Source of the DNA: Acidobacteriota bacterium
GTDB taxonomy: Bacteria > Acidobacteriota > Terriglobia > Terriglobales > Acidobacteriaceae
NCBI GenBank assembly: GCA_021810625.1
Contig: JAJZIJ010000010.1
Location: 1-64,000, forward strand
Length of the DNA stretch: 64,000 nt
Direction of reading: 5' to 3'
Below the pieces are notes generated by a model. It saw only the letters and a program-made list of their open reading frames with translations. It was not told where the DNA came from and ran no database searches. How positions within the stretch are numbered: position 1 is the first letter of the stretch; each line of letters begins with the position of its first letter. The position numbers and the translations under genes are program-made. Below are positions 1 through 64,000 of this stretch, in pieces.

Positions 1-1149
1 CGGGTCATCTTCAAAACGATTGTTGGCGACCGCAGGCCGCATCTGGTGCAGGCCGCGCGGCAGGCGCTGGAACGTACCGACATTGTGATCGTCATGGGTG
101 GACTTGGCCCCACGGAAGATGATCTGACGCGGGAATCTGTGGCCTCCGCGCTGGGGGTGCGACTCAAGCGCGACACGGAACTGCTGACCACGCTCTACAA
201 ACGATTTGCCGAGCGGCGCATCACCATGCCGGAGAACAACGCCAGGCAATCCGATGTCATCGAAGGCGCGGAGATTCTGCTGAACGCGCAGGGCACCGCG
301 CCGGGGCAATGGCTGGACATCGTATTTGGCGGCCATCGCAAGCTGCTGATGCTGCTCCCCGGCCCACCCGCTGAGATGAAGGAGATGTTCACAAACGAGT
401 GCCTGCCACGACTGCGCAGCATTCTTCCAGAGAGACACATCGCGCATCGCGTGTTAAAAATGGCGCTGGTGTCGGAGTCGCAGGTCGATGCGTGTCTGGC
501 TCCGATCTACACACGCTATAAAGATGTGGAAACGACCATCCTGGCCGTGACTCATCCCGGAGAAATCCAACTACATCTGCTGTGCGCCAAACCCACGCAA
601 GCCGTGGCGCAGGCGCGGGTGGATGAACTGGCCAGCAAAATCGAAGAGGAGATGGATGAACTGATCTACTCCGCGCAAAATGAAACGCTGGAGCAGATTG
701 CGCTCTACTATCTGGAGATGCGCGGGGCCACGCTGGCCGTGGCCGAAAGCTGCACGGGAGGATTGCTGGCGCAGCGGCTAACCAGTGTCAGCGGCAGTTC
801 GCGGTCGTTTCTGGGCGGCGCGGTCGTCTACTCCAATGCGCTGAAGATGGAATTTGCCGATGTGCCAGAGGAGTTGATAGAAGAACATGGTGCCGTCAGC
901 GCAGAGGTGGCCGAAGCGCTGGCCAACGGCATTCGACGCCGCACGCAGGCAACCTTTGGCATCGGGATCACCGGCATTGCAGGGCCGACCGGAGGCAGCG
1001 AGGAAAAACCCGTCGGTCTGGTGTACATCGCGCTGAGCGATGGTCAGCGCGCGGATGTGGTGGAGCGTCGGTTCTCAGGAGATCGTGAGCGCGTGCGCTG
1101 GTGGGCTACGCAATTGGCGCTGGATATGATTCGCCGCAAGCTGATGTAA
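1..1149 (+). CDS. cinA: CinA-family protein (5' end outside window)
   Basis: This is the C-terminal 382 codons of a CinA-family protein; the frame is open from base 1, so the start lies outside the window. The first part (GGLGPTEDD near residue 40, LPGPPAEM near 120) is the molybdopterin-binding-like domain. The last about 160 residues, with AESCTGG and GIAGPTGG, are the CinA C-terminal domain, known in the family as nicotinamide-nucleotide (NMN) amidase. The family recycles the pyridine nucleotide by-product NMN, and some members also hydrolyse ADP-ribose. The plsY start follows 29 bp after the stop, so the two may be co-transcribed. Both domain signatures look intact. Confidence 0.93.
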   Translation, partial: RVIFKTIVGDRRPHLVQAARQALERTDIVIVMGGLGPTEDDLTRESVASALGVRLKRDTELLTTLYKRFAERRITMPENNARQSDVIEGAEILLNAQGTAPGQWLDIVFGGHRKLLMLLPGPPAEMKEMFTNECLPRLRSILPERHIAHRVLKMALVSESQVDACLAPIYTRYKDVETTILAVTHPGEIQLHLLCAKPTQAVAQARVDELASKIEEEMDELIYSAQNETLEQIALYYLEMRGATLAVAESCTGGLLAQRLTSVSGSSRSFLGGAVVYSNALKMEFADVPEELIEEHGAVSAEVAEALANGIRRRTQATFGIGITGIAGPTGGSEEKPVGLVYIALSDGQRADVVERRFSGDRERVRWWATQLALDMIRRKLM

Positions 1150-1178
1150 CCCTCGCGCTGCTACACTCATAAACGAAC

Positions 1179-1832
1179 ATGATGATCGCTTACAGCCTTG
1201 CAGCCGCCATTGCCTATCTTTTCGGCTCGGTTCCCTTTGGATTTCTCCTGGTGCTTGCCTTCCGCAAGGAAGACATTCGCAACACCGGGAGCGGCAACAT
1301 CGGAGCCACCAACGTTCTCCGTTCCGGCTCCCGCTGGCTGGGTGTGGGTACGCTGTTGCTGGATGCGGGCAAGGGCTTCGTCGCAGTCAGCCTGACGCAC
1401 ACCGTCATCGTCCGATATTTTGGCAGCGGCAGCGATGCCGATCATGCAGCGGCGATTGCCGCCGTATTTGCTGTGCTCGGCCATGTCTTCCCCATCTGGC
1501 TGCGAGGAAAAGGCGGCAAAGGCGTGGCTACGGCGCTGGGCGTATTTCTGGCGCTTGCGCCTCTGGCGGCGCTGGGCGCAGTTGGAGCCTTTCTCGTTGT
1601 CGTTTTTCTTTCCCATTATGTTTCGCTGGCCTCCATCGTCAGCGCCGCCTCCTTCCCATTTTTCGTCTGGCTCTGGAGTCGGGCGCTCGCCATCTCCCAT
1701 TGGAGCGCATGGCTGATGACGAGCGCGCTTGTGGTTCCAGCCATCATTTTGATGAAACATTCCCCGAACATTCGCCGACTGCTCAACGGCACGGAGTACC
1801 GCTTTGGCCGCAAAAGGAATGCAGCCGCATGA
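1179..1832 (+). CDS. plsY: Glycerol-3-phosphate acyltransferase PlsY
   Basis: PlsY is an inner-membrane enzyme that moves an acyl group from acyl-phosphate to glycerol-3-phosphate, the first step of phospholipid synthesis. The 217-residue protein is strongly hydrophobic with several membrane segments. It shows the family blocks GSVPFGFLL (near residue 17), RNTGSGNIGATN (near 35) and GKGGKGVATALG (near 108). The start is one of two adjacent ATG codons (1179 or 1182). Its TGA overlaps the ATG of gpsA by 4 bp, which points to translational coupling of the enzyme that makes glycerol-3-phosphate with the one that consumes it. Confidence 0.93.
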   Translation: MMIAYSLAAAIAYLFGSVPFGFLLVLAFRKEDIRNTGSGNIGATNVLRSGSRWLGVGTLLLDAGKGFVAVSLTHTVIVRYFGSGSDADHAAAIAAVFAVLGHVFPIWLRGKGGKGVATALGVFLALAPLAALGAVGAFLVVVFLSHYVSLASIVSAASFPFFVWLWSRALAISHWSAWLMTSALVVPAIILMKHSPNIRRLLNGTEYRFGRKRNAAA

Positions 1833-2836
1833 GCCGCATCGCCATCCTTGGAACCGGAACCTGGGGCACGGCCATCGCCATCACGCTGGCGCGGCGCGGC
1901 GGCCACACGATCACGCTCTGGTCGCACACAGAGAACCTGGCCGATTCCATTACCCGCACTCGCGAAAATGCCCGCTATCTGCCGGGAATCCCCGTGCCGG
2001 AAAGCATCCGCGCCACCCATGATTTGCGCGTCGCGCTGGATCAAGCGGAGATCGTCGTAACCGTGGTTCCGTCGGAGCATCTGCGCGCCACGTTGTGCGC
2101 GATGGCTCCGTATCTCGCCCCGCAGCAGGTGATCGTCAATGCCACCAAGGGGCTGGAGGATGGCACCTGTCTGCGCATGACGCAAGTTATCGGCGAAGTG
2201 CTGGCGCAGCGCGCGCTGCAACTTCCCTGCTGTGTTTTGAGCGGGCCATCTTTTGCGCAGGAGGTTGCCGCCGGGAGTCCCACAGCCATCACTCTTGCCT
2301 CCAACCTGCCGGAGTTGGCCGCCCGCATTCGCGAGGAATTTTCCGGCCCCACGCTGCGCCTCTACACCAATGAGGATGTGGTGGGCGTGGAGATGGGCGG
2401 CGCGCTCAAGAACGTCATTGCGCTGGCCTCCGGCGTAGTGACGGGACTGGGATTGGGACATAACAGCATCGCGGCGCTGATTACCCGCGGCAATGCAGAA
2501 ATGACGCGCCTGGCCATCGCCAATGGAGGCAGGCGCGAGACGCTGGCCGGACTTTCCGGACTGGGCGATCTGGTGCTGACCTGCACTGGCGCGCTCTCGC
2601 GAAACCGCCACGTTGGCATCGAGCTGGGCCGGGGACGCAAGTTGCAGGAGATTCTCTCCGGGATGCGCGGCAAGGTTGCCGAAGGGGTTCGCACCACCGG
2701 AGCGGCGCTCGGACTGGCAGCGAAGTTTGGCGTGGAAATGCCGATTACAGAACAGGTTGCTGCCGTGCTTGCCGAGCGGCTCTCCCCGCTGGATGCCATG
2801 AAGGAACTCATGTCGCGTCCGGGCCGCGACGAGTAG
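1829..2836 (+). CDS. gpsA: Glycerol-3-phosphate dehydrogenase [NAD(P)+]
   Basis: GpsA reduces dihydroxyacetone phosphate to sn-glycerol-3-phosphate, supplying PlsY. The protein (335 aa) opens with the Rossmann motif ILGTGTWGTA. It carries NATKGLE and the catalytic-lysine block GGALKNVIALA (near residue 190), followed by GLGHNSIAALITRG and the GLSGLGDLVLTC signature. The frame is open further upstream, but the ATG at 1829 puts the glycine-rich loop at the N-terminus as in the family and gives the 4-bp overlap with plsY. Length is normal for the family. Confidence 0.95.
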   Translation: MSRIAILGTGTWGTAIAITLARRGGHTITLWSHTENLADSITRTRENARYLPGIPVPESIRATHDLRVALDQAEIVVTVVPSEHLRATLCAMAPYLAPQQVIVNATKGLEDGTCLRMTQVIGEVLAQRALQLPCCVLSGPSFAQEVAAGSPTAITLASNLPELAARIREEFSGPTLRLYTNEDVVGVEMGGALKNVIALASGVVTGLGLGHNSIAALITRGNAEMTRLAIANGGRRETLAGLSGLGDLVLTCTGALSRNRHVGIELGRGRKLQEILSGMRGKVAEGVRTTGAALGLAAKFGVEMPITEQVAAVLAERLSPLDAMKELMSRPGRDE

Positions 2837-2996
2837 CCCTGCACGCTCCGCCTGCCAGATTCCCCTGTCAGATTCCAGCATCATTGTAGGTGCAAAACGG
2901 GCCGCGTCGATTCCAAACATATACTTCCGTAACCTGAGACCCGTGGAAAATCGTTTCAAATTCCACCTTTGGCAAGTAAACTGTCGGAAATCCGCC

Positions 2997-3998
2997 ATGT
3001 ATGTCCATCCCAATCCGAAAATGCGCAGCCTGTACCTCGTGATGATCGTGCCCTTGGCATCGGCTGCCGGGGCCATATATCTCGGATACCGCGCATTTTT
3101 GCCGCAGTATCGCGACCAGATGGGTCGCGACCTGATCGTTGCCGTATTGATGACCGGAATCAGCGTACTCAGTTGGAACGCCAGCCTGGAATTTGCGCGC
3201 ACCTTCAAGAAATTTCTTGAGACGTGTCATGCCGTCGCCTGCGGCGAACTCACGCTGCGCGTGGAAACCACGGGGCTGGCGGAGATTCTGGAGCTGGCCA
3301 GGGCATTCAACCAGATGAACGAGAGCCTGGATACTTCGCTCTCCCATTGGATTCTGGCCTCGCAGGAAAATCATCGGATATTCCTGAGCCTGATCCACGC
3401 CATTGTCGAGGCAGTCGATGTACGCGACTTCTATATGCGTGGACACTCCGGCAGGGTGACATACTACGCCACGCTGATCGCCAAGGAAATGAACCTGCCC
3501 CAGCCGCAGGTGGAGCGCATCCGCATCTCCGCCCTGCTGCATGACATTGGAAAAATCGGAATTGATGATCGCATCCTGACCAAGCCTGGATCACTGACAA
3601 AAGAAGAATTTGAAATTATGAGGGAACATCCCATTCGCGGAGCCGCCATGCTGCGCCCCATCCCGGAATTGGAAGATGTGATTGTCGGCGTGGAGCTACA
3701 CCATGAGTCGCTGGACGGACGCGGCTATCCTTATGGACTACGGGGAGATGAAATTCCTTTGATGGCGCGCATTATTACCGTCGCCGACGCCTTTGACGCC
3801 ATGACCACGCATCGCCCATACCAGGATGCGCTGGAGGCGGGATACGTGATGCGGGTGCTACGCAAGCTCTCTGGAACGAAATTTGATTCCAAGGTGGTCG
3901 ATGCGCTCTGCCATGTCTACAATGCTGGCCTCATCCAGTTGCCCTCTGCGCTCCAGACAGAAGCAGAATATCCAAACGATATATTGATTTCCGCGTAG
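2997..3998 (+). CDS. Membrane HD-GYP domain protein (probable c-di-GMP phosphodiesterase)
   Basis: The predicted 333-aa protein has a hydrophobic N-terminal region with about two membrane segments, then a HAMP-like linker (ARAFNQMNESLD), then an HD-GYP domain. Visible metal and signature residues are HDIGKIGIDD (near residue 182), HHESLDGRGYP (near 235) and VADAFDAMTTHRPY. The HD-GYP family hydrolyses cyclic di-GMP. The short periplasmic loop suggests sensing in or near the membrane. A GTG at 2943 is in frame, but the ATG at 2997 removes a poorly conserved extension. The substrate is inferred from the family. Confidence 0.88.
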   Translation: MYVHPNPKMRSLYLVMIVPLASAAGAIYLGYRAFLPQYRDQMGRDLIVAVLMTGISVLSWNASLEFARTFKKFLETCHAVACGELTLRVETTGLAEILELARAFNQMNESLDTSLSHWILASQENHRIFLSLIHAIVEAVDVRDFYMRGHSGRVTYYATLIAKEMNLPQPQVERIRISALLHDIGKIGIDDRILTKPGSLTKEEFEIMREHPIRGAAMLRPIPELEDVIVGVELHHESLDGRGYPYGLRGDEIPLMARIITVADAFDAMTTHRPYQDALEAGYVMRVLRKLSGTKFDSKVVDALCHVYNAGLIQLPSALQTEAEYPNDILISA

Positions 3999-4075
3999 CG
4001 CAACTCACAGAAAAATAACAATCTCCCCATCGGTTGATACACTGGGTGCAGGACGCAGCTCGTTCGCATCCACCT

Positions 4076-5044
4076 ATGCTCCCCACTCTTTTTGGCAAAT
4101 CCGCCGATCCCGCGCCCACACAGCAGAAGTCTGGCTTGTTTGAACGGATGAAGCAAGCCGTAACGCGGACACGCGATGGCCTGCAAGAGCGGATGGAAGA
4201 CCTGCTGGCGCGAACGCGCCCCGTCGATGCCGCCGCGCTGGAGACGCTGGAAGCCACGCTGATTGCCTCCGACCTTGGAGTTCATACCGCAGCGGAGATC
4301 ATCGGACACCTGCGCGCGCAGGCCGAACGCCAGCAAATTCGTGATGGCGCCGAACTCAAAGCGCTGCTGAAGGTGGAGTTGCAGCAGATTCTGGATGCCG
4401 TGCAAACCCCTCCGCCTGCCGTCACCACCAAGCCGGAAGTTGTTTTTATGGTCGGGGTGAATGGCACAGGCAAGACCACCACCACAGGCAAACTGGCAGC
4501 TTACTTCCGCGAGCAGAACCAAAGCGTGCTGCTCTGCGCTGCCGACACCTTTCGCGCCGCAGCCATTGAACAACTGGGGATATGGAGCCAGCGCGCCGGA
4601 GTGGAGATGATTCAAACGCGACCGGGGGGCGACCCTTCGGCGGCGCTTTACGATACCCTGCACGCGGCCAGGGCGCGCTCCATCGACGTTGTGCTGGTGG
4701 ATACCGCCGGACGTTTGCACACAAAAAATAATCTGATGGCGGAGTTGGAAAAAATGCGCCGCACCGCGCAGCGCTTCGCTCCCGATGCGCCCCATCAAAC
4801 GTTGCTGGTGATGGATGCCACCACAGGCCAAAACGGATTGCAGCAGGCGCGCCTGTTTCTGGAATCTTCAGCCGTCACCGGCATTGTTCTTACCAAGCTG
4901 GATGGCACAGCCAAGGGGGGCATCGTTATCGCGATTGCGAAAGAGCTGCGGCTGCCCGTGCGCTTCGTCGGTATTGGAGAGCAGATGGCCGACCTGATTC
5001 CTTTTGACGCTTCCGCCTTTGTCGATTCGCTGCTCGACCGTTAA
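4076..5044 (+). CDS. ftsY: Signal recognition particle receptor FtsY
   Basis: FtsY is the membrane-associated GTPase that docks ribosome-SRP complexes at the Sec translocon. The 322-aa protein has a helical N domain and then the G domain with P-loop GVNGTGKTTTTGKLA (near residue 127), the DTAGRLHTK block (near 209) and TKLDGTAKGG. The acidic N-terminal A domain of the E. coli protein is absent, giving the short FtsY form. The start was set at the second in-frame ATG (4076) because the 14 codons before it look non-coding; 4034 is the alternative. Confidence 0.93.
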   Translation: MLPTLFGKSADPAPTQQKSGLFERMKQAVTRTRDGLQERMEDLLARTRPVDAAALETLEATLIASDLGVHTAAEIIGHLRAQAERQQIRDGAELKALLKVELQQILDAVQTPPPAVTTKPEVVFMVGVNGTGKTTTTGKLAAYFREQNQSVLLCAADTFRAAAIEQLGIWSQRAGVEMIQTRPGGDPSAALYDTLHAARARSIDVVLVDTAGRLHTKNNLMAELEKMRRTAQRFAPDAPHQTLLVMDATTGQNGLQQARLFLESSAVTGIVLTKLDGTAKGGIVIAIAKELRLPVRFVGIGEQMADLIPFDASAFVDSLLDR

Positions 5045-5077
5045 ACGCAGCGATTACACGTACCAGGAGACAGAATT

Positions 5078-6226
5078 TTGACTGTAAGAAAAAAACGCGC
5101 GCTCATCTCCGACGAGCACTGGATGGAACGGGCACTGGATCTGGCAAAAAGCTCTGTTGGGTTGGCCTCGCCCAATCCCGTGGTCGGCTGCGTTCTGGTG
5201 CGCGAGGACACTGTGGTCGGCGAAGGTTTCCACGTCTATGACGAGATCGACCATGCAGAGATCGTCGCGCTGAAACAGGCGGGCAGGCAGGCGCGTGGCG
5301 CGACTGCATATATCACGATGGAACCATGTAGCCATCAGGGACGAACCGGGCCGTGCGCCGATGCCTTGATTGCCGCAGGCATCCAGCGCGTGGTGGTCGC
5401 CGTGCAAGACCCCAATCCCATTGTCAGTGGAAAAGGACTGGAGCGCCTGCAATCGGCGGGAGTTCTCATTACGCTGGGCGTACATGAAACTGAGTCCAAA
5501 CTGCTGAATGCCTCCTTTGCGCGATTCATTCGCAGTCATCGGCCCTTTGTCACGCTGAAGGCTGGACTAACACTGGATGGCCGAATTGGGCCTCCACCCA
5601 TTGCATCCCATCCTGTCGGCTCGGTTCACTGGATCACCAGCGATCTCTCCCGCGCTGCCGTCCAGCAGATGCGCCACGCTGCGGATGCCGTCCTGACCGG
5701 CATTGGCACCGTCATCAGCGATGACCCTTTAATGACAGACCGCAGCGGGCGCACGCGGCGTCGCCCGCTGCTGCGTGTGGTGCTGGATTCGGCGTTGCGG
5801 CTGCGCCCAGATTCCCAGTTGGCGCGCACGGCCAATAATGATGTGCTCGTCTTCTGCACGCGGCTGGTTGGCGACCGCGTCCGTCCGCTGGAAGCGATGG
5901 GCGTGCGCGTGGAACGTCTGGCGACCGACCCCGAAGGGGGACGCATTTCCATGAACGCCGTGCTGTCGCGGCTGGCTGCGCTGGACATCACCCACGTAAT
6001 GCTGGAGGCCGGAGCCGATCTGAACGCAACCGCGCTCAATGCAGGCATCGTGGACAAACTCTTTCTTTTTTATGCGCCGGCAATTTATGGCGATACATCG
6101 GTTCCATTGGTGCGCTCGCGGGAGCCGGAAGGATTCCAGACCGTCCGTCTGACCAACTATCGACTGCATCCGATGGGCGAAGATTTTGCCGTCGAGGCTG
6201 ACATTCAAAACCCGTGGCAGATATGA
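5078..6226 (+). CDS. ribD: Bifunctional riboflavin deaminase/reductase RibD
   Basis: RibD carries out two successive steps of riboflavin synthesis: deamination of the pyrimidine intermediate and reduction of its ribose. The N-terminal zinc deaminase has HAEIVAL (near residue 59) and PCSHQGRTGPC (near 79). The C-terminal half (from about 150) is the DHFR-like reductase, with LKAGLTLDGR and the GADLNATAL stretch. The start is a TTG at 5078 preceded by an AGGAGA ribosome-binding site about 8 bp upstream. ribE follows 13 bp after the stop, forming a riboflavin pair. ribBA and ribH are not in the window. Confidence 0.94.
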   Translation: MTVRKKRALISDEHWMERALDLAKSSVGLASPNPVVGCVLVREDTVVGEGFHVYDEIDHAEIVALKQAGRQARGATAYITMEPCSHQGRTGPCADALIAAGIQRVVVAVQDPNPIVSGKGLERLQSAGVLITLGVHETESKLLNASFARFIRSHRPFVTLKAGLTLDGRIGPPPIASHPVGSVHWITSDLSRAAVQQMRHAADAVLTGIGTVISDDPLMTDRSGRTRRRPLLRVVLDSALRLRPDSQLARTANNDVLVFCTRLVGDRVRPLEAMGVRVERLATDPEGGRISMNAVLSRLAALDITHVMLEAGADLNATALNAGIVDKLFLFYAPAIYGDTSVPLVRSREPEGFQTVRLTNYRLHPMGEDFAVEADIQNPWQI

Positions 6227-6239
6227 GGCCTCCGTTTCC

Positions 6240-6923
6240 ATGTTCACAGGATTGATTGAAGCGACCGGAAAAATTCTCTCGATCCATCCAACAGGTGGAG
6301 CGACCCGGCTCCGCGTTGCAGGGCCAGCCGCGCTGTTGCAGCGCCTGCACACGGGAGACAGCATCGCCGTCAGCGGCGTTTGTCTGACCGCGCTCGACCT
6401 TGATGCGAAGGCCAACAGCTTTGGCGCGGATTTGGCCGCAGCAACCCTGACGCGCACTTCTCTGGCGCATCTGCACGTCGGCTCCATTATCAATCTGGAA
6501 TTGCCCACGCCCGCCGGAACTCCGCTGGGCGGCCATATTGTGCAGGGACATGTGGACGGAGTGGGCCATTTGCAATCTCTGGAACCCGTCGCTTCCAGTG
6601 GAGATGCGACGACAACCGACTGGTGGTTGCGCGTCTCCATTCCGGCGCACTGCGCGCGCTATGTCGTGGACAAGGGATCCATCACCATCGAAGGCATCAG
6701 TCTCACGGTTGCCCAGCTAACCACCACCCAAACAGATGAAACCATTGTCACCGTCAACATCATTCCGCATACCTACGCGGCCACCAACCTGCACACGCTT
6801 GCGCCGGGTTCCCCGCTGAACATTGAAGTGGACGTTCTGGCCAAATACGCCGAACGACTGGCCGCAGAAAAAGCCTCACAGTCCGCGCTGACTTTGGAAT
6901 CCTTAATTGCCAACGGTTATTGA
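6240..6923 (+). CDS. ribE: Riboflavin synthase alpha subunit
   Basis: This enzyme dismutates two molecules of 6,7-dimethyl-8-ribityllumazine to give riboflavin. The 227-aa protein starts with the diagnostic MFTGLIEATG and has two lumazine-binding repeats. The first contains GDSIAVSGVCLTA and the second GSITIEGISLTV, each preceded by a GGHIVQGHVDG-type or equivalent segment. The ATG at 6240 was chosen because the family begins with this motif. The 3' end overlaps the convergent aminopeptidase gene by 7 bp. Confidence 0.95.
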   Translation: MFTGLIEATGKILSIHPTGGATRLRVAGPAALLQRLHTGDSIAVSGVCLTALDLDAKANSFGADLAAATLTRTSLAHLHVGSIINLELPTPAGTPLGGHIVQGHVDGVGHLQSLEPVASSGDATTTDWWLRVSIPAHCARYVVDKGSITIEGISLTVAQLTTTQTDETIVTVNIIPHTYAATNLHTLAPGSPLNIEVDVLAKYAERLAAEKASQSALTLESLIANGY

Positions 6924-9541
6924 ACAGCCGAATTGATCTTCTGTTGCGCAAGCCATGCCGTCAGATTGGGCTGTTGCGCCGTGCGCAGCGCAACACAATC
7001 CCCAATGGCATCTTCCGCGCTTTTGAGGGCGCGATCCGCCGCCATTACCTTGTGCGTGGAAAAGAAATTCTGCACTGCCGTCCGCTTTTCCTCGCTGCAA
7101 AAACTCCCCGTCGCGCCCACCAATCGCGCGCCCATCATGGTTGTAATCTGAGCATGAACCTTGTCCCAATTGTCCTGGATATACTGCCAGGCAACCTGCT
7201 GCGTATCGCGGCTTCGTAGCGCAATGACAAAAAAGAAGGCGGAATCCTGATTGCGCACCCGCCCGGACGTGGCGTAATCCAGAGCGCGCCGCAACAAAAC
7301 CGGATCGTGGAAATTTGCCAGAGAAAAGAGCGCTGCCGTCTGCACATCTGGATTGGTGGCGGTCTGACTCAGCTTGAGAAACTGGTCGAAGAGGTGGCTG
7401 TCGCCATTCGCCGTGGCAATGCTCAACGCCGCGCGCGCCATAGCGGGATCGACGCTCGCAGGATTCTGGATATACATCTCCGTCTGGCGCTGGGCTTCGG
7501 CCATCACCTGCGGATCGCGCCCAATTCTGCCCAGAACCTCAAAGAGCGTTGCCCGCAGTTGATGCTGCTCCAGCGACGCTGTTGGAGCCAGCGTCTTGAC
7601 GCGATCATAGGCAGGCCCAAATTGTTGCCGCACCCAGGCCGCCAGCAAATCTCGATCTGGGCCAGTTGCGATGCGATCACTCACTGCGCCCAGCGCCGAG
7701 GCCACATTCTCAATAACCGCAGCGTTGGGATCGTTCTTCAATTCTTCCGCCAGATTCAGATAGTCTCCAACGCTGGCTCGACCAGAGCGCATCAGCGCCC
7801 ACGCATTTCCGGCAAACCCAATTCGCTCGACGGGGGTGAGCGCCGTTTCGATCCCGGCGAGAATGGCCTGGTTCTCCTCCGGCTCATAAACGCTGCGGTA
7901 GTAGCCCTTGTCGCCGGCATCCGCAAAGAAAATAGCAGACGCGGGAACGGTCAATGTCTGCGCGGCAGAGGCAAGCAATTCACACTTCGGCTGCTTCACA
8001 GTCTTGAAGCAAACAGGAATGCTCCATGTCTGCGGGTGCTCTGGCTTCACGCCGGGGCTGAGAAAAAATCTCTCCTGCGAAACCTGCGTCACGCCGTTTT
8101 TCGGCGTGGAGAAGTGAAGCAGCGGCACTCCCGGCAACGCGACAAAACTTTGCATCACTGTATCAACGGGCATCCCGCTGGTCTTTGTCTGCGCATTCCA
8201 GAAGTCCTCTGCCGTCGCGTTGGCGTACATGTGCGCTTTCAGATAATTGTGAACACCGCGCCGGAATGTCTCCTTGCCAACATAGTTTTCCACCATCGCC
8301 AGAACCGCGCCGCCCTTTTGGTAGGTGATGCCATCGAACATTTCATTGATCTCCGACGGCGTATTCGCCGTGGCGCGAATGGTGCGCGTCACCTTGCCCG
8401 CATCCACATTCAGAATGGCATCCAGATCGAGCGCGTCATCCTGCGGCTGCTTCCATTCCGGGTGCCAGGCAGCGACGGGCTTGCTCTCCATCCATGTGGC
8501 AAATCCCTCGTTGAGCCAAAGATTGTCCCACCACTGCATCGTGACCATGTCGCCAAACCACTGGTGCGCCATCTCATGCGCCACCACAATGGCAACGCGC
8601 TTTTTGGCATCAAGAGAAGCGGTCTTCTCGTCGATTAGAAAATCTGTTTCGCGATAGGTAATCGCGCCGAAGTTCTCCATCGCTCCAGCTTCAAAGTCGG
8701 GAATCGCGATCATGTCCAGCTTCGGCATGGGATATTTAATGCCGAAATAATTGTCGTAATAGTGCAGCACAAACTCAGCGGCCTTGACCGCATAGGCTCC
8801 AAGTTGCACCTTGTCGGGAGTGGCGCAGGCGCGGATCGGAACGCCATCGCTCTCGCCGGAGACGCATTGAAAATCTCCCACCAAAAATGCCACCAGATAA
8901 GTGGACATCTTTGGCGTTGTCGCAAACAAAATCGTATGCTTGCCTGCCATCGGCCCCGGCGTGTCTGAAACAATGTTGGTGTTGGAAATCGCCGTATCGC
9001 CAGCATCCACAATCAGTCGCGTGGTGTAGGTGGCCTTCATCTCTGGCTCGTCAAAAGATGGGAAGGCGCGACGCGCATCCGTTGGCTCAAACTGCGTGAC
9101 GGCGTAGTTGCGCTTGGCGGTTTTGGAAAGATAAAACCCGCGCAATTGATTGTTCAAAATGCCACTATACAAAATGTGGATGGAGGCTTTGCCTGACGGC
9201 AGGGCATCGGCAACGTGAAACGTGGCCTGCTCCTTGCCCGCATCCAGCGTGACCGTGGCGGGTTGCGTTTTGCCTTGCGCCGTAATCGTGACTTGCTTAA
9301 AGGTGATCTCCGCAGCATTGAGCGTGATGGCATTGGAGGACTGCGCCAGCACAACATCCACGGTCTCATCGCCCGTGAAGGTCGCAGCCTTCAGATCAGG
9401 AGCGAGGGTCAGCGTGTAATGCGTTGGAGAAACCCCGGCGGGCAGCCTCTGCGCATGGGCCGCCAACGTTGCCGCAAGCAGCAGTACCGCGCCTGCCATC
9501 TTCACGCCTGTACTGAAAATTCCATTTGATCGACGAAACAT
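6917..9541 (-). CDS. Exported M1-family aminopeptidase
   Basis: This is an 874-aa zinc metallopeptidase of the M1 (aminopeptidase N/gluzincin) family that trims N-terminal residues from peptides. An N-terminal hydrophobic stretch ending AAHAQR is a good signal peptide, so it acts outside the cytoplasm. The exopeptidase motif GAMENFG is near residue 285. The zinc site HEMAHQWFGD with the distal Glu in LNEGFATW is near 321-345. The C-terminal helical ERAP1-like domain fills the last about 350 residues. It stands alone upstream of its neighbours and converges on ribE. Confidence 0.93.
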   Translation of the reverse strand: MFRRSNGIFSTGVKMAGAVLLLAATLAAHAQRLPAGVSPTHYTLTLAPDLKAATFTGDETVDVVLAQSSNAITLNAAEITFKQVTITAQGKTQPATVTLDAGKEQATFHVADALPSGKASIHILYSGILNNQLRGFYLSKTAKRNYAVTQFEPTDARRAFPSFDEPEMKATYTTRLIVDAGDTAISNTNIVSDTPGPMAGKHTILFATTPKMSTYLVAFLVGDFQCVSGESDGVPIRACATPDKVQLGAYAVKAAEFVLHYYDNYFGIKYPMPKLDMIAIPDFEAGAMENFGAITYRETDFLIDEKTASLDAKKRVAIVVAHEMAHQWFGDMVTMQWWDNLWLNEGFATWMESKPVAAWHPEWKQPQDDALDLDAILNVDAGKVTRTIRATANTPSEINEMFDGITYQKGGAVLAMVENYVGKETFRRGVHNYLKAHMYANATAEDFWNAQTKTSGMPVDTVMQSFVALPGVPLLHFSTPKNGVTQVSQERFFLSPGVKPEHPQTWSIPVCFKTVKQPKCELLASAAQTLTVPASAIFFADAGDKGYYRSVYEPEENQAILAGIETALTPVERIGFAGNAWALMRSGRASVGDYLNLAEELKNDPNAAVIENVASALGAVSDRIATGPDRDLLAAWVRQQFGPAYDRVKTLAPTASLEQHQLRATLFEVLGRIGRDPQVMAEAQRQTEMYIQNPASVDPAMARAALSIATANGDSHLFDQFLKLSQTATNPDVQTAALFSLANFHDPVLLRRALDYATSGRVRNQDSAFFFVIALRSRDTQQVAWQYIQDNWDKVHAQITTMMGARLVGATGSFCSEEKRTAVQNFFSTHKVMAADRALKSAEDAIGDCVALRTAQQPNLTAWLAQQKINSAVQ

Positions 9542-9683
9542 ATCGCTCCCTTGCTTTCCAATCTGCTGAAGTTACATCCAATCCGAAGTTGAATCCAAAT
9601 TTCTTAATCCGCACTCCTACCCTATCTGGAGAACTCCGGTTTCGTCATCTGCAAGCCGCAGACCGGAACCGCACATCCGTACC

Positions 9684-11306
9684 TCATGCCTCACGATAAT
9701 CCAGAAGGATCAGACCAATCAGTATCAAACAAATCGGCCAGGCCCACGCAACTCTACGGCTGATTTTTCCTTGAAGCCGCAGCTCCAGCCAGCGCGATCC
9801 GCCCGCAAAGACAGCGCAGACCGCAACCGCTGTATGGCCCATCTCCGCCAAAAGCTCTTCCTTCACGTTGCCGAGAGAATGACTGTGCGTCAGCAGCACA
9901 GCTCCGCCCAGCGCGCAGACGGCGGGGAAAACCAATGCTGCTTTTTTTGAAAGAATGCGCCCCGTCTGCACGCCCCACTCAAAGGCAACAAAGCTGAGGA
10001 TCAACAGAATAAAGAAGCGATGCTCCAAATCTTCCGGGTTGTAGAAACTCTGCCAGAATCCCCGCGAACCAAGCGGCCAAGCCTCTGGGTCGGCGCGAAA
10101 AAATAAAAAAATAGCGAGTCCGAGAAACGCGAGCGGCCAGTTTCGCGCCCAAAGCATTTTTTTCGAGTGCGCCAGCAGTGCAAAAATTCCGGCGCACAAT
10201 ACGACAACGCCAGCCCAATGGTGGTTGTACTCCGACCATGCCTGCTCCACGGCATTATTGGTGCTGCCTGCAACCTCCAGCGACGGGTCGTAGTCCCGGA
10301 TGGCCTGCGCGATGGGCTGCACAGGAGGCATGGCGCTCAATGGCGGCGTGTGCAGCCTGGGCCAGCGTGGCGACATGCGCGCGGCAATTTCTGGAAGCGA
10401 GAGTCTTCCCTGTACCAGGTCTACGGCGGGCGGCTGCGAGGTGAGCGAGGCCGCCGCCAGAATAATGATGAAGCCGATTCCGATCTCCACCTCGGTTGCG
10501 CGAGAGATTCGTAACAGTAACGGTTGCATATTCGACGGAAATGCGCGAATCGACACAAAGTTGCTGGCTCCCACTCCAAGCACGCCCAGAAGCAGCGCAC
10601 ACTTGGCAACCAGAACAACTCCATACGCCGTCCCATACACCGCGCTCCAGGAGCCGGTATAGATGCAGGCCATCCACACTCCCGCCACGACCAACGCAAC
10701 CACAGCGCCGACGGCCATCTTGGAATAGCGCGGGAGAATTTTTGCCTTGACATCAGCATCTTGTTCCACGGCAAGAAATATCCAGAGATACGGGAGACTT
10801 GCGATCCAGACCGCCGTGGCCAGTTGATGAATCGCAGTCAGGACAACCAGTAACGCGCGATCTTCCAGACGGGAGGCGGCATGGCTTGTCCAAACGCTGG
10901 CCGCCAGTAATGGAAGCGCAAATCCCATCCAGCGCAGAGAGAGACGGCCTGCGGCGCGATGCAGACAGCCAAGAAAAATACCCGCTGTAGCAACGGAGAG
11001 CGCGCCAGCAAGGACATAGTTGGCCGTCAGCAAATCTGCAACGCGCAGATCGCTTGTGCCCATCAACATGGCGCTATCCAGTGCCACAAAGAGTACCTGC
11101 GCGCCAATCAACCCCAGCGCCGCGCCCACAAGCAGACGACGCGCCTTTGCAAACAATCCGTCGCGCTTTTGTTCGCCCCGCAGGATACCCGCGCAAAAAA
11201 CAATCCCGCCGATAAGCAGCGACTGGCAAGCGAGCGTACCAGCTCGCAGAAGAACCGCCGCCAAGGGGTAATCCCGCAGAAACCAAAGCAAGTCCGACCC
11301 TCCCAA
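9684..11306 (-). CDS. copD: CopD-family copper transport membrane protein
   Basis: The 540-aa protein is a polytopic membrane protein. The N-terminal half, with its scattered membrane-embedded histidines and SHAASRLEDRALLV block, resembles the CopD/PcoD copper-uptake family. The start appears to be a TTG at 11306. It lies 31 bp downstream of copC on the same strand, and CopC-CopD pairs usually deliver copper from the periplasm across the inner membrane. The protein is longer than typical CopD (about 300 aa), with a second multi-helix half after about residue 330 whose role is not evident. Role assigned by family and context. Confidence 0.8.
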   Translation of the reverse strand: MGGSDLLWFLRDYPLAAVLLRAGTLACQSLLIGGIVFCAGILRGEQKRDGLFAKARRLLVGAALGLIGAQVLFVALDSAMLMGTSDLRVADLLTANYVLAGALSVATAGIFLGCLHRAAGRLSLRWMGFALPLLAASVWTSHAASRLEDRALLVVLTAIHQLATAVWIASLPYLWIFLAVEQDADVKAKILPRYSKMAVGAVVALVVAGVWMACIYTGSWSAVYGTAYGVVLVAKCALLLGVLGVGASNFVSIRAFPSNMQPLLLRISRATEVEIGIGFIIILAAASLTSQPPAVDLVQGRLSLPEIAARMSPRWPRLHTPPLSAMPPVQPIAQAIRDYDPSLEVAGSTNNAVEQAWSEYNHHWAGVVVLCAGIFALLAHSKKMLWARNWPLAFLGLAIFLFFRADPEAWPLGSRGFWQSFYNPEDLEHRFFILLILSFVAFEWGVQTGRILSKKAALVFPAVCALGGAVLLTHSHSLGNVKEELLAEMGHTAVAVCAVFAGGSRWLELRLQGKISRRVAWAWPICLILIGLILLDYREA

Positions 11307-11337
11307 TCATCGGCAGATTGCTCTGCCATACTTCGCG

Positions 11338-11718
11338 TTATTGCACAGTAAAGGGAATTTCTCCGCGTGTAATGTGACCATCCGTTGCCAGCACTTGCCA
11401 ATGCAGCACATACTGCGCCGGAGCCAATCCCTGAGCCTGCGCATCCAACTCTGCCGGGCCTGCGGGTGTTGTCATCGTGAGCGGCTGCGCTTTTCCGTTT
11501 GCATTCGTCAACGTCAATGAACAGCGGCTGGCATCAATGCGGGAATTGTAATGGAGCGCAATTCGCACATTGGCCCCATGCACAACCGCGTGCGCGGCGG
11601 GCGTGGAGTCAACCAGAATGGCATGAGCCAGCGCCTTCGGAGCAGCACCCAGCAGCAGCGACGCGCAAAGTAAAAATGAATACACGCGATTTTTCTGAAA
11701 TATATTTTTTAGAAACAT
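11338..11718 (-). CDS. copC: CopC-domain periplasmic copper-binding protein
   Basis: This is a 126-aa exported protein. A signal peptide ends at KALAHA, leaving a mature N-terminal histidine, which is a copper ligand in the CopC family. The mature domain has the CopC pattern HAILVDSTPA at its start and VLATDGHITRGEIPF near its end, including the second conserved Asp-x-His. The ATG at 11718 is preceded by a GGGAG ribosome-binding site and gives a normal signal sequence; 50 upstream in-frame codons are rejected. It forms a pair with the downstream copD gene. Confidence 0.87.
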   Translation of the reverse strand: MFLKNIFQKNRVYSFLLCASLLLGAAPKALAHAILVDSTPAAHAVVHGANVRIALHYNSRIDASRCSLTLTNANGKAQPLTMTTPAGPAELDAQAQGLAPAQYVLHWQVLATDGHITRGEIPFTVQ

Positions 11719-11758
11719 CCTGAACACACTCCCTTCGGAGGAACGATGAAATAGGCGT

Positions 11759-12835
11759 TCAACGCTTCCTGGTTGCAGGAGCCTTCGCATCGATCTGCGA
11801 TACCGATGCTGCGCGAATGCTGTGCCCGGAAAGCTCCGCCGCGCGCGCCTCCGCATAGGCTGCTGCACCTATCAAGGCAGCGCGACTCTCCATGATGATG
11901 CGCACCGGCATGTGGCCCACCAGATCGCTCATGCGACCTTTATCGCAAAACGCGCGCATAAAAGTGCCATCCTGCATCTTCTTAACCAGCTTGGGAGCAA
12001 TCCCGCCACCAAGATAAAGCCCGCCGTGGGCCAGCACCTTCAACGCAAGATTTCCCGCTTCTGCTCCATACGAGGCGACAAACATATCCAGCGTCGTTGC
12101 ACATAGTTCACTCTGGCCTGATTGACCGGCCTCCGCAATCACCGCGTTCGGGTCTTCCTGCTCCATCCGCTCCTTGAGCCAGGCAGGCTCCTCCATGCGC
12201 TTGATGTCGCGCAGAAAGGTGTAGATATTTTTTAATCCGATGCCTGAGGTAACTCGCTCCCAGCTCACGCGGCCCTTGAGTTCCTGCTGCAAATAGCGCA
12301 ATAGTTCGATCTCCATCTCCGTGCGCGGGGCGAAGTCCACATGTCCGCCCTCCGAAGCCACTGGAATATGCATCTTCCCATTCCAGAAGATCAACGCCTC
12401 GCCCAGGCCGGTTCCCGCAGAGACCAGGCCGCGATTGCCAATACTTTTTGGATCGCCTTCATTAAGTTCGCAAATCTGATCTGGACGCAGCTCTGGAATG
12501 CCATAGGCATTGGCCTCCAGATCGTTCATCAGGAACACATGCTCAATGTCCAGTTGACGGGAGAGTTGCCACCGATCCAGCACCCAGGGCAGATTGGTAA
12601 GCTGGATGCGTCCATCGCGCACCGGGCCAGGAGCGCCAAAGCAGGCGGCGAAGATATTCTCTTTTTTCGCCTTGTCGCTGACCGGAGCCTGCAAAAACTC
12701 GCCCACGATCTCTTGCAAGTTGGCATATTTTCGCGCAGGAAAAATTTGATCGCGAACGCGCTCCAATTCGCCTTGCTGAAATTGATACAGCGCCAGATGT
12801 ACCTTGGTGCCGCCCACATCCCCTGCCAAAATCAT
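11759..12835 (-). CDS. glk: Glucokinase
   Basis: Glucokinase phosphorylates glucose with ATP to give glucose-6-phosphate, the substrate of the adjacent zwf product. The 358-aa protein has the phosphate-binding GDVGGTKVHLALY at the N-terminus, FLMNDLEANAYG and SAGTGLGEALI in the middle, and LGGGIAPKL in the C-terminal lobe, the pattern of the Glk family (not ROK). Its start overlaps the pgl stop by 4 bp (ATGA), so the two are translationally coupled. The last about 25 residues extend beyond the usual family end and are rich in Ala, Lys and Arg. Confidence 0.93.
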   Translation of the reverse strand: MILAGDVGGTKVHLALYQFQQGELERVRDQIFPARKYANLQEIVGEFLQAPVSDKAKKENIFAACFGAPGPVRDGRIQLTNLPWVLDRWQLSRQLDIEHVFLMNDLEANAYGIPELRPDQICELNEGDPKSIGNRGLVSAGTGLGEALIFWNGKMHIPVASEGGHVDFAPRTEMEIELLRYLQQELKGRVSWERVTSGIGLKNIYTFLRDIKRMEEPAWLKERMEQEDPNAVIAEAGQSGQSELCATTLDMFVASYGAEAGNLALKVLAHGGLYLGGGIAPKLVKKMQDGTFMRAFCDKGRMSDLVGHMPVRIIMESRAALIGAAAYAEARAAELSGHSIRAASVSQIDAKAPATRKR

Positions 12836-13641
12836 CGTGTCCCCTCCAGCGTTCCCATCCCCGCCGCGTTGGGCGCGGGCAACTCTGCCGCTGCGGCCCG
12901 ATCCAGCAGAAAAAGCAGCTTCCCAGATTCGGGACGGATAAGCTGCGACGGCATTTTCTCTGGATGATACGGCCCTTGCAGCACCTCATGCAGCACATGC
13001 GCCTTGTCCTGCCCTGCGATCAAAAAGAAAACGCTGCGGGCGTGATTGATGACCGGAGCGGTAAGCGTAATGCGCCAGGTATTTTTCTGCGGAACGTGAT
13101 TGGCAACCACCAGGCGCATCCACTCGTGGAGCGCCTCAGTCCCCGGAAATAACGAGGCCGTGTGGCCGTCATCGCCCATGCCCAGCGCGATCAGGTCGAA
13201 GCATGGGACTTCGGCCCCTTCCAAACGAAAAAGATTGCGCAGCGTGGATTCATAGCGAGAGGCGGCTTGTGCCGGATCGAGTTCGCCCTCCATGCGGATC
13301 ACCTGCGCCGCTGGCAGCGGAACCTTGGCGAGCAGCGCCTCCTGCGTCATGTGATAGTTGGATTCCGCGCTCTCTGGAGAAACGCAGCGCTCATCCACCC
13401 AGAAGAGCAACAGGCGCGACCAGTCGATACGCGCGCAAAAAGGCAACGCCGGATCGGCCAGCATTTCAAAGCTCCTGCGGGGCGTGTTTCCCCCGGAGAT
13501 GGCAATGCGCGCCACGTCTCGCGCAGCAATGGCCTGCTCGATGCCTGCGGTCAGAAACTCCGCCGCGTTCCGAGCCAGCGCTTCCGCATCCTCCGCAACT
13601 CGATAGGTAATCTGTATCGTCTTCGGCATGTCTCTCTGCAT
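12832..13641 (-). CDS. pgl: 6-phosphogluconolactonase
   Basis: This enzyme hydrolyses 6-phosphogluconolactone to 6-phosphogluconate, the second step of the oxidative pentose phosphate pathway. The 269-aa protein has ISGGNTPR near residue 49 (sugar-phosphate loop), WVDERCVSPESAESNY near 82 and DLIALGMGDDGHTASLFPG near 147, all family signatures. It is flanked by zwf upstream and glk downstream on the same strand, matching the pathway order. The start may be 13641 or the ATG four codons downstream at 13629. Confidence 0.94.
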   Translation of the reverse strand: MQRDMPKTIQITYRVAEDAEALARNAAEFLTAGIEQAIAARDVARIAISGGNTPRRSFEMLADPALPFCARIDWSRLLLFWVDERCVSPESAESNYHMTQEALLAKVPLPAAQVIRMEGELDPAQAASRYESTLRNLFRLEGAEVPCFDLIALGMGDDGHTASLFPGTEALHEWMRLVVANHVPQKNTWRITLTAPVINHARSVFFLIAGQDKAHVLHEVLQGPYHPEKMPSQLIRPESGKLLFLLDRAAAAELPAPNAAGMGTLEGTR

Positions 13642-13682
13642 GTCCTTTATATTTTCTACACTTCAAAAAAGATGTCGCTGCG

Positions 13683-15221
13683 CTATTGATTCCGCCACTT
13701 GCGGCCATCGCGTTCCAAAAACTCATCGGATGTCTTTGGCCCCCAGCTTCCTGCGGCATAGTTTGGAAAATCCTTCGCTGGATTGGCCGCCCACGCTTGC
13801 AAGATGGGCGTCATCAGCGCCCAGGTTGCCTCAACCCCATCGCGATGCGCAAACAACGTGGCATCGCCCAGCATGGCATCCAGCAGGAGCCGCTCATACC
13901 CATTGGCCGAGGAGACACCAAACGCATCCTTGTAATTAAAATTCATATCCACGGAACAACTGGACATGGCTGGCCCAGGAACCTTGGCATCAAAGCGCAG
14001 AGAGATGCCATCGTCCGGCTGAATGCGCATGGAGATAATGTTCGGCGCAATCGTTTCGTATGGCGCATTTTTTCCGTTGTTGAACAGGCGCATGGGAGGC
14101 TGCTTGAACTGAATCGTAATCTCCGTGGAACGCTTGCCCAAACGCTTGCCCGCGCGCAGATAAAAGGGAACGCCCGCCCAGCGCCAGTTTTCAATCTGTA
14201 AGCGCAGCGCCGCAAACGTCTCCGTGGTGGACTGTGGGTTGACACGATCCTCCTGGCGATAGCCTTTCACTTCGGCTCCATCCACCGTTCCCGGCCCATA
14301 TTGTCCACGCACCGTGTCCTGCGCCAAAATGGGCTGGATGGCGCGCCAGACTTTGATTTTTTCATCGCGAATGGTTCTCGCTTCAAAGGAGACCGGAGGC
14401 TCCATTGCAACGAACGAGAGCAGTTCCATGACGTGATTTTGCACCACGTCGCGCAGCGCGCCTGCTCCTTCATAGAATGGGCCGCGCCCTTCGATGCCCA
14501 TGCTCTCGGCTGCGGTAATTTGCACATGGTCGATAAAATTTCGATTCCAGAGCGGCTCGAAAATTCCGTTGGCGAAGCGAAAGACCAGGATATTCTGCAC
14601 CGTTTCCTTGCCCAGGTAATGGTCGATGCGGAATATCTGATCCTCGGCAAATATCTGGTTGACATCGTCGTTGAGTTCCCGCGCCGATTGCAGATCGTGG
14701 CCAAAGGGCTTTTCAATGATGACGCGAACCCAGTTTTTCTCCGCGCGCGACATTCCATGCGCGCCGAGTTGATGAATGATCTCTGCAAAATAATCTGGCG
14801 CCGTGGCAAGATAAAAAAGCCTGCCTCCGCCAATGTCATGTTTTTTGTCGATGGAATCCAGCAGGTCTTTCAGCTTCACATAGCCATCGTGATCGTCAAA
14901 GTTCATGGCGTGATAGCTGATCTTGCCAACAAATCCATCCAGCTTGGGGTCGTTGGCTTCAACGCCGCCGCCTTTGACGATTCCATCGCGCATGTCCGCG
15001 GCAAAGCCGTCTCCCAGCGGACGGCGCGCCACGCCCACCACGGCGAATTTCTCCGGCAGAAGGCCACCTTGCTCCAAGTGATAGAGCGCGGGCAGCAGCT
15101 TGCGCTTGGTCAGATCGCCCGATGCGCCAAAGATCACCACCACGCATGGATCGGGAATGCGCTCGGCGCTGTGCGCGGCCTGCAATCGTTCCGGGGAGAT
15201 GCTTACTTCTGTCGTCGCCAT
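13683..15221 (-). CDS. zwf: Glucose-6-phosphate 1-dehydrogenase
   Basis: Zwf oxidises glucose-6-phosphate to 6-phosphogluconolactone and makes NADPH, the entry step of the pathway encoded here. The 512-aa protein has the cofactor loop IFGASGDLTKRKL near residue 25, the EKPFGHDLQSA stretch, and the active-site block RIDHYLGKETVQN. The ATG at 15221 follows an AGGAGG ribosome-binding site by about 7 bp, so the longer in-frame extension to 15317 is unlikely. It sits 58 bp after gnd and 41 bp before pgl in one probable operon. Confidence 0.95.
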   Translation of the reverse strand: MATTEVSISPERLQAAHSAERIPDPCVVVIFGASGDLTKRKLLPALYHLEQGGLLPEKFAVVGVARRPLGDGFAADMRDGIVKGGGVEANDPKLDGFVGKISYHAMNFDDHDGYVKLKDLLDSIDKKHDIGGGRLFYLATAPDYFAEIIHQLGAHGMSRAEKNWVRVIIEKPFGHDLQSARELNDDVNQIFAEDQIFRIDHYLGKETVQNILVFRFANGIFEPLWNRNFIDHVQITAAESMGIEGRGPFYEGAGALRDVVQNHVMELLSFVAMEPPVSFEARTIRDEKIKVWRAIQPILAQDTVRGQYGPGTVDGAEVKGYRQEDRVNPQSTTETFAALRLQIENWRWAGVPFYLRAGKRLGKRSTEITIQFKQPPMRLFNNGKNAPYETIAPNIISMRIQPDDGISLRFDAKVPGPAMSSCSVDMNFNYKDAFGVSSANGYERLLLDAMLGDATLFAHRDGVEATWALMTPILQAWAANPAKDFPNYAAGSWGPKTSDEFLERDGRKWRNQ

Positions 15222-15279
15222 ATTTAGTTTCCTCCTTGGATGTTGCGCGCTGGCCCCGTTGCGCCGACGCAGTTGCGCG

Positions 15280-16188
15280 CTACTCTGCTTTTTTGACCGC
15301 GTGACCGCCAAAGGCATTACGCATCACCGACAACATGCGGTCGGCGTAATTGTTCTCTTCCCGTGAACGAATGCGGCGAATCAATGACTCCGTAATCACC
15401 GGAGCGGAGACGTTCAGGTCGATGGCTTCAGCAACCGTCCAGCGGCCTTCGCCGGAGTCGCTAACGTAGGCTTCCAGCCCATCGAGATTTGGATTTTTTT
15501 CGAGCGCTTCCGCCGTCAAATCCAGCAGCCAGGAACGCACCACGCTGCCATAGCGCCAGATTTGCGCGATCTGTCCCATGTCCAGATGCAGCGGCTCCTT
15601 CTGCTTCATAATCGAAAAGCCTTCGGCGTAGGACTGCATCATGCCGTACTCGATGCCGTTATGCACCATCTTGACGAAGTGGCCTGCGCCCGCCGGGCCA
15701 ACGTGGCCCCAGCCCTTGTCCTTTGCGGGAGCCAGCGTCTCAAAGATGGGGCGCAGTCGCTCCACCGGAGCCTGATCGCCGCCAATCATCATGCTGTATC
15801 CCTCTTTGAGTCCCCAGACGCCACCGGAGGTGCCGACATCGACAAAGTTGAATCCCTTGGCGGTCAGCGCGGCATGACGGCGCTGCGAGTCCTTGTAATT
15901 CGAGTTGCCGCCGTCGATGAAAGTGTCGCCCTTCTGCATCAGCGGCTCCAGCTTGGCGATGGTCTGATCCACCGGGTCGCCGGAGGGAACCATGATCCAG
16001 ATGGCGCGGGGCGCAGCCAGATTCTTCACCAGGTCTTCCAGTGATTTCACGCCGACGGAACCTGCCGCCGTCAGTTTGGCGACTGTTTCCGCGCTAAAGT
16101 CGAAGCCGACAACTTTGTGTCCACCCTCGCGCAACCGTTCCGCCATGTTGAAGCCCATCTTGCCTAAGCCAATCAATCCGAGTTCCAT
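15280..16188 (-). CDS. gnd: 6-phosphogluconate dehydrogenase (decarboxylating, short form)
   Basis: This enzyme decarboxylates 6-phosphogluconate to ribulose-5-phosphate. The 302-aa protein starts with GLIGLGKMGFNMAERL and has DGGNSNYKDS and DVGTSGGVWGL, where the substrate loop is formed, then HVGPAGAGHFVKMVHNGIEYGMMQ with the catalytic lysine. At about 300 residues it is the short Gnd type common in soil and Gram-positive bacteria, not the 470-residue E. coli type. It lies between the HAD gene and zwf. Confidence 0.94.
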   Translation of the reverse strand: MELGLIGLGKMGFNMAERLREGGHKVVGFDFSAETVAKLTAAGSVGVKSLEDLVKNLAAPRAIWIMVPSGDPVDQTIAKLEPLMQKGDTFIDGGNSNYKDSQRRHAALTAKGFNFVDVGTSGGVWGLKEGYSMMIGGDQAPVERLRPIFETLAPAKDKGWGHVGPAGAGHFVKMVHNGIEYGMMQSYAEGFSIMKQKEPLHLDMGQIAQIWRYGSVVRSWLLDLTAEALEKNPNLDGLEAYVSDSGEGRWTVAEAIDLNVSAPVITESLIRRIRSREENNYADRMLSVMRNAFGGHAVKKAE

Positions 16189-16212
16189 TGCATCTCCCTC
16201 CAGGAATATCTG

Positions 16213-16842
16213 TTATGCCGGTTCGGCAGAAACACCAAATCGGCGAAGTTCATCCCGCAACTGCGCGGGGGTTTGCATCTGAATCGTCTGGATGCCCAGG
16301 CGGGACGCTGCCTCGACATTCTCCTTGCGGTCGTCAATAAAAATTGTTGCGGCAGGATCGCACTGCACAATGTCGAGAGCGCGCCGGAAAATATCTGGTT
16401 CGGGCTTGCGCTGACCCATGTAGCAGGAACTGAAAAAGCTGAAAAAATATCGCTTCAATCCAAAGGTTTGAATGCGGTAGTCGTTCAGCTCACGCGCCTC
16501 ATTGTTCAGAAGAGCCATCCTGTATTTCTTGGATGCCGCCAACTCCTCAACCGCGCGAAGATTTTCCGCGTATAGAATGACGGACTGCGCCTGCATTGCC
16601 GCAACAAACTGCGGCATGGAAAAATCTCGCGCTGTATAAAAGACGGTTCGCTCCAGATATTGCTCAATGGAAATTTCTCCCTTTTCCCAGGGATCGTTGA
16701 CTTCCAGATGCCGCTGCTCAAAAGCCTTGGGATCTAAAGAAAATTTCGACAGCACGGCAGCGCGTTCGCGATGATCCCATCCATTGGTCAGAAGAACTCC
16801 ACCGCAATCCCAGAGGAGTGTGCTGATTTTTCCTGTCGCCAT
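16213..16842 (-). CDS. HAD-superfamily hydrolase
   Basis: The 209-aa protein has the HAD motif I in the form LLWDCGGVLLTNG near residue 9, the second motif LLNNEA and a third block TIFIDDRKENVEAA near 155. The aspartate at the second position of motif I is replaced by Gly (DCGG rather than DxD), a change also seen in the epoxide-hydrolase-like branch of this superfamily. It is in the pentose phosphate gene block, 24 bp before gnd. A sugar-phosphate phosphatase role is possible but the substrate cannot be read from sequence. Confidence 0.82.
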   Translation of the reverse strand: MATGKISTLLWDCGGVLLTNGWDHRERAAVLSKFSLDPKAFEQRHLEVNDPWEKGEISIEQYLERTVFYTARDFSMPQFVAAMQAQSVILYAENLRAVEELAASKKYRMALLNNEARELNDYRIQTFGLKRYFFSFFSSCYMGQRKPEPDIFRRALDIVQCDPAATIFIDDRKENVEAASRLGIQTIQMQTPAQLRDELRRFGVSAEPA

Positions 16843-17058
16843 GCTGTTGCTCTCCCCTGGGAGCCGATTAAAAATCAGTGATTCAAAAGCGATGCCCTAT
16901 TTTTGAAGGGTAGAACAGAGTTTCCATTGCGGGGATTCTCTGGATTCTTCACTCCGCTTCGCTGCGTTCAGAATGACTCTTTCGTTTTATTTTGCATCCA
17001 CAAAACAAGCTGAACTCTTCGGCGAAAGGTTCAGCATGGCTCTCTCTGGCGCGACGAA
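16843..17058. other. Intergenic region with dispersed-repeat fragment
   Basis: No gene is visible between rpiB and the HAD gene. Bases about 16940-16975 hold a short sequence (ATTCTTCACTCCGCT followed by a CAGAATGAC end) that recurs, inverted, near 48140-48185. It is probably a remnant of a dispersed intergenic repeat family. Confidence 0.5.
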
Positions 17059-17526
17059 CTATTTCAATGCAGCTTGCATGTAGGTGGCTTCGATGGCCTT
17101 CACTTTATTCAGGCGGCGAACGAAACGTTCTTCATTTTTCTGAAAATTCGCTCCCAGGTACGAAGCGACAATATCCTGAGCCAGCGCCGAACCGATGATG
17201 CGCGATCCCATAACCAGTACATTCATGTCGTCGTGCTCGACACCCTGATGCGCGGAATATGTGTCGTGGCAAAGTCCGGCGCGAATACCGGGAATTTTGT
17301 TGGCGGCTACGGAGACACCGACGCCGGAGCCGCAGATGAGCACGCCGCGCTGGGCCTTGCCCGCCATCAGCGCCTTGCCGACGGCAAGGGCAAAATCGGA
17401 ATAATCCGATGGCTCGGTGTTGTACGCGCCCAGATCCAACACCTCATGGCCCAGGTGTTCCATGTAGCTGCGCATCTCTTCCTTCAACACGAAGCCCGCG
17501 TGATCGGATCCAATGGCAATCTTCAT
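17059..17526 (-). CDS. rpiB: Ribose-5-phosphate isomerase B
   Basis: RpiB interconverts ribulose-5-phosphate and ribose-5-phosphate. The 155-aa protein begins MKIAIGSDHAGFVLKEEM, has the active-site CGSGVGVSVAANK near residue 65 and the NVLVMGSRIIG block near 107. The ATG at 17526 gives the family N-terminus; the in-frame extension to 17709 runs antisense through tkt and is rejected. It starts 6 bp after the tkt stop, so the two are co-transcribed. Confidence 0.95.
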   Translation of the reverse strand: MKIAIGSDHAGFVLKEEMRSYMEHLGHEVLDLGAYNTEPSDYSDFALAVGKALMAGKAQRGVLICGSGVGVSVAANKIPGIRAGLCHDTYSAHQGVEHDDMNVLVMGSRIIGSALAQDIVASYLGANFQKNEERFVRRLNKVKAIEATYMQAALK

Positions 17527-17531
17527 CCGGC

Positions 17532-19550
17532 TTATTTTCCCTTCCCGCTGGCCAGCGCGCGCGAACGTGCCACCAGCTTTTGCGCGTGGGCCACAACGTT
17601 GGCCACGCTGAATCCCAGCTTCTCCATCACAATCGTTCCCGGCGCGGAGGCGCCAAAACGATCCAGCCCAATCACATCTCCATGACGACCCACATACTTC
17701 CACCAGCACATGGGGCTGCCTGCCTCGACAGCCAGCACTGGGAGAGAATCGGGGAAGATGCTGGCCTTGTACGCCTCCGACTGCTCTTCAAAAATTCGCA
17801 TACTGGGCATGGAGATCACGCGCGCGACGATCCCCTGCGACTTGAGTTCTACAGCGGCCTCCTGCACCAGACTGACCTCACTGCCAGCGGCCAGAAGAAT
17901 CACATCCGGCGAAGCGCCGCCTGGTTCCAGGATGTAGGCTCCATGTCGCACGCCCTGCAGGATGTCGCGCTGGGCCGGATCGAGCACAGGCAAATCCTGA
18001 CGCGAGAGCGCCATGAAAGCTGGCTTGCGACGCTCCACGGCCACCTGCCATGCGGCGGCGGTTTCGTTGGCATCGGCAGGACGAAAATCCGCCAGCCCCG
18101 GCACGGCGCGTAGACTGGCCAGTTGCTCGACCGGCTGATGCGTCGGCCCATCTTCGCCCAGCCCAATGGAATCGTGAGTAAAGACAAACAGCGAAGGCGT
18201 CTGCATCAACGCCGCCAAACGCAGCGCGGGGCGACAATAATCGCTGAAGACGAAAAACGTCGAGCCATAGGGGATCACGCCGCCATGCGCGGCCATGCCA
18301 TTGACAGCGGCGCACATGCCAAACTCGCGCACGCCAAAGAAGATGTTTCGGCCTGTCGGATCAAGATGGAAATTACCGCTGTCCTTGATGATGGTCTTGG
18401 TGGAACTGGACAAATCCGCTGCGCCGCCAATCAACTCCGGCAGCTTCGCGGCAATCGCATTCAGCACCGTGTTGCCCGCCGCGCGCGTGGCCACAGGCTT
18501 GGAGTCTGCGGCGAACTTCGGCACGCTAGCCTCCCATCCAGCAGGCAGCTTGCCAGCAAAGACGCGCTCATACTCTGCGGCCAGATCAGGAAATTGCTGC
18601 TTGTATTTTGCGAAGAGCGCATTCCACTCGGCTTCCAGCTTCGCGCCACGCGGACGAACTGTGTCCCAGTTCTTGCGAGCGTCGTCAGGCACATAAAAGA
18701 ATTTGTCCGCAGGCCAGCCCAGATTTTCTTTCGTCTTCTTCACGTCCTCCGCGCCCAGCGCCTCGCCGTGAACCTTGGAGGTTCCAGCTTTGGGGCTGCC
18801 GTAGCCAATGACGGTGCGCACGGCGATGATGGAAGGCTTATCCGTGACGGCCTTGGCAGCGGCAATGGCCTGCTCAATCGCGGCCAGATCATTGCCATCA
18901 GCCACATGTTGCACATGCCAGTGGTAGGCATCGAAGCGCCTGGCTACATCTTCGGTAAACGACAGTTCCGTCGGCCCGTCCAGCGAGATCAGGTTGTCGT
19001 CGTAGAGCAAAATCAACTTGCCCAGGCCAAGCGTTCCGGCCAGCGAACATGCCTCGTGCGAAACGCCTTCCATCAGGTCGCCATCGCCGCAAAGCACGTA
19101 GGTGCAATGATCGACTACATTGTGGCCGGGCTGGTTATAGCGCGCAGCCAGATGCTTTTCTGCCATCGCCATGCCCACGGCCATCGCCAAACCCTGACCC
19201 AGCGGCCCTGTTGTTACCTCGACGCCATCGGTGTCGCCGCGCTCTGGGTGTCCGGGCGTGATGGAGTGCCATTGGCGAAAGTGTTGGAGATCGTCCAGAG
19301 AAACCTTGTAGCCCGAAAGATGCAGCGCGGAGTAGAGCATGGCCGAGGCATGGCCATTGGAGAGAACGAAGCGATCCCGGTTGCTCCAGGCGGAGTTGGC
19401 CGGATTATGCCGCATCAGCTTATGAAACAGCAGATACGCAATGGGCGCATCGCCCAGCGGCGCGCCCGGATGGCCGCACTTGGCCTTTTCAACAGCATCA
19501 ACAGCCAGAAACCGCAACGTGTTGATCGACACAGTATCCAGTTCGCTCAT
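17532..19550 (-). CDS. tkt: Transketolase
   Basis: Transketolase moves two-carbon units between sugar phosphates in the non-oxidative pentose phosphate pathway, using thiamine diphosphate. The 672-aa protein has [11 protein letters not shown] near residue 26, the ThDP-binding [14 protein letters not shown] near 154, and the pyrimidine-domain block [19 protein letters not shown] near 470. All three domains are present at normal length. It is the first pathway gene after the glucoamylase on the minus strand, 121 bp downstream of it, with rpiB directly behind. Confidence 0.96.
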
Positions 19551-19670
19551 AGGCTCCTCAAAAAAATCTCGTTTCCGGCTCGCGCGCCGCGCTGATTCCA
19601 GTCTTCCCTGCCAACACTCTATTGGTATAGACTCGCAGATTTTGCCCTGGGATGGAATACATCCTGAGAT

Positions 19671-22094
19671 TTATCCTTGTGCCGCATCCACATCCACGAT
19701 GTAATTTTCATTTTCCCAGCGATCTTCCTTCGGCCAGTAGAGCGTGAACTGCAAGGGCGCTCGCTGATCCGGGCGCGCGACAATATCGGCAAAACAGCCG
19801 GGATAACCCGCGTGTTTGGCCTCCACGGTGTTGACGGTCTGCCAGTTGTCCGCCGTCCATACAACGCGGAAACGAGCAAACGCCAGGATGCGCAGCGTCT
19901 TGCCCGCTGCAATACGCTTCAATTTTCGGTCGAGCTTGAAGATTTCCACCGTATGCGCCGGACGCTTTCGCAGATAGCGATTTTCCACCACCGGAATGCT
20001 GTCAAAGATGTGACCATCAACCACTGAGCGCAACAGCTTGAGATACTCGGCATGTGCCCAGGCCAGCGGCATCGCCGAGCCAGAGGGTCGCCCCAGATAC
20101 ATGCCATGATCGGGCAGATCGGGATCGTCCCATATCTGCTCCGGCAACATGCCGCCCTGTGAGCTGAAGCGTTCATAGGCGCGGATGAGTGGACGCACAT
20201 CTGCGCCCGCTGCCAGTTCGTAATGGGCGCGTTCGCCAGTAAGCAGCGGCCAGGCGCGACCCTGCCCCCATCCCTGATAGGGACCGCCGTCATGGCGCTG
20301 CCCGTAACCGTCGTGGTTATAGCGCCGCCAGCAGGGGCCAAAGGGCGTCTCGCTCTTCAGCACGGCATCGACCACCTTGAGCGAATCGACGATGAGCGGA
20401 TCATGGGGCGAGCGGATGCCATAGCGCACCAGCTCCAGAAATCCCTGGTCGATGACCTCGCGGGCCTCATATTCATACTGCTCGCCGGGGCCGCGGTTGG
20501 CAAGATGCAGACGGTCGTTGCCGCAATCCGCGTTGGCGTAGGGATCGCCGCACTGCGGCGGGCGGATACGCATGTAGTGACGAGTGATCTCTGGGTGCAA
20601 AACGCCTTCGTTTGTAACCGTCCAATCTTCCAGATTGGACTCCAGCCAGTCGGCGAAGACGGCCAGCATCTCGGCCATCTCCGACGCTCCATGCGCCTGA
20701 ACCAGGTCGCTGGCGCAGATGAGACCCGTGATGACCGCAGCCAGCGTGGAAGGCGAATAGCCTGCATTTTCCTCCCAACGCTCCTGCTGCGTGACCGGGG
20801 CATGGCGCACCAGAAAGCCCGCAGCCCGCTCAATAAAAGGAAATACGTCGAAGCTGCCCAACCCGTCCGCCTTCCAAAGTCGCCAGGCCAACACAATGGG
20901 CAAGGCCACCTCGTCCAACTGCATTCCCGTCCAGTAGGGCGTGCCGTTCACCCAGAAATTCTGCGCGAAGCTGCCATCGGGCCGCTGCGTGGTAGCCAGA
21001 TAGACCAAGGCGCGCAGCGCCGTTTCCATGCGCCCGCAGGCCATCAGCGCCGTGGCGCTCTGCACCATGTCGCGCGTCCAGACCAAGTGGTAGCCGCCCA
21101 AGTCGTCGTCGCCCTTGGATTGCCCCCAGGGAATCGACATGGAGGCGATGAAAGCGCCGGGATAGGTCTTGTCCTCGTGGGCCAGCAAAACATTGCGGCT
21201 GACGCGCAGCAGGTGGCCGCCATCGGTGGCCGCAGAGGTCAGATCCACGGGAAATTTGGCGCGTCGCCATTGTTCGATGAAGCGCGCCAGATGCGCGTCA
21301 AACGACGTGGCCAACGTCTGCATCATGCTGGAGATGGCCGCATGATGTCCCCGGCCAAAGCCCACGGCCAGAGTAAATTCGCGGTGACGCGCAACGTCGA
21401 TCTCGCCCATGATGGCAATGTTGCCGTCAAGCGCCTGATCGTACTCCCAATCCATTGTCAGATTGTCATTCAGGTCTTGCCAGCCGTCGCTGGGGCCAAC
21501 ATAGCCGCAGGAGACGCGGGTAAAGTCGCAATCCACGCCCATTGCCAGCGAGGTGGGTTCCTTCCACGCCACCAAAACCCGGCGGCCATTCACCTCGACG
21601 GCGCGCGCGGAATTTCCCGCGCCACCACCCTCCATGTGCGGGGCCAGCAGCGCGTAGACTTTGAGCCGCTCCAGCAGCGACGGTTCGCCTTCAACGCGCA
21701 CATGCACCAGCACAACCGGATAATGCGGGTCGGAGATAATCTCCTGCACCAGCGTGTACTGGCCCTCCGGGCTGCGGCTGGTGATGCGCACGGCCAGCGC
21801 ATCCTTGTCGATGTACTCGAAGGCACTGTCCAGATCGCGCTTGACCTCGTGAAAAAAGGTCTCGCCATCCGTGATTAAAAATCCAAGATCGCGCACCTGC
21901 GGGCGGTCGATGGTCGGATAATAAATTTCATTCAGAATGCCGTGGGAGAGCGTGTACCAGACACGGCTGGAGGCGGCGTAGGCCGTGCCAACCGCATCTT
22001 TTTTGCTGGAGGTCCAGCGTGGCTCTACGCCGGGCGCGCCGTGGGCAGGCCCATCGGCTTGAATCCAGTGATACTCCGGGGAAAGTACCGTCAT
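19671..22094 (-). CDS. GH15 glucoamylase-like glycoside hydrolase
   Basis: The 807-aa protein matches the glucodextranase/glucoamylase layout. It has an N-terminal beta domain (about residues 1-270), the GH15 (alpha/alpha)6 barrel (about 270-700) with WTRDMVQSATALMA and QIWDDPDLPDHGMYLGRPSG, and a C-terminal extension. GH15 enzymes release glucose from non-reducing ends of alpha-glucans. No signal peptide is evident, suggesting cytoplasmic use, perhaps on storage glucan. The ATG at 22094 has GAGGTG just upstream; a GTG at 22100 is the alternative. Three 21-bp repeats lie 26-88 bp upstream. The released glucose would feed the glk and zwf products encoded downstream. Confidence 0.88.
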   Translation of the reverse strand: MTVLSPEYHWIQADGPAHGAPGVEPRWTSSKKDAVGTAYAASSRVWYTLSHGILNEIYYPTIDRPQVRDLGFLITDGETFFHEVKRDLDSAFEYIDKDALAVRITSRSPEGQYTLVQEIISDPHYPVVLVHVRVEGEPSLLERLKVYALLAPHMEGGGAGNSARAVEVNGRRVLVAWKEPTSLAMGVDCDFTRVSCGYVGPSDGWQDLNDNLTMDWEYDQALDGNIAIMGEIDVARHREFTLAVGFGRGHHAAISSMMQTLATSFDAHLARFIEQWRRAKFPVDLTSAATDGGHLLRVSRNVLLAHEDKTYPGAFIASMSIPWGQSKGDDDLGGYHLVWTRDMVQSATALMACGRMETALRALVYLATTQRPDGSFAQNFWVNGTPYWTGMQLDEVALPIVLAWRLWKADGLGSFDVFPFIERAAGFLVRHAPVTQQERWEENAGYSPSTLAAVITGLICASDLVQAHGASEMAEMLAVFADWLESNLEDWTVTNEGVLHPEITRHYMRIRPPQCGDPYANADCGNDRLHLANRGPGEQYEYEAREVIDQGFLELVRYGIRSPHDPLIVDSLKVVDAVLKSETPFGPCWRRYNHDGYGQRHDGGPYQGWGQGRAWPLLTGERAHYELAAGADVRPLIRAYERFSSQGGMLPEQIWDDPDLPDHGMYLGRPSGSAMPLAWAHAEYLKLLRSVVDGHIFDSIPVVENRYLRKRPAHTVEIFKLDRKLKRIAAGKTLRILAFARFRVVWTADNWQTVNTVEAKHAGYPGCFADIVARPDQRAPLQFTLYWPKEDRWENENYIVDVDAAQG

Positions 22095-22119
22095 GCACAC
22101 CTCATCGGCAGATTGTTTG

Positions 22120-22182
22120 GAACCAGTATTTGCTTTCTCTGAACCAGTATTTGCTTTCTCTGAACCAGTATTTGCTTTCTCT
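22120..22182. repeat. 21-bp tandem repeat, three perfect copies, upstream of glucoamylase
   Basis: Three identical consecutive copies of GAACCAGTATTTGCTTTCTCT occupy 22120-22140, 22141-22161 and 22162-22182. The array ends 26 bp before the glucoamylase ATG, where a promoter or operator would be expected. The 21-bp period is two DNA turns, so a bound protein would see all copies on one face. The minus-strand frame is open across the array into the glucoamylase gene but has no start codon there. Confidence 0.9.
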
Positions 22183-22487
22183 TCTGAGCTTTACCCGTTA
22201 TTTCGATGTGGGAACCGACTCACGTCCATGCAGCAGGCAATTTCTTTCAGAATGCAGTGTACCGCTCTCCGACCAATTCTGTTGCCGTCTGAAAAATGAA
22301 TGCGCTTCCGTAAAATTACGCGCTGTTGAAGAGACGGACGGCATCTACATACGTGAGATGTCGGTTGACATGTAGGATGGAAATGGCATCTTAGAAGTTA
22401 CGAGTACAGACTGGCGGCGCAGACGCGCAGCTCCGATCAGCCATCAAAACATTCAGAAATCGAAACAATCTGCACAGGAGGAACACC
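22183..22487. other. Divergent intergenic region, glucoamylase / sod
   Basis: No gene is supported. A TTGACA at about 22364 lies some 120 bp before the sod start and could be a -35 box, but the matching -10 (ATCTTA/TCTTAG) is poor. The remaining sequence shows no clear structure. Confidence 0.4.
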
Positions 22488-23099
22488 TTGGCACACGAAC
22501 TTGCACCCCTTCCCTACGACTACACCGCGCTGGAGCCACACATCGACGAGACCACCATGCGCCTGCACCACGACAAGCATCATCAGGCCTACGTCAACAA
22601 CCTGAATGCGGCCATCGAGAAGCATCCAGAACTGGCCAAGCACGCAGCCGAAGACCTGCTGCGCAACCTGAACACCGTGCCGGAGGACATCCGCGCCGTG
22701 GTTCGCAACAATGGTGGCGGACATGTAAACCATACGATGTTCTGGCAGATTATGAAGCCTCAGGGCGGCGGCGCGCCGACCGGCAAAATCGGCGCGCAGA
22801 TCACCAAGGACTTTGGCAGCTTCGATGAGTTTAAGAAGCTGTTCAACGAGGCAGCCACCAAGCAGTTTGGCTCCGGCTGGGGCTGGCTGGTCTTTGAAGG
22901 CGGCAAGCTAAAAATTCTGACCACGCCGAATCAGGACAACCCCCTGTCGCAGGGGCTGTATCCAATCCTTGGCAACGATGTCTGGGAACATGCCTACTAT
23001 CTGAAGTATCAGAACCGCCGCGCCGATTATCTGGCCGCCTGGTGGAACACCGTGAACTGGGACGAAGTCAACAAGCGCTTCGAGCACGCCGCAAAGTAA
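22488..23099 (+). CDS. Superoxide dismutase (Fe/Mn family)
   Basis: This enzyme converts superoxide to oxygen and hydrogen peroxide. The 203-aa protein has the four metal ligands of the family: [14 protein letters not shown] near residue 28, [11 protein letters not shown] near 77, and [15 protein letters not shown] near 163. No signal peptide is seen, so it is cytosolic. The start is a TTG at 22488, 6 bp after a strong AGGAGG ribosome-binding site. Metal choice (Fe or Mn) cannot be settled by eye. A strong hairpin terminator follows. Confidence 0.95.
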
Positions 23100-23120
23100 T
23101 CCGCAACCAACACAACAGGG

Positions 23121-23150
23121 AACGGGCAGCGATATTCGTCGCTGCCCGTT
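23121..23150 (+). terminator. Hairpin terminator after superoxide dismutase
   Basis: A perfect 12-bp stem (AACGGGCAGCGA) with a 6-base loop lies 21 bp after the sod stop and is followed by CTTCTGTTT. It also faces the end of the convergent beta-mannosidase gene, so it may serve both. Confidence 0.8.
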
Positions 23151-23157
23151 CTTCTGT

Positions 23158-25827
23158 TTATCGCAATGCTTTTTCGCTGGAGGCCGGAGCCGGCGGCGCA
23201 AAGGCATCCGTCAAAGACATCCCATGCAGCGCCGATTGCAACGCGCTCAACGATACTTTGGTTTGCAGCACAATCGTCTTCGATTGGCCCGGAAGCAGAT
23301 CAAAGAAATTATCTGCGGGCTGTACATCCAGCGCGCCAAAGTCCAGATTCACATCCCGCGCCAGCGTTGTCGAACGCAGCGTAACGGCAGGCGCTCCCTG
23401 TACCTGCGTCCATTGAATCTGTAGCTGCGCGGCAGGCAGATGCAAATCCTTGAAGGGCAGAAAGTACAGAGTATTGCTGCTCAGCGTTGCCCCATTCGCC
23501 ACAATCTCCGTATGCAGAAAAACCCGGCTGGGATCAAGCCCCTGGAGCAACTGCGCCTGCGCCTCGCGCCATATCTCCTGCGCTGCCAGCGGAGCCACAT
23601 GCACCGGCCATTGTTTGTCCACGAGCACTTTGCCGGAGAAGTCCATCACCTGCGCGTACACCGTGGCATCGAAGGGCTGCACGCGGTCGGAGACAACGGC
23701 GATGGCCACCTGCCCATTCCGCACATGCGGGCTGACCAGCACGTCGTTATAAAAACGCCTGGCATAGTATTGCAGCGCCTTCCAGCGATTGTAGTAATCC
23801 ATGCTGGCCCACGAGGCCACTGGCCAGCAATCGTTCAACTGCCAGTAGAGCGACCCCATCACATGCGGACGATTACGGCGCAAATGCTCAGCGCCAAATT
23901 TGATTCCCTCGGCCTGCAACACCTGGCTGACGTAAACAAAAGCAGGGAAATCCTTGGGATTGGGAAACTCCCGCTGCATGTACGTTTTGATGATCTGGTT
24001 GCCTTCCTTGTTCTTCTGGTGGGCCAGCATCACCTTCGAGAGCAGCGCGCGATCCTCCGGCAGCGTAAAGCTGTCGATGGTCGCCATTGAAGGAAAAGAT
24101 TGAAAACCGTACTCCGACATGAAACGTGGGTACTGATCTGCATACGCGGCAAACGGAGCGCGACCATGCCAGACGGCCCAGTAGTGCGCGTCACCATATT
24201 GGTCATTGCCTTCGGCAGCGGTAAAGTCATTGCTCGGAGAACTAGGCCAGTAGGCCGATCCCGGCGCATACCGCGCCACCACCTGCGAAAGAATGCCGCT
24301 GAAGAGATGCATGTAGCCGCCCCAGATGTTCTGCTCCACATCTTTGGGCAACGTGGCCGCGAACGTCTTGTACCAGGAAGGCCAACTTTCCTCAATCTCG
24401 TTGTTGCCGCACCAGAGAACGATGCTGGCGTAGTTCCGCAGCCGCCGGACTTGATCGATAGCCTCCTGATGCACGCTTGCAAGAAAGGCCGCGTTGTGCG
24501 GATACATGGCATCGCTAAACATAAACTCCTGCCAAACCATCAGGCCCATCTGGTCGCAGAGTTCGTAAAAGCGATCCGTCTCATAATATCCGCCACCCCA
24601 GACGCGCAGCATGTTCATGTTGGCCTCGCGTGCCGAGGCCAATAGCGTCGTCATCTGTTCCTCTGTCACCCGCGTGGGAAAACTGTCCAGCGGAATAACG
24701 TCCGCGCCCTTGGCAAAGATGGGAATGCCGTTGACGACGAACGTAAAGCTCCGGCCCCACTTGTCGTTGATCCTTTGCAAAACAACGCTGCGCAGCCCGG
24801 TGTGAACCTCGCGCATGTCCACAGCGCGTTTGCCATCCCTGACCAGAACCTGAAAGCGGTAGAGATTCTGCGCCCCATATCCATTCGGATACCACAGCGC
24901 CGGATGCTGGATGTTGACCGGAAAAACAATGTGATTTTCGCCCTCATGCAGCCAGACCTGCTGGAAAACGTGTTGTTGTTTCCCCGTCACAGCAGCGGAG
25001 TCGGCCTTGCCTTGTGGCCACCAACGACCCTGCGTCAACGCAACGCTGACGCGCCTGGGGCCGCTGGCGAGGATGTCCGCTTCCACGCTCAGATTGGCGG
25101 CTGCGGCTGCCACATCCCGCTGGCGGACATACACGCTGTCAATGCGCGCTTCGTCCCAGAATTGCAATTCCACTGGCTGCCAGATGCCGATGGTCAGAAA
25201 GCGCGGCCCCCAATCCCAGCCATAGTTGTAAGGGGCTTTGCGCGTGTAATTCTGCGTGGCGACACCGAAAGGTTTGCTCCACTGGGAAGCATCGCTGGCG
25301 GGCAGCGGATATTTTTCCGCCTTCACCTCCGGCAGCGCGGCCAAAATCGGCGAGGCAAACGCGATGCGAATCTGATTGTTCCCCACATGCAACTGACTGC
25401 GAACATCCACGCGCCAGGAGCGAAACATGTTGTCCGCCGACAGCACAAGATGGTCATTGATGTAGACCTTGGCGAAGGTATCCAGACCATGAAAGACCAA
25501 TTCCACATGGCGGCGATGGATCTGCTCCGGCAGGATCGTAAAGCTGCGCTGATACTCCCATCCGGCAAGGCCGATCCATTGCAGTTGGGATTCATCGTCG
25601 CGATAGAACGGATCGGGGATCAAATGATTGGCAAGCAAGTCCGTCTGCACAACTCCCGGCACCGTTGCGGCGTGCCAATCGGCGGTTCCCGGATGCGCGT
25701 CGCCGGAGGTCTGGCGAAACTGCCACGCGCCATCCAGCGAAACCTGCTGGAGGCCGCTCTGGGCGTGAAGAACGAAGGCGGCAACAAAAAGAAAGGAAAC
25801 CGTAAACAACAACTTGCAAACGCGCAT
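23158..25827 (-). CDS. Exported GH2 beta-mannosidase-like glycoside hydrolase
   Basis: The 889-aa protein begins with a clear signal peptide ending VLHAQSG. It has a GH2 sugar-binding domain (about residues 30-200), an immunoglobulin-like domain, and the TIM barrel. The acid/base glutamate is in WCGNNEIEESW (near 470) and the nucleophile glutamate in FMSEYGFQSFPS (near 572), both in the beta-mannosidase form of GH2. It probably removes mannose from mannan or glycan ends in the periplasm or outside. It stands alone, facing the sod terminator. Confidence 0.9.
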   Translation of the reverse strand: MRVCKLLFTVSFLFVAAFVLHAQSGLQQVSLDGAWQFRQTSGDAHPGTADWHAATVPGVVQTDLLANHLIPDPFYRDDESQLQWIGLAGWEYQRSFTILPEQIHRRHVELVFHGLDTFAKVYINDHLVLSADNMFRSWRVDVRSQLHVGNNQIRIAFASPILAALPEVKAEKYPLPASDASQWSKPFGVATQNYTRKAPYNYGWDWGPRFLTIGIWQPVELQFWDEARIDSVYVRQRDVAAAAANLSVEADILASGPRRVSVALTQGRWWPQGKADSAAVTGKQQHVFQQVWLHEGENHIVFPVNIQHPALWYPNGYGAQNLYRFQVLVRDGKRAVDMREVHTGLRSVVLQRINDKWGRSFTFVVNGIPIFAKGADVIPLDSFPTRVTEEQMTTLLASAREANMNMLRVWGGGYYETDRFYELCDQMGLMVWQEFMFSDAMYPHNAAFLASVHQEAIDQVRRLRNYASIVLWCGNNEIEESWPSWYKTFAATLPKDVEQNIWGGYMHLFSGILSQVVARYAPGSAYWPSSPSNDFTAAEGNDQYGDAHYWAVWHGRAPFAAYADQYPRFMSEYGFQSFPSMATIDSFTLPEDRALLSKVMLAHQKNKEGNQIIKTYMQREFPNPKDFPAFVYVSQVLQAEGIKFGAEHLRRNRPHVMGSLYWQLNDCWPVASWASMDYYNRWKALQYYARRFYNDVLVSPHVRNGQVAIAVVSDRVQPFDATVYAQVMDFSGKVLVDKQWPVHVAPLAAQEIWREAQAQLLQGLDPSRVFLHTEIVANGATLSSNTLYFLPFKDLHLPAAQLQIQWTQVQGAPAVTLRSTTLARDVNLDFGALDVQPADNFFDLLPGQSKTIVLQTKVSLSALQSALHGMSLTDAFAPPAPASSEKALR

Positions 25828-25865
25828 GTCTATACTCTCCTGCCGTGTGGAATGTCCGTGACAGT

Positions 25866-27266
25866 CTACTCCGTCGTTGACGGATTTGCGCCAACAATCA
25901 GCGCCAGCGCCTCTTCGCGGGTGTGAATTCGACCTTCAAGTTGCGCATCCTCCACGCGCAGCAGCATCTCCCGAAATGCCGGGCCGGGACGAAATCCTGC
26001 CGCGATCAGATCATGCCCGGTCAGCAAGGGCTGCGGACGAATCTCCTGCGCAGGGATCGTTTCAAAATGATGTTTCGCAAATTCGTACAGGCGCAAATCC
26101 CGGTGGCTCGCAAGACAGTCCAGGCGATGCAGCGCCAGATGCTCCGGGAAGCGATCCAGCCGCAGAAAACGCTTGAGCGTGGCCGCGCGCATCTTCTCCA
26201 CCTCGCCAAAGCGCATGTGGTGGGCGACCAGCGCCACGATCTGCGCTGTCTCCTCATGCGACATGCGAAAGCGCGCGCAAACATCCTCGGCGATGCGTAC
26301 CCCAATTTCGACGTGGCCATCGAAGCGAATGCGATCCGGCGCGCGGCGAAAGGTTGCGGGCTTGCCAATGTCATGCAGCAAAGCTCCCCAAGCCAGCGTG
26401 GGCGAAGCGCCTGCGGGCAGATTGTCCAACAGCAGCAGCGTGTGCGTCCAGACATCGCCTTCGGGATGAAACTGCGGCGGTTGCTCGACCCCTTGCAATC
26501 GCGCCACCTCCGGCAGCACCTCACGCAACAGGCCCGTGGCATCAAGCAACTCAAAGGCGCGGCGCGGCGCCCCCTCGATCAACATGCGCGTCAGCTCGTC
26601 GCGCACGCGCTCCTGACTGACGTGATGCGCCTGCGGCGCGGTGGCGCGGATGGCGGCAAAGGTGGCCGCGTCGATGGTGAATCCAAAACGCGCGGCAAAG
26701 CGAATCGCCCGCAGCATTCGCAGCTTGTCTTCCGCAAAGCGGCGCATGGGATCGCCAATGGCGCGAAGGATTCCAGCTTCGAGATCGGCGATGCCGCCAA
26801 CCGTATCCAGCACTGCGGCCTTCACATCCACGCCCTGCCGCAGCAACTCCGGGTCAAGCAACATGCCGTTGAGCGTGAAGTCGCGGCGCTGCACATCCTC
26901 CTGTGGCGACTGTGTATAGCGCACCGACTCCGGGCGGCGACCATCGCTGTACGCGCCGTCATTGCGAAAGGTGGCAACTTCGGTAATGATCTCTCCGCCG
27001 TCCACAGGATCGACCACCAACACCACGCCAAAGTGCGCGCCCACGGCGAACGTGCGCGGAAACATGCCGAGTACAACCTCCGGCGTGGCGCTGGTAGCCA
27101 CGTCGAAGTCCGCCGGTTCGCGGCCCAGCAGCAGATCGCGCACGCAGCCCCCGGCAAAGTACGCGGCGAATCCCGCAGCGCGCAGCGTATGCACAATCGC
27201 CGCTGCCGCCGCCTGCCGTTGCGCTACCGGAATGGCGTTTCCACCTGCCATGTTTCCACCTGCCAT
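25866..27266 (-). CDS. cca: CCA tRNA nucleotidyltransferase / poly(A) polymerase family
   Basis: This enzyme adds or repairs the 3' CCA end of tRNA. The 466-aa protein has the nucleotidyltransferase head [20 protein letters not shown] (near residue 39), the [10 protein letters not shown] block, an RNA-binding neck with [19 protein letters not shown], and a C-terminal HD domain with LLHDIGKP (near 293). The very N-terminus is a short duplication (MAGGN twice) caused by a 15-bp tandem repeat, so the true start may be the second ATG. It is divergent from tsaD with 30 bp between the starts. Confidence 0.92.
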
Positions 27267-27296
27267 GATTGGGGCTGCTCCCGCTACTATGGTGAC

Positions 27297-28466
27297 ATGC
27301 AGTCAGAAACTTCGCAGCACGGCGCAAAGACGGGCCTGATTCTCGGCATTGAAAGCTCCTGCGACGAGACCTCGGCAGCCGTGGTGGAGGCGGGCGCGCG
27401 CGTGCTGTCGAATGTAGTGGCATCGCAGGTACGCACCCATGCGCGCTATGGCGGCGTGGTGCCGGAGCTGGCCTCGCGGGAGCATCTGCAAAACATCGTC
27501 CCCGTGGTGCGCGCCGCGCTCGAACAGGCCAGCGTCACACTCGACCAACTTGATGCCATCGCCGTGACTGAAGGCCCAGGACTGGCGGGCGCGCTGCTGG
27601 TCGGCATCCTGTACGCCAAAGGGTTGGCCTTTGCGCTCAACAAGCCCCTGATTGCAGTGAACCATCTGGAAGGTCACATCCATGCCGTGCTGCTGGAGGC
27701 GCGCCAGCAACATAACGCCATTGCCGCTCCGCTGCTGGCGCTGGTCGTCTCCGGCGGGCACACGCATCTGTACCTTGCTGAAGAACGCATTGGCGTCTGG
27801 CACTATCGCAACGTGGGCAAGACGCTGGACGACGCGGCGGGCGAGGCCTTCGACAAAGTAGCCAAGCTGCTCGGCCTGGGCTATCCCGGCGGGCCGTGGA
27901 TCGACTGGTTGGCGCAACACGGCGATGCGCGCGCGGTTCCCTTTGGCCCGATCAACATTAAGCAGAAGCCGTATCGCGAGCCAGCAGCACAGAGTCCGCG
28001 ATTCCTCTTCTCCTTCAGCGGTCTGAAGACCGCCGTCCTGCGCTACGTGGAAACGCGCAATCTGCAAGCGCAGATTACCGCGCGACGGACAGCGTTGGCG
28101 GCCATCGAAAACCCAGGGCCGCAGGATGCGCTTGCCCTCTGCGATAAGGAAACGCTAAACCTGATTGCCTCCTTCCAACGCGCCGTGATCGACGACCTGC
28201 TGCGCAAGACCTTCGCCGCAGCAGAAACTTTTCATGTCCGCAGTCTGGTTGTCTCCGGGGGCGTGGCCGCCAACCGCGAATTGCGGCGAAGATTTATGCA
28301 GGAGGCCAACCAGCGCGGGCTGCCGCTTGCCTTCCCTTCCATCGCACTCTCCACCGACAATGCCGCGATGATTGCCGCAGCAGCCTGGCCCCGGCTGGCC
28401 GCTGGCTCCTTCGCGCCTGAAGGGTTGAGCGCAGCGCCCTCGCTGGCTCTTGGCCACAATCTGTAA
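27297..28466 (+). CDS. tsaD: tRNA N6-adenosine threonylcarbamoyltransferase TsaD
   Basis: TsaD transfers threonylcarbamoyl to A37 of ANN-decoding tRNAs, with TsaB, TsaE and TsaC. The 389-aa protein has [17 protein letters not shown] near residue 14, the metal-binding [14 protein letters not shown] near 119, and [10 protein letters not shown] near 144. The frame is open without a stop for 458 codons upstream, through the antisense of cca, but family conservation begins just after the ATG at 27297. The only other gene so close, cca, also acts on tRNA. Confidence 0.95.
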
Positions 28467-28538
28467 ACCATGAACGCCACGCCCTTTTCACTTTCAGGAA
28501 CGATTTTCCGCCCTCACCCCGTACAATAAAACCTTCGT

Positions 28539-30017
28539 ATGCCTCTACGTCTCCATAACACTCTCAGCGGGCAGATCGAGCTGCTGGAACCGCGCAACGG
28601 TCAACCCCTGCGCATCTACGCCTGTGGCCCGACCGTCTACGACTACGGCCACATCGGGAATTTTCGCACCTTTGTCCACGTCGATATTCTCCGCCGCTTT
28701 CTGCGCCAGCAGGGCGTGCCGCTGCGCCATGTGATGAACATTACCGATGTCGATGACAAGATCATCCGCAATGCGACGGCGGCAGGTGTCACCATCCATG
28801 ACTACACGCCCAAGTATGAGCGCGCTTTTCTGGAAGACCTGAAGGCGCTGAACATTGAGCAGCCGGAGTTTCTGGCCCGTGCCACCGAGCATATTCCAGA
28901 GATGGTCACGCTGATTGAACAACTGGTGGCGCGGGGCGCAGCCTATCGCGGAGAGGATGGCTCCTATTACTTTCGCATCGCCAGTTTTCCCGGCTACGGC
29001 AAGCTGTCAAAGAAAGACCTGGGCGGCATGGAGGATGGCGCGCGCGTCGATGTGGACGAATACGACAAAGACAGCGCCCGCGATTTTGCGCTGTGGAAGT
29101 CGGCCAAGCCGGGGGAATTTTATTGGGAATCGCGCATCGGCGCGGGCCGTCCCGGCTGGCACATTGAATGCTCCGCAATGGCGATGAAGTATCTGGGCGA
29201 GAGCTTCGATCTGCACATCGGCGGAGAAGATCTGATGTTTCCGCATCATGAAAATGAGATCGCGCAGTCGGAATCCGCCACGGGAAAAACCTTTGCGCGT
29301 CACTGGATGCACGTTCGCTTTTTGCTGGTCGAAGGCAAAAAAATGTCCAAGTCGCTGGGCAATTTTTTCACGCTGCGCGATCTGCTATTGCGCGGCTACA
29401 AAGCATCAACGATCCGCTTTCTACTGACTTCAGTTCCCTATCGCAATCCCTTGAACTTCACCTTCGACGGCCTGACCGAGTCCACCCACGCCGTCGAGCG
29501 GCTGCGGAGTTTTGTGGAGCGGCTTGACAAGGGAGACTTCCCTGCCGGCATTACCCCCACGCTGGCTGCGGCCACGGAAAAAGCTCTGGCCGACTTCACC
29601 GCAGCAATGGAAGACGACCTGAACACCGCGCAGGCGCGCGCTGCCATCTTTGAGCTGGTACGCGCCGCCAACATTGCTGCCGACCACAACGAGCTACGCA
29701 GCGGCGATGTACCACCCATTCTGAACGTGCTGACTCGCTTCGATGAAATCTTCTGCGTGCTGGAAGATCACGACGAAGAGGCAGCCCGGTTTGCGTTGGA
29801 ATGGGCCACGCAGGAAGGGCGACTGGATGCAGCGGCGACAGAGGCTCTGGCGGCCTACACACTCAGCGATGCCGAGATTGATGACCGCATCGCGGAGCGC
29901 AATGCCGCCCGCAAGGCGAGAAATTTTGCGCGCAGCGACGAGATTCGCGATGAACTGGCGGCCAAAGGAATTTTGATTGAAGACGGCAAAGACGGCGCGC
30001 GCTGGCGCAGAAAATAG
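28539..30017 (+). CDS. cysS: Cysteinyl-tRNA synthetase
   Basis: CysS charges tRNA-Cys. The 492-aa protein is a class I synthetase with the zinc-binding [17 protein letters not shown] near residue 27 (HIGN is the HIGH box), [12 protein letters not shown] near 208, [10 protein letters not shown], and the second signature KMSKSLGN near 268. The C-terminal DALR-like helical domain is complete. It follows tsaD by 72 bp on the same strand. No oddity is seen. Confidence 0.96.
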
Positions 30018-30310
30018 ATGCCAAACCTCCGCCTCTCCAGCTATACTCGCGTTATGCACAGGGATATCCCCATCTGGGCCGTGGATCATCGTCAGTGGCG
30101 CACCGAGCGCGTCTGGCGCATGTGTCCGCGCAAGCACCTGCGTGTTCTTCCGGCCCGCACGCGACCGAGCCTCTACGGCTGCGACTAGCTGCGCATCTTT
30201 CATCGCGCATTTTTTATTTGATCCCAATGCGCCTTTGCCTTCCATGACCGCGCGGACTCCTTCGCGGGGAAAGCAGACTACCCAAAACAAAGAATTGCGA
30301 GGGACGAATC
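30018..30310. other. Intergenic region cysS / aminotransferase
   Basis: No recognised gene. A 44-codon ORF (30054-30188, beginning MHRDIPIWAVDHRQW) lies here; a TATACT box at about 30040 precedes it but there is no convincing ribosome-binding site. A promoter for the downstream aminotransferase is expected here but cannot be pinpointed. Confidence 0.4.
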
Positions 30311-31705
30311 ATGCAGGATACGATGCAAAAAAACGAACTGGGTGCTTACAAGAAAAGCGCTGCGTTTGCCCAGTTCGGGCCAAAGCTGAGCGGAACCGTG
30401 CCCGGCCCAAAGGCCAGGGCCGCCGTCGAAGCGGATCACAAGTGGATGTCACCCAGCTATACGCGCTCCTACCCGCTGGTGGCCAGGCGTGGACGCGGCA
30501 TACGCATCGAAGACGTGGATGGCAACGAGTTTCTCGATTTTGCTGCGGGCATCGCTGTCAACTCCACCGGGCATTGTCATCCCGAAGTGGTGGCCGCCAT
30601 TCAGAAACAGGCTACGGAGCTGATCCACATCTCTGGCACCGATTTTTACTACGAAAGCATGATGCAGCTTGCAGAGCGGCTCTCTGGGATTGCTCCCATG
30701 CCCGGCCCGCACAAGTTTTACTATGGCAACTCCGGCTCTGAGGCCGTCGAGTGCGCGCTGAAGATTGCGCGCTACCACACCGGACGCCAGCAAATCCTCT
30801 CCTTCTTTGGCGCATTTCATGGCCGCACAATGGGCGCGCTTTCGCTCACCGGCTCCAAGCCACAACAACGCCGCCGTTTCGCTCCACTGGTTCCCGGCAT
30901 CACGCATGTGCGCTACCCCTACACCTATCGCGGCTGTAGCGGCGGCCCACAGGAGGAAGAAGCATTCGCCCTCGGCTGCGCCCGCTACATTGAAGAAAAA
31001 CTCTTCAAGACAACGGTGGCGCCGGAGGAAGTGGCTGCGATTTTTATTGAGCCGATCCAGGGCGAGGGCGGATACGTTGTTGCGCCAACCATCTTTATGC
31101 AGGAACTGCGCCGCATCTGCGACCATCACGGCATTTTGCTGGTCGCCGATGAAGTGCAATCGGGCGTGGGCCGCACTGGCAAGTGGTGGGCCATCGAACA
31201 CTCCGGCGTCCAGCCGGACATTGTCTGCATCGCCAAAGGCATTGCCAGCGGAATGCCGTTGAGCATCTGCATGACGCGCGCGGAGATCATGGATTGGCAG
31301 CCCGGCTCTCATGCCTCAACGTATGGCGGCAATCCCATCGCCATCGCTGCGGCGATGACCACGCTAGACATCATCGAGCGCGAAGGCATGGCCAATGCCG
31401 CAAAAGTCGGCGCAGCCATGATGCAACGCTTGCAGCAATGGCCAGCCAAGCATCGCATTGTGGGCGAAGCGCGTGGACGCGGCCTGATGATTGGCATTGA
31501 AATTGTAAGGGATCAAAAGACACGCGAGGCTGCCCCCGCATGGCGCAACCGCATCGAGGAGCTTGCCTTTGAGCGCGGCCTGATGATTTTGGGCTGCGGA
31601 GAAACTTCGCTGCGCCTGTCTCCACCCCTGGTCGTGCGACAGGAGGAGGCCGACATTGCGCTGGACATTCTGGAAGAGTGCATTGCAATCATCGAACGCG
31701 AATAG
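30311..31705 (+). CDS. Class III PLP-dependent aminotransferase (4-aminobutyrate-type)
   Basis: The 464-aa protein is a fold-type I class III aminotransferase. It shows GNSGSEAVECALKIAR near residue 143, FFGAFHGRTMGALSLTGS, EPIQGEGGYVVAP near 249, LLVADEVQSGVGRTGKWWA near 276, and the PLP-lysine block VCIAKGIASGMPL near 307. The pattern is closest to GABA or acetylornithine/ornithine aminotransferases. The amino donor cannot be decided by eye and no neighbour reveals the pathway. The N-terminal about 40 residues are longer than in the shortest relatives. Confidence 0.88.
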   Translation: MQDTMQKNELGAYKKSAAFAQFGPKLSGTVPGPKARAAVEADHKWMSPSYTRSYPLVARRGRGIRIEDVDGNEFLDFAAGIAVNSTGHCHPEVVAAIQKQATELIHISGTDFYYESMMQLAERLSGIAPMPGPHKFYYGNSGSEAVECALKIARYHTGRQQILSFFGAFHGRTMGALSLTGSKPQQRRRFAPLVPGITHVRYPYTYRGCSGGPQEEEAFALGCARYIEEKLFKTTVAPEEVAAIFIEPIQGEGGYVVAPTIFMQELRRICDHHGILLVADEVQSGVGRTGKWWAIEHSGVQPDIVCIAKGIASGMPLSICMTRAEIMDWQPGSHASTYGGNPIAIAAAMTTLDIIEREGMANAAKVGAAMMQRLQQWPAKHRIVGEARGRGLMIGIEIVRDQKTREAAPAWRNRIEELAFERGLMILGCGETSLRLSPPLVVRQEEADIALDILEECIAIIERE

Positions 31706-31744
31706 ATTTTCCTCATTCGTATCCTGACTGCATCCGGGAGGATT

Positions 31745-32380
31745 TCAGTAGAACAGATACTTTTTCCAACGCGCATCCGAGGAGCCAATCATGCGCATGA
31801 TGTGGCGGCTGGTATGCAGGGAAAACGGACGCGGTTCGCGCTGCAATTGCAGATCAACCAATTCATGCAGCATGGAATTGCCTTTTTTTCGATTGCAGGC
31901 GTGGCAGCAGGCCACCAGATTCTCCCATGTCGATTGACCGCCGCGCGAACGCGGAATCACATGATCCAGCGTCAATTCTCCGGCAGCCAGAACGATGCCA
32001 CAATACTGGCAGGTGTTTCGATCCCGCAGCAGGATATTTTTGCGCGACAGCGCCCGCGTCTGGTGCGGAATCCTCCTGTACTCCAGCAGGCGAATCACCG
32101 AGGGCATGGGAATGTTGATCCGCGCAGCGTGCAGCGAAAAATTACGCTCCTCTTCGGTCGTCGCCACGCCCTTCAACACCAGCACCAGCGCCCGCCGCGC
32201 TCCACAGATGTTGATCGGCTCGTAGGAGGCATTCAGCACCAGCACAGGCGTCTGCATGGCCACCGGGCCGGAGGTTGGGCCGTAGACCGCGCGCACGCTC
32301 TGCGATTCAATATGCAGCGTGTGGCACTTGGCCAGAGACTTTTGCTTGCGCGCATGAACCACTGATTTTCCGAACGACAT
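31745..32380 (-). CDS. HNH endonuclease family protein
   Basis: The protein (211 aa from the chosen ATG) has a complete HNH core: [38 protein letters not shown], with two CxxC zinc pairs. The preceding [13 protein letters not shown] block is typical of a family widespread in bacterial chromosomes outside phages. The ATG at 32380 has a purine-rich GGGGGAAGGG upstream. Conserved sequence begins at an internal ATG at 32257, so the start is uncertain. It is 27 bp after the comF-type gene. Its biological role is not established. Confidence 0.85.
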
Positions 32381-32407
32381 CCCTTCCCCCTTTGCACTCA
32401 AAATTTC

Positions 32408-33307
32408 TTATTGCACATGCGCTCCCTGCATCGCAGGCGCATCCCAGAAGGCCACGCCCTCGCGCTGCGACCGGGCCAGCGTAGCCACAAACACAGAAGC
32501 GGCTCCGGCAGCCAATAAGGTGCGTGTACATTCGCGAGCCGTCGCCCCCGTGGTGTAAACGTCATCGAGCAGCAACACGGCGCGGCCAGCAATCCGCTCT
32601 GGCTCAGCCACAAAAAAAGCGCCGCGAAGATTGCGCCGCCGTCCGCGCGCAGTCAATCCCGACTGGCTTTCGGTGGCGCGCCGGCGTCCCAGGGCGCGCA
32701 GCGCGAGTTCAAATCGCCGCGATCCCTGCTCATGGCGCGGCTGCTCTTTCCGTCGCAGCGACTGCGCGACATGCCCGGCCAACAGCGCGGTCTGGTTGAA
32801 TCCGCGCTGCCGTTCCTTGGCGGGGTGGAGCGGCACGACCACCACCGTGACAACTTGTGGAAGATTGGGAATGCTGCAAATCACTTGCGCCAGCATCTTC
32901 CCCAGCGGTTGGGCGACCGTTGTCACCTTTTCGTACTTCAGGAGGTGAATCAGCGCCCGCAGCGTTCCTTCATACACGCCATGCGCAGCGGCATGGACAA
33001 AAGGCGGTCGCTGGCGCTGGCAGAGTTCGCAGAGATTTTCAGTTGCGGATTGCCCCGCGCACTCAACGTTCCGGGCCGTTTGCTCCATGCGCCGGAAGGA
33101 AGCCGACACGCCGAGCGCTTCTCCGCAGAGCGTACACAACGCAGCGGTTTGCGTGGGGAGATGTTGCCAACAGGCAGGACAGACAGGCGTGGCGGAAAGA
33201 TCCAACAGAGGTTCGTCGCAGATGCGACAGCGGGAGGGAAAAAGCGCACAACTTGCAGCGTCCAGCGGACTTCGCAGAACACGCGCCACCGCGCGCCATG
33301 CGACCAC
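32408..33307 (-). CDS. ComF-family phosphoribosyltransferase-like protein
   Basis: The 299-aa protein has an N-terminal zinc-ribbon-like region (CRICDEPLL, VCPACW, CTLCGEAL, CELCQRQR) and a C-terminal phosphoribosyltransferase domain with the PRPP loop VLLLDDVYTTGATAREC near residue 246. This layout is that of ComFC/GntX, linked to DNA uptake in competent bacteria. No other competence gene is in the window apart from cinA at the far end. Alternative starts within the first 20 residues are possible. Confidence 0.87.
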   Translation of the reverse strand: MVAWRAVARVLRSPLDAASCALFPSRCRICDEPLLDLSATPVCPACWQHLPTQTAALCTLCGEALGVSASFRRMEQTARNVECAGQSATENLCELCQRQRPPFVHAAAHGVYEGTLRALIHLLKYEKVTTVAQPLGKMLAQVICSIPNLPQVVTVVVVPLHPAKERQRGFNQTALLAGHVAQSLRRKEQPRHEQGSRRFELALRALGRRRATESQSGLTARGRRRNLRGAFFVAEPERIAGRAVLLLDDVYTTGATARECTRTLLAAGAASVFVATLARSQREGVAFWDAPAMQGAHVQ

Positions 33308-33479
33308 CTCTGCGGGCGGCCCCGTTCGTGTCCGTGCTCGAATCCGATCTGAGAGCTGCTGGCTGAAGACACACCTCGCTCACTGTCGAGTGTACGTGAT
33401 GCGCCCATTGTAAAGGATCTTCGTCAACTGTACATCCTGCCGCGCCGCGCCGTGTCGTACAACCACGCATCCCGAACCA

Positions 33480-33992
33480 TCAGATTTCAACCTGAACCCT
33501 GGAGCAGCTTGTCGCAAAGCCCAGCGCGCGCTTCAGCGTCGGAAAGGTTCCGGCGCTGGTAATGGCCAGCGCCAACGCGATCAGTCCGTGGTCGCCATAG
33601 CGCTGGCGCAGCCGTTCGCGCAGTTCGGGATTGTCCACGCGGTTCGCCTGCTCTTCCGCAAACTGATACACCTCGCGCAGTGGCTCCGGCAGTATCTCCT
33701 TGCGTCCCGCCACCAGACCGCGCAGCAACTCTGCGGAAACGCCTTCTTTCCGCGCCAGATTCACCGTGATTTGCAGGCAGCTTCCACAATCCTCCTGTCG
33801 ATAGGCCGCAACTTTGGCCGTGTAGTAGACATTGGCGGACAACGGCCCGTGATAGCGAGAGATTTTCTGCAAACTGCCGTAGGCCAGCAGTGCTTTGACC
33901 GAATGCCGCAGAATATATCGTGTCTCGTCGGCGGGCACGCCTAGAAATTTTTCCGTGGCTTTGACCTTCCGTCGCAAAAACCAGCGAACCAT
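33480..33992 (-). CDS. AhpD-like / carboxymuconolactone decarboxylase-like protein
   Basis: The 170-aa protein contains EDCGSCLQITVNLAR near residue 89, the E-x2-CxxC signature of AhpD-like alkylhydroperoxidase-fold proteins, where the cysteine pair is redox active. The rest is mostly helical. The ATG at 33992 has GGAGA about 8 bp upstream; the 60-codon in-frame extension to 34172 has no coding character. A peroxide or disulfide reductase role is inferred only from the motif. No AhpC-like partner is present. Confidence 0.7.
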   Translation of the reverse strand: MVRWFLRRKVKATEKFLGVPADETRYILRHSVKALLAYGSLQKISRYHGPLSANVYYTAKVAAYRQEDCGSCLQITVNLARKEGVSAELLRGLVAGRKEILPEPLREVYQFAEEQANRVDNPELRERLRQRYGDHGLIALALAITSAGTFPTLKRALGFATSCSRVQVEI

Positions 33993-34386
33993 TGTGGATT
34001 CTCCGTTCGTGGATTCTTCGTTCCCAGTGGAGTTCGTTCTCCTCTCACTGTACCCGCACTTGCGCCAGATTTCACGCCTGACCTCAACACGGAAACCATC
34101 CAGGGAACACGTCCACGCTCCAACCGCAGCAGCCGATTGGGAAGGGTTCATGCGGCAACAGAGAACCGACATTCACAGAACCCAAAGCCGCATGCACGTT
34201 GACACAAAATTTCCCTGCGCCCATAAAGGGAACCCACTCGTTCCATCCACAAATCAGCCAGTCCAACATCCTCCAAAGGGAATATATTGGCTGGTGTCGA
34301 ACCGGAGGCTTGGATTCCGTTCTGACCGAAACCACGCTGCGCGCGATAGACACATCGGCAGTGACCACAGTAGGTGAGGAGGTTAT
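33993..34386. other. Divergent intergenic region with long 5' leader of the CBS gene
   Basis: No gene is supported here; the ORFs crossing it have no family character. It holds a good sigma-70-type promoter (listed separately), followed by about 150 bases of leader that ends in a perfect GAGGAGG ribosome-binding site before the CBS gene. Short direct repeats (GAATCCAC) occur near 33995-34015. Confidence 0.5.
34199..34227 (+). promoter_or_regulatory. Probable sigma-70 promoter of the CBS-domain gene
   Basis: TTGACA at 34199-34204 is followed after exactly 17 bases by CATAAA at 34222-34227. The position implies a transcript starting near 34235 with a 150-base leader before the CBS gene start at 34387. 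Confidence 0.5.
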
Positions 34387-34839
34387 ATGAAACTTACCGA
34401 CGCAATTGAACGGGTGCTGAAGAGCAAAGGCGTAGGCAGAGTCGTATCCATTGCGCCTGACCAGTCGGTCTACGAGGCGATCGAGAAGATGGCCGAACAA
34501 AACATCGGCGCTTTGCTGGTTATGTCCAACCACAAACTGGTCGGCATCGTATCGGAGCGAGACTACGCCCGCAAGGTAATCCTGATGGGCTATTCTTCAA
34601 GAGAAATCCCTATTCACCAGATCATGACCAGCCCGGTCATCTTCGTAAGTCCGCAGCACACCGTGGATGAATGTATGGCCATTATGACCCAACAGCATTT
34701 TCGCCATCTCCCGGTGGTACAAAATGATGCCGTGGTGGGAGTGATTTCCATTGGCGACTTGGTAAAGTGGATTATCTCCGGTCAGGAGCAAACCATTCAG
34801 GCGCTGGAGGGCTATATCACGGGAGCCTATCCCCAGTAG
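34387..34839 (+). CDS. Two-CBS-domain protein
   Basis: The 150-aa protein is almost entirely a pair of CBS domains. The first has [19 protein letters not shown] and the second [18 protein letters not shown] with FRHLPVV. Such tandem pairs bind adenine nucleotides and regulate partner proteins, but this one carries no other domain. The start at 34387 follows GAGGAGG by 8 bp. No obvious partner gene is adjacent, so its target is unknown. Confidence 0.9.
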
Positions 34840-34947
34840 CCTTTGGCAGACCGCCCCAGCCTCCCTGTATCGCGCCTCGATATGGGTTTAACGGAGTGTC
34901 TCGACACATCCTTTACACTTCCGGCTCTGGTTGGGGAATTTCGATCC

Positions 34948-36051
34948 CTACTCGTATGCCAGCGCGTCGATTGGGTCTTTCTGCGCAGCCTTGTAGGCGG
35001 GATAGAGCGCGCCAATCAGAGCGCCCACCGAGGCCAGAATCGCGCCCCAAAGCATCCAGTGGGGCGTAATGACAAAGGGAATCGTCGGGAAGGTGCGCCT
35101 CACCCAGACGCGCACCAAAAAGCTCAACGCAATGCCCACGCCGACCCCGGCCACAGCCAGCAGTCCGGTCTCCTGCATCACGAGCGAAACGATATACAAG
35201 CGAGAGGCTCCCAGGGACTTCAGGATGCCGATCTCGCGGGTGCGTTCCATCACCGCTGTGTACATGGATTGGAAGATTGCCAAAAATCCAACAATCATGG
35301 CGATGCCGATGACCACATGCAGGCTGATGTTGAAACCGGGGATACGTTCCGGGGTCAACTGCGAGAGCATCTCTTCCGTCGTTTGCACCTGATACTGTCC
35401 CATGCCGGGGGTTGCCAGAATCTCCTGCTTCACCTGTTGCTCGTAGGGCTTTCCCTCCGTGCGCAGGTAGAAGAGCGAGGCATTTCCAGGCGCGCCCGTC
35501 AACGCGCCCAGCGTTGTGATGGGAATAAACTTTCGTCCGCCCTTGCCGTGCTCCACAATGCCGCAGATGCGGAACGGATGCTTGAGAATCTGAATGGTAT
35601 CGCCGACCTTGCGCCCATGATCGCTCTGGGCAAAATAGTCATCGACAATCACGTCATTCGGCCCCTGAAAGGGCGTGCCGGAGAGGAACACAAAGGGACG
35701 CAGCGCATTGAAGCTCGGATAATCAATGCCATAGATATTCTCCACAGAGCTTCCCGTGGTCAACTGCACAATCACCGGCGCAGCCACCTTCACATGGGGC
35801 AGCCTGGCGATCACATCGGCGATCTTTGCCGGGACAGGCGCGCCTCCAAAGCCCGCCAGAAAGCTGGCGTTGGCCGGACGCACGATCATGTCCGCGCCAA
35901 TGCCGTCGGTGCGCGCCTTGTTGTCGTTCAAGATGCCCAGCATGACTGCCGTAATGCAGAGAATCATCGCGATCTCAATGGCCACGGCGGAGAGGCTCAG
36001 CAGCGAACGCAACGGACGATGCAGCAAATTTCCGAGAATCAATTTGTTCAT
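34948..36051 (-). CDS. MacB/FtsX-type ABC transporter permease
   Basis: The 367-aa protein has an N-terminal membrane helix, a large extracytoplasmic domain (about residues 45-230), and three C-terminal helices with the FtsX-domain text MERTREIGILKSLGASRLYI near 265 and YPAYKAAQKDPIDALAYE at the end. This is the topology of MacB/LolC-type permeases used in lipoprotein or peptide export. No ATPase or membrane-fusion gene lies beside it, so the partner must be elsewhere. The ATG at 36051 was chosen because the first helix begins directly after it. Confidence 0.87.
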   Translation of the reverse strand: MNKLILGNLLHRPLRSLLSLSAVAIEIAMILCITAVMLGILNDNKARTDGIGADMIVRPANASFLAGFGGAPVPAKIADVIARLPHVKVAAPVIVQLTTGSSVENIYGIDYPSFNALRPFVFLSGTPFQGPNDVIVDDYFAQSDHGRKVGDTIQILKHPFRICGIVEHGKGGRKFIPITTLGALTGAPGNASLFYLRTEGKPYEQQVKQEILATPGMGQYQVQTTEEMLSQLTPERIPGFNISLHVVIGIAMIVGFLAIFQSMYTAVMERTREIGILKSLGASRLYIVSLVMQETGLLAVAGVGVGIALSFLVRVWVRRTFPTIPFVITPHWMLWGAILASVGALIGALYPAYKAAQKDPIDALAYE

Positions 36052-36292
36052 GATTGCTTCCTGTCTCCGTGCCCTTAACCAGTATAGAGAATTCCTGCCA
36101 TCCGCACTTTTACACAGCAATGGCTGGTTTTCCACAGAATTTTGCCGATAGTTTAATTGCCCAAGAAGCGCAGGGCGGAACCTATCTTGTCAACAGTCGC
36201 GCGATAATTGTTCCTTATTTGTTTGACCTTGGAATGGTGCAAGTCTTACTCTGCGGGAGTAATGACCTCTAATTTTCGTGTGAGTTATCCGT

Positions 36293-36853
36293 GTGAGTGC
36301 CTCTGTCCATCCCGATCACTGCTTCGGAGAGTTGCTTCGGCAGGAACGTGAGCAGCGTGGAATCACGCTGGAGGATATCTCCGCATCAACCAAAGTAACG
36401 GTACGCAGTCTACGGGCGTTGGAGGCAGAGCGCTTCGATCAACTTCCGGGCGGCATTCTCAGCAAAGGCATTGTACGAGGATACGTTCGCTGCCTGGGCT
36501 TGGATGAAGACGAGTGGATTCATCGATATCTGGAGGCGCATTGTGAGTCTGCGTCCCCGTCCGATACACGGAGTTGGGCCTCGTTTGCCATCAATATCTC
36601 AAACAACCGCGTGCCGTCGTCCGAACACTCCACGCACCTGCGCTGGACTGGGGTCGGTGTGCTCCTGCTGCTGCTGGCCAGCCTCGGCTGGTTTGTCTGG
36701 AGCTACCTGCATGTCCGCGCGACAAGCGCGCAGAGTTCCCCACCAGCAATCTCCACCACCAACGCTGGGTCTGACGCGGAAGATTCTCGCCCGTCACCTG
36801 TCCAACCCCTAGCTGCCAAACCCCCTCGGCCCTCGTCTCATCTTTCTCGTTGA
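36293..36853 (+). CDS. RodZ-like membrane HTH protein
   Basis: The 186-aa protein has an N-terminal helix-turn-helix of the RodZ/Xre type (FGELLRQEREQRGITLEDIS, then VRSLRALEAERFDQLPGGI and FVR-like RGYVRCLGLD), a single membrane segment near residue 120 (GVLLLLLASLGWFVW), and a proline-rich tail. The layout is that of RodZ-type proteins, which link MreB to the envelope, but the large C-terminal domain of E. coli RodZ is missing. The start is a GTG at 36293. A weak promoter (TTGACC, 17 bp, TTACTC) lies near 36222. Confidence 0.8.
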   Translation: MSASVHPDHCFGELLRQEREQRGITLEDISASTKVTVRSLRALEAERFDQLPGGILSKGIVRGYVRCLGLDEDEWIHRYLEAHCESASPSDTRSWASFAINISNNRVPSSEHSTHLRWTGVGVLLLLLASLGWFVWSYLHVRATSAQSSPPAISTTNAGSDAEDSRPSPVQPLAAKPPRPSSHLSR

Positions 36854-36931
36854 CTGCATCCTTTGGCACACTTCCTGGAGGTCGTGTCTCAGTTTGACGA
36901 GTCGGCACAGTTCGTCGGACACGTTGCGCGA

Positions 36932-37465
36932 TTAAGCAGGAACGTATGTCAACCGAATCACGCCCTCGGCAATTTGATCGCTGGCCACGAGGCGGAGCGG
37001 CGGCCGGGGGGCAGTGAAGAATGGCCTGCCACGACCGAGCACGATGGGGTGGAGGTAGATTCGATACTCGTCAATAAGACCAAGGGTGGTCAGGCTTCCG
37101 GCCAGGACTGGCCCGGCAACTTCAATCTCCCCGTCTAGCTGAATCTTCAGCCTACCTATCACCGCCTCGAAGTCATCCTCGATGAGTGTGGCATTGGGGC
37201 CTACCGACTTCAACGAACGCGACACAACCCACTTCGGCTGTGCCCGCCATACCGCAGCGAAGTCGCGTTCCGCAGCATCCCATTCCGGAAGGTCATCGTC
37301 CCAATAACGCATTACCTCGTACATGCCGCGACCGTACACCATGCCCGTCAGGCCGCGCACCCGCTCAATGAAATGACGAAAGAGGGCGGGACGGGGTGGC
37401 CCCAATTTCTCGTGATCGACGTAGCCGTCCAGGGACTGGTTCAATTCATACACGAGCTTCGCCAT
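36932..37465 (-). CDS. RibD C-terminal/dihydrofolate-reductase-like protein
   Basis: The 177-aa protein belongs to the RibD C-terminal/DHFR-like superfamily. It starts MAKLVYELNQSLDGYVD and ends with GLIDEYRIYLHPIVLGRGRPFF, both typical of the stand-alone reductase-like proteins common in soil bacteria. The substrate is unknown. The start at 37465 gives this N-terminus; 18 upstream codons overlap the neighbouring repeat element and are rejected. The 131-bp inverted-repeat element begins 33 bp upstream. Confidence 0.85.
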   Translation of the reverse strand: MAKLVYELNQSLDGYVDHEKLGPPRPALFRHFIERVRGLTGMVYGRGMYEVMRYWDDDLPEWDAAERDFAAVWRAQPKWVVSRSLKSVGPNATLIEDDFEAVIGRLKIQLDGEIEVAGPVLAGSLTTLGLIDEYRIYLHPIVLGRGRPFFTAPRPPLRLVASDQIAEGVIRLTYVPA

Positions 37466-37498
37466 GCTACAAAACCTCCCGCGCAGACCTTCAGAATA

Positions 37499-37629
37499 GC
37501 TTAAGGAAGCTCTGCACAAGTCGGAACTTTGAAGGGGCGGGACTTTAGTCCCGCCATAAGCATCTGAAATGAGCGCGGGCTTTAGCCCCTGAGGGACAGC
37601 CGTGGAACTTGATCAGAGCTTCCTTAAGC
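37499..37629. mobile_element. 131-bp element with perfect 16-bp terminal inverted repeats (MITE-like)
   Basis: GCTTAAGGAAGCTCTG at 37499-37514 is repeated exactly, inverted, at 37614-37629. The interior has two REP-type hairpins: GGCGGGACTTTAGTCCCGCC at 37536-37555 and GCGGGCTTTAGCCCCTGAGGGACA at about 37575-37598. The same two hairpins, in the same order and spacing, flank and enter the RAYT gene at 58 kb. There is no coding capacity, so it is a non-autonomous element. It lies upstream of metK. Confidence 0.85.
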
Positions 37630-37881
37630 CGACGTCGCACAGTGAAGTTGTACACAGTCTGCGCGTCGCATTGTCGGTGTGACCAATAACCAGAGATCCG
37701 CTCTCCAACCAAGGCGGATATTTCAAACTGAGACACCATTCCTGGATACTGCCCGCGCTGTTTTGATACCCTAGAGGCTGGGGATGCGACGGCCTGCAAT
37801 GGGGTCGGTCGTCTTGCCCTTGTGGATGCAGACACCAGCGCTGACGCGCATAGCATCCCTCACTTGAGGAGGAACTCAGTT
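37630..37881. other. metK upstream region
   Basis: No gene is visible. I looked for a SAM-I riboswitch before metK and did not find its conserved core. A GAGGAGG ribosome-binding site at 37866-37872 sets the metK start. Confidence 0.5.
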
Positions 37882-39063
37882 TTGTTACAGCGGGATCGTT
37901 TCTTATTTACGTCTGAGTCCGTTACCGAAGGCCATCCCGACAAGATTGCCGACCAGATTTCTGACGCCATTCTCGATGCCTGTCTCGAACAGGATGCCCA
38001 GAGCCGCGTTGCCTGCGAGACTCTCACGGCCACTGGACTGGTTGTAATCGCCGGAGAGATTACCACCCGCGCCTATGTTGATTTTCAATCGCTGGTGCGC
38101 GGTGTCGTTGCCTCCATTGGCTATGACAACGCGCTCTACGGATTTGACGCAAACACCTGCGCCGTCATTTCCACCATCAACAAGCAATCGGGCGACATCG
38201 CGATGGGTGTCGATACCGGCGGAGCTGGCGACCAAGGCATGATGTTCGGCTATGCGACCAACGAGACCGAGGAGTTGATGCCAACGCCGATCTCCCTGGC
38301 GCACAAGCTGACGCAACGCTTGTCGGAAGTTCGCAAGAACGGCATGTTGAACTACCTGCGACCCGATGGCAAGAGCCAGGTCACAGTAGAGTACGATGCC
38401 AACAATAAGCCAGTTCGCGTGGATGCCGTCGTCATCTCCACCCAACATGCGGAGACGGTGGGCAATGAGCAACTGCGCGCCGACATTCTCAAGCACGTCA
38501 TTCAGGCGACCATCCCGGCCAGCCTGCTCGATGCCGACACCAAGTACCACATCAATCCGACGGGGCGCTTCGTCATTGGCGGGCCAATGGGCGACACCGG
38601 ATTGACCGGGCGCAAGATCATCGTGGATACCTACGGCGGCATGGGACGTCACGGCGGCGGCGCATTCTCTGGCAAAGACCCGACAAAGGTGGATCGCTCC
38701 GCAGCGTACATGGCCCGTTACATTGCTAAGAATATTGTGGCGGCGGGCCTGGCCGAGCGCTGCGAAGTGCAGTTGGCCTACGCCATCGGCGTGGCGGAGC
38801 CGATCAGTGTGCTGGTTGATACCTTCGGCACCGGGGTCATCGAATCGAAAAAGCTGGAAGCGCTGGTTCGCGCCAACTTCCAACTGACCCCCAAGGCGAT
38901 TATGGAAGGCCTGAACCTGCGTCGTCCCATCTATCGCAAAACGGCGGCGTATGGTCACTTTGGCCGCACCGACCCGGACTTTACCTGGGAGGCGACGGAC
39001 AAGGCCAAAACTCTGCGCGAACAGGCTGGATTGAAGGCTGATCTGGCAGGCGCAAGGAAGTAA
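37882..39063 (+). CDS. metK: S-adenosylmethionine synthetase
   Basis: MetK makes S-adenosylmethionine from methionine and ATP. The 393-aa protein begins [19 protein letters not shown] and has [15 protein letters not shown] near residue 115 and [19 protein letters not shown] near 256, the family signatures. The start is a TTG at 37882, about 9 bp after the GAGGAGG site; the ATG 60 bp upstream (37822) would add a non-conserved leader. SAM is the cofactor of the radical SAM enzyme encoded 1.1 kb downstream. A strong terminator follows. Confidence 0.95.
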
Positions 39064-39078
39064 ATTCCGCTATCCGCA

Positions 39079-39117
39079 GCAACAAAAGGCAGACGGAATC
39101 CGTCTGCCTTTTGTTGC
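39079..39117. terminator. Hairpin terminator after metK
   Basis: A perfect palindrome of 19 bp arms (GCAACAAAAGGCAGACGGA and its complement) starts 15 bp after the metK stop. The A and T runs at its edges let it work on both strands. Confidence 0.85.
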
Positions 39118-39183
39118 GTGGAAGCTTTGCATGAAAGCCAACTTCTTCCCGGCTATGTCATACTGTTTCCCGTGAAATCCTTG

Positions 39184-39738
39184 ATGCCTGCGCGCCCAGA
39201 CCCGTCCCGCCATTCGCCAAACAAGCGCGTTCCCACGCTCACCATTCGCTACGCTGTGGGCATCTCCCCGCTTGGACAGATGTTGGTTGCCGCGACAGAG
39301 CGAGGAATCTGTGCCGTTTTCCTGGGCGAGAGCGCGGCAGAACTGGAGATGCAGTTACGGCAGGAATTTTCCCGCGCGACTCTGGAACGCGATACAAAGT
39401 CGTTGGCCGAAACGCTGGCCGCAGTGCTTTCGCAACTCTCTGAGCATCCCCTGTCCACAGCCCTGCCGCTGGATGTTCGCGCGACGGCCTTTCAGCAGCG
39501 TGTCTGGCAGGCATTGCAGCAAATTCCGCGCGGCCAGACGGCCAGCTATGCACAGGTGGCTGCCGCCATCGGCCAGCCAACCGCAGTACGCGCCGTGGCC
39601 CGCGCCTGCGCGCAGAATTCCGTTGCGATTTTGATTCCCTGCCATCGCGTTCTCGGCTCCAATAACAAACTAACCGGCTATCGCTGGGGGATTGCGCGCA
39701 AGCGGCAACTGCTTCAGATCGAACAGATGGACGGATAA
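39184..39738 (+). CDS. ogt: Methylated-DNA-[protein]-cysteine S-methyltransferase
   Basis: This protein repairs O6-alkylguanine by moving the alkyl group to its own cysteine. The 184-aa protein has QRVWQALQQIPRGQTASYAQVA, the DNA-binding helix, near residue 110 and the reactive cysteine in ILIPCHRVLGSN near 150, followed by GYRWGIARKRQLL. The C-terminal domain resembles that of Ada, but there is no AraC or zinc domain. The start is uncertain; in-frame GTG codons at 39118 and 39172 are alternatives. Its stop is followed directly by a fragment of the MITE end. Confidence 0.92.
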   Translation: MPARPDPSRHSPNKRVPTLTIRYAVGISPLGQMLVAATERGICAVFLGESAAELEMQLRQEFSRATLERDTKSLAETLAAVLSQLSEHPLSTALPLDVRATAFQQRVWQALQQIPRGQTASYAQVAAAIGQPTAVRAVARACAQNSVAILIPCHRVLGSNNKLTGYRWGIARKRQLLQIEQMDG

Positions 39739-40191
39739 AGGAAGCTCTGAATGTAAGTCTTGACAGCTTGACACCAATAAAAGAGAAAATAAAATTAGAG
39801 AGGCGTGTTTCGCTCTCAATTGAGCCTGGAACGCGCTCGATATCCCACGCCAGCCGTTCCGCGTGAGCGCGTCCCTTGTTTGCTTGCTTTGCTGGATTCG
39901 GCATCTGTAAAAAGCCGGGGAACCACAAAAGGCTGTTCGTCTTGCGTTCCCCGCAGCTTGGCGCAAAAGTTTGCAACTTGGCGCAGTTTTTTGCGTCTTA
40001 ATAGTGGAGGTTTTTCAATGAAGAATCTGGCTGTACCCCTTTGGGGAAGGGTGTCCGGTCTTTTGTGTCCAGCATAATCAAGCGACGGGCGGGGTGCCTC
40101 TTTGTTTTGGGTTTGCGCCGAATCGCTGTTTCACCGCAGTTGATCCATGCCAGTGTATCGGTGGAACCGACTGCCAAACTTCAGGAGGACG
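39739..40191. other. Structured leader region before the radical SAM gene
   Basis: This 450-base stretch has no full gene. Near 39739-39756 is AAGGAAGCTCTG with AAGTC after it, matching the end of the 131-bp element. At 39891-39953 is GGATTCGGC...GCCGGGGAACCA with an 8-bp stem (CGGGGAAC / GTTCCCCG). This looks like half of a c-di-AMP (ydaO-type) riboswitch but lacks the second half (GGGGTGAAT). GCTTGGCGCA and ACTTGGCGCA form a direct repeat at about 39955-39985. A 19-codon ORF with a good ribosome-binding site follows (separate entry). Confidence 0.35.
40018..40077 (+). CDS. Putative 19-aa leader-type ORF
   Basis: ATG at 40018 follows GTGGAGG by 7 bp, a strong ribosome-binding site, and reads MKNLAVPLWGRVSGLLCPA before a TAA at 40075-40077. 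It sits after a structured leader and 114 bp before the radical SAM gene. It may be a leader peptide, the remnant of a broken gene, or chance. An overlapping frame (40041-40223) encodes a weak signal-peptide-like stretch, which would fit a frameshifted secreted protein. Only the start signal supports it. Confidence 0.3.
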   Translation: MKNLAVPLWGRVSGLLCPA

Positions 40192-42300
40192 ATGAAAATG
40201 TCGAAAGCCATAAAATATGCTGAAAAATTAGTGACTTTTGCTGCTCGTGGCAGTTGGGTGATCTTCGATAAGCTGAATAGCATCCGCCCAAATGCCTCCT
40301 TTACCCCCAAGTGGTCGGACAAGCCACTATTGAAGTCATATCAGAAGGAAAAGCCGCCACTCGGCTGGCCGCGCACAACCGACTCGCTGTGCCCAAAGTG
40401 CGTACCGGAGATACGCCGGCAGATTGTTGACGGCAAGGTGCCGCATGAGGTGCTGCTGAATGAGAAAGTGGGCGAGATCAAGGCACAGATCATCGAGCGC
40501 GATGGGAAAATCCTCATGGTGAAGGACTGCCCAAAGCATGGACATTTTGAAGATGTAATGTCCATTGATCCGGCATTCTTTAAGCATCTGGAAGAGGTTT
40601 TTCCTGGCCGTGACATTCGCGCCCACAATGACGAAAAGCTGCACAAACACGGCAGCTCAACCATCACGCATGGCCGTGGCTCGGTGCTGACCATTGACCT
40701 GACCAATCGCTGCAACATGATGTGTGACCCGTGTTTCATGGATGCCAACCAGGTTGGGTTTGTACATGAACTGACATGGGATGAGATCAAGACCCTGCTG
40801 GACAACGCGATCTCCATCAAGCCCAAGCGCCAGATGTCGGTGCAATTTTCTGGCGGTGAGCCAACGCTGTCGCCTTATTTTCTGGACGCGGTGGCCTACG
40901 CGCGCAAGCTGGGGTACGAATCCGTACAGGCGGCGACCAATGGCATTGAGTTTGCCAAGAGCAAGGAATTTTGTCGTGCCGCTGCAAAAGCCGGGTTGCG
41001 TTATGCCTACTTGCAGTTCGATGGCATCGGCAATGCCGCCAACTCGCATCGCAAAGTGGGCAACCTGTTCGATGTAAAACTTCAGGCCATTCACAATTTA
41101 CACGAGGCCGGAGTGGAAATCGCTCCAGTGACCACCATCATCAACGGCATCAACAATGAGCAGGTGGGCCGCATTATTCAGTTTGCGATCGACAATCCCA
41201 AGACCATTAACTTTCTGAGCTTTCAGCCCGTTTCTTTTACCGGGCGCGATGAGGCCATCACGGACGAACGCCGCACAGCGCAGCGCTACACGCTGAGCCA
41301 CATGGCGCACGATGTCAAAAATCAGACGGGCCTGGGCGAGCCAACACGCGACTGGTTCCCCATCAGCTTTATGAGCACCTTCTCGGATTGGGCGGATATG
41401 GTGCATGGCCCGAACCAGGATTGGGGCCATCTCGCCTGCGGGTGCCATCCCAATTGCGGCATCGGCATGGCCTTGATGATCGACAAGGAAACCAAGGAGG
41501 CCGTTCCGGTGACAGCCTTCGTCAATGCGGATCGGCTGGCCAAGGACGTGGCCAGGATCAACGATGCGGCGCGCGGAAAGTTTCTGTCAATTCTGGGCGT
41601 GGCGCTGGCATTGTTGCGCAACTACGATCCATTCAAAGCGCCAACACATTTTCGGATTAAAGACATGCTGGAGAAATTCGACAAGAGCTTTGAGGTGACA
41701 GGCCGTAATTACGGCTCTATCACGGGGAATCGCACGATGGAAGACATCCAGAAACGCCGCGCGGATCGTTGGAATTTCCTGTTCATCGCGGGCATGTGGT
41801 TCCAGGATTTATTCAATTACGATTTCCGCCGCACCGAGCAATGCATCATCCCATACGCGACACAAGAGGGGGAAATTTCCTTCTGCGCGTACAACACGGG
41901 CGTGGGCTGGCGCAACATTATTGAGAAGATGCACATGACGGCCACGCTGACCAAATGGTATGAGGAGCATGGGCGGCATGAAATCTTTGCCGGAGGGCAC
42001 AAGGTAAATCTGGGCGAGGTGAAACACTCGCTGACGTTGAACGAACAACACGTTCATGCTGCGGCGAATGACACTCTGGATAAGCTGGGCATTGCCAAGA
42101 ATGCGCGCCAGGAGAAGGTAATGGCGCGCGATGCCAAGGCGAAACAGGATGCAGAAAATGCGAGAATGGAACGGCTCTATCGGGAGCATATCCTGGGCGA
42201 GAAGTCACAGGGAGATTTTGTGGCCATCGACGCGCTACTCCAGTCTGCCTCAAAGGCGGAATTCGCGAGAGAAGTGGAAGAACCGGTGATGAGCGATTAG
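40192..42300 (+). CDS. Tes/Mss-type radical SAM enzyme (membrane-spanning lipid synthase family)
   Basis: The 702-aa protein has the layout of archaeal tetraether synthase Tes (MJ0619 family) and its bacterial relatives. An N-terminal cysteine cluster has SLCPKC (C67, C70) and KDCPKHGHF (C113). The radical SAM core has LTNRCNMMCDPCFMD (C174, C178, C181) and SGGEPT. Extra cluster sites are ACGCHPNCGIG (C416, C418, C422) and CIIPYATQEGEISFCAYN (C551, C565), the last matching the C-x2-YAT-x-G-x4-FC-YN signature of Tes. These enzymes join two lipid tails through a carbon-carbon bond. Here the likely product is a membrane-spanning diabolic-type acid. Start ATG 40192 follows AGGAGG. Function inferred from family. 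Confidence 0.78.
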   Translation: MKMSKAIKYAEKLVTFAARGSWVIFDKLNSIRPNASFTPKWSDKPLLKSYQKEKPPLGWPRTTDSLCPKCVPEIRRQIVDGKVPHEVLLNEKVGEIKAQIIERDGKILMVKDCPKHGHFEDVMSIDPAFFKHLEEVFPGRDIRAHNDEKLHKHGSSTITHGRGSVLTIDLTNRCNMMCDPCFMDANQVGFVHELTWDEIKTLLDNAISIKPKRQMSVQFSGGEPTLSPYFLDAVAYARKLGYESVQAATNGIEFAKSKEFCRAAAKAGLRYAYLQFDGIGNAANSHRKVGNLFDVKLQAIHNLHEAGVEIAPVTTIINGINNEQVGRIIQFAIDNPKTINFLSFQPVSFTGRDEAITDERRTAQRYTLSHMAHDVKNQTGLGEPTRDWFPISFMSTFSDWADMVHGPNQDWGHLACGCHPNCGIGMALMIDKETKEAVPVTAFVNADRLAKDVARINDAARGKFLSILGVALALLRNYDPFKAPTHFRIKDMLEKFDKSFEVTGRNYGSITGNRTMEDIQKRRADRWNFLFIAGMWFQDLFNYDFRRTEQCIIPYATQEGEISFCAYNTGVGWRNIIEKMHMTATLTKWYEEHGRHEIFAGGHKVNLGEVKHSLTLNEQHVHAAANDTLDKLGIAKNARQEKVMARDAKAKQDAENARMERLYREHILGEKSQGDFVAIDALLQSASKAEFAREVEEPVMSD

Positions 42301-42328
42301 CCCGACCCGGAAGCTTGCATGGAATACA

Positions 42329-42362
42329 CGACCAAGGCCGCCCAAACAGGCGGCCTTGGTCG
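42329..42362. terminator. Hairpin terminator after the radical SAM gene
   Basis: Perfect 14-bp arms (CGACCAAGGCCGCC and complement) enclose the loop CAAACA, 29 bp after the stop. No T tract follows, so termination strength is uncertain. Confidence 0.65.
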
Positions 42363-42410
42363 TATGCGGTCATAGCTGCGGTTCCAGGCTGGCGCGACTA
42401 CAATCAACGT

Positions 42411-43547
42411 ATGCCTCCTGTGGTTTTTTATGAGCGGAAGATGCAGAATCTCCGCCGATCATTGCTTTGGTGGTACTCGCTGCACGCCCGCGACCTGCCT
42501 TGGCGACGCACGCGGGATCCTTATTGCATCTGGATATCGGAGATCATGCTCCAGCAGACGCGGGTGGCTACCGTGGTGGAGCGCTACCGCGTATTTATTG
42601 CAGACTTTCCGACATTAATATCCCTGGCTCTCGCCCCGGAAGAAGCCGTGCTCGCCCATTGGAGTGGCTTGGGCTATTACAAGCGTGCCCGTTTACTGCA
42701 TCGCGCTGCTCGATTTGTGATGCAGGAACACTCCGGTGCCTTGCCGCGAACGGCGGATGCGCTGCGCCAGTTGCCGGGGATCGGCCACTACACGGCGGCG
42801 GCCATCGCCAGCATTGCGTTTGGGGAAGCCGTGGCCGTGGTCGATGGCAACGTGGAGCGCGTGGTGACGCGACTGCTGGGGGTAACGAAAGATGGGAAGC
42901 TGCCCACGCCGGGGCGCATCCGCACTGCCGCCGAGCAGATACTGGCAAAGGAGCAGCCGGGAACCTTCAATCAAGCCATGATGGAGCTGGGCGCGACCGT
43001 CTGTCATCCGCAATGGCCCCGCTGCGACAAGTGTCCGATACAGGAGATTTGTCGCACGCAAGGGGAGCACCCAACGGTTCCGCGCACGAGGCTGCGCAGT
43101 CGCCAGACTGCCTATGGGTTGGTGCAGCGCAAGACCAAACAACGCGGCAAGGTGGAGGTGCTGCTGCAACAACGACCCTCCGATGCCGCGCAGATGCCGG
43201 ACATGTGGGAGCTGCCAGAGGTGGATCTGAGCGTTGTGGAGAAGATGGAGCCGGTCTTGCGCGTGCGCCATGTCATCACCAAAACCAACCATTATGTGGG
43301 CGTGTATGAATTTATCCGGCCCACGAAAGAGATGCTGGAGAAACATCCGATCCAGCAATGGGCCAATGCAGAAACACTTCTGGAAATCCCCTTGACTGGC
43401 CTGGCCCGCAAGATTCTAATGCGCATGGATATCATGCCCCGGCCAAAAAGCATTCGCACCGGGCATGTGATTCCTGAGGCGCTCGATCCGTTTTTGCCAA
43501 CCCTGGACGCGCAGGGAAACCCGCGTGAAGATGAGACTGGAAAGTAG
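42411..43547 (+). CDS. mutY: A/G-specific adenine DNA glycosylase
   Basis: MutY removes adenine mispaired with 8-oxoguanine. The 378-aa protein has LPWRRTRDPYCIWISEIMLQQT near residue 27, the helix-hairpin-helix LPGIGHYTAAAIASIAF near 120 with catalytic Asp in AVVDGNVERV, and the 4Fe-4S ligands CHPQWPRCDKCPIQEIC near 200. The C-terminal NUDIX-like domain that reads 8-oxoG follows. The ATG at 42411 gives a normal N-terminus; the 32-codon extension to 42315 overlaps the terminator. Confidence 0.95.
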   Translation: MPPVVFYERKMQNLRRSLLWWYSLHARDLPWRRTRDPYCIWISEIMLQQTRVATVVERYRVFIADFPTLISLALAPEEAVLAHWSGLGYYKRARLLHRAARFVMQEHSGALPRTADALRQLPGIGHYTAAAIASIAFGEAVAVVDGNVERVVTRLLGVTKDGKLPTPGRIRTAAEQILAKEQPGTFNQAMMELGATVCHPQWPRCDKCPIQEICRTQGEHPTVPRTRLRSRQTAYGLVQRKTKQRGKVEVLLQQRPSDAAQMPDMWELPEVDLSVVEKMEPVLRVRHVITKTNHYVGVYEFIRPTKEMLEKHPIQQWANAETLLEIPLTGLARKILMRMDIMPRPKSIRTGHVIPEALDPFLPTLDAQGNPREDETGK

Positions 43548-43557
43548 GCGGAAAAGT

Positions 43558-44166
43558 ATGCCGATCCCTCGTCCGCAAAGACGTTGCGACAACCGGAGAT
43601 GGACAGGACGGCATTCTGTCATCGCGTTGCTGGTGTTTGCTTTGCTCTGGAGTGGAGGATGGTCGATGTTTTTGGCACAAGCGCAGACAGCGCAGGCACC
43701 GGGGTTACTCCAGCGCGCGCCAAACTCTGGACTGGCGCAGTTGGCTTCGCCCCCCTCGACGCAATCCCCTGCACAAGCATTGGCGCTGCCCAGGGATGTC
43801 TCCGGCGCGTATGCCTTCGATCGCCGTAGCGAGTCGATTGAAATTGACATTGATCGTGGAAGATTGAGCGGATACATCTCGCGGCGGGGAGATGCGGAGA
43901 CCGACAGCAACACGCCGTTGACATATTTTTTCGATCACACAACGGTGGATGGCGACCAGTTGCAGTTTGAAACCAAGGTGGTGCATGGCATCTGGTACTC
44001 CTTCCGCGGAACCATTGTGCGCGGCCCCGGACAAACACGCGAAGATGAGGGCTATTACATGCTGCGCGGCACGCTGCTGGTACATCATCCGAGCGATGCG
44101 AGCGACAAAAGCTCCGAGGAGACGGTGGAGCAGCGCAGCGTGAATTACAAATCCTTGGCGCGGTAG
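43558..44166 (+). CDS. Exported protein of unknown function
   Basis: I do not recognise a family. The 202-aa protein has a basic N-terminus and a hydrophobic segment (VIALLVFALLWSGGW) ending MFLAQAQT, a signal peptide or anchor. After a Pro/Gln-rich linker comes a beta-rich domain with SGAYAFDRRSESIEIDID and RLSGYISRRGD. The latter half resembles domains that occur in exported acidobacterial proteins of unknown role. The start at 43525 (overlapping mutY by 23 bp) is the alternative. Confidence 0.7.
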   Translation: MPIPRPQRRCDNRRWTGRHSVIALLVFALLWSGGWSMFLAQAQTAQAPGLLQRAPNSGLAQLASPPSTQSPAQALALPRDVSGAYAFDRRSESIEIDIDRGRLSGYISRRGDAETDSNTPLTYFFDHTTVDGDQLQFETKVVHGIWYSFRGTIVRGPGQTREDEGYYMLRGTLLVHHPSDASDKSSEETVEQRSVNYKSLAR

Positions 44167-44363
44167 TTGTATAGTCCCGGAAACAGATGGCGCATGCTTT
44201 TCCAGAGAGTGGAAAGCGGCGCTACGGACACCAAGCCAGGGAACCGCTGATCGATGCTGTTCCGTACCGCATCCACACCGTGCTTACCGACGATGAAATC
44301 CAGACGGCCCCCCTGAACGAATGGCCACATCAAAAGCATGATATCCACCATCAAGGGAGCCAC
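44145..44363 (-). CDS. Possible small ORF (72 aa)
   Basis: This ORF begins 3 bp after the stop of the upstream 318-codon gene and ends inside the 3' end of the convergent gene. Its sequence (MAPLMVDIMLLMW, FIVGKHGVDAVRNSID) has some hydrophobic character but no family resemblance that I recognise. It could be a short downstream gene or a chance frame. Confidence 0.25.
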   Translation of the reverse strand: MAPLMVDIMLLMWPFVQGGRLDFIVGKHGVDAVRNSIDQRFPGLVSVAPLSTLWKSMRHLFPGLYNYRAKDL

Positions 44364-44366
44364 ATA

Positions 44367-45323
44367 TCAGTGAATCACGGACTGGAAAAGGTCTGAATTC
44401 AGCAGCGTCCCAAAATCACTGTCCGATGCAGAAAAACGCACCTGCAACGTGCTGCCCGTGCTGGTGATATGCGTGTCATCTATGGCCGTTTTTTCCGCAG
44501 GCGTAGCGCCCATCTTCTTATAAAGAGCCGCTGCGCTCAGCAACGACGACATCGTTGCCGCAGACATGATATCGGGTGTCATCACATCCAGGTTGAATTT
44601 GACATCATGCTCAAAGTCCATCGAATACCGCGAGCCGAGCAGCCGCTTCTTCACCGTGTCGTAATCGGCCACCTGCGCAGCCTGTCCCATCACGGATTGC
44701 ATCATCGTCTGCGTACCCTTGGAATCCATAATGCTCCAGACCGCGTCGTTCTGCGTGACGGGGAGCAGGTTCTGCATGTCGCTGTTGGTTAAAAAACTGG
44801 GCGTGATTCCATCTCGCGCATTCAACGAGGCTTTGACCGATTCCAGCGCGCCAAAGAGCATGGTGGTCTGCTCCAGAAATGCAACCTCCATGCTGCTGCC
44901 CATCGGATAGATGATGGTGTTGCGAATCTTTGTGCCCTTTATTTTTCTCTTCTTGAAGCCAGCAAGGATATCCGTGATCGGAAATTGTCCACTGGCGATG
45001 CCCACAATGCTCAACTGATGCGTCTTCGGGTCACGAAAGGAGATAAAGGCGAGCTGGTCAATGCTCCGGCCCACGTTCATGCCAGAGTGCTCTAACGCAT
45101 CCTGCAATCCTTTCAACTCCGGCGGCAGCACTTTGCTGCGTAGCTGCATGGCGATGCTGGAATTCAACATCGCCTGATAATCCACCACAATCAACTGCTG
45201 CACATCAAAAGGAATCGCGGCCTGGGACTGCGTGGCCAGGGAAGAGGCCATCGCAGTTAGGGACAACCCTCCCGCAACAGCAAAAATAGACAGGTGGCGA
45301 AAAATACCTTTGGAACATTTCAT
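44367..45323 (-). CDS. Exported protein of unknown function
   Basis: The 318-aa protein starts with a signal peptide (FAVAGGLSLTAMASSLATQSQA) followed by a mature domain without recognisable catalytic motifs. The mature part has mixed helices and strands with many Met, Ser and Thr residues and no cysteine, and reads like a self-contained globular exported protein. It may belong to a lineage-specific family of exported proteins. No functional context from neighbours. Confidence 0.7.
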   Translation of the reverse strand: MKCSKGIFRHLSIFAVAGGLSLTAMASSLATQSQAAIPFDVQQLIVVDYQAMLNSSIAMQLRSKVLPPELKGLQDALEHSGMNVGRSIDQLAFISFRDPKTHQLSIVGIASGQFPITDILAGFKKRKIKGTKIRNTIIYPMGSSMEVAFLEQTTMLFGALESVKASLNARDGITPSFLTNSDMQNLLPVTQNDAVWSIMDSKGTQTMMQSVMGQAAQVADYDTVKKRLLGSRYSMDFEHDVKFNLDVMTPDIMSAATMSSLLSAAALYKKMGATPAEKTAIDDTHITSTGSTLQVRFSASDSDFGTLLNSDLFQSVIH

Positions 45324-45466
45324 TGCGTCTCTCCTTCGTTACGAAACCTTGAAAAATTCAAAGCCCCGGCAAATGCAAACAGCCTCTTCACAACTACACG
45401 CGGCGAATAACGGCTGTGGTTTCATGACGCGCATCTCAATGGAATTTCGATTCTGCCCCTCTCGCA

Positions 45467-46432
45467 TCACGGCCATGCCAGTGGCGATTCCAGTTTACAC
45501 TCCAGCGTCCGCTCCTGCAGATGCGCGCCGGTGGCCAGAGACATCCATTCGCTGCCTGGCTCCAGCGCCGCCGCTGGCACCAGGCCGATAATCTCGACGC
45601 CTTCCAGCCGTGCCCCGGCATGGAGCGCGGCTTGTTTTACGGCGGCGTACACCATACTAATCGGTGTGACGCGAAAGTTGGTAATGTTCATGGAGACCTG
45701 CGCGTGTCCCCCAACCGTCACACCCATTGCCTTGACGCCAATCAATCCGCCGCTTGATGCGCGCACCTCGCGGGCAATGGCGCGGGCGACCCCAACATTG
45801 GGCGTATCCAGATCGACATTGCAGGCGATCAAAAATTGCCGCGCGCCCACGGCGCAGGCTCCGGCAGTGGGATGCACCGAGGGGCCACCCACATCGGGCC
45901 GCCTTGCCGGATTGCTGGCCGCTTCATGACGCAGTCCCTCAAATTGCCCGCGACGAACATTCTCCAGCAGCACGCGGTCAGGCCGCATGGCTGCCGCCTC
46001 GTAGAAGTAGACGGGCACGCGATAGCGCTTCCATATCTCCTGTCCGGCGCGGTGAGCCAGCAGCACCGTCTCCGGCAGGGAGATGCCGTGGATAGGCACG
46101 AAGGGAAGAACATCGGCGGCCCCGATACGCGGATGCGCGCCGCGTTGTTGGGTGAGGTCAATCAACTCCGCCGCCCGACCCACGCCGCGCACGGCGGCCT
46201 CCACCACGGCCTGCGGCGCGCCCGCGAGAGTGACCACAGAACGGTGATGATCGCGATCCAGCGACCAATCCAGCAGCGAAACGCCGTCGATGCGCATGGC
46301 GAGAATGATCTTGCGAACCACCTCCGGGTCAGCGCCTTCAGAGAAGTTGGGCACGCATTCAACCAGTGGCCCGCTTCCGCTGCCGGGGGAATGGATTCCG
46401 CGCGCCGCGCTCAGAGTGCTCATTTCCACCAT
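45467..46432 (-). CDS. Glutamate formimidoyltransferase
   Basis: This enzyme moves the formimino group from formiminoglutamate (a histidine breakdown product) to tetrahydrofolate. The 321-aa protein has VECVPNFSEGADPEVV near residue 25, SLLDWSLDRDHHRSVVTLAG near 51, GAHPRIGAADVLPFVPI near 93 and QFLIACNVDLDTPNVGVARAIA near 205. It is the transferase half only, without the cyclodeaminase domain. No hut gene is nearby. The start may be 46432 or 46423; it overlaps the downstream end of the PagL-like gene by 13 bp. Confidence 0.9.
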   Translation of the reverse strand: MVEMSTLSAARGIHSPGSGSGPLVECVPNFSEGADPEVVRKIILAMRIDGVSLLDWSLDRDHHRSVVTLAGAPQAVVEAAVRGVGRAAELIDLTQQRGAHPRIGAADVLPFVPIHGISLPETVLLAHRAGQEIWKRYRVPVYFYEAAAMRPDRVLLENVRRGQFEGLRHEAASNPARRPDVGGPSVHPTAGACAVGARQFLIACNVDLDTPNVGVARAIAREVRASSGGLIGVKAMGVTVGGHAQVSMNITNFRVTPISMVYAAVKQAALHAGARLEGVEIIGLVPAAALEPGSEWMSLATGAHLQERTLECKLESPLAWP

Positions 46433-47157
46433 GTATATCCAATCTGAAATTGCACGCTGGCGTTGACTCCAGGATTTTTATCGCCCAGGCTGGCGCTGGA
46501 GATGTGCTCCGCATTCCCGGCAAAGGTAATGGCCCGATTAGGCTTCAAAAAGTAATGGAAGCCTATGCCAAACTGCGGAGAAAAATTCCACACGCTGGTG
46601 GCAATGGGAGGAAATTTGTGATTTGTCCAGATCAACCCACCCGCGCCCTGTATCCAGGGCAGGACGCGATGCCAGTGGACAAGATTCCAGCGCAGAATAA
46701 TCGGCGTAACACTGAACCCGCTAAAGCTGCCTCCAGTGTGATATTGCACGGTTTGTGGCGGATTGCCCGTGGTCACGGAAACAATTTCTTTGGGCGTGAA
46801 TACCTGCCAATACGGCATCGCGTCAACCGCGTACTCGAATTGCCCGTGCAGAATGCCCGGCCCGGCAGCTCCGGTGAGCACCTTGCCCAGACGCACGCCC
46901 GCATTGAAAAAGTGGTAGTCCGTTCCAGGATGACTATGGGTGCCAAAGCCGCCGTCGAGAAACACGCCATACTCCCAGGGATCGGGATGCAGCAATGCGG
47001 GAACGTCGATGCGACTGGCCGATGCCGCGGATGCAACGGAGGATGTGGAGGTGGATACCGTGGCCGCTACGGTCTGGGTTTGCGATAGAGACTGGGACGC
47101 GGACAACACAAGCAGAGCCAATAGTGTGGCTCCATAGAAAGCAACGATTTTCTTCAA
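46420..47157 (-). CDS. PagL-like acyloxyacyl hydrolase (lipid A deacylase family)
   Basis: The 245-aa protein has a signal peptide ending SQSLSQTQ and an outer-membrane beta-barrel-like body. Its C-terminal part FAGNAEHISSASLGDKNPG and a final aromatic residue (YTWWK) match the PagL/acyloxyacyl hydrolase family, where His and Ser of the H-x-S motif are catalytic. Such enzymes remove an acyl chain from lipid A. The start is probably the TTG at 47157, preceded by GGTGGAG. Its role in this organism is inferred only. Confidence 0.75.
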   Translation of the reverse strand: MKKIVAFYGATLLALLVLSASQSLSQTQTVAATVSTSTSSVASAASASRIDVPALLHPDPWEYGVFLDGGFGTHSHPGTDYHFFNAGVRLGKVLTGAAGPGILHGQFEYAVDAMPYWQVFTPKEIVSVTTGNPPQTVQYHTGGSFSGFSVTPIILRWNLVHWHRVLPWIQGAGGLIWTNHKFPPIATSVWNFSPQFGIGFHYFLKPNRAITFAGNAEHISSASLGDKNPGVNASVQFQIGYTWWK

Positions 47158-47216
47158 GACGACTCCACCTGCTGCTGGAAAATTTTTACCGCATGACCCC
47201 GCGTCAATCAAACCAA

Positions 47217-47966
47217 CTAGCCAGCCACTTCTTCGAGTTGCTTGGCATCCACATCGAAATTCGAGTACACGTTCTGCACGTCGTCTTGATCCTCTAGCGC
47301 TTCGAGCAGGCGAACCATCTGCCCAACGGCGGAACCCTCCAGCCGCGTGTAGGTGGAGGCGATCAGCGTAATCTCAGCCATCGTGGTCGCCAGCCCCGCG
47401 CCTTTGATGGCAGCAGAGACGGCCTCAAATGCGGCAGGCTCGGTGAGTATCTCCCAGACATCGCCTTCATCGCGAATGTCGTCGCCGCCAGCTTCGAGCA
47501 CAATGCCCATCAACGTGTCCTCATCGGCAGCGGATTTTGGAACCGCGATCAGACCTTTTTTGGTGAACATCCAGGAGACGGAGTTCGACTCGCCCAGATT
47601 GCCGCCATTCTTGGCAAAGGCGTGACGAATTTCGCTGACGGTGCGGTTGCGATTGTCGGTCGTAACTTCCACGATAAGCGCCACTCCGCCAGGGCCGTAG
47701 CCCTCAAAGGTGATCTCCTCGTAGTTGACCCCTTCGATTTCGCCCGTGCCGCGCTGCGTTGCGCGCTTGATGTTGTCCGCTGGCATGTTTTCAGCCTTGG
47801 CTGCGGCAATGGCGGTGCGCAGGCGCGGATTGCCATCCGGGTCGCCGCCGCCCGAACGGGCTGCCATTGTAATTTCCTTGATGAGACGGGTAAAGGCCTT
47901 GCCGCGCTTGGCATCCAGCGCGCCCTTTTTATGCTTAATGGTGGCCCATTTGGAGTGGCCGGACAT
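47217..47966 (-). CDS. yebC: YebC/PmpR-family protein
   Basis: The 249-aa protein begins MSGHSKWATIKHKKGALDA, the universal YebC start, and has NIKRATQRGTGE, YEGYGPGG-type EGYGPGGVALIVE, and NGGNLGESNSVSWMF. YebC proteins act as transcription regulators or help translate proline-rich stretches, depending on the paralogue. The start at 47966 is clear. The 39-codon extension upstream is not conserved. Confidence 0.95.
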   Translation of the reverse strand: MSGHSKWATIKHKKGALDAKRGKAFTRLIKEITMAARSGGGDPDGNPRLRTAIAAAKAENMPADNIKRATQRGTGEIEGVNYEEITFEGYGPGGVALIVEVTTDNRNRTVSEIRHAFAKNGGNLGESNSVSWMFTKKGLIAVPKSAADEDTLMGIVLEAGGDDIRDEGDVWEILTEPAAFEAVSAAIKGAGLATTMAEITLIASTYTRLEGSAVGQMVRLLEALEDQDDVQNVYSNFDVDAKQLEEVAG

Positions 47967-48304
47967 AATGAGAACCTCGAACGCAATGGGAAATCTGGAG
48001 GAGACAGCGCCGCGAGCAACCATCCGCATCCCGGTACAAGGCCAAATTTTACCACGACAGAACGATCGCCGCGCGACATTCATTCAGAATGACATTTTTG
48101 TAGGGAGATGCTGCACATCACTACGAGAATGTCATTCTGAACCCTTCGGCTTCGCTCAGGGCAGGCTCCGCGCAGCGGAGTGAAGAATTCAGAAGGTCTG
48201 CGCTTCGTCGATGCAGCCAGGATCGTCTAAATTCCTCACCCCCGGTCGTTCGCCACGCGACCGCCCTTCGCTCAGAACGACGCATGTGAGGCACCTGTAA
48301 TTTT
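47967..48304. other. Intergenic region with dispersed repeat
   Basis: No gene. It holds a perfect inverted repeat, TTCAGAATGACATT (48083-48096) and its complement (48128-48141), separated by 31 bases. It is followed by degenerate hairpins such as CTTCGGCTTCGCTC and CTCCGCGCAGCGGAG. A related fragment occurs near 16950. This looks like a short intergenic repeat family. Confidence 0.55.
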
Positions 48305-49732
48305 TTATGGCTGATAGGTCCACAGGTCGTTGTGGTCATACAGCGTTCCCGTCGGATTACCGGAAGACAGACCTCCGAAGAGCCAGAGGTCGCCGGAAAC
48401 ATCCATCCAACTAACAGCGCCCGCGCGGTTCCCAGGAGCATTCGCTGCGGCAGGAACTCCCTCCGTACCGTAGACACTCATCGCGCCCACCGTATTGGCT
48501 CCGTTCACCCATGTCCAGGTCTGAGCGGCTGGGTTAAACATCCACAGATCGCCAAGATAACCCTGCGTTCCGGTCGAATCGTACCCCGTGCCGCCGAAAA
48601 GCCAGAGATCGCCAAAGACATCCATCCAAGAGACAGCACCCGCCCTGGCACCGGGGACGTTCGTGGCAGCAGCCATTCCCTGCGTGCCGTAAACGCCTTT
48701 TGCCCCCACCGTATTGGCTCCGCTCACCCAAGTCCAGGTCTTGGTCGCGGGGTTAAATTCCCACAGATCGTTCAGGTATCCCTGCGCTCCGGTCGAATCA
48801 TACCCGCTGCCACCGAAAAGCCAGAGGTTGCCATTGCTGTCTGTCCAACTGAGAGCAGAGATCCTCGCTCCGGGAACGTTTGTGGTCGCAGGGACTCCCT
48901 GCGTGCCGTAAACGCCTTTTGCTCCCACCGTATTGGATCCGCTCACCCAGATCCAAACCTGGGCGGTTGGGTTGAACTCCCATAGATCGTTCAGGTATCC
49001 CTGCGTGGGGCTTGTGTCCGTATCCTGTCCTCCAAAGAGCCAGAGGTTGCCGCTGCCATCTGTCCAACTGACAGCAGCCTGACGCGCTCCGGGAACGTTC
49101 GTGGTCGCCGCAACTCCCTGCGTGCCGTAGACGCCGGACGCATTCACGGTGTTGGCTCCGCTCATCCAGACCCAGGTCTGGGAGGCAATGTTGAATCTCC
49201 ACAGATCGTTCAGCACGCCCACCCCGCTGGTGGAGGCATTGCCATCCCCTCCAAAAAGCCAGAGGTTGCCACGCGCATCCTTCCAACTGACAGCGCCATG
49301 CCGTGATCCAGGAACATTTGTGGAAGCGGTGACGCCTTGCGTGCCATAGACACCGACGGCATTCGCCGTATTGGCTCCGCCCATCCATATCCAGGTCTGG
49401 GCATCCACGTCCAACTCCCACAGGTCATTCAGGTTATCCGCTGGCCCGCTTGGGGAGTAGCCCTCGCCACCGAAAAGCCAGAAGTTTCCGTCACGATCCG
49501 TCCAACCAACGGCGGAGTCGCGTGTTGGCGGGACGCTGGCAAACGAGGGAACTCCCTGCGTGCCATAGATGCCGTCGCCACCATTTGTCCCCACGGTGTT
49601 GCTACCGCTGACCCATAGCCATTGCTCGTCCCCGCTATGATAGATTCCGTTTGTGCAACCGATGCTCGCCCCACTCAGAAGAGAAGCGAGCACGCCGAGG
49701 AGAACGGTCGCGCTTACTTGTTGAATTTTCAT
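48305..49732 (-). CDS. Exported protein with six kelch-type repeats
   Basis: The 475-aa protein has a signal peptide ending near LSGASIGC, possibly a lipoprotein box. The rest is six tandem units of about 70 residues, each opening with W-x-W-x3-NTV-type text, then VYGTQGV, VPGAR, AVSW, GNLWLFGG and LNDLWEFNP. Six kelch-type blades suggest a closed beta-propeller. Units 4 to 6 are nearly identical to each other. It is probably cell-surface bound and binds a partner or sugar. It has no catalytic residues that I can see. The ATG at 49732 was chosen for its signal peptide. Confidence 0.85.
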   Translation of the reverse strand: MKIQQVSATVLLGVLASLLSGASIGCTNGIYHSGDEQWLWVSGSNTVGTNGGDGIYGTQGVPSFASVPPTRDSAVGWTDRDGNFWLFGGEGYSPSGPADNLNDLWELDVDAQTWIWMGGANTANAVGVYGTQGVTASTNVPGSRHGAVSWKDARGNLWLFGGDGNASTSGVGVLNDLWRFNIASQTWVWMSGANTVNASGVYGTQGVAATTNVPGARQAAVSWTDGSGNLWLFGGQDTDTSPTQGYLNDLWEFNPTAQVWIWVSGSNTVGAKGVYGTQGVPATTNVPGARISALSWTDSNGNLWLFGGSGYDSTGAQGYLNDLWEFNPATKTWTWVSGANTVGAKGVYGTQGMAAATNVPGARAGAVSWMDVFGDLWLFGGTGYDSTGTQGYLGDLWMFNPAAQTWTWVNGANTVGAMSVYGTEGVPAAANAPGNRAGAVSWMDVSGDLWLFGGLSSGNPTGTLYDHNDLWTYQP

Positions 49733-50080
49733 CGGAGTGTTTTTCCTCTCCGCTGCTCCAGCAGCATCCATAGCAAGAAACCATCCAGCTATCGTCAGAG
49801 GAAGCGCCAACGGTGATGCCCGATCATGCTCCCCCAGGGAGGGCGTCTCGCGGTAGGTTTTTTATCATAGCACTCCCGCCTTGGACGGGCCACTGACCGA
49901 CTTCATGGGTGCGCCTTCGGCCCAGAAAGGTGTGCTTTTTCTGAGATATACGCCAAGATGGATTGAGCGCGGATGGAGCGCCGCGCGCGGAGAAGCGTAG
50001 ACCGTGCCGGTTTCTGCTTGCGTCTTAGAGCAAAAAGTAGCAATATTTACTCTAAGATCAATGGACAGAGGAGTCCAGCC
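49733..50080. other. Divergent intergenic region, kelch gene / toxin-antitoxin pair
   Basis: No gene is supported. The left part is ordinary sequence. The right part carries the palindromic operator candidate listed separately, 25 bp before the antitoxin ATG. Confidence 0.5.
50024..50056. promoter_or_regulatory. Operator-like inverted repeat before the ParD-like gene
   Basis: CTTAGAG (50024-50030) and CTCTAAG (50050-50056) form perfect arms, extended inward by AAA/TTT after one mismatch. The site is 25 bp before the antitoxin start, where self-repression by type II antitoxins normally acts. Confidence 0.5.
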
Positions 50081-50371
50081 ATGCCCGACATCCAGAAAGT
50101 AAGCGTGGCCCTGACCGGCGAGCAGCTTGCCGCGCTTAAATCCGCAGTCGAAACGGGGGAGTATGCCACCACCAGCGAGATTGTTCGCGAGGCCATACGA
50201 GACTGGCAGTTCAAACGCGAATTGCGGCAGGAGGATGTCAAACGCCTGCGCAAGATGTGGAAGCAGGGCAGGGCAAGTGGGCCAGCCCAGCCGCTCGCCT
50301 TTGACGAGTTGCGCCGAGAAGCGCGGAAACGCTTGAAGACCTCAACCAAGCTGCGTGCCCATGCGGGCTGA
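50081..50371 (+). CDS. ParD-like antitoxin
   Basis: The 96-aa protein has a ribbon-helix-helix N-terminus (VSVALTGEQLAALKSAV, then ATTSEIVREAIRDW) and a charged C-terminal tail that should bind the toxin. This matches ParD/CopG-type antitoxins. The ATG at 50081 follows AGAGGAG by 8 bp. It overlaps the toxin gene by 17 bp, so translation is coupled, and a palindrome upstream suggests self-regulation. Confidence 0.85.
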   Translation: MPDIQKVSVALTGEQLAALKSAVETGEYATTSEIVREAIRDWQFKRELRQEDVKRLRKMWKQGRASGPAQPLAFDELRREARKRLKTSTKLRAHAG

Positions 50372-50672
50372 ACTACTTTGGAGTCCACAGGCCCGCGAGG
50401 ACTTGCTGGAGATTTATATTGTCATCGGACTGGATAACTCGGATGCCGCAGAACGATTTTTTACGGCAATGGAGGAGAAGGCTAATCTTCTGGTGAGCCA
50501 TCCTCGTCTGGGAGTGCGCCGCCCAGAAATCCAAAGCTCTGTGCGCATTTTGATGGAAGGGGCCTATCTGCTCCTTTACGAGACTCATCCAGACACCGAC
50601 GAGGGGACGATTGATAGCGTCGAAATTGTTCGCGTTGTCGATGGCCGCCGAGATTTAAGCAGACCGTTTTAA
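50355..50672 (+). CDS. ParE/RelE-superfamily toxin
   Basis: The 105-aa protein belongs to the RelE/ParE toxin fold. It has LLWSPQAREDLLEIYIVIG, a DAAERFFTAMEEKANLLVSHPRLGVRRPE block and ends VVDGRRDLSRPF. ParE-type toxins poison DNA gyrase; the relevant target here is unknown. The start may be 50355 or the ATG at 50361. It is paired with the overlapping antitoxin gene. Confidence 0.85.
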   Translation: MPMRAELLWSPQAREDLLEIYIVIGLDNSDAAERFFTAMEEKANLLVSHPRLGVRRPEIQSSVRILMEGAYLLLYETHPDTDEGTIDSVEIVRVVDGRRDLSRPF

Positions 50673-50872
50673 GAGATGGGAATTGTGATAATCGAATCCA
50701 TGCTGGGATGAGAGGGTATGGAATAAACGAGATATTTTTATCGTGATGTACCGTTGACCTCCCGCCCTTCGCAAAATCCGCGAAGGACGGGGCACCCGGC
50801 ATTGCGACACGTTGGATGTCCGGCTATTGTTAAACCTTGCAAAAGTGATACTTTGGGCGAGGGGGGAACTGC

Positions 50873-51577
50873 ATGGGTTTTATCTCAAATGCGGAGGACG
50901 TGGCACGGTCTGCAATGGCATCCATCGACCCTTCGCTTACTGACAAATATGCTGCCCTGATCCAGTTTTTGATCTCCAGCCCAACCGCAGCTTCGGCGCT
51001 ACGGGGGAAAAATGCGCCGTCGGTTGGCAGCGAGGCATACATACGCAAGCAGGCAGAAAGTTTCAAGTCTGGCAGAGGTTTGTTAGCTCCGAAACTTCCC
51101 TCGACCGTGCCTGACGAAATGGTTTCTTTTATCCTGCACCATTATTTTGATGTCTCGGAAGATCGGCTGGAGAATGTCAAGCATGAACACTTGCTTTCGA
51201 TGGCCGCAGAAAATTTGGTTGGCGGTTTACTGGAACGCTATCTTGCGAGTGCCATTGAACCGCACGGATGGATTTGGTGTTCTGGCTCCATGATTCGGGC
51301 TGTTGACTTCATCAAACCTCCGCATGCTCGCAAAGAACATTGGCGACTTCTTCAGGTCAAAAATCGTGACAACTCAGAGAATTCGTCCTCAAGCGCAATC
51401 CGGGGCGGAACAACCATTGAGAAATGGTTTCGTACCTTCAGCCGCAAACCGGGATCCAATTGGGCTGCGTTTCCTGATGTTTCGCTGCGCTCTGTAGTTT
51501 CTGAGGATGGCTTCCGTGCCTTTGTTGAAAGCTACCTGCACAACCTGCGAGAGGCAAACTCAAAGCGTGAACCCTGA
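50873..51577 (+). CDS. SinI-family type II restriction endonuclease
   Basis: The 234-aa protein resembles R.SinI, which cuts GGWCC sites. Shared text includes DKYAALIQFLISSP, VGSEAYIRKQAE, PDEMVSFIL, WIWCSGSMIRAVDFIKPP and LLQVKNRDNSENSSSSAIR with GTTIEKWFRTFSRKPGSNW. The QVKNRD stretch is the likely metal/catalytic part. It faces the methyltransferase gene tail to tail with 15 bp between stops. GC is lower than in neighbouring core genes, consistent with transfer. Cut site inferred from the family, not proven. Confidence 0.85.
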   Translation: MGFISNAEDVARSAMASIDPSLTDKYAALIQFLISSPTAASALRGKNAPSVGSEAYIRKQAESFKSGRGLLAPKLPSTVPDEMVSFILHHYFDVSEDRLENVKHEHLLSMAAENLVGGLLERYLASAIEPHGWIWCSGSMIRAVDFIKPPHARKEHWRLLQVKNRDNSENSSSSAIRGGTTIEKWFRTFSRKPGSNWAAFPDVSLRSVVSEDGFRAFVESYLHNLREANSKREP

Positions 51578-51592
51578 TTGGAGTAGAAAATT

Positions 51593-53083
51593 TCAAACCG
51601 TCATCTGTGATTGAAAGAGCGCCATCTGCTCGTCGTCCCGCGTATCCCAATTACGCGATTTTCGTGATTGCTTACTCTTCCCCGTTGAATTATCCAGCCC
51701 CATGACGGCTCGCGTTTGCGCTTCCCAGGAGATTTCATCGGTGTTTTTGTAGCGGCTGAATGGAAAGTTGGCGGGTGGCCTCTCATCCTTGCCGTTCATG
51801 TGCGCGAGGATGGCTCTTCCCACGGCCTCGCCCAATCCCACGGGAACTGCGTTGCCGATCTGGCGGTATTGATCCGACATGGAGCCGCACACAATCCAAT
51901 CGTCTGAGAATTGCTGGATGCGTTTATATTCCTGAATGGAAAGTGGACGATCTTCCGTCGGATGGCAAATATCCGTGGCAGGCATACATGGCGATGTGAC
52001 CAGCGTGCAGGAGGGTTTCTCCCAATCGAGTCGCCGCAAAAATCCAGTCTTTCCGCCGCCAGCATCCAGGGAACCGCGAAGCGCCTCACGGTGAAGCTCC
52101 GCGGGCAAATGCTTCCAATACTGCCCGGGGCCAAGCATCCGGTAGAAACGCAAGCGACCCTCAGGAAACTCGTCATGGTCGCCTGCTTTTGGGTCAAGCC
52201 CATCCAGAGCCTCTCGCAGTGTTCTCCATTTGGGCAGGCCGAAAGATGGGTCTTGCGAATGCGTTGGAACAAGGTGTGGCAGCTTCGTCCCATCGCGGGC
52301 ACAGAGGAGAATGACGCGCTCTCGCGATTGCGGAACGCCAAAGTTGGCTGCGTTGTAGAGGTTAAATGTAACGCCATACCCGGCAGCGCGCAGCTTTTTT
52401 AGTACGTGCATCAGCGCTCCGCCGGGCCGTTCCTCTTTGTCAGGAATCCAGTCGCCGTTGCGCTCGACGTGGGGACGATGGCTCAGTGGAGCCGACAAAA
52501 GACCACGCACGTTCTCGATGACTGCATACTTCGGGCGTAGGTCGAGGATCAAATCAACATACCGAAGCAGCGCGTTGCCGCGCTCATCTTTGAAGCCTCG
52601 ACGAGCGCCCGCAGTCGAAAACGCCTGACACGGCGGACCACCCACCATCACGTCAATCTCTGCGGAACGGTCGAGACCGGAAGCGGCGCGAATTGCGGCA
52701 GCGTCATATTTCCAGACATCTCCAAGCAGCGCAATATCCGGTCGATTCGCCACAATCGTGCGGCGGCAGGTCTTGTCCATCTCGCAGGCCAGCAGAACGT
52801 GGATGCCTGCTTTCTCCAGCCCCTGATCGAGTCCCATCGCGCCTGAAAAGAAAGACAGCGCCTTGATGTCCGGCAGGGTTCCCGCCCTGCGTGGCTTGTC
52901 CTCTGGCACCTTTGCCCCGCCCGACGAGAGAAAGGTGGCGACGGCCTCATCTGTCGTGATCCACAGCTTGCCAATCTGTCGCCCATGCAACGCGCCGGAG
53001 CGGAGAAGCGCTCTTGCCCGTTGCTCGGAAACGCCAATTTTTATCGCCGCATCTCTGGCGGAAATTGCATCGGGTATGCTCAT
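51593..53083 (-). CDS. C5-cytosine DNA methyltransferase with N-terminal excisionase-like HTH
   Basis: The 496-aa protein is the modification partner of the adjacent endonuclease. It has the ordered C5-methyltransferase motifs: [16 protein letters not shown] (motif I, near residue 78), GGPPCQAFS with catalytic Cys (motif IV, near 148), ENVRGLL (VI), [12 protein letters not shown] (VIII) and [17 protein letters not shown] (X). Residues about 8-55 ([30 protein letters not shown]) look like a MerR/excisionase-type winged helix that could let the enzyme control its own operon. No separate C protein is present. Confidence 0.9.
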
Positions 53084-53232
53084 GGTTTCGCCTGCGAAAT
53101 TGTAGACAAACCAAACCTAACATGCCAGAAATATGCGGCGCAAATCATGGTCTGCAACCCGCCTGCATTACACTGGACGGTACCCTGCTTCCGCTTGATT
53201 TTTTGAAAGAACGGCTTGGGAACAATCCATTC

Positions 53233-53736
53233 ATGATCAATCCCTCCATTGTTATTCTCGATTTTGGCTCGCAATACACGCAGCTCATCGCGCGGCGCAT
53301 CCGTGAGCAGAATGTCTACTCCGTTGTGCTGCCCTGCACGGCCTCGCTGGCTCAGATTGAACAGGCCAACCCGGTTGGAATTATTCTCTCCGGCGGGCCA
53401 AGCTCGGTCTACGACACCGACGCTCCGCCTGCCGATGCGCGGCTGCTGGCGCTGGGCAAGCCCATTCTTGGCATCTGCTATGGATTGCAATTCATCACGC
53501 ATCACCTGGGCGGCAAAGTGCGCTCGGCTGCGCGCCGCGAGTACGGCCATGCCGAGGTGGAGATCGTCGTCCAAACGCGGGTGCCCCAAGTCTCGATTTT
53601 GAGACCTGGGATTTCAGAAATTGCCGCAGGCGCGCTCAAGCTCATCACGGATGAAAAGAAAACCAATAGAAAGTTTCAGGAGCGCTTCAGGGTCTTTGAA
53701 TCCACCCACCCAAAGTTTTGTTACCCCTTGACCTGA
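53233..53736 (+). pseudogene. guaA: Truncated guaA (GMP synthase N-terminal fragment)
   Basis: The first about 115 residues match the glutamine amidotransferase domain of GMP synthase: [28 protein letters not shown], and the nucleophile Cys in GICYGLQ. After [11 protein letters not shown] (about base 53570) the homology stops, before the catalytic His and Glu and the entire ATP-pyrophosphatase domain. An unrelated tail of about 50 residues closes at 53736. A palindrome CCCCAAGTCTC...GAGACCTGGG lies at the break. A full guaA (about 510 aa) must be elsewhere if GMP is made this way. Confidence 0.8.
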
Positions 53737-53751
53737 AAATGCTCTACATTC

Positions 53752-56700
53752 CTATGCGCCCGCTGCAATCTGTTCAGCATGGAGAACCTGGAGCGCTCGC
53801 ACTGAAATGGCTTCCTTCTGCAACGATGTAATCCCCTCCGCAGCGGCGCGCGCGGCAGAGAGCGTGGTAATCGTTGGAATGCGTTGGAGGATCGCGGCGC
53901 GCCGGATCGCCTTGTCGTCGAAAAACGTATCCTGACCATGCGGCGTGTTGATGATGAGATGGATTCGCTCGCCCTTGATGAGATCGACGACGTTCGGGCG
54001 ACCCTCCTTCACCTTGAAGACGCGCTCGACGGAAAACCCCGCAGCCTCCAACGTATCCGCAGTTCCGTGCGTGGCGACCATCTTGAAGCCAAGCTCGACA
54101 AACTGGCGGGCAACCGGAATGATGGCAGGCTTGTCCCGGTCGCGCACGCTGAGGAAGATGGTTCCCTGCGTGGGAAGTTTCTGGCCGGCAGAGAGCTGCG
54201 CCTTGGCGAAGGCCTCGCCAAAATTATCGGCGACTCCCATCACTTCTCCGGTGGATTTCATCTCCGGCCCCAGCAGCATATCGACGCCGGGAAATTTATT
54301 CCAAGGGAATACTGGAGATTTTACAAAGTAGTAGGGGCCAGTCTCGATGTCCTTGCGCTGCTCGACCTGCTCCGGTAAAAACTCGCGCAGCTTGCGTCCA
54401 GTCATCAGACGCAGCGCGATCTTTGCCAGCGGCACTCCGGTCGCCTTCGACACATACGGAACCGTGCGTGAGGCGCGAGGATTGACCTCAATCACATAGA
54501 CCTTATCCCGTTGCACGGCGAACTGGATATTCACCAGCCCCACCACATGCAGGGCCAGCGCCAGCTTGCGCGTGTACTCGCGGATGGTTTGCAGCGTGGC
54601 CTCGGAGAGATCGACAGACGGCAACACGCAGGAAGAATCGCCGGAGTGAATGCCCGCCTCCTCAATGTGCTGCATGATGCCAGCGATAACAACATCCTCG
54701 CCGTCACAGAGCGCGTCCACGTCCACTTCAATGGCATCTTCGAGAAAATGATCAATCAGCACAGGGCGCTCCTGCGAATACTCGACCGCCTCGCGCATGT
54801 AGCGCGTCACTTCGCTGTCGTCGTAGGCAATCACCATCGCGCGCCCGCCGAGAACATACGATGGCCGCACCAGCACGGGATAGCCAATGCTCTGTGCGCC
54901 TGCCACGGCCTCTTCCACGCTGGTGGCCATCACGCCGGGGGGCTGAGGAATCTCCATCTCTTCGATCAACTTGCCAAAGCGCTTGCGATCTTCGGCCAGG
55001 TCAATCGACTCCGGCGATGTGCCGAGAATGTTGACGCCGACGGCCTTCAACGGCAGCGCCAGATTCAGCGGAGTCTGTCCGCCGAATTGCACAATCATGC
55101 CCACCGATGCGCCGGAAGCGGTCTCATGCTCGTAAATTTCGATGACATCTTCAAAGGTGAGCGGCTCAAAATACAGTCGGTCGCTGGTGTCGTAATCGGT
55201 CGAGACTGTCTCTGGATTGCAGTTGACCATGATCGCCTCATAGCCGTCTTCCTTGAGCGCAAAGGCCGCATGGCAGCAGCAATAATCGAACTCGATTCCC
55301 TGCCCGATTCGATTCGGCCCACTCCCCAGAATGATGACTTTTTTCTTGCTGGTCGGCGTGGCTTCATCCTCTTCGTCGTAGCAGGAATAAAAATATGGCG
55401 TGAAACTTTCAAACTCCGCCGCGCAGGTATCCACCAGCTTGTACACGGGACGAATGCCATGCTGATTGCGAATGTGGCGAATTTTATTCTGCGCGGCACG
55501 CGACGTCATGCCCCAGACATCGCCCAGACGCGCATCGGAGATGCCCATGCGCTTGGCCTTGCGCAGCATTTCCTTCGGCACGCTTTCAGCCGTATGCTCG
55601 CCAATGGCGGCAATCATGTCCGTCACTTCCTTGATCTGGTGCAGGAACCACGGGTCAATGGAGGTCATGCGCGCCACTTCGCGGACGGAAAATCCACGAC
55701 GAAAAGCGTAGCGAATATACGCCAGCCGCTCTGGATGCGGCGTGACCAAACGTTGCGTCAGACGGCGCGGCTCGATGATCTCCGAACTCATGCTCTTGCC
55801 CGTATCGAGCGAGCGCAGCGCCTTCATCATGGATTCCTTGAAGGTGCGGCCAATGGCCATCACCTCTCCCACGGACTTCATCTGCGGGCCTAAACCTTCG
55901 TCGGCTCCGGGAAATTTCTCAAATTGCCATTTGGGAATTTTGACGACAACATAATCAATCGACGGCTCAAAACATGCGGGTGTCTTCTGCGTGATGTCAT
56001 TGGGAATCTCGTCGAGCGTGTAGCCAACGGCCAGACGCGCCGCGATTTTTGCGATGGGAAATCCCGTGGCTTTGGAGGCCAGCGCCGAGGAGCGCGAGAC
56101 ACGCGGATTCATCTCAATGACCACCATGCGGCCCGTCGTGGGATGAACACCGAACTGCACATTCGACCCGCCCGTCTCGACGCCAATCTCGCGGATGACG
56201 CGAATCGCGGCATCGCGCATGGCCTGATATTCACGGTCAGTCAGCGTTTGCGCGGGCGCGACGGTAATCGAATCGCCGGTATGCACGCCCATCGGATCGA
56301 GGTTTTCAATTGAGCAGATGATGATGACGTTGTCGGCCAGATCGCGCATCACCTCCAGCTCGTACTCCTTCCAACCGAGGACGGATTCTTCAATCAGGCA
56401 CTCATGCACGGGCGAGAGATCGAGTCCGCGCGAGAGGATTTCCATCAATTCTTCGCGGTTATAAGACAATCCCCCGCCGGAGCCACCGAGCGTAAACGAC
56501 GGACGAATGATGACCGGAAAGCCAATTTTGCTGGCAAATTCCAATCCATCGCGAAGATTGTTGACCAGCGCCGAGCGCGGCACGTCGAGGCCGATGCGGT
56601 ACATGGCATCTTTGAAGAGCAGCCGATCTTCGGCTTTTTTGATGGCTTCCAGTTTCGCGCCGATCAACTCCACTCCGTACTTTTCGAGAATGCCGGAGTC

Positions 56701-57033
56701 GGATAGCTCAACGGCGAGATTGAGCGCCGTCTGTCCGCCAACGGTGGGCAGAATCGCAAAGACCCCAGGCTTGGCGGCCATCATCTCCACTTCCAGGCGG
56801 ATGATCTCTTCGAGATACTGCACGGTCAACGGCTCAATGTAGGTGCGGTCGGCCAGTTCCGGGTCGGTCATAATGGTGGCTGGGTTGGAGTTGACCAGCA
56901 CCACTTCATAACCCTCAGCGCGCAGGGCTTTGCAGGCCTGCGTGCCGGAGTAGTCAAACTCCGCCGATTGACCAATGACGATTGGCCCGGAGCCAATCAC
57001 AAGAATTTTTACGATGTCATTTCTGCGTGGCAT
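53752..57033 (-). CDS. carB: Carbamoyl-phosphate synthase large subunit
   Basis: CarB makes carbamoyl phosphate for pyrimidines and arginine from bicarbonate, ammonia and two ATP. The 1093-aa protein has both ATP-grasp halves. The first contains [17 protein letters not shown], and [20 protein letters not shown]; the second has [17 protein letters not shown] and [20 protein letters not shown]. It ends with the MGS-like allosteric domain ([22 protein letters not shown]). The start at 57033 is well supported. It is separated from carA by 1.75 kb of accessory genes. Confidence 0.96.
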
Positions 57034-57039
57034 ATTTAT

Positions 57040-57306
57040 TTAGTCGTAGACTTCTTTCCTGTGTCCAATTTTCAACACAAGCACAATCAGTTCGTGATCG
57101 CGCAATTCGCAGATGGCCCGATAGTTGCCAATTCTGTAGCGCCAATATCCTTTAAACTTGCCGGTCAAGGCTGTTCCCAATCGTCGTGGATCAGGCTCCG
57201 CTACCACTCTTTCGTGGAAGTACGCGAGTATGAATGCCTGAATTTCCCGATCCAGCTTTCCGAACTGTTTTCCGGCGCTTTTGTTGAAGGATACTTTCCA
57301 GTCCAT
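57040..57306 (-). CDS. RelE-family toxin
   Basis: The 88-aa protein has the RelE fold pattern: MDWKVSFNKSAGKQFGKLD, then DPRRLGTALTGKFKGYWRYRIGNYRAICELRD and IGHRKEVYD. RelE-type toxins cleave mRNA on the ribosome. It begins inside the antitoxin reading frame and ends 6 bp before carB. In-frame codons up to 57345 are rejected because the family starts at the Met of MDWKV. It is paired with the RHH antitoxin. Confidence 0.88.
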   Translation of the reverse strand: MDWKVSFNKSAGKQFGKLDREIQAFILAYFHERVVAEPDPRRLGTALTGKFKGYWRYRIGNYRAICELRDHELIVLVLKIGHRKEVYD

Positions 57307-57502
57307 ACTTTTTTGCCAATTCTTCCATGCTGATGGTTGGCTCATTGCGCCGTGAAATTTCTACCGCCAACAAATAATCTTCCTGATCCTCAATATATTG
57401 CCGGATGGCTTCCTTCGCGTAGTAACTTTTCGTCCGCCCAGTTTCCTTGGCAAGCCGATCCAAGCGCTTTTCCATCTCCGGCTCTAATCGCACTCCCAGC
57501 AT
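57191..57502 (-). CDS. RelB-like antitoxin with extended C-terminus
   Basis: The 103-aa protein starts MLGVRLEPEMEKRLDRLAKETGRTKSYYAKEAI, a ribbon-helix-helix of the RelB/DinJ type, and continues with MEELAKKYGLES, where antitoxins of this type normally stop. Here the frame runs on for about 33 residues into the toxin gene, giving a 116-bp overlap. The extra tail (rich in Arg, Lys and Gly) looks like translated toxin antisense frame rather than conserved protein. Loss of the stop codon or a sequencing error would explain it. Confidence 0.85.
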   Translation of the reverse strand: MLGVRLEPEMEKRLDRLAKETGRTKSYYAKEAIRQYIEDQEDYLLAVEISRRNEPTISMEELAKKYGLESILQQKRRKTVRKAGSGNSGIHTRVLPRKSGSGA

Positions 57503-57514
57503 GATTGCACCTCC

Positions 57515-57534
57515 CTGTTAAACAAGTTTAACAG
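57515..57534. promoter_or_regulatory. Palindromic operator candidate of the RelBE-like pair
   Basis: CTGTTAAAC AA GTTTAACAG is a perfect 9-bp inverted repeat, 12 bp before the antitoxin ATG. The stop codon of the upstream GIY-YIG gene lies within it. Position and symmetry suit antitoxin autorepression. Confidence 0.6.
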
Positions 57535-58096
57535 AAGCACTTGATGCCATCTTGCGAAAATATTTGGCACCGACTGTCATTTCATCATTTAGCAAATTGA
57601 ACTTATCGACATCCCTAGCACGAAGAAGCTCAAGATTTTCAAACATCTTTCGAGCAAATGAACTTTCAAACGAATGTTGATTGACTGGTACACCAAGCAC
57701 ATAGCCACCCCCAATTATCAATTCTTCTACGCTTAGCTCGCACATCAACTTGGGTTGATATTTTAGGTTTACTAGTGCGCCATAAATTTTGTTTTTTTGA
57801 TAGCGGGGCCAGATTGCCTTTTTATCAGATTCTTGTACCTTAATTCTCTGTTTAGTTAAATGTTCTCCGATGCGCCTTCCAAGACATTCAGTCTCGCCTA
57901 TGTAACATCTACGAGAAAAGCCAGCATCTTCATTAGGACATAAAAATCTATAGACACCTGGTCTTGTTAATTTCTTGTATAAGCTGCGAGGACGCCTTTT
58001 CTTTTCAAACCATTCCCATAGCTCATCATTCGTGCATAACGGCTTCCAGCTAACTCGGAATTCTTTTCGACTGGCAAAGTTAGTCTGCATACTCAT
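57518..58096 (-). CDS. GIY-YIG domain protein
   Basis: The 192-aa protein has the GIY-YIG nuclease signature as GVYRFLCPNEDAG and RRCYIGETECLGRRIGEHL (near residue 46-78), with the conserved Arg and Tyr nearby. The remaining C-terminal half is unfamiliar. The base composition is visibly richer in A and T than its neighbours, which suggests recent arrival. It lies between the RelBE pair and the RAYT gene, in the block that splits carA and carB. Whether it cuts DNA is not known. Confidence 0.75.
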   Translation of the reverse strand: MSMQTNFASRKEFRVSWKPLCTNDELWEWFEKKRRPRSLYKKLTRPGVYRFLCPNEDAGFSRRCYIGETECLGRRIGEHLTKQRIKVQESDKKAIWPRYQKNKIYGALVNLKYQPKLMCELSVEELIIGGGYVLGVPVNQHSFESSFARKMFENLELLRARDVDKFNLLNDEMTVGAKYFRKMASSASVKLV

Positions 58097-58100
58097 TTTT

Positions 58101-58123
58101 CCACGCTTCCATCATTTTGCGGA
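58101..58123. repeat. 23-bp copy of the carA 3' end
   Basis: CCACGCTTCCATCATTTTGCGGA here matches CCACGCTTCCATCATCTTGCGGA at 58800-58822, the end of carA, with one difference. In both places the reverse strand reads RKMMEAWK. The copies are direct repeats 699 bp apart, with the RAYT gene and its REP hairpins between them. Confidence 0.85.
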
Positions 58124-58660
58124 TGCCCTCATACTTGGGTGGACTTGTTTTTGAAGGGGCGGGGCTTCAGCCCCGCCGTCAAAACTGTCAACGGCCTGCG
58201 GCTTTAGCCGCTGAGGGACAGCATCCAGTGCAATCGTCTTTGATAGCGAGCTATAAAGATAATCTTCTGCCCTCTCACATAGCCGCGCTCTTACAGGGTT
58301 CTGCTCGATATAGACAATGTGTGAATAAAAATCCTGAAGATCACGAATGCGATGATCGGAAAACCCTGCCTGCCAAACATCTCCCGACCAATCCAACTCA
58401 CGCTTGGCACGATAGGAGAACCCTCCCTTGAGGAGTTGTATGGATCTTTCCAGGCTCTCCACAGGTGTTAGCAAGAGATGAACATGATCCGGCATGATGA
58501 CATAAGCATGGAGGAGATAGGAGCTTCTATATTGGTGCAGAATGTTAAGAAATAAATTCGCCCAGCGCTCATGCCGAAAGAATGGTTTACGGCCCGCAGT
58601 TTGAAAACCTACAAAGTAAGTTTGGTTACTCTGTCGTGTTGATTCTCTACGTGGCCTCAT
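58112..58660 (-). mobile_element. REP-associated tyrosine transposase (RAYT, Y1-type)
   Basis: The 182-aa protein has the HUH motif in YVIMPDHVHLLL near residue 55, the GGFSYRAKRELDWSGDVWQAGFSDHRIRDLQDFYSHIVYIEQNPVRARL stretch near 84-130, and is a member of the RAYT/TnpA-REP family. Conserved sequence ends near residue 142 (YLYSSL). The last about 38 residues are translated from the adjacent REP sequence (58158-58211), so the gene runs into its own REP hairpin. REP hairpins also lie after its start. RAYTs nick and move REP sequences. Confidence 0.88.
58150..58215. repeat. REP hairpin pair (left side, inside the RAYT 3' end)
   Basis: GGCGGGGCTTCAGCCCCGCC (58158-58177) and GCGGCTTTAGCCGC plus CTGAGGGACA (58198 on) match, in order and spacing, the interior of the 131-bp element at 37.5 kb. 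Confidence 0.8.
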
Positions 58661-58667
58661 GATGTCC

Positions 58668-58778
58668 CTCAGGGGCTAAAGCCCGTCAATTTCTACTTCA
58701 TACGGCGGGGCTGAAGCCCCGCCCTTTCAAATACCCAAGTCCGTCCGCTTTTCCAGGCGCGGCTGAAGCCCCGCCCTT
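58668..58778. repeat. REP hairpins (right side of the RAYT unit)
   Basis: The first hairpin (GTCCCTCAGGGGCTAAAGCCC, about 58664-58684), then GGCGGGGCTGAAGCCCCGCC (58704-58723) and GGCGCGGCTGAAGCCCCGCC (about 58757-58776), are inverted relative to the left pair. TCAATTTCTACTTCAT at 58686-58701, between the hairpins, also occurs in each 26-bp repeat near 60.7 kb. Confidence 0.8.
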
Positions 58779-58790
58779 TCAAAAAACAGC

Positions 58791-59933
<1,143 letters not shown>

Positions 59934-60021
59934 TGCGTCTCCGGGGAGTGGATTTCTACAATTTTAGCAGGAAAATGCCGTTTGTTGCTGAAAGGAATTT
60001 TTATCTTTGCGCGGACAACGC

Positions 60022-60639
60022 TCAACGCACCACACCCATCTTGTCCGCAGGCCAGTAAACGAAGACGGCTTTGCCGTAAATCAAGCTACGGTTCACCGGA
60101 CCAAAGTCCCGGCTGTCGCTGGAGATGGAGCGATGATCCCCCAGAACAAAGTACTGGTTCGCAGCCAGCGTGATGGCCGGATAGGAGCGTTCGTCCTGAT
60201 AGCGCGCGGGCACATACGGCTCGGCAATCGGCTTGCCATTCACGTAGACCTGGCCGTTGTCGATGCGCAACGTGTCCCCCGGCCCTGCGATGACGCGCTT
60301 GATATAGCTCTTTTTATGATCCCGCGGATAGAGGAAGACCACCACATCGTCGCGATGCACCTGCTCAAAGTGATAGGCATATTTGTTGATGAAGAGCCGA
60401 TCCTGATCGCGCAACTCTGGCATCATGCTGGTGCCTTCAACGCGCACCGGCTGATAGAGAAACGTGATGATGAGAAAAGAAATGGCAATGGAAAAAAGCA
60501 GGTCGCGCAGCCACGCCGACAGCGTGGAAGAGGACGCGCCGCCATAGGCCGCAGCGACATCGCCGCCTGCCCCACCGCTTGCCGGGTTCGGATATTCGGA
60601 AATTTCTTCTGGATCGGGAGACGACAAGACGGAATCCAA
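60022..60639 (-). CDS. lepB: Signal peptidase I
   Basis: LepB cleaves signal peptides of exported proteins at the inner membrane. The 205-aa protein has one N-terminal membrane helix (DLLFSIAISFLIITFLY), then the catalytic serine in EGTSMMPEL near residue 70, the catalytic lysine in YIKRVIAGPGD near 113, and GDHRSISSDSRDFG near 165. The start appears to be a TTG at 60639, with a purine-rich stretch directly before it but poorly spaced. A three-copy 26-bp repeat lies 42 bp upstream. Confidence 0.93.
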   Translation of the reverse strand: MDSVLSSPDPEEISEYPNPASGGAGGDVAAAYGGASSSTLSAWLRDLLFSIAISFLIITFLYQPVRVEGTSMMPELRDQDRLFINKYAYHFEQVHRDDVVVFLYPRDHKKSYIKRVIAGPGDTLRIDNGQVYVNGKPIAEPYVPARYQDERSYPAITLAANQYFVLGDHRSISSDSRDFGPVNRSLIYGKAVFVYWPADKMGVVR

Positions 60640-60680
60640 CCTTCTCTTTATCTTACATTTTCAATTTTTTACTGCTTTTT

Positions 60681-60758
60681 TATATTTCAATTTCTACTTC
60701 ATTTTTTATATTTCAATTTCTACTTCATTTTTTATATTTCAATTTCTACTTCATTTTA
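60681..60758. repeat. 26-bp tandem repeat, three copies, upstream of lepB
   Basis: TATATTTCAATTTCTACTTC plus ATTTTT repeats at 60681-60706, 60707-60732 and 60733-60758, with one difference at the last base of the third copy. It is very AT-rich in a GC-rich genome and fills the space between the proline-rich gene and lepB. Its core TCAATTTCTACTTCAT also occurs once at 58686-58701 in the RAYT right flank. Confidence 0.9.
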
Positions 60759-60759
60759 T

Positions 60760-61206
60760 CTATCGGGTCGCGCCTGCCGGATTGCCTGCGCCCGGAGCTT
60801 TCGTTGTTTGCGGTTGCGATGGCGCGAAATAGGGAATAATGACCGGCACCGCTCCTTGGTTTTGGTTTTGCGACGACGATGAGGGCGGCTGCGTTATCGT
60901 TGGCACAACGATGACGGACGCACCCGGAAAACCCGCCATCTGTCCTGCCATTCGGCCCATTCCCTGGCCCCCGATCGGCAATCCCGGCATGGCTCCGCCC
61001 GGCGGATTCATCAGAATCATGGGCGTTGGCGAGAACTGCGGCTGTCCGGGGTTGGGGATGGTCGCCGAGGGCGGAGCCGGAGGCACTGGCGGCGCGGAAG
61101 GTGCATCCCACTGCGCGAACAGGAGATGCGCCCCTGCCAGCGCTGCAAAGGCCGCCGTAATGCGCAGCGCCCAAACTCGATGCCAATAGCTTTGTTTTCG
61201 CCCCAT
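60760..61206 (-). CDS. Proline-rich protein of unknown function
   Basis: The 148-aa protein has a basic N-terminus, a hydrophobic segment (ITAAFAALAGAHLLFAQ) that looks like a signal peptide, and then a low-complexity tail: Pro/Ala-rich (APSAPPVPPAPPSAT), Gly/Met-rich (GGAMPGLPIGGQGMGRMAG) and Ser/Gln-rich. No domain is recognised. The ATG at 61206 was chosen for the signal peptide; an overlapping frame of similar length is the alternative. The tandem repeat begins at its stop. Confidence 0.55.
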   Translation of the reverse strand: MGRKQSYWHRVWALRITAAFAALAGAHLLFAQWDAPSAPPVPPAPPSATIPNPGQPQFSPTPMILMNPPGGAMPGLPIGGQGMGRMAGQMAGFPGASVIVVPTITQPPSSSSQNQNQGAVPVIIPYFAPSQPQTTKAPGAGNPAGATR

Positions 61207-61301
61207 CGCTGCCTCCTCCAACCTTGCTGACATATATATTGTCGCCAAGCGGTCGCTTCCGGCCAACAATTGCGTACATTTATTACAGGCACTGGCCCTC
61301 T

Positions 61302-62447
61302 ATGGGAAATCGATCCTTGTCTGATAACTCGCTGCTTCCGCTCCCCGCCACCGATGCCGTACTGCAACAGGCAATCGACGAGCGCGCCTTTCCGGGCGCG
61401 GCGTATGGCGTTTGGCTGCGTGGAAATGTCGTCGCAATGTCGGCTGTGGGCCGCTTTACCTATGCGCCCGACGCGCCGCCAATGCAGCCGGAGACAATCT
61501 TTGACCTGGCCAGCGTCAGTAAAGTGGTGGCCACCACGTCGATGGCGATGCGCCTGTGGGAGCGCGGCCAGCTTGACCTGGAGCAGCCGATTTCCCGCTG
61601 GTTGCCAGAGTTTATTGCCATCCCCGACGCAGTTCATGTAGCTGATCGCCAGCGCGTGACCGCGCACATGTTGCTGGCGCACGCCTCCGGCCTGCCCGCC
61701 TATGCGCGTCTGTTTGAGCAATGCGACACGGCGGCGTCGCTGCTCCATGCCTGCCTGCGGATGCCGCTCGAAGCGCCGCCGGGAACACGCGCCGTGTACT
61801 CTGACATCGGATTTATTCTGCTGGGCCAACTCCTGGAGCGCATCGCAGGAGAAACGCTGGATGTTTTCTGTCAGCGAGAAATCTTCGCTCCACTCGGCAT
61901 GACGCATACGGCTTTCTGTCCTCCAGCCGCGTGGAAGGCCGCCATTCCGCCAACGCAGATCGACACCACGTTGCGGCCTCGCGTCCTGCAAGGCGAGGTG
62001 CAGGATGAAAACTGCTGGCGCATGGGCGGCATCAGCGGTCACGCCGGAGTCTTCTCCAACGTCCCCGATCTGTTGCGCTTTGCGGCCTGCATCCTGCATG
62101 GCGGCGCGGCAATGGACGGCACGCCAATTTTTCTCCCGGAGACCATCCATCTCTTTACCACGCGGGACGCAACCGTTGCGGGAAGCTCCCGCGCCCTGGG
62201 TTGGGATACGCCCTCGCAACCATCTTCTTCCGGGCAATATCTCAGCCCGCATTCGGTGGGACATCTTGGGTATACGGGCACATCGCTATGGCTGGATTTT
62301 GAAAAACAGCTTGCCGTGGCGCTGCTGACCAACCGCACCTATCCCGGCAATGATCCCGTAGATGGATCAGGCGAAATCTCGCAGGCAATCCAAAAAGCGC
62401 GCCCCCGTTTCCACGACGCGCTGCTCCGCGAGATGCATCGAGCATGA
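61302..62447 (+). CDS. Serine hydrolase of the beta-lactamase/class C family
   Basis: The 381-aa protein has the SxxK motif in DLASVSKVVATTSMAMRL near residue 67 and the second motif in VYSDIGFILLGQLLERIAGE near 165 (Tyr-Ser-Asp in place of Tyr-x-Asn). HLGYTGTS near 322 takes the place of the Lys-Thr-Gly triad. This is the esterase/DD-peptidase-like branch. The gene sits 54 bp before murQ. In E. coli the YfeW protein of the same family is also beside murQ, so a role in peptidoglycan turnover is likely. No signal peptide is seen. Confidence 0.85.
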   Translation: MGNRSLSDNSLLPLPATDAVLQQAIDERAFPGAAYGVWLRGNVVAMSAVGRFTYAPDAPPMQPETIFDLASVSKVVATTSMAMRLWERGQLDLEQPISRWLPEFIAIPDAVHVADRQRVTAHMLLAHASGLPAYARLFEQCDTAASLLHACLRMPLEAPPGTRAVYSDIGFILLGQLLERIAGETLDVFCQREIFAPLGMTHTAFCPPAAWKAAIPPTQIDTTLRPRVLQGEVQDENCWRMGGISGHAGVFSNVPDLLRFAACILHGGAAMDGTPIFLPETIHLFTTRDATVAGSSRALGWDTPSQPSSSGQYLSPHSVGHLGYTGTSLWLDFEKQLAVALLTNRTYPGNDPVDGSGEISQAIQKARPRFHDALLREMHRA

Positions 62448-62501
62448 TGCGTGCCCAGTTTGGAGATACAATCATCCAAGAATCATTGGAGTTGCGAGGT
62501 C

Positions 62502-63479
62502 ATGCCCCAATCTGTACCTACGAAGGATATCCCGACGCTAAAAGCGGCTAAAAACGGCAAAGGCTCCATCACGGAGCTGCAAGAACTCATGACCGAAAGT
62601 CGCAACGAAGCCTCCGAGGGCTTTGATACCAAATCCGCGCTGGAGATTGCGCGCATCATCAATCACGAGGACATGAAGGTTGCCAATGCGGTAAAAAAGG
62701 CGCTGCCGGAGATTGCCCAGGTCATCGACACGGTTGCGCGCTGCCTGCGCGATGGCGGACGACTGATCTACGTGGGCGCGGGATCGAGTGGCCGCATCGC
62801 GGCTCTGGATGCCTCGGAGTGTCCTCCAACCTATTCCACTTCGCCACAAACGGTGCAATATGTAATGGCGGGCGGCCCCAAGGCGCTCGCCGCCGCGACC
62901 GAGGTGAATGAAGACTCCCGCGAATTGGGCCAGCGAGATGTTGCGCGCCGCCGTCCAACACGCAAAGACATTGTCATTGGCATTTCGGCCAGTGGACGCA
63001 CGCCCTACGTTGTTTCTGCGATTGAGTATGCCCGCGCCCGCGGAGCCAAGACCGCAGGCGTTACCTGCAATCACCATACGGAGCTTTCCACCGTCGCCGA
63101 TGTCACCGTCGTTGCCGAGGTTGGCCCGGAGGTGGTCTCCGGCTCCACGCGCATGAAGGCTGGCTCCGCGCAAAAGATGGTTTTGAACATGATTACCACC
63201 GGCGCAATGACGCGGCTGGGATATGTATACGAAAACCTGATGGTGAACGTACACATGAAGAACTCCAAGCTGGTGGAGCGCGGCATTCATATTCTGATGC
63301 TGGCCTGCGGCGTGGATCGCAACACCGCCGTGCGCGCCATTCGCGCTGCGGGCAAGAGCATGCCCCTGGCCCTGGTCATGCTGAAAGCGGGCGTGGACAA
63401 GCCGGAGGCGATGCGCCGCCTGCAACGCTCCAATGGCAACGTGCGTCGGGCCGTGGAAGATGCCGTCATGGATCTGTAG
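62502..63479 (+). CDS. murQ: N-acetylmuramic acid 6-phosphate etherase
   Basis: MurQ cleaves lactate from MurNAc-6-phosphate in peptidoglycan recycling. The 325-aa protein has ITELQELMTESRNEASEGFD at the start, VGAGSSGRIAALDASECPPTYST near residue 88 in the SIS domain, VIGISASGRTPYVVSAIEYA, and the GSTRMKAGSAQKMVLNMITTGAM block. The ATG at 62502 follows GCGAGG and gives the family N-terminus; 17 upstream codons are not conserved. Confidence 0.95.
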   Translation: MPQSVPTKDIPTLKAAKNGKGSITELQELMTESRNEASEGFDTKSALEIARIINHEDMKVANAVKKALPEIAQVIDTVARCLRDGGRLIYVGAGSSGRIAALDASECPPTYSTSPQTVQYVMAGGPKALAAATEVNEDSRELGQRDVARRRPTRKDIVIGISASGRTPYVVSAIEYARARGAKTAGVTCNHHTELSTVADVTVVAEVGPEVVSGSTRMKAGSAQKMVLNMITTGAMTRLGYVYENLMVNVHMKNSKLVERGIHILMLACGVDRNTAVRAIRAAGKSMPLALVMLKAGVDKPEAMRRLQRSNGNVRRAVEDAVMDL

Positions 63480-63560
63480 AAAAATATAGCGCTGTAGCAA
63501 AAAGAGTTGTAGTAGAAATTTTTCAAAAAATTCGCGCGCAAGGTTCACTTTAAGGTTTGC

Positions 63561-64000
63561 ATGGATAAGTTCATCATTCGGGGCGGCAATCCGCTGCAAG
63601 GCACCATTCGCGTGAGCGGCGCAAAGAACTCCGCGCTGCCGTGCATGGCCGCCGCCATTCTCACAGAAGACGAAATCATATTGGAGAACATTCCCGATGT
63701 GCGCGACATTGAGACAGAGCGCAAGCTGCTGGCCTCAATGGGCGCAGAGGTCGATCTGGGCTATGGCCGCGCCCATCATCGCACGCGCATTCGCTGCGCT
63801 TCCCTCTCCGATCCCGTGGCCCGCTATGAGATTGTAAAAACCATGCGCGCCTCCTCGCTGGTGCTTGGCCCGCTGCTCGCCCGCACCGGAATGGCGCGTG
63901 TAGCCATGCCCGGCGGCTGCGCCATTGGAGGTCGTCCCATCGACCTGCACATCAAAGGCTTGCAGGCAATGGGCGCGGAGATCACCCAGGATCACGGCTA
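63561..64000 (+). CDS. murA: UDP-N-acetylglucosamine 1-carboxyvinyltransferase (3' end outside window)
   Basis: MurA performs the first committed step of peptidoglycan synthesis. The 146 codons present start [33 protein letters not shown] and include [14 protein letters not shown] and [16 protein letters not shown]. The last contains the Cys of the fosfomycin-binding loop (GGCAIG). The gene continues past the end of the window. It lies 81 bp after murQ on the same strand, pairing cell-wall recycling with synthesis. Confidence 0.95.

Follow-up and report, generated by a model that had tools for sequence, protein, structure and literature searches.

The gene at 40192–42300 of the window (the whole 64 000-nucleotide stretch of acidobacterial DNA analysed here) encodes a member of the tetraether lipid synthase (Tes) family which most probably couples two iso-C15 phospholipid acyl tails into membrane-spanning iso-diabolic acid. 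As judged from alignment and tree, the protein belongs to a separate Acidobacteriota clade in which the N-terminal [4Fe-4S] motif of Tes has been lost and an invariant cysteine has been gained by the catalytic cluster. Acidobacterial Tes homologs were proposed in 2022 as makers of the precursors of branched tetraethers (brGDGTs; PMC8941075, also PMC10087280), and bacterial Tes homologs were still called unconfirmed in 2025 (PMC11868695); in the literature covered, the tail-joining enzyme of Acidobacteria is proposed and unconfirmed. That literature (main texts, for the most part outside subscription journals) gave no account of a division of the acidobacterial genes into two types, the loss of the N-terminal cluster or the exchange between types in family f2 described below. 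What is new is therefore the clade, its cofactor loss and the match between lipids and genomes; the role of acidobacterial Tes homologs had already been proposed.

Four groups of sequences are distinguished throughout: type A, the branch of the window protein (134 orthologs); type B, more distant (4 sequences); type T, classical Tes or Tes-proper (16 sequences from Acidobacteriota); and type D, TrsS-like (4 sequences).

Gene model and family assignment

The open reading frame runs on the + strand from the ATG at 40192 to a stop codon whose last base is 42300, and on translation it coincides exactly with the 702-codon gene reported by the initial annotation. Two features define the gene model:

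40192–42300, + strand: Tes-like radical SAM gene, 702 codons plus stop as first given, preferred start 40198 (ORF, Pfam, NCBIfam and PDB match)
40183–40188, + strand: ribosome-binding site AGGAGG, 9 nt ahead of the ATG at 40198 (sequence; this ATG is conserved in relatives, that at 40192 is not)

Translation probably starts at the ATG at 40198, giving 700 amino acids, because its Met is aligned with a Met in 120 of the 134 type A orthologs and the AGGAGG lies 9 nt from it and only 3 nt from the ATG at 40192; among relatives, the latter is present only in the same-genus copy. A chance ORF is excluded by the Tes HMM match (E = 3.8e-96), by orthologs that are 75–87% identical in 80 named records and by a dN/dS of 0.03–0.06. 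The gene is under strong constraint; MutY in the same loci is only 45–52% identical. The 450-bp gap upstream also holds a 19-codon ORF, MKNLAVPLWGRVSGLLCPA (40020–40079), with a purine-rich stretch before its start; conservation of its flank is limited to the same genus.

The protein contains the Pfam domains Radical_SAM and HMPTM zinc-ribbon, and its best NCBIfam model is Tes, tetraether lipid synthase (NF045702, 322.6 bits). Since this score lies below the cut-off of 450 bits, the profile places the protein as Tes-related yet not as a Tes equivalog; classical Tes genes of related Acidobacteria score 487–619 bits with the same model. The TrsS model (NF045646) gave 206.1 bits against a cut-off of 490, and the match was confined to residues 95–380. 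The best solved structure by far was MJ0619 (PDB 7TOL/7TOM, E = 4e-61). An AlphaFold model, built with an alignment of 57 window and locus proteins as input, reached a pLDDT of 88.3 and a pTM of 0.88. It was matched to 7TOM by Foldseek (E = 1.4e-34, TM 0.87 on the target) and by structural alignment (Z = 41.6, 476 of 498 residues, 2.5 Å, model range 59–596), with MoaA as runner-up (Z = 19.8) and end-to-end matches confined to Tes structures. The match of this predicted structure takes in the rubredoxin domain, the radical SAM domain and the domain of the C-terminal cluster, i.e. the full length of the Tes fold. Sequence and model therefore agree in assigning the window protein to the Tes/MJ0619 family as a full-length radical SAM member. 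The profile search and the overlay on Tes that had been suggested as checks thus gave one answer, with best profile, best solved structure and fold all being those of Tes; no other family scored better, and the residues of the C-terminal cluster match Tes one for one.

Cofactor sites and phylogeny

The ligand list of MJ0619 (PMC9433317) was transferred to an alignment comprising 134 type A, 4 type B, 16 type T and 4 type D rows; with four rows each, types B and D are thinly sampled. The following sites were located:

40390–40539, + strand: rubredoxin-type iron site C67, C70, C113, H116 (C9, C12, C33, H36 of MJ0619), from the alignment of 134 type A, 4 type B and 16 Tes-proper rows
40636–40680, + strand: lost N-terminal [4Fe-4S] motif, where C73/C77/C80/H83 of MJ0619 correspond to K149/H153/S156/T159 (alignment)
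40711–40734, + strand: radical SAM cluster motif CxxxCxxC (C174, C178, C181), invariant in all rows and aligned with C98/C102/C105 of MJ0619
41437–41460, + strand: CGCHPNCG, with C422 the first C-terminal cluster ligand and C416 and C418 extra (alignment)
41794–41796, + strand: M535, equivalent to Met439, the labile cluster ligand of MJ0619, invariant in type A, type B and Tes-proper rows
41842–41895, + strand: CIIPYATQEGEISFCAYN (residues 551–568), with cluster ligands C551 and C565 and Y555 (Tyr459 of MJ0619), invariant in type A, type B and Tes-proper rows

The motifs picked out by the initial annotation (C67, C70 and C113; C174, C178 and C181; CGCHPNCG at 416–423; CIIPYATQEGEISFCAYN at 551–568) were all recovered residue for residue. 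Its view that they form a Tes-type combination holds for the rubredoxin, radical SAM and C-terminal cluster ligands, which align with those of Tes; it had overlooked that the N-terminal [4Fe-4S] motif is missing.

In the alignment, H116 joins the three N-terminal cysteines as fourth ligand of a rubredoxin-type CxxC...CxxH iron site; the cysteines are present in 134/134 type A rows and the histidine in 133/134. C70 and C113 are separated by 43 residues versus 21 in Tes, which corresponds to a 22-residue insert in the rubredoxin domain of type A. The N-terminal cluster motif, CPYDCGLCPNH in MJ0619, reads KLHKHGSSTIT in the window protein. Cysteine occurs at none of the three cluster positions in the 134 type A and 4 type B rows, whereas all three cysteines and the histidine are present in each of the 16 Tes-proper rows. 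The loop found in their place is invariant in type A at L150, H151, H153, G154, S156 and G161-R162-G163, a pattern of conservation rather than decay.

At the C-terminal cluster the three cysteines (C422, C551, C565), the labile methionine (M535) and the tyrosine near the substrate end (Y555) are all invariant. M535 and Y555 are supportive rather than decisive, since the M439A and Y459F variants of MJ0619 remain active (PMC9433317). The SAM-loop residues Q345, S348 and R352 are kept in type A, Q345 and R352 being invariant. C416 and C418, which precede the ligand C422 by six and four residues, are, like C422 itself, invariant in types A and B; C418 is also found in 12 of the 16 Tes-proper rows, where the position of C416 is mostly Leu, Ile or Val. 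It is possible that C416 and C418 take part in cluster binding.

With MJ0619 (Tes, GDGT-MAS; 7TOL, 7TOM) the window protein therefore shares its predicted whole fold, the rubredoxin site, the radical SAM cluster, the C-terminal cluster ligands with the labile methionine and the SAM loop. It differs in its overall sequence (30% identity), in the lack of N-terminal [4Fe-4S] ligands and in the presence of C416/C418, the longer rubredoxin insert and two terminal extensions:

40195–40278, + strand: N-terminal helix, residues 2–29, with an amphipathic start, absent from MJ0619 (AlphaFold model; hydrophobic moment)
41980–42297, + strand: C-terminal extension, residues 597–702, with a long helix (638–666) and a disordered end, absent from MJ0619 (AlphaFold model)

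The modelled N-terminal helix (pLDDT 83–97) has a hydrophobic moment of 0.59 at its start against a mean of 0.23 and may possibly contact the membrane. The tail beyond C565 measures 107–173 amino acids in type A and 21–72 in Tes-proper, and the C-terminal extension evolves faster than the core.

In a maximum-likelihood tree (49 rows, 553 columns), type A formed one fully supported clade. Types A and B, together with one fragment, share a branch of 1.7 changes per column, which adjoins the bacterial classical Tes sequences, although at such a length the root and attachment of A + B are unsure; type D lies apart. Within type A, the genes from family f2 cluster with those from families f24 and f34 and not with those of Acidobacteriaceae (family f1, see below), a placement that suggests transfer.

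Type B is a second relative, 51–54% identical (L163 in G062; L159 in G024), which also lacks the N-terminal cluster cysteines; G062 carries an A gene as well as its B gene, whereas in G024, whose genome is incomplete, the related gene is split in two frames. Type A genes 81–83% identical to the window gene were also found on two contigs labelled Rhodanobacteraceae (Pseudomonadota; L048 and L062), which are probably mis-binned acidobacterial contigs rather than cases of transfer.

Distribution, gene neighbourhood and lipid composition

The host genome, a 2.45-Mb draft MAG estimated as 99% complete, belongs to family f1, the Acidobacteriaceae (subdivision 1), which includes Edaphobacter, Granulicella and Acidicapsa. 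This naming of f1 follows from matches with identical coordinates, by which G253 corresponds to E. lichenicola M8UP30, G492 to G. aggregans M8UP14 and G443 to Acidicapsa dinghuensis. It contains one strong Tes-family gene, its remaining matches being generic radical SAM proteins (37–55 bits). Across the phylum, a match was obtained in 213 of 396 genomes, a count that pools types A, B and T with some weaker relatives. Of the 219 f1 genomes at least 95% complete, 211 carry a Tes-family gene at E 1e-50; a gene above the Tes cut-off, i.e. a classical Tes, is present in only 18. At the same threshold no Tes-family gene was found in the other eight (G018, G022, G457, G475, G501, G528, G580 and G585); if our explanation is true, these eight should lack iso-diabolic acid. 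Classical Tes occurs in none of the Edaphobacter genomes (genus g33) among those listed.

In family f2, five genomes have classical Tes only, four have type A only, none has both and one has neither. Where f1 genomes possess both, the classical Tes gene lies within ~12 kb of the type A gene and on the same strand in at least 8 of the 18 genomes with a classical Tes (G021, G103, G144, G279, G426, G529, G531 and G569). The exchange in f2 and the linkage in f1 may be read as signs of one pathway shared by type A and classical Tes.

The two genes were seen near each other on one strand at four loci: L164 (G279), L165 (G021), L174 (G144) and L175 (G103). In G279 and G021, mutY and a peroxiredoxin-like gene lie further downstream of the pair, and in G279 and G015 a small lipoprotein-like ORF directly follows classical Tes. 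The G279 ortholog was considered as a dying gene on account of an internal TAA; this was rejected, as the HMM match shows no stop in the core and the ORF codes for 719 amino acids. A plasmid search for type A copies returned only distant radical SAM proteins (21–29% identity).

The initial annotation had also pointed to metK, 1.1 kb upstream, as supplier of the cofactor. The position is correct (metK ends 1.13 kb upstream), with an ogt-like gene intervening. Of 64 ortholog loci, however, just one has metK within reach, and on this ground metK was rejected as a functional partner. No conserved lipid operon surrounds type A, the commonest neighbours being a lipoprotein presumed from its sequence to be RlpA-like (21 of 74 loci) and MutY (9 of 74). 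The interval between metK and mutY gave no Rfam match at E 0.1, either to a SAM riboswitch or to another RNA.

The ether bonds of bacterial membrane-spanning lipids have been attributed to Ger/PlsA or ElbD (PMC13274423, PMC10087280). In the host, PF01869 is found in one protein of 347 amino acids, and an ElbD-sized protein is absent, as NAD_binding_4 matches only short SDR-like proteins. DUF2229 (PF09989), which we take to mark PlsA/Ger, had no match in the host genome; the Thermotoga maritima control was positive. Since neither Ger/PlsA nor ElbD was detected, the product in the host is predicted from its gene content to be ester-linked iso-diabolic acid rather than brGDGT, in a screen that covered Ger/PlsA and ElbD.

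Iso-diabolic acid has been reported from subdivisions 1, 3, 4 and 6 (PMC13274423). A search with the Tes HMM of 12 named Acidobacteriaceae genomes detected one full-length type A gene in each and classical Tes in none; three have an additional weaker relative. One of the 12 is Edaphobacter modestus DSM 18101, which carries a single type A gene without any further Tes-family match at E ≤ 1e-25; iso-diabolic acid makes up 30.4% of its fatty acids, and 26.4% in E. aggregans DSM 19364 (PMC11354219, Table 1). E. aggregans also makes brGDGTs, and the one Tes homolog reported from it shares 32% identity with the Methanosarcina enzyme (PMC8941075), the value expected of type A. The window gene belongs to the group named as candidate for brGDGT synthesis by Zeng et al. 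2022, in which the Koribacter (42%) and Solibacter (40%) homologs would by their identity fit classical Tes, another branch (PMC8941075). The proposal that this gene is the tail-joining enzyme of the organism gains support from the Edaphobacter match; the activity itself is inferred, and the score lies below the Tes cut-off.

Proposed reaction and its alternatives

The gene, its predicted fold, the conservation of ligands, the loss of a cluster motif, the distribution and the lipid–genome match were observed; from these we infer substrate, reaction and electron route. The reaction of MJ0619 takes two SAM-driven hydrogen abstractions and passes through an intermediate attached to a C-terminal cluster sulfur (PMC9433317); the cluster ligands needed for this chemistry are kept in the aligned window protein. 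By analogy with MJ0619, the CxxxCxxC cluster (C174, C178, C181) would cleave SAM, and the resulting 5'-deoxyadenosyl radical would abstract a hydrogen at the first chain's methyl end. That carbon would then be held by a sulfur in the C-terminal [4Fe-4S] cluster (C422, C551, C565 and the labile M535) until a second SAM cleavage activates the second chain, whose attack on the held carbon would form the C–C bond. At its end an iso-C15 tail is branched just as phytanyl is (PMC8941075), so that the same coupling reaction is plausible in type A. The enzyme would retain the rubredoxin-type iron and lack the surface N-terminal cluster. As that cluster lies on the surface of MJ0619, our guess is that electrons enter Tes through it; if so, type A would need another entry route.

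Two other readings appear unlikely. The first is that type A acts on lipid tails without joining two lipids across the membrane, the same fold yielding an intra-lipid cross-link, a methyl branch or a ring. MJ0619 also forms a macrocycle within one lipid (PMC9433317), and type A is deeply diverged, with 30% identity to MJ0619, the long branch of 1.7 changes per column and a cofactor set and cysteine pattern that differ from Tes. However, the site that holds the intermediate at the C-terminal cluster is kept residue for residue, and type A is the sole Tes-family enzyme of E. modestus, a strain with 30% iso-diabolic acid; we therefore give this reading little weight.

The second, to which we attach a similarly low probability, is that iso-diabolic acid is made by a radical SAM protein of the Mss type and that type A catalyses some other radical reaction. 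Mss, from the work of Sahonero-Canavesi et al. 2022 (cited in PMC13274423), has the same proposed chemistry, tail-to-tail joining of acyl chains, and its models are reported to have Tes architecture. It is the experimentally shown bacterial synthase, bacterial Tes homologs being unconfirmed (PMC11868695, PMC13274423), and Mss matches have been reported in some Acidobacteria MAGs (PMC11868695). Since the Tes HMM is silent in T. maritima at E 1e-40, any Mss in that species is no close relative of Tes and would escape the present survey. Against this, the host has one strong Tes-family gene beside generic radical SAM proteins only, and type A is nearly universal in f1 and swaps with classical Tes in f2.

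TrsS (seleno)proteins (NF045646) share zinc-ribbon-like N-terminal and radical SAM domains with the window protein. That type A is a radical SAM methylase of class D or of the TrsS kind, an annotation once given to the family and suggested by the 206-bit TrsS profile score and by the first annotation of MJ0619 as a pterin methylase (PMC9433317), is very improbable, since the TrsS match is partial (residues 95–380), type D is a separate clade mostly without the C-terminal cluster ligands and methionine kept in type A (in the four rows examined) and the pterin assignment was not corroborated by the structure paper of MJ0619 (PMC9433317).

With the coupling of two iso-C15 tails as the preferred reading, a wider proposal, on which we are evenly divided, is that this acidobacterial lineage of the Tes superfamily, which would work with one [4Fe-4S] cluster less than archaeal Tes and with a modified C-terminal site (C416, C418), is the chief producer of ester-linked iso-diabolic acid among aerobic Acidobacteriaceae and is evolutionarily interchangeable with classical Tes. 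brGDGTs are a main thermometer for past land climate, and acidobacterial iso-diabolic acid is thought to be their building block. The present analysis tells classical Tes and type A apart as two types within the Acidobacteriota, of which E. modestus, with its 30% iso-diabolic acid, has type A only, and it raises the mechanistic question of how C–C coupling may proceed without the N-terminal cluster.
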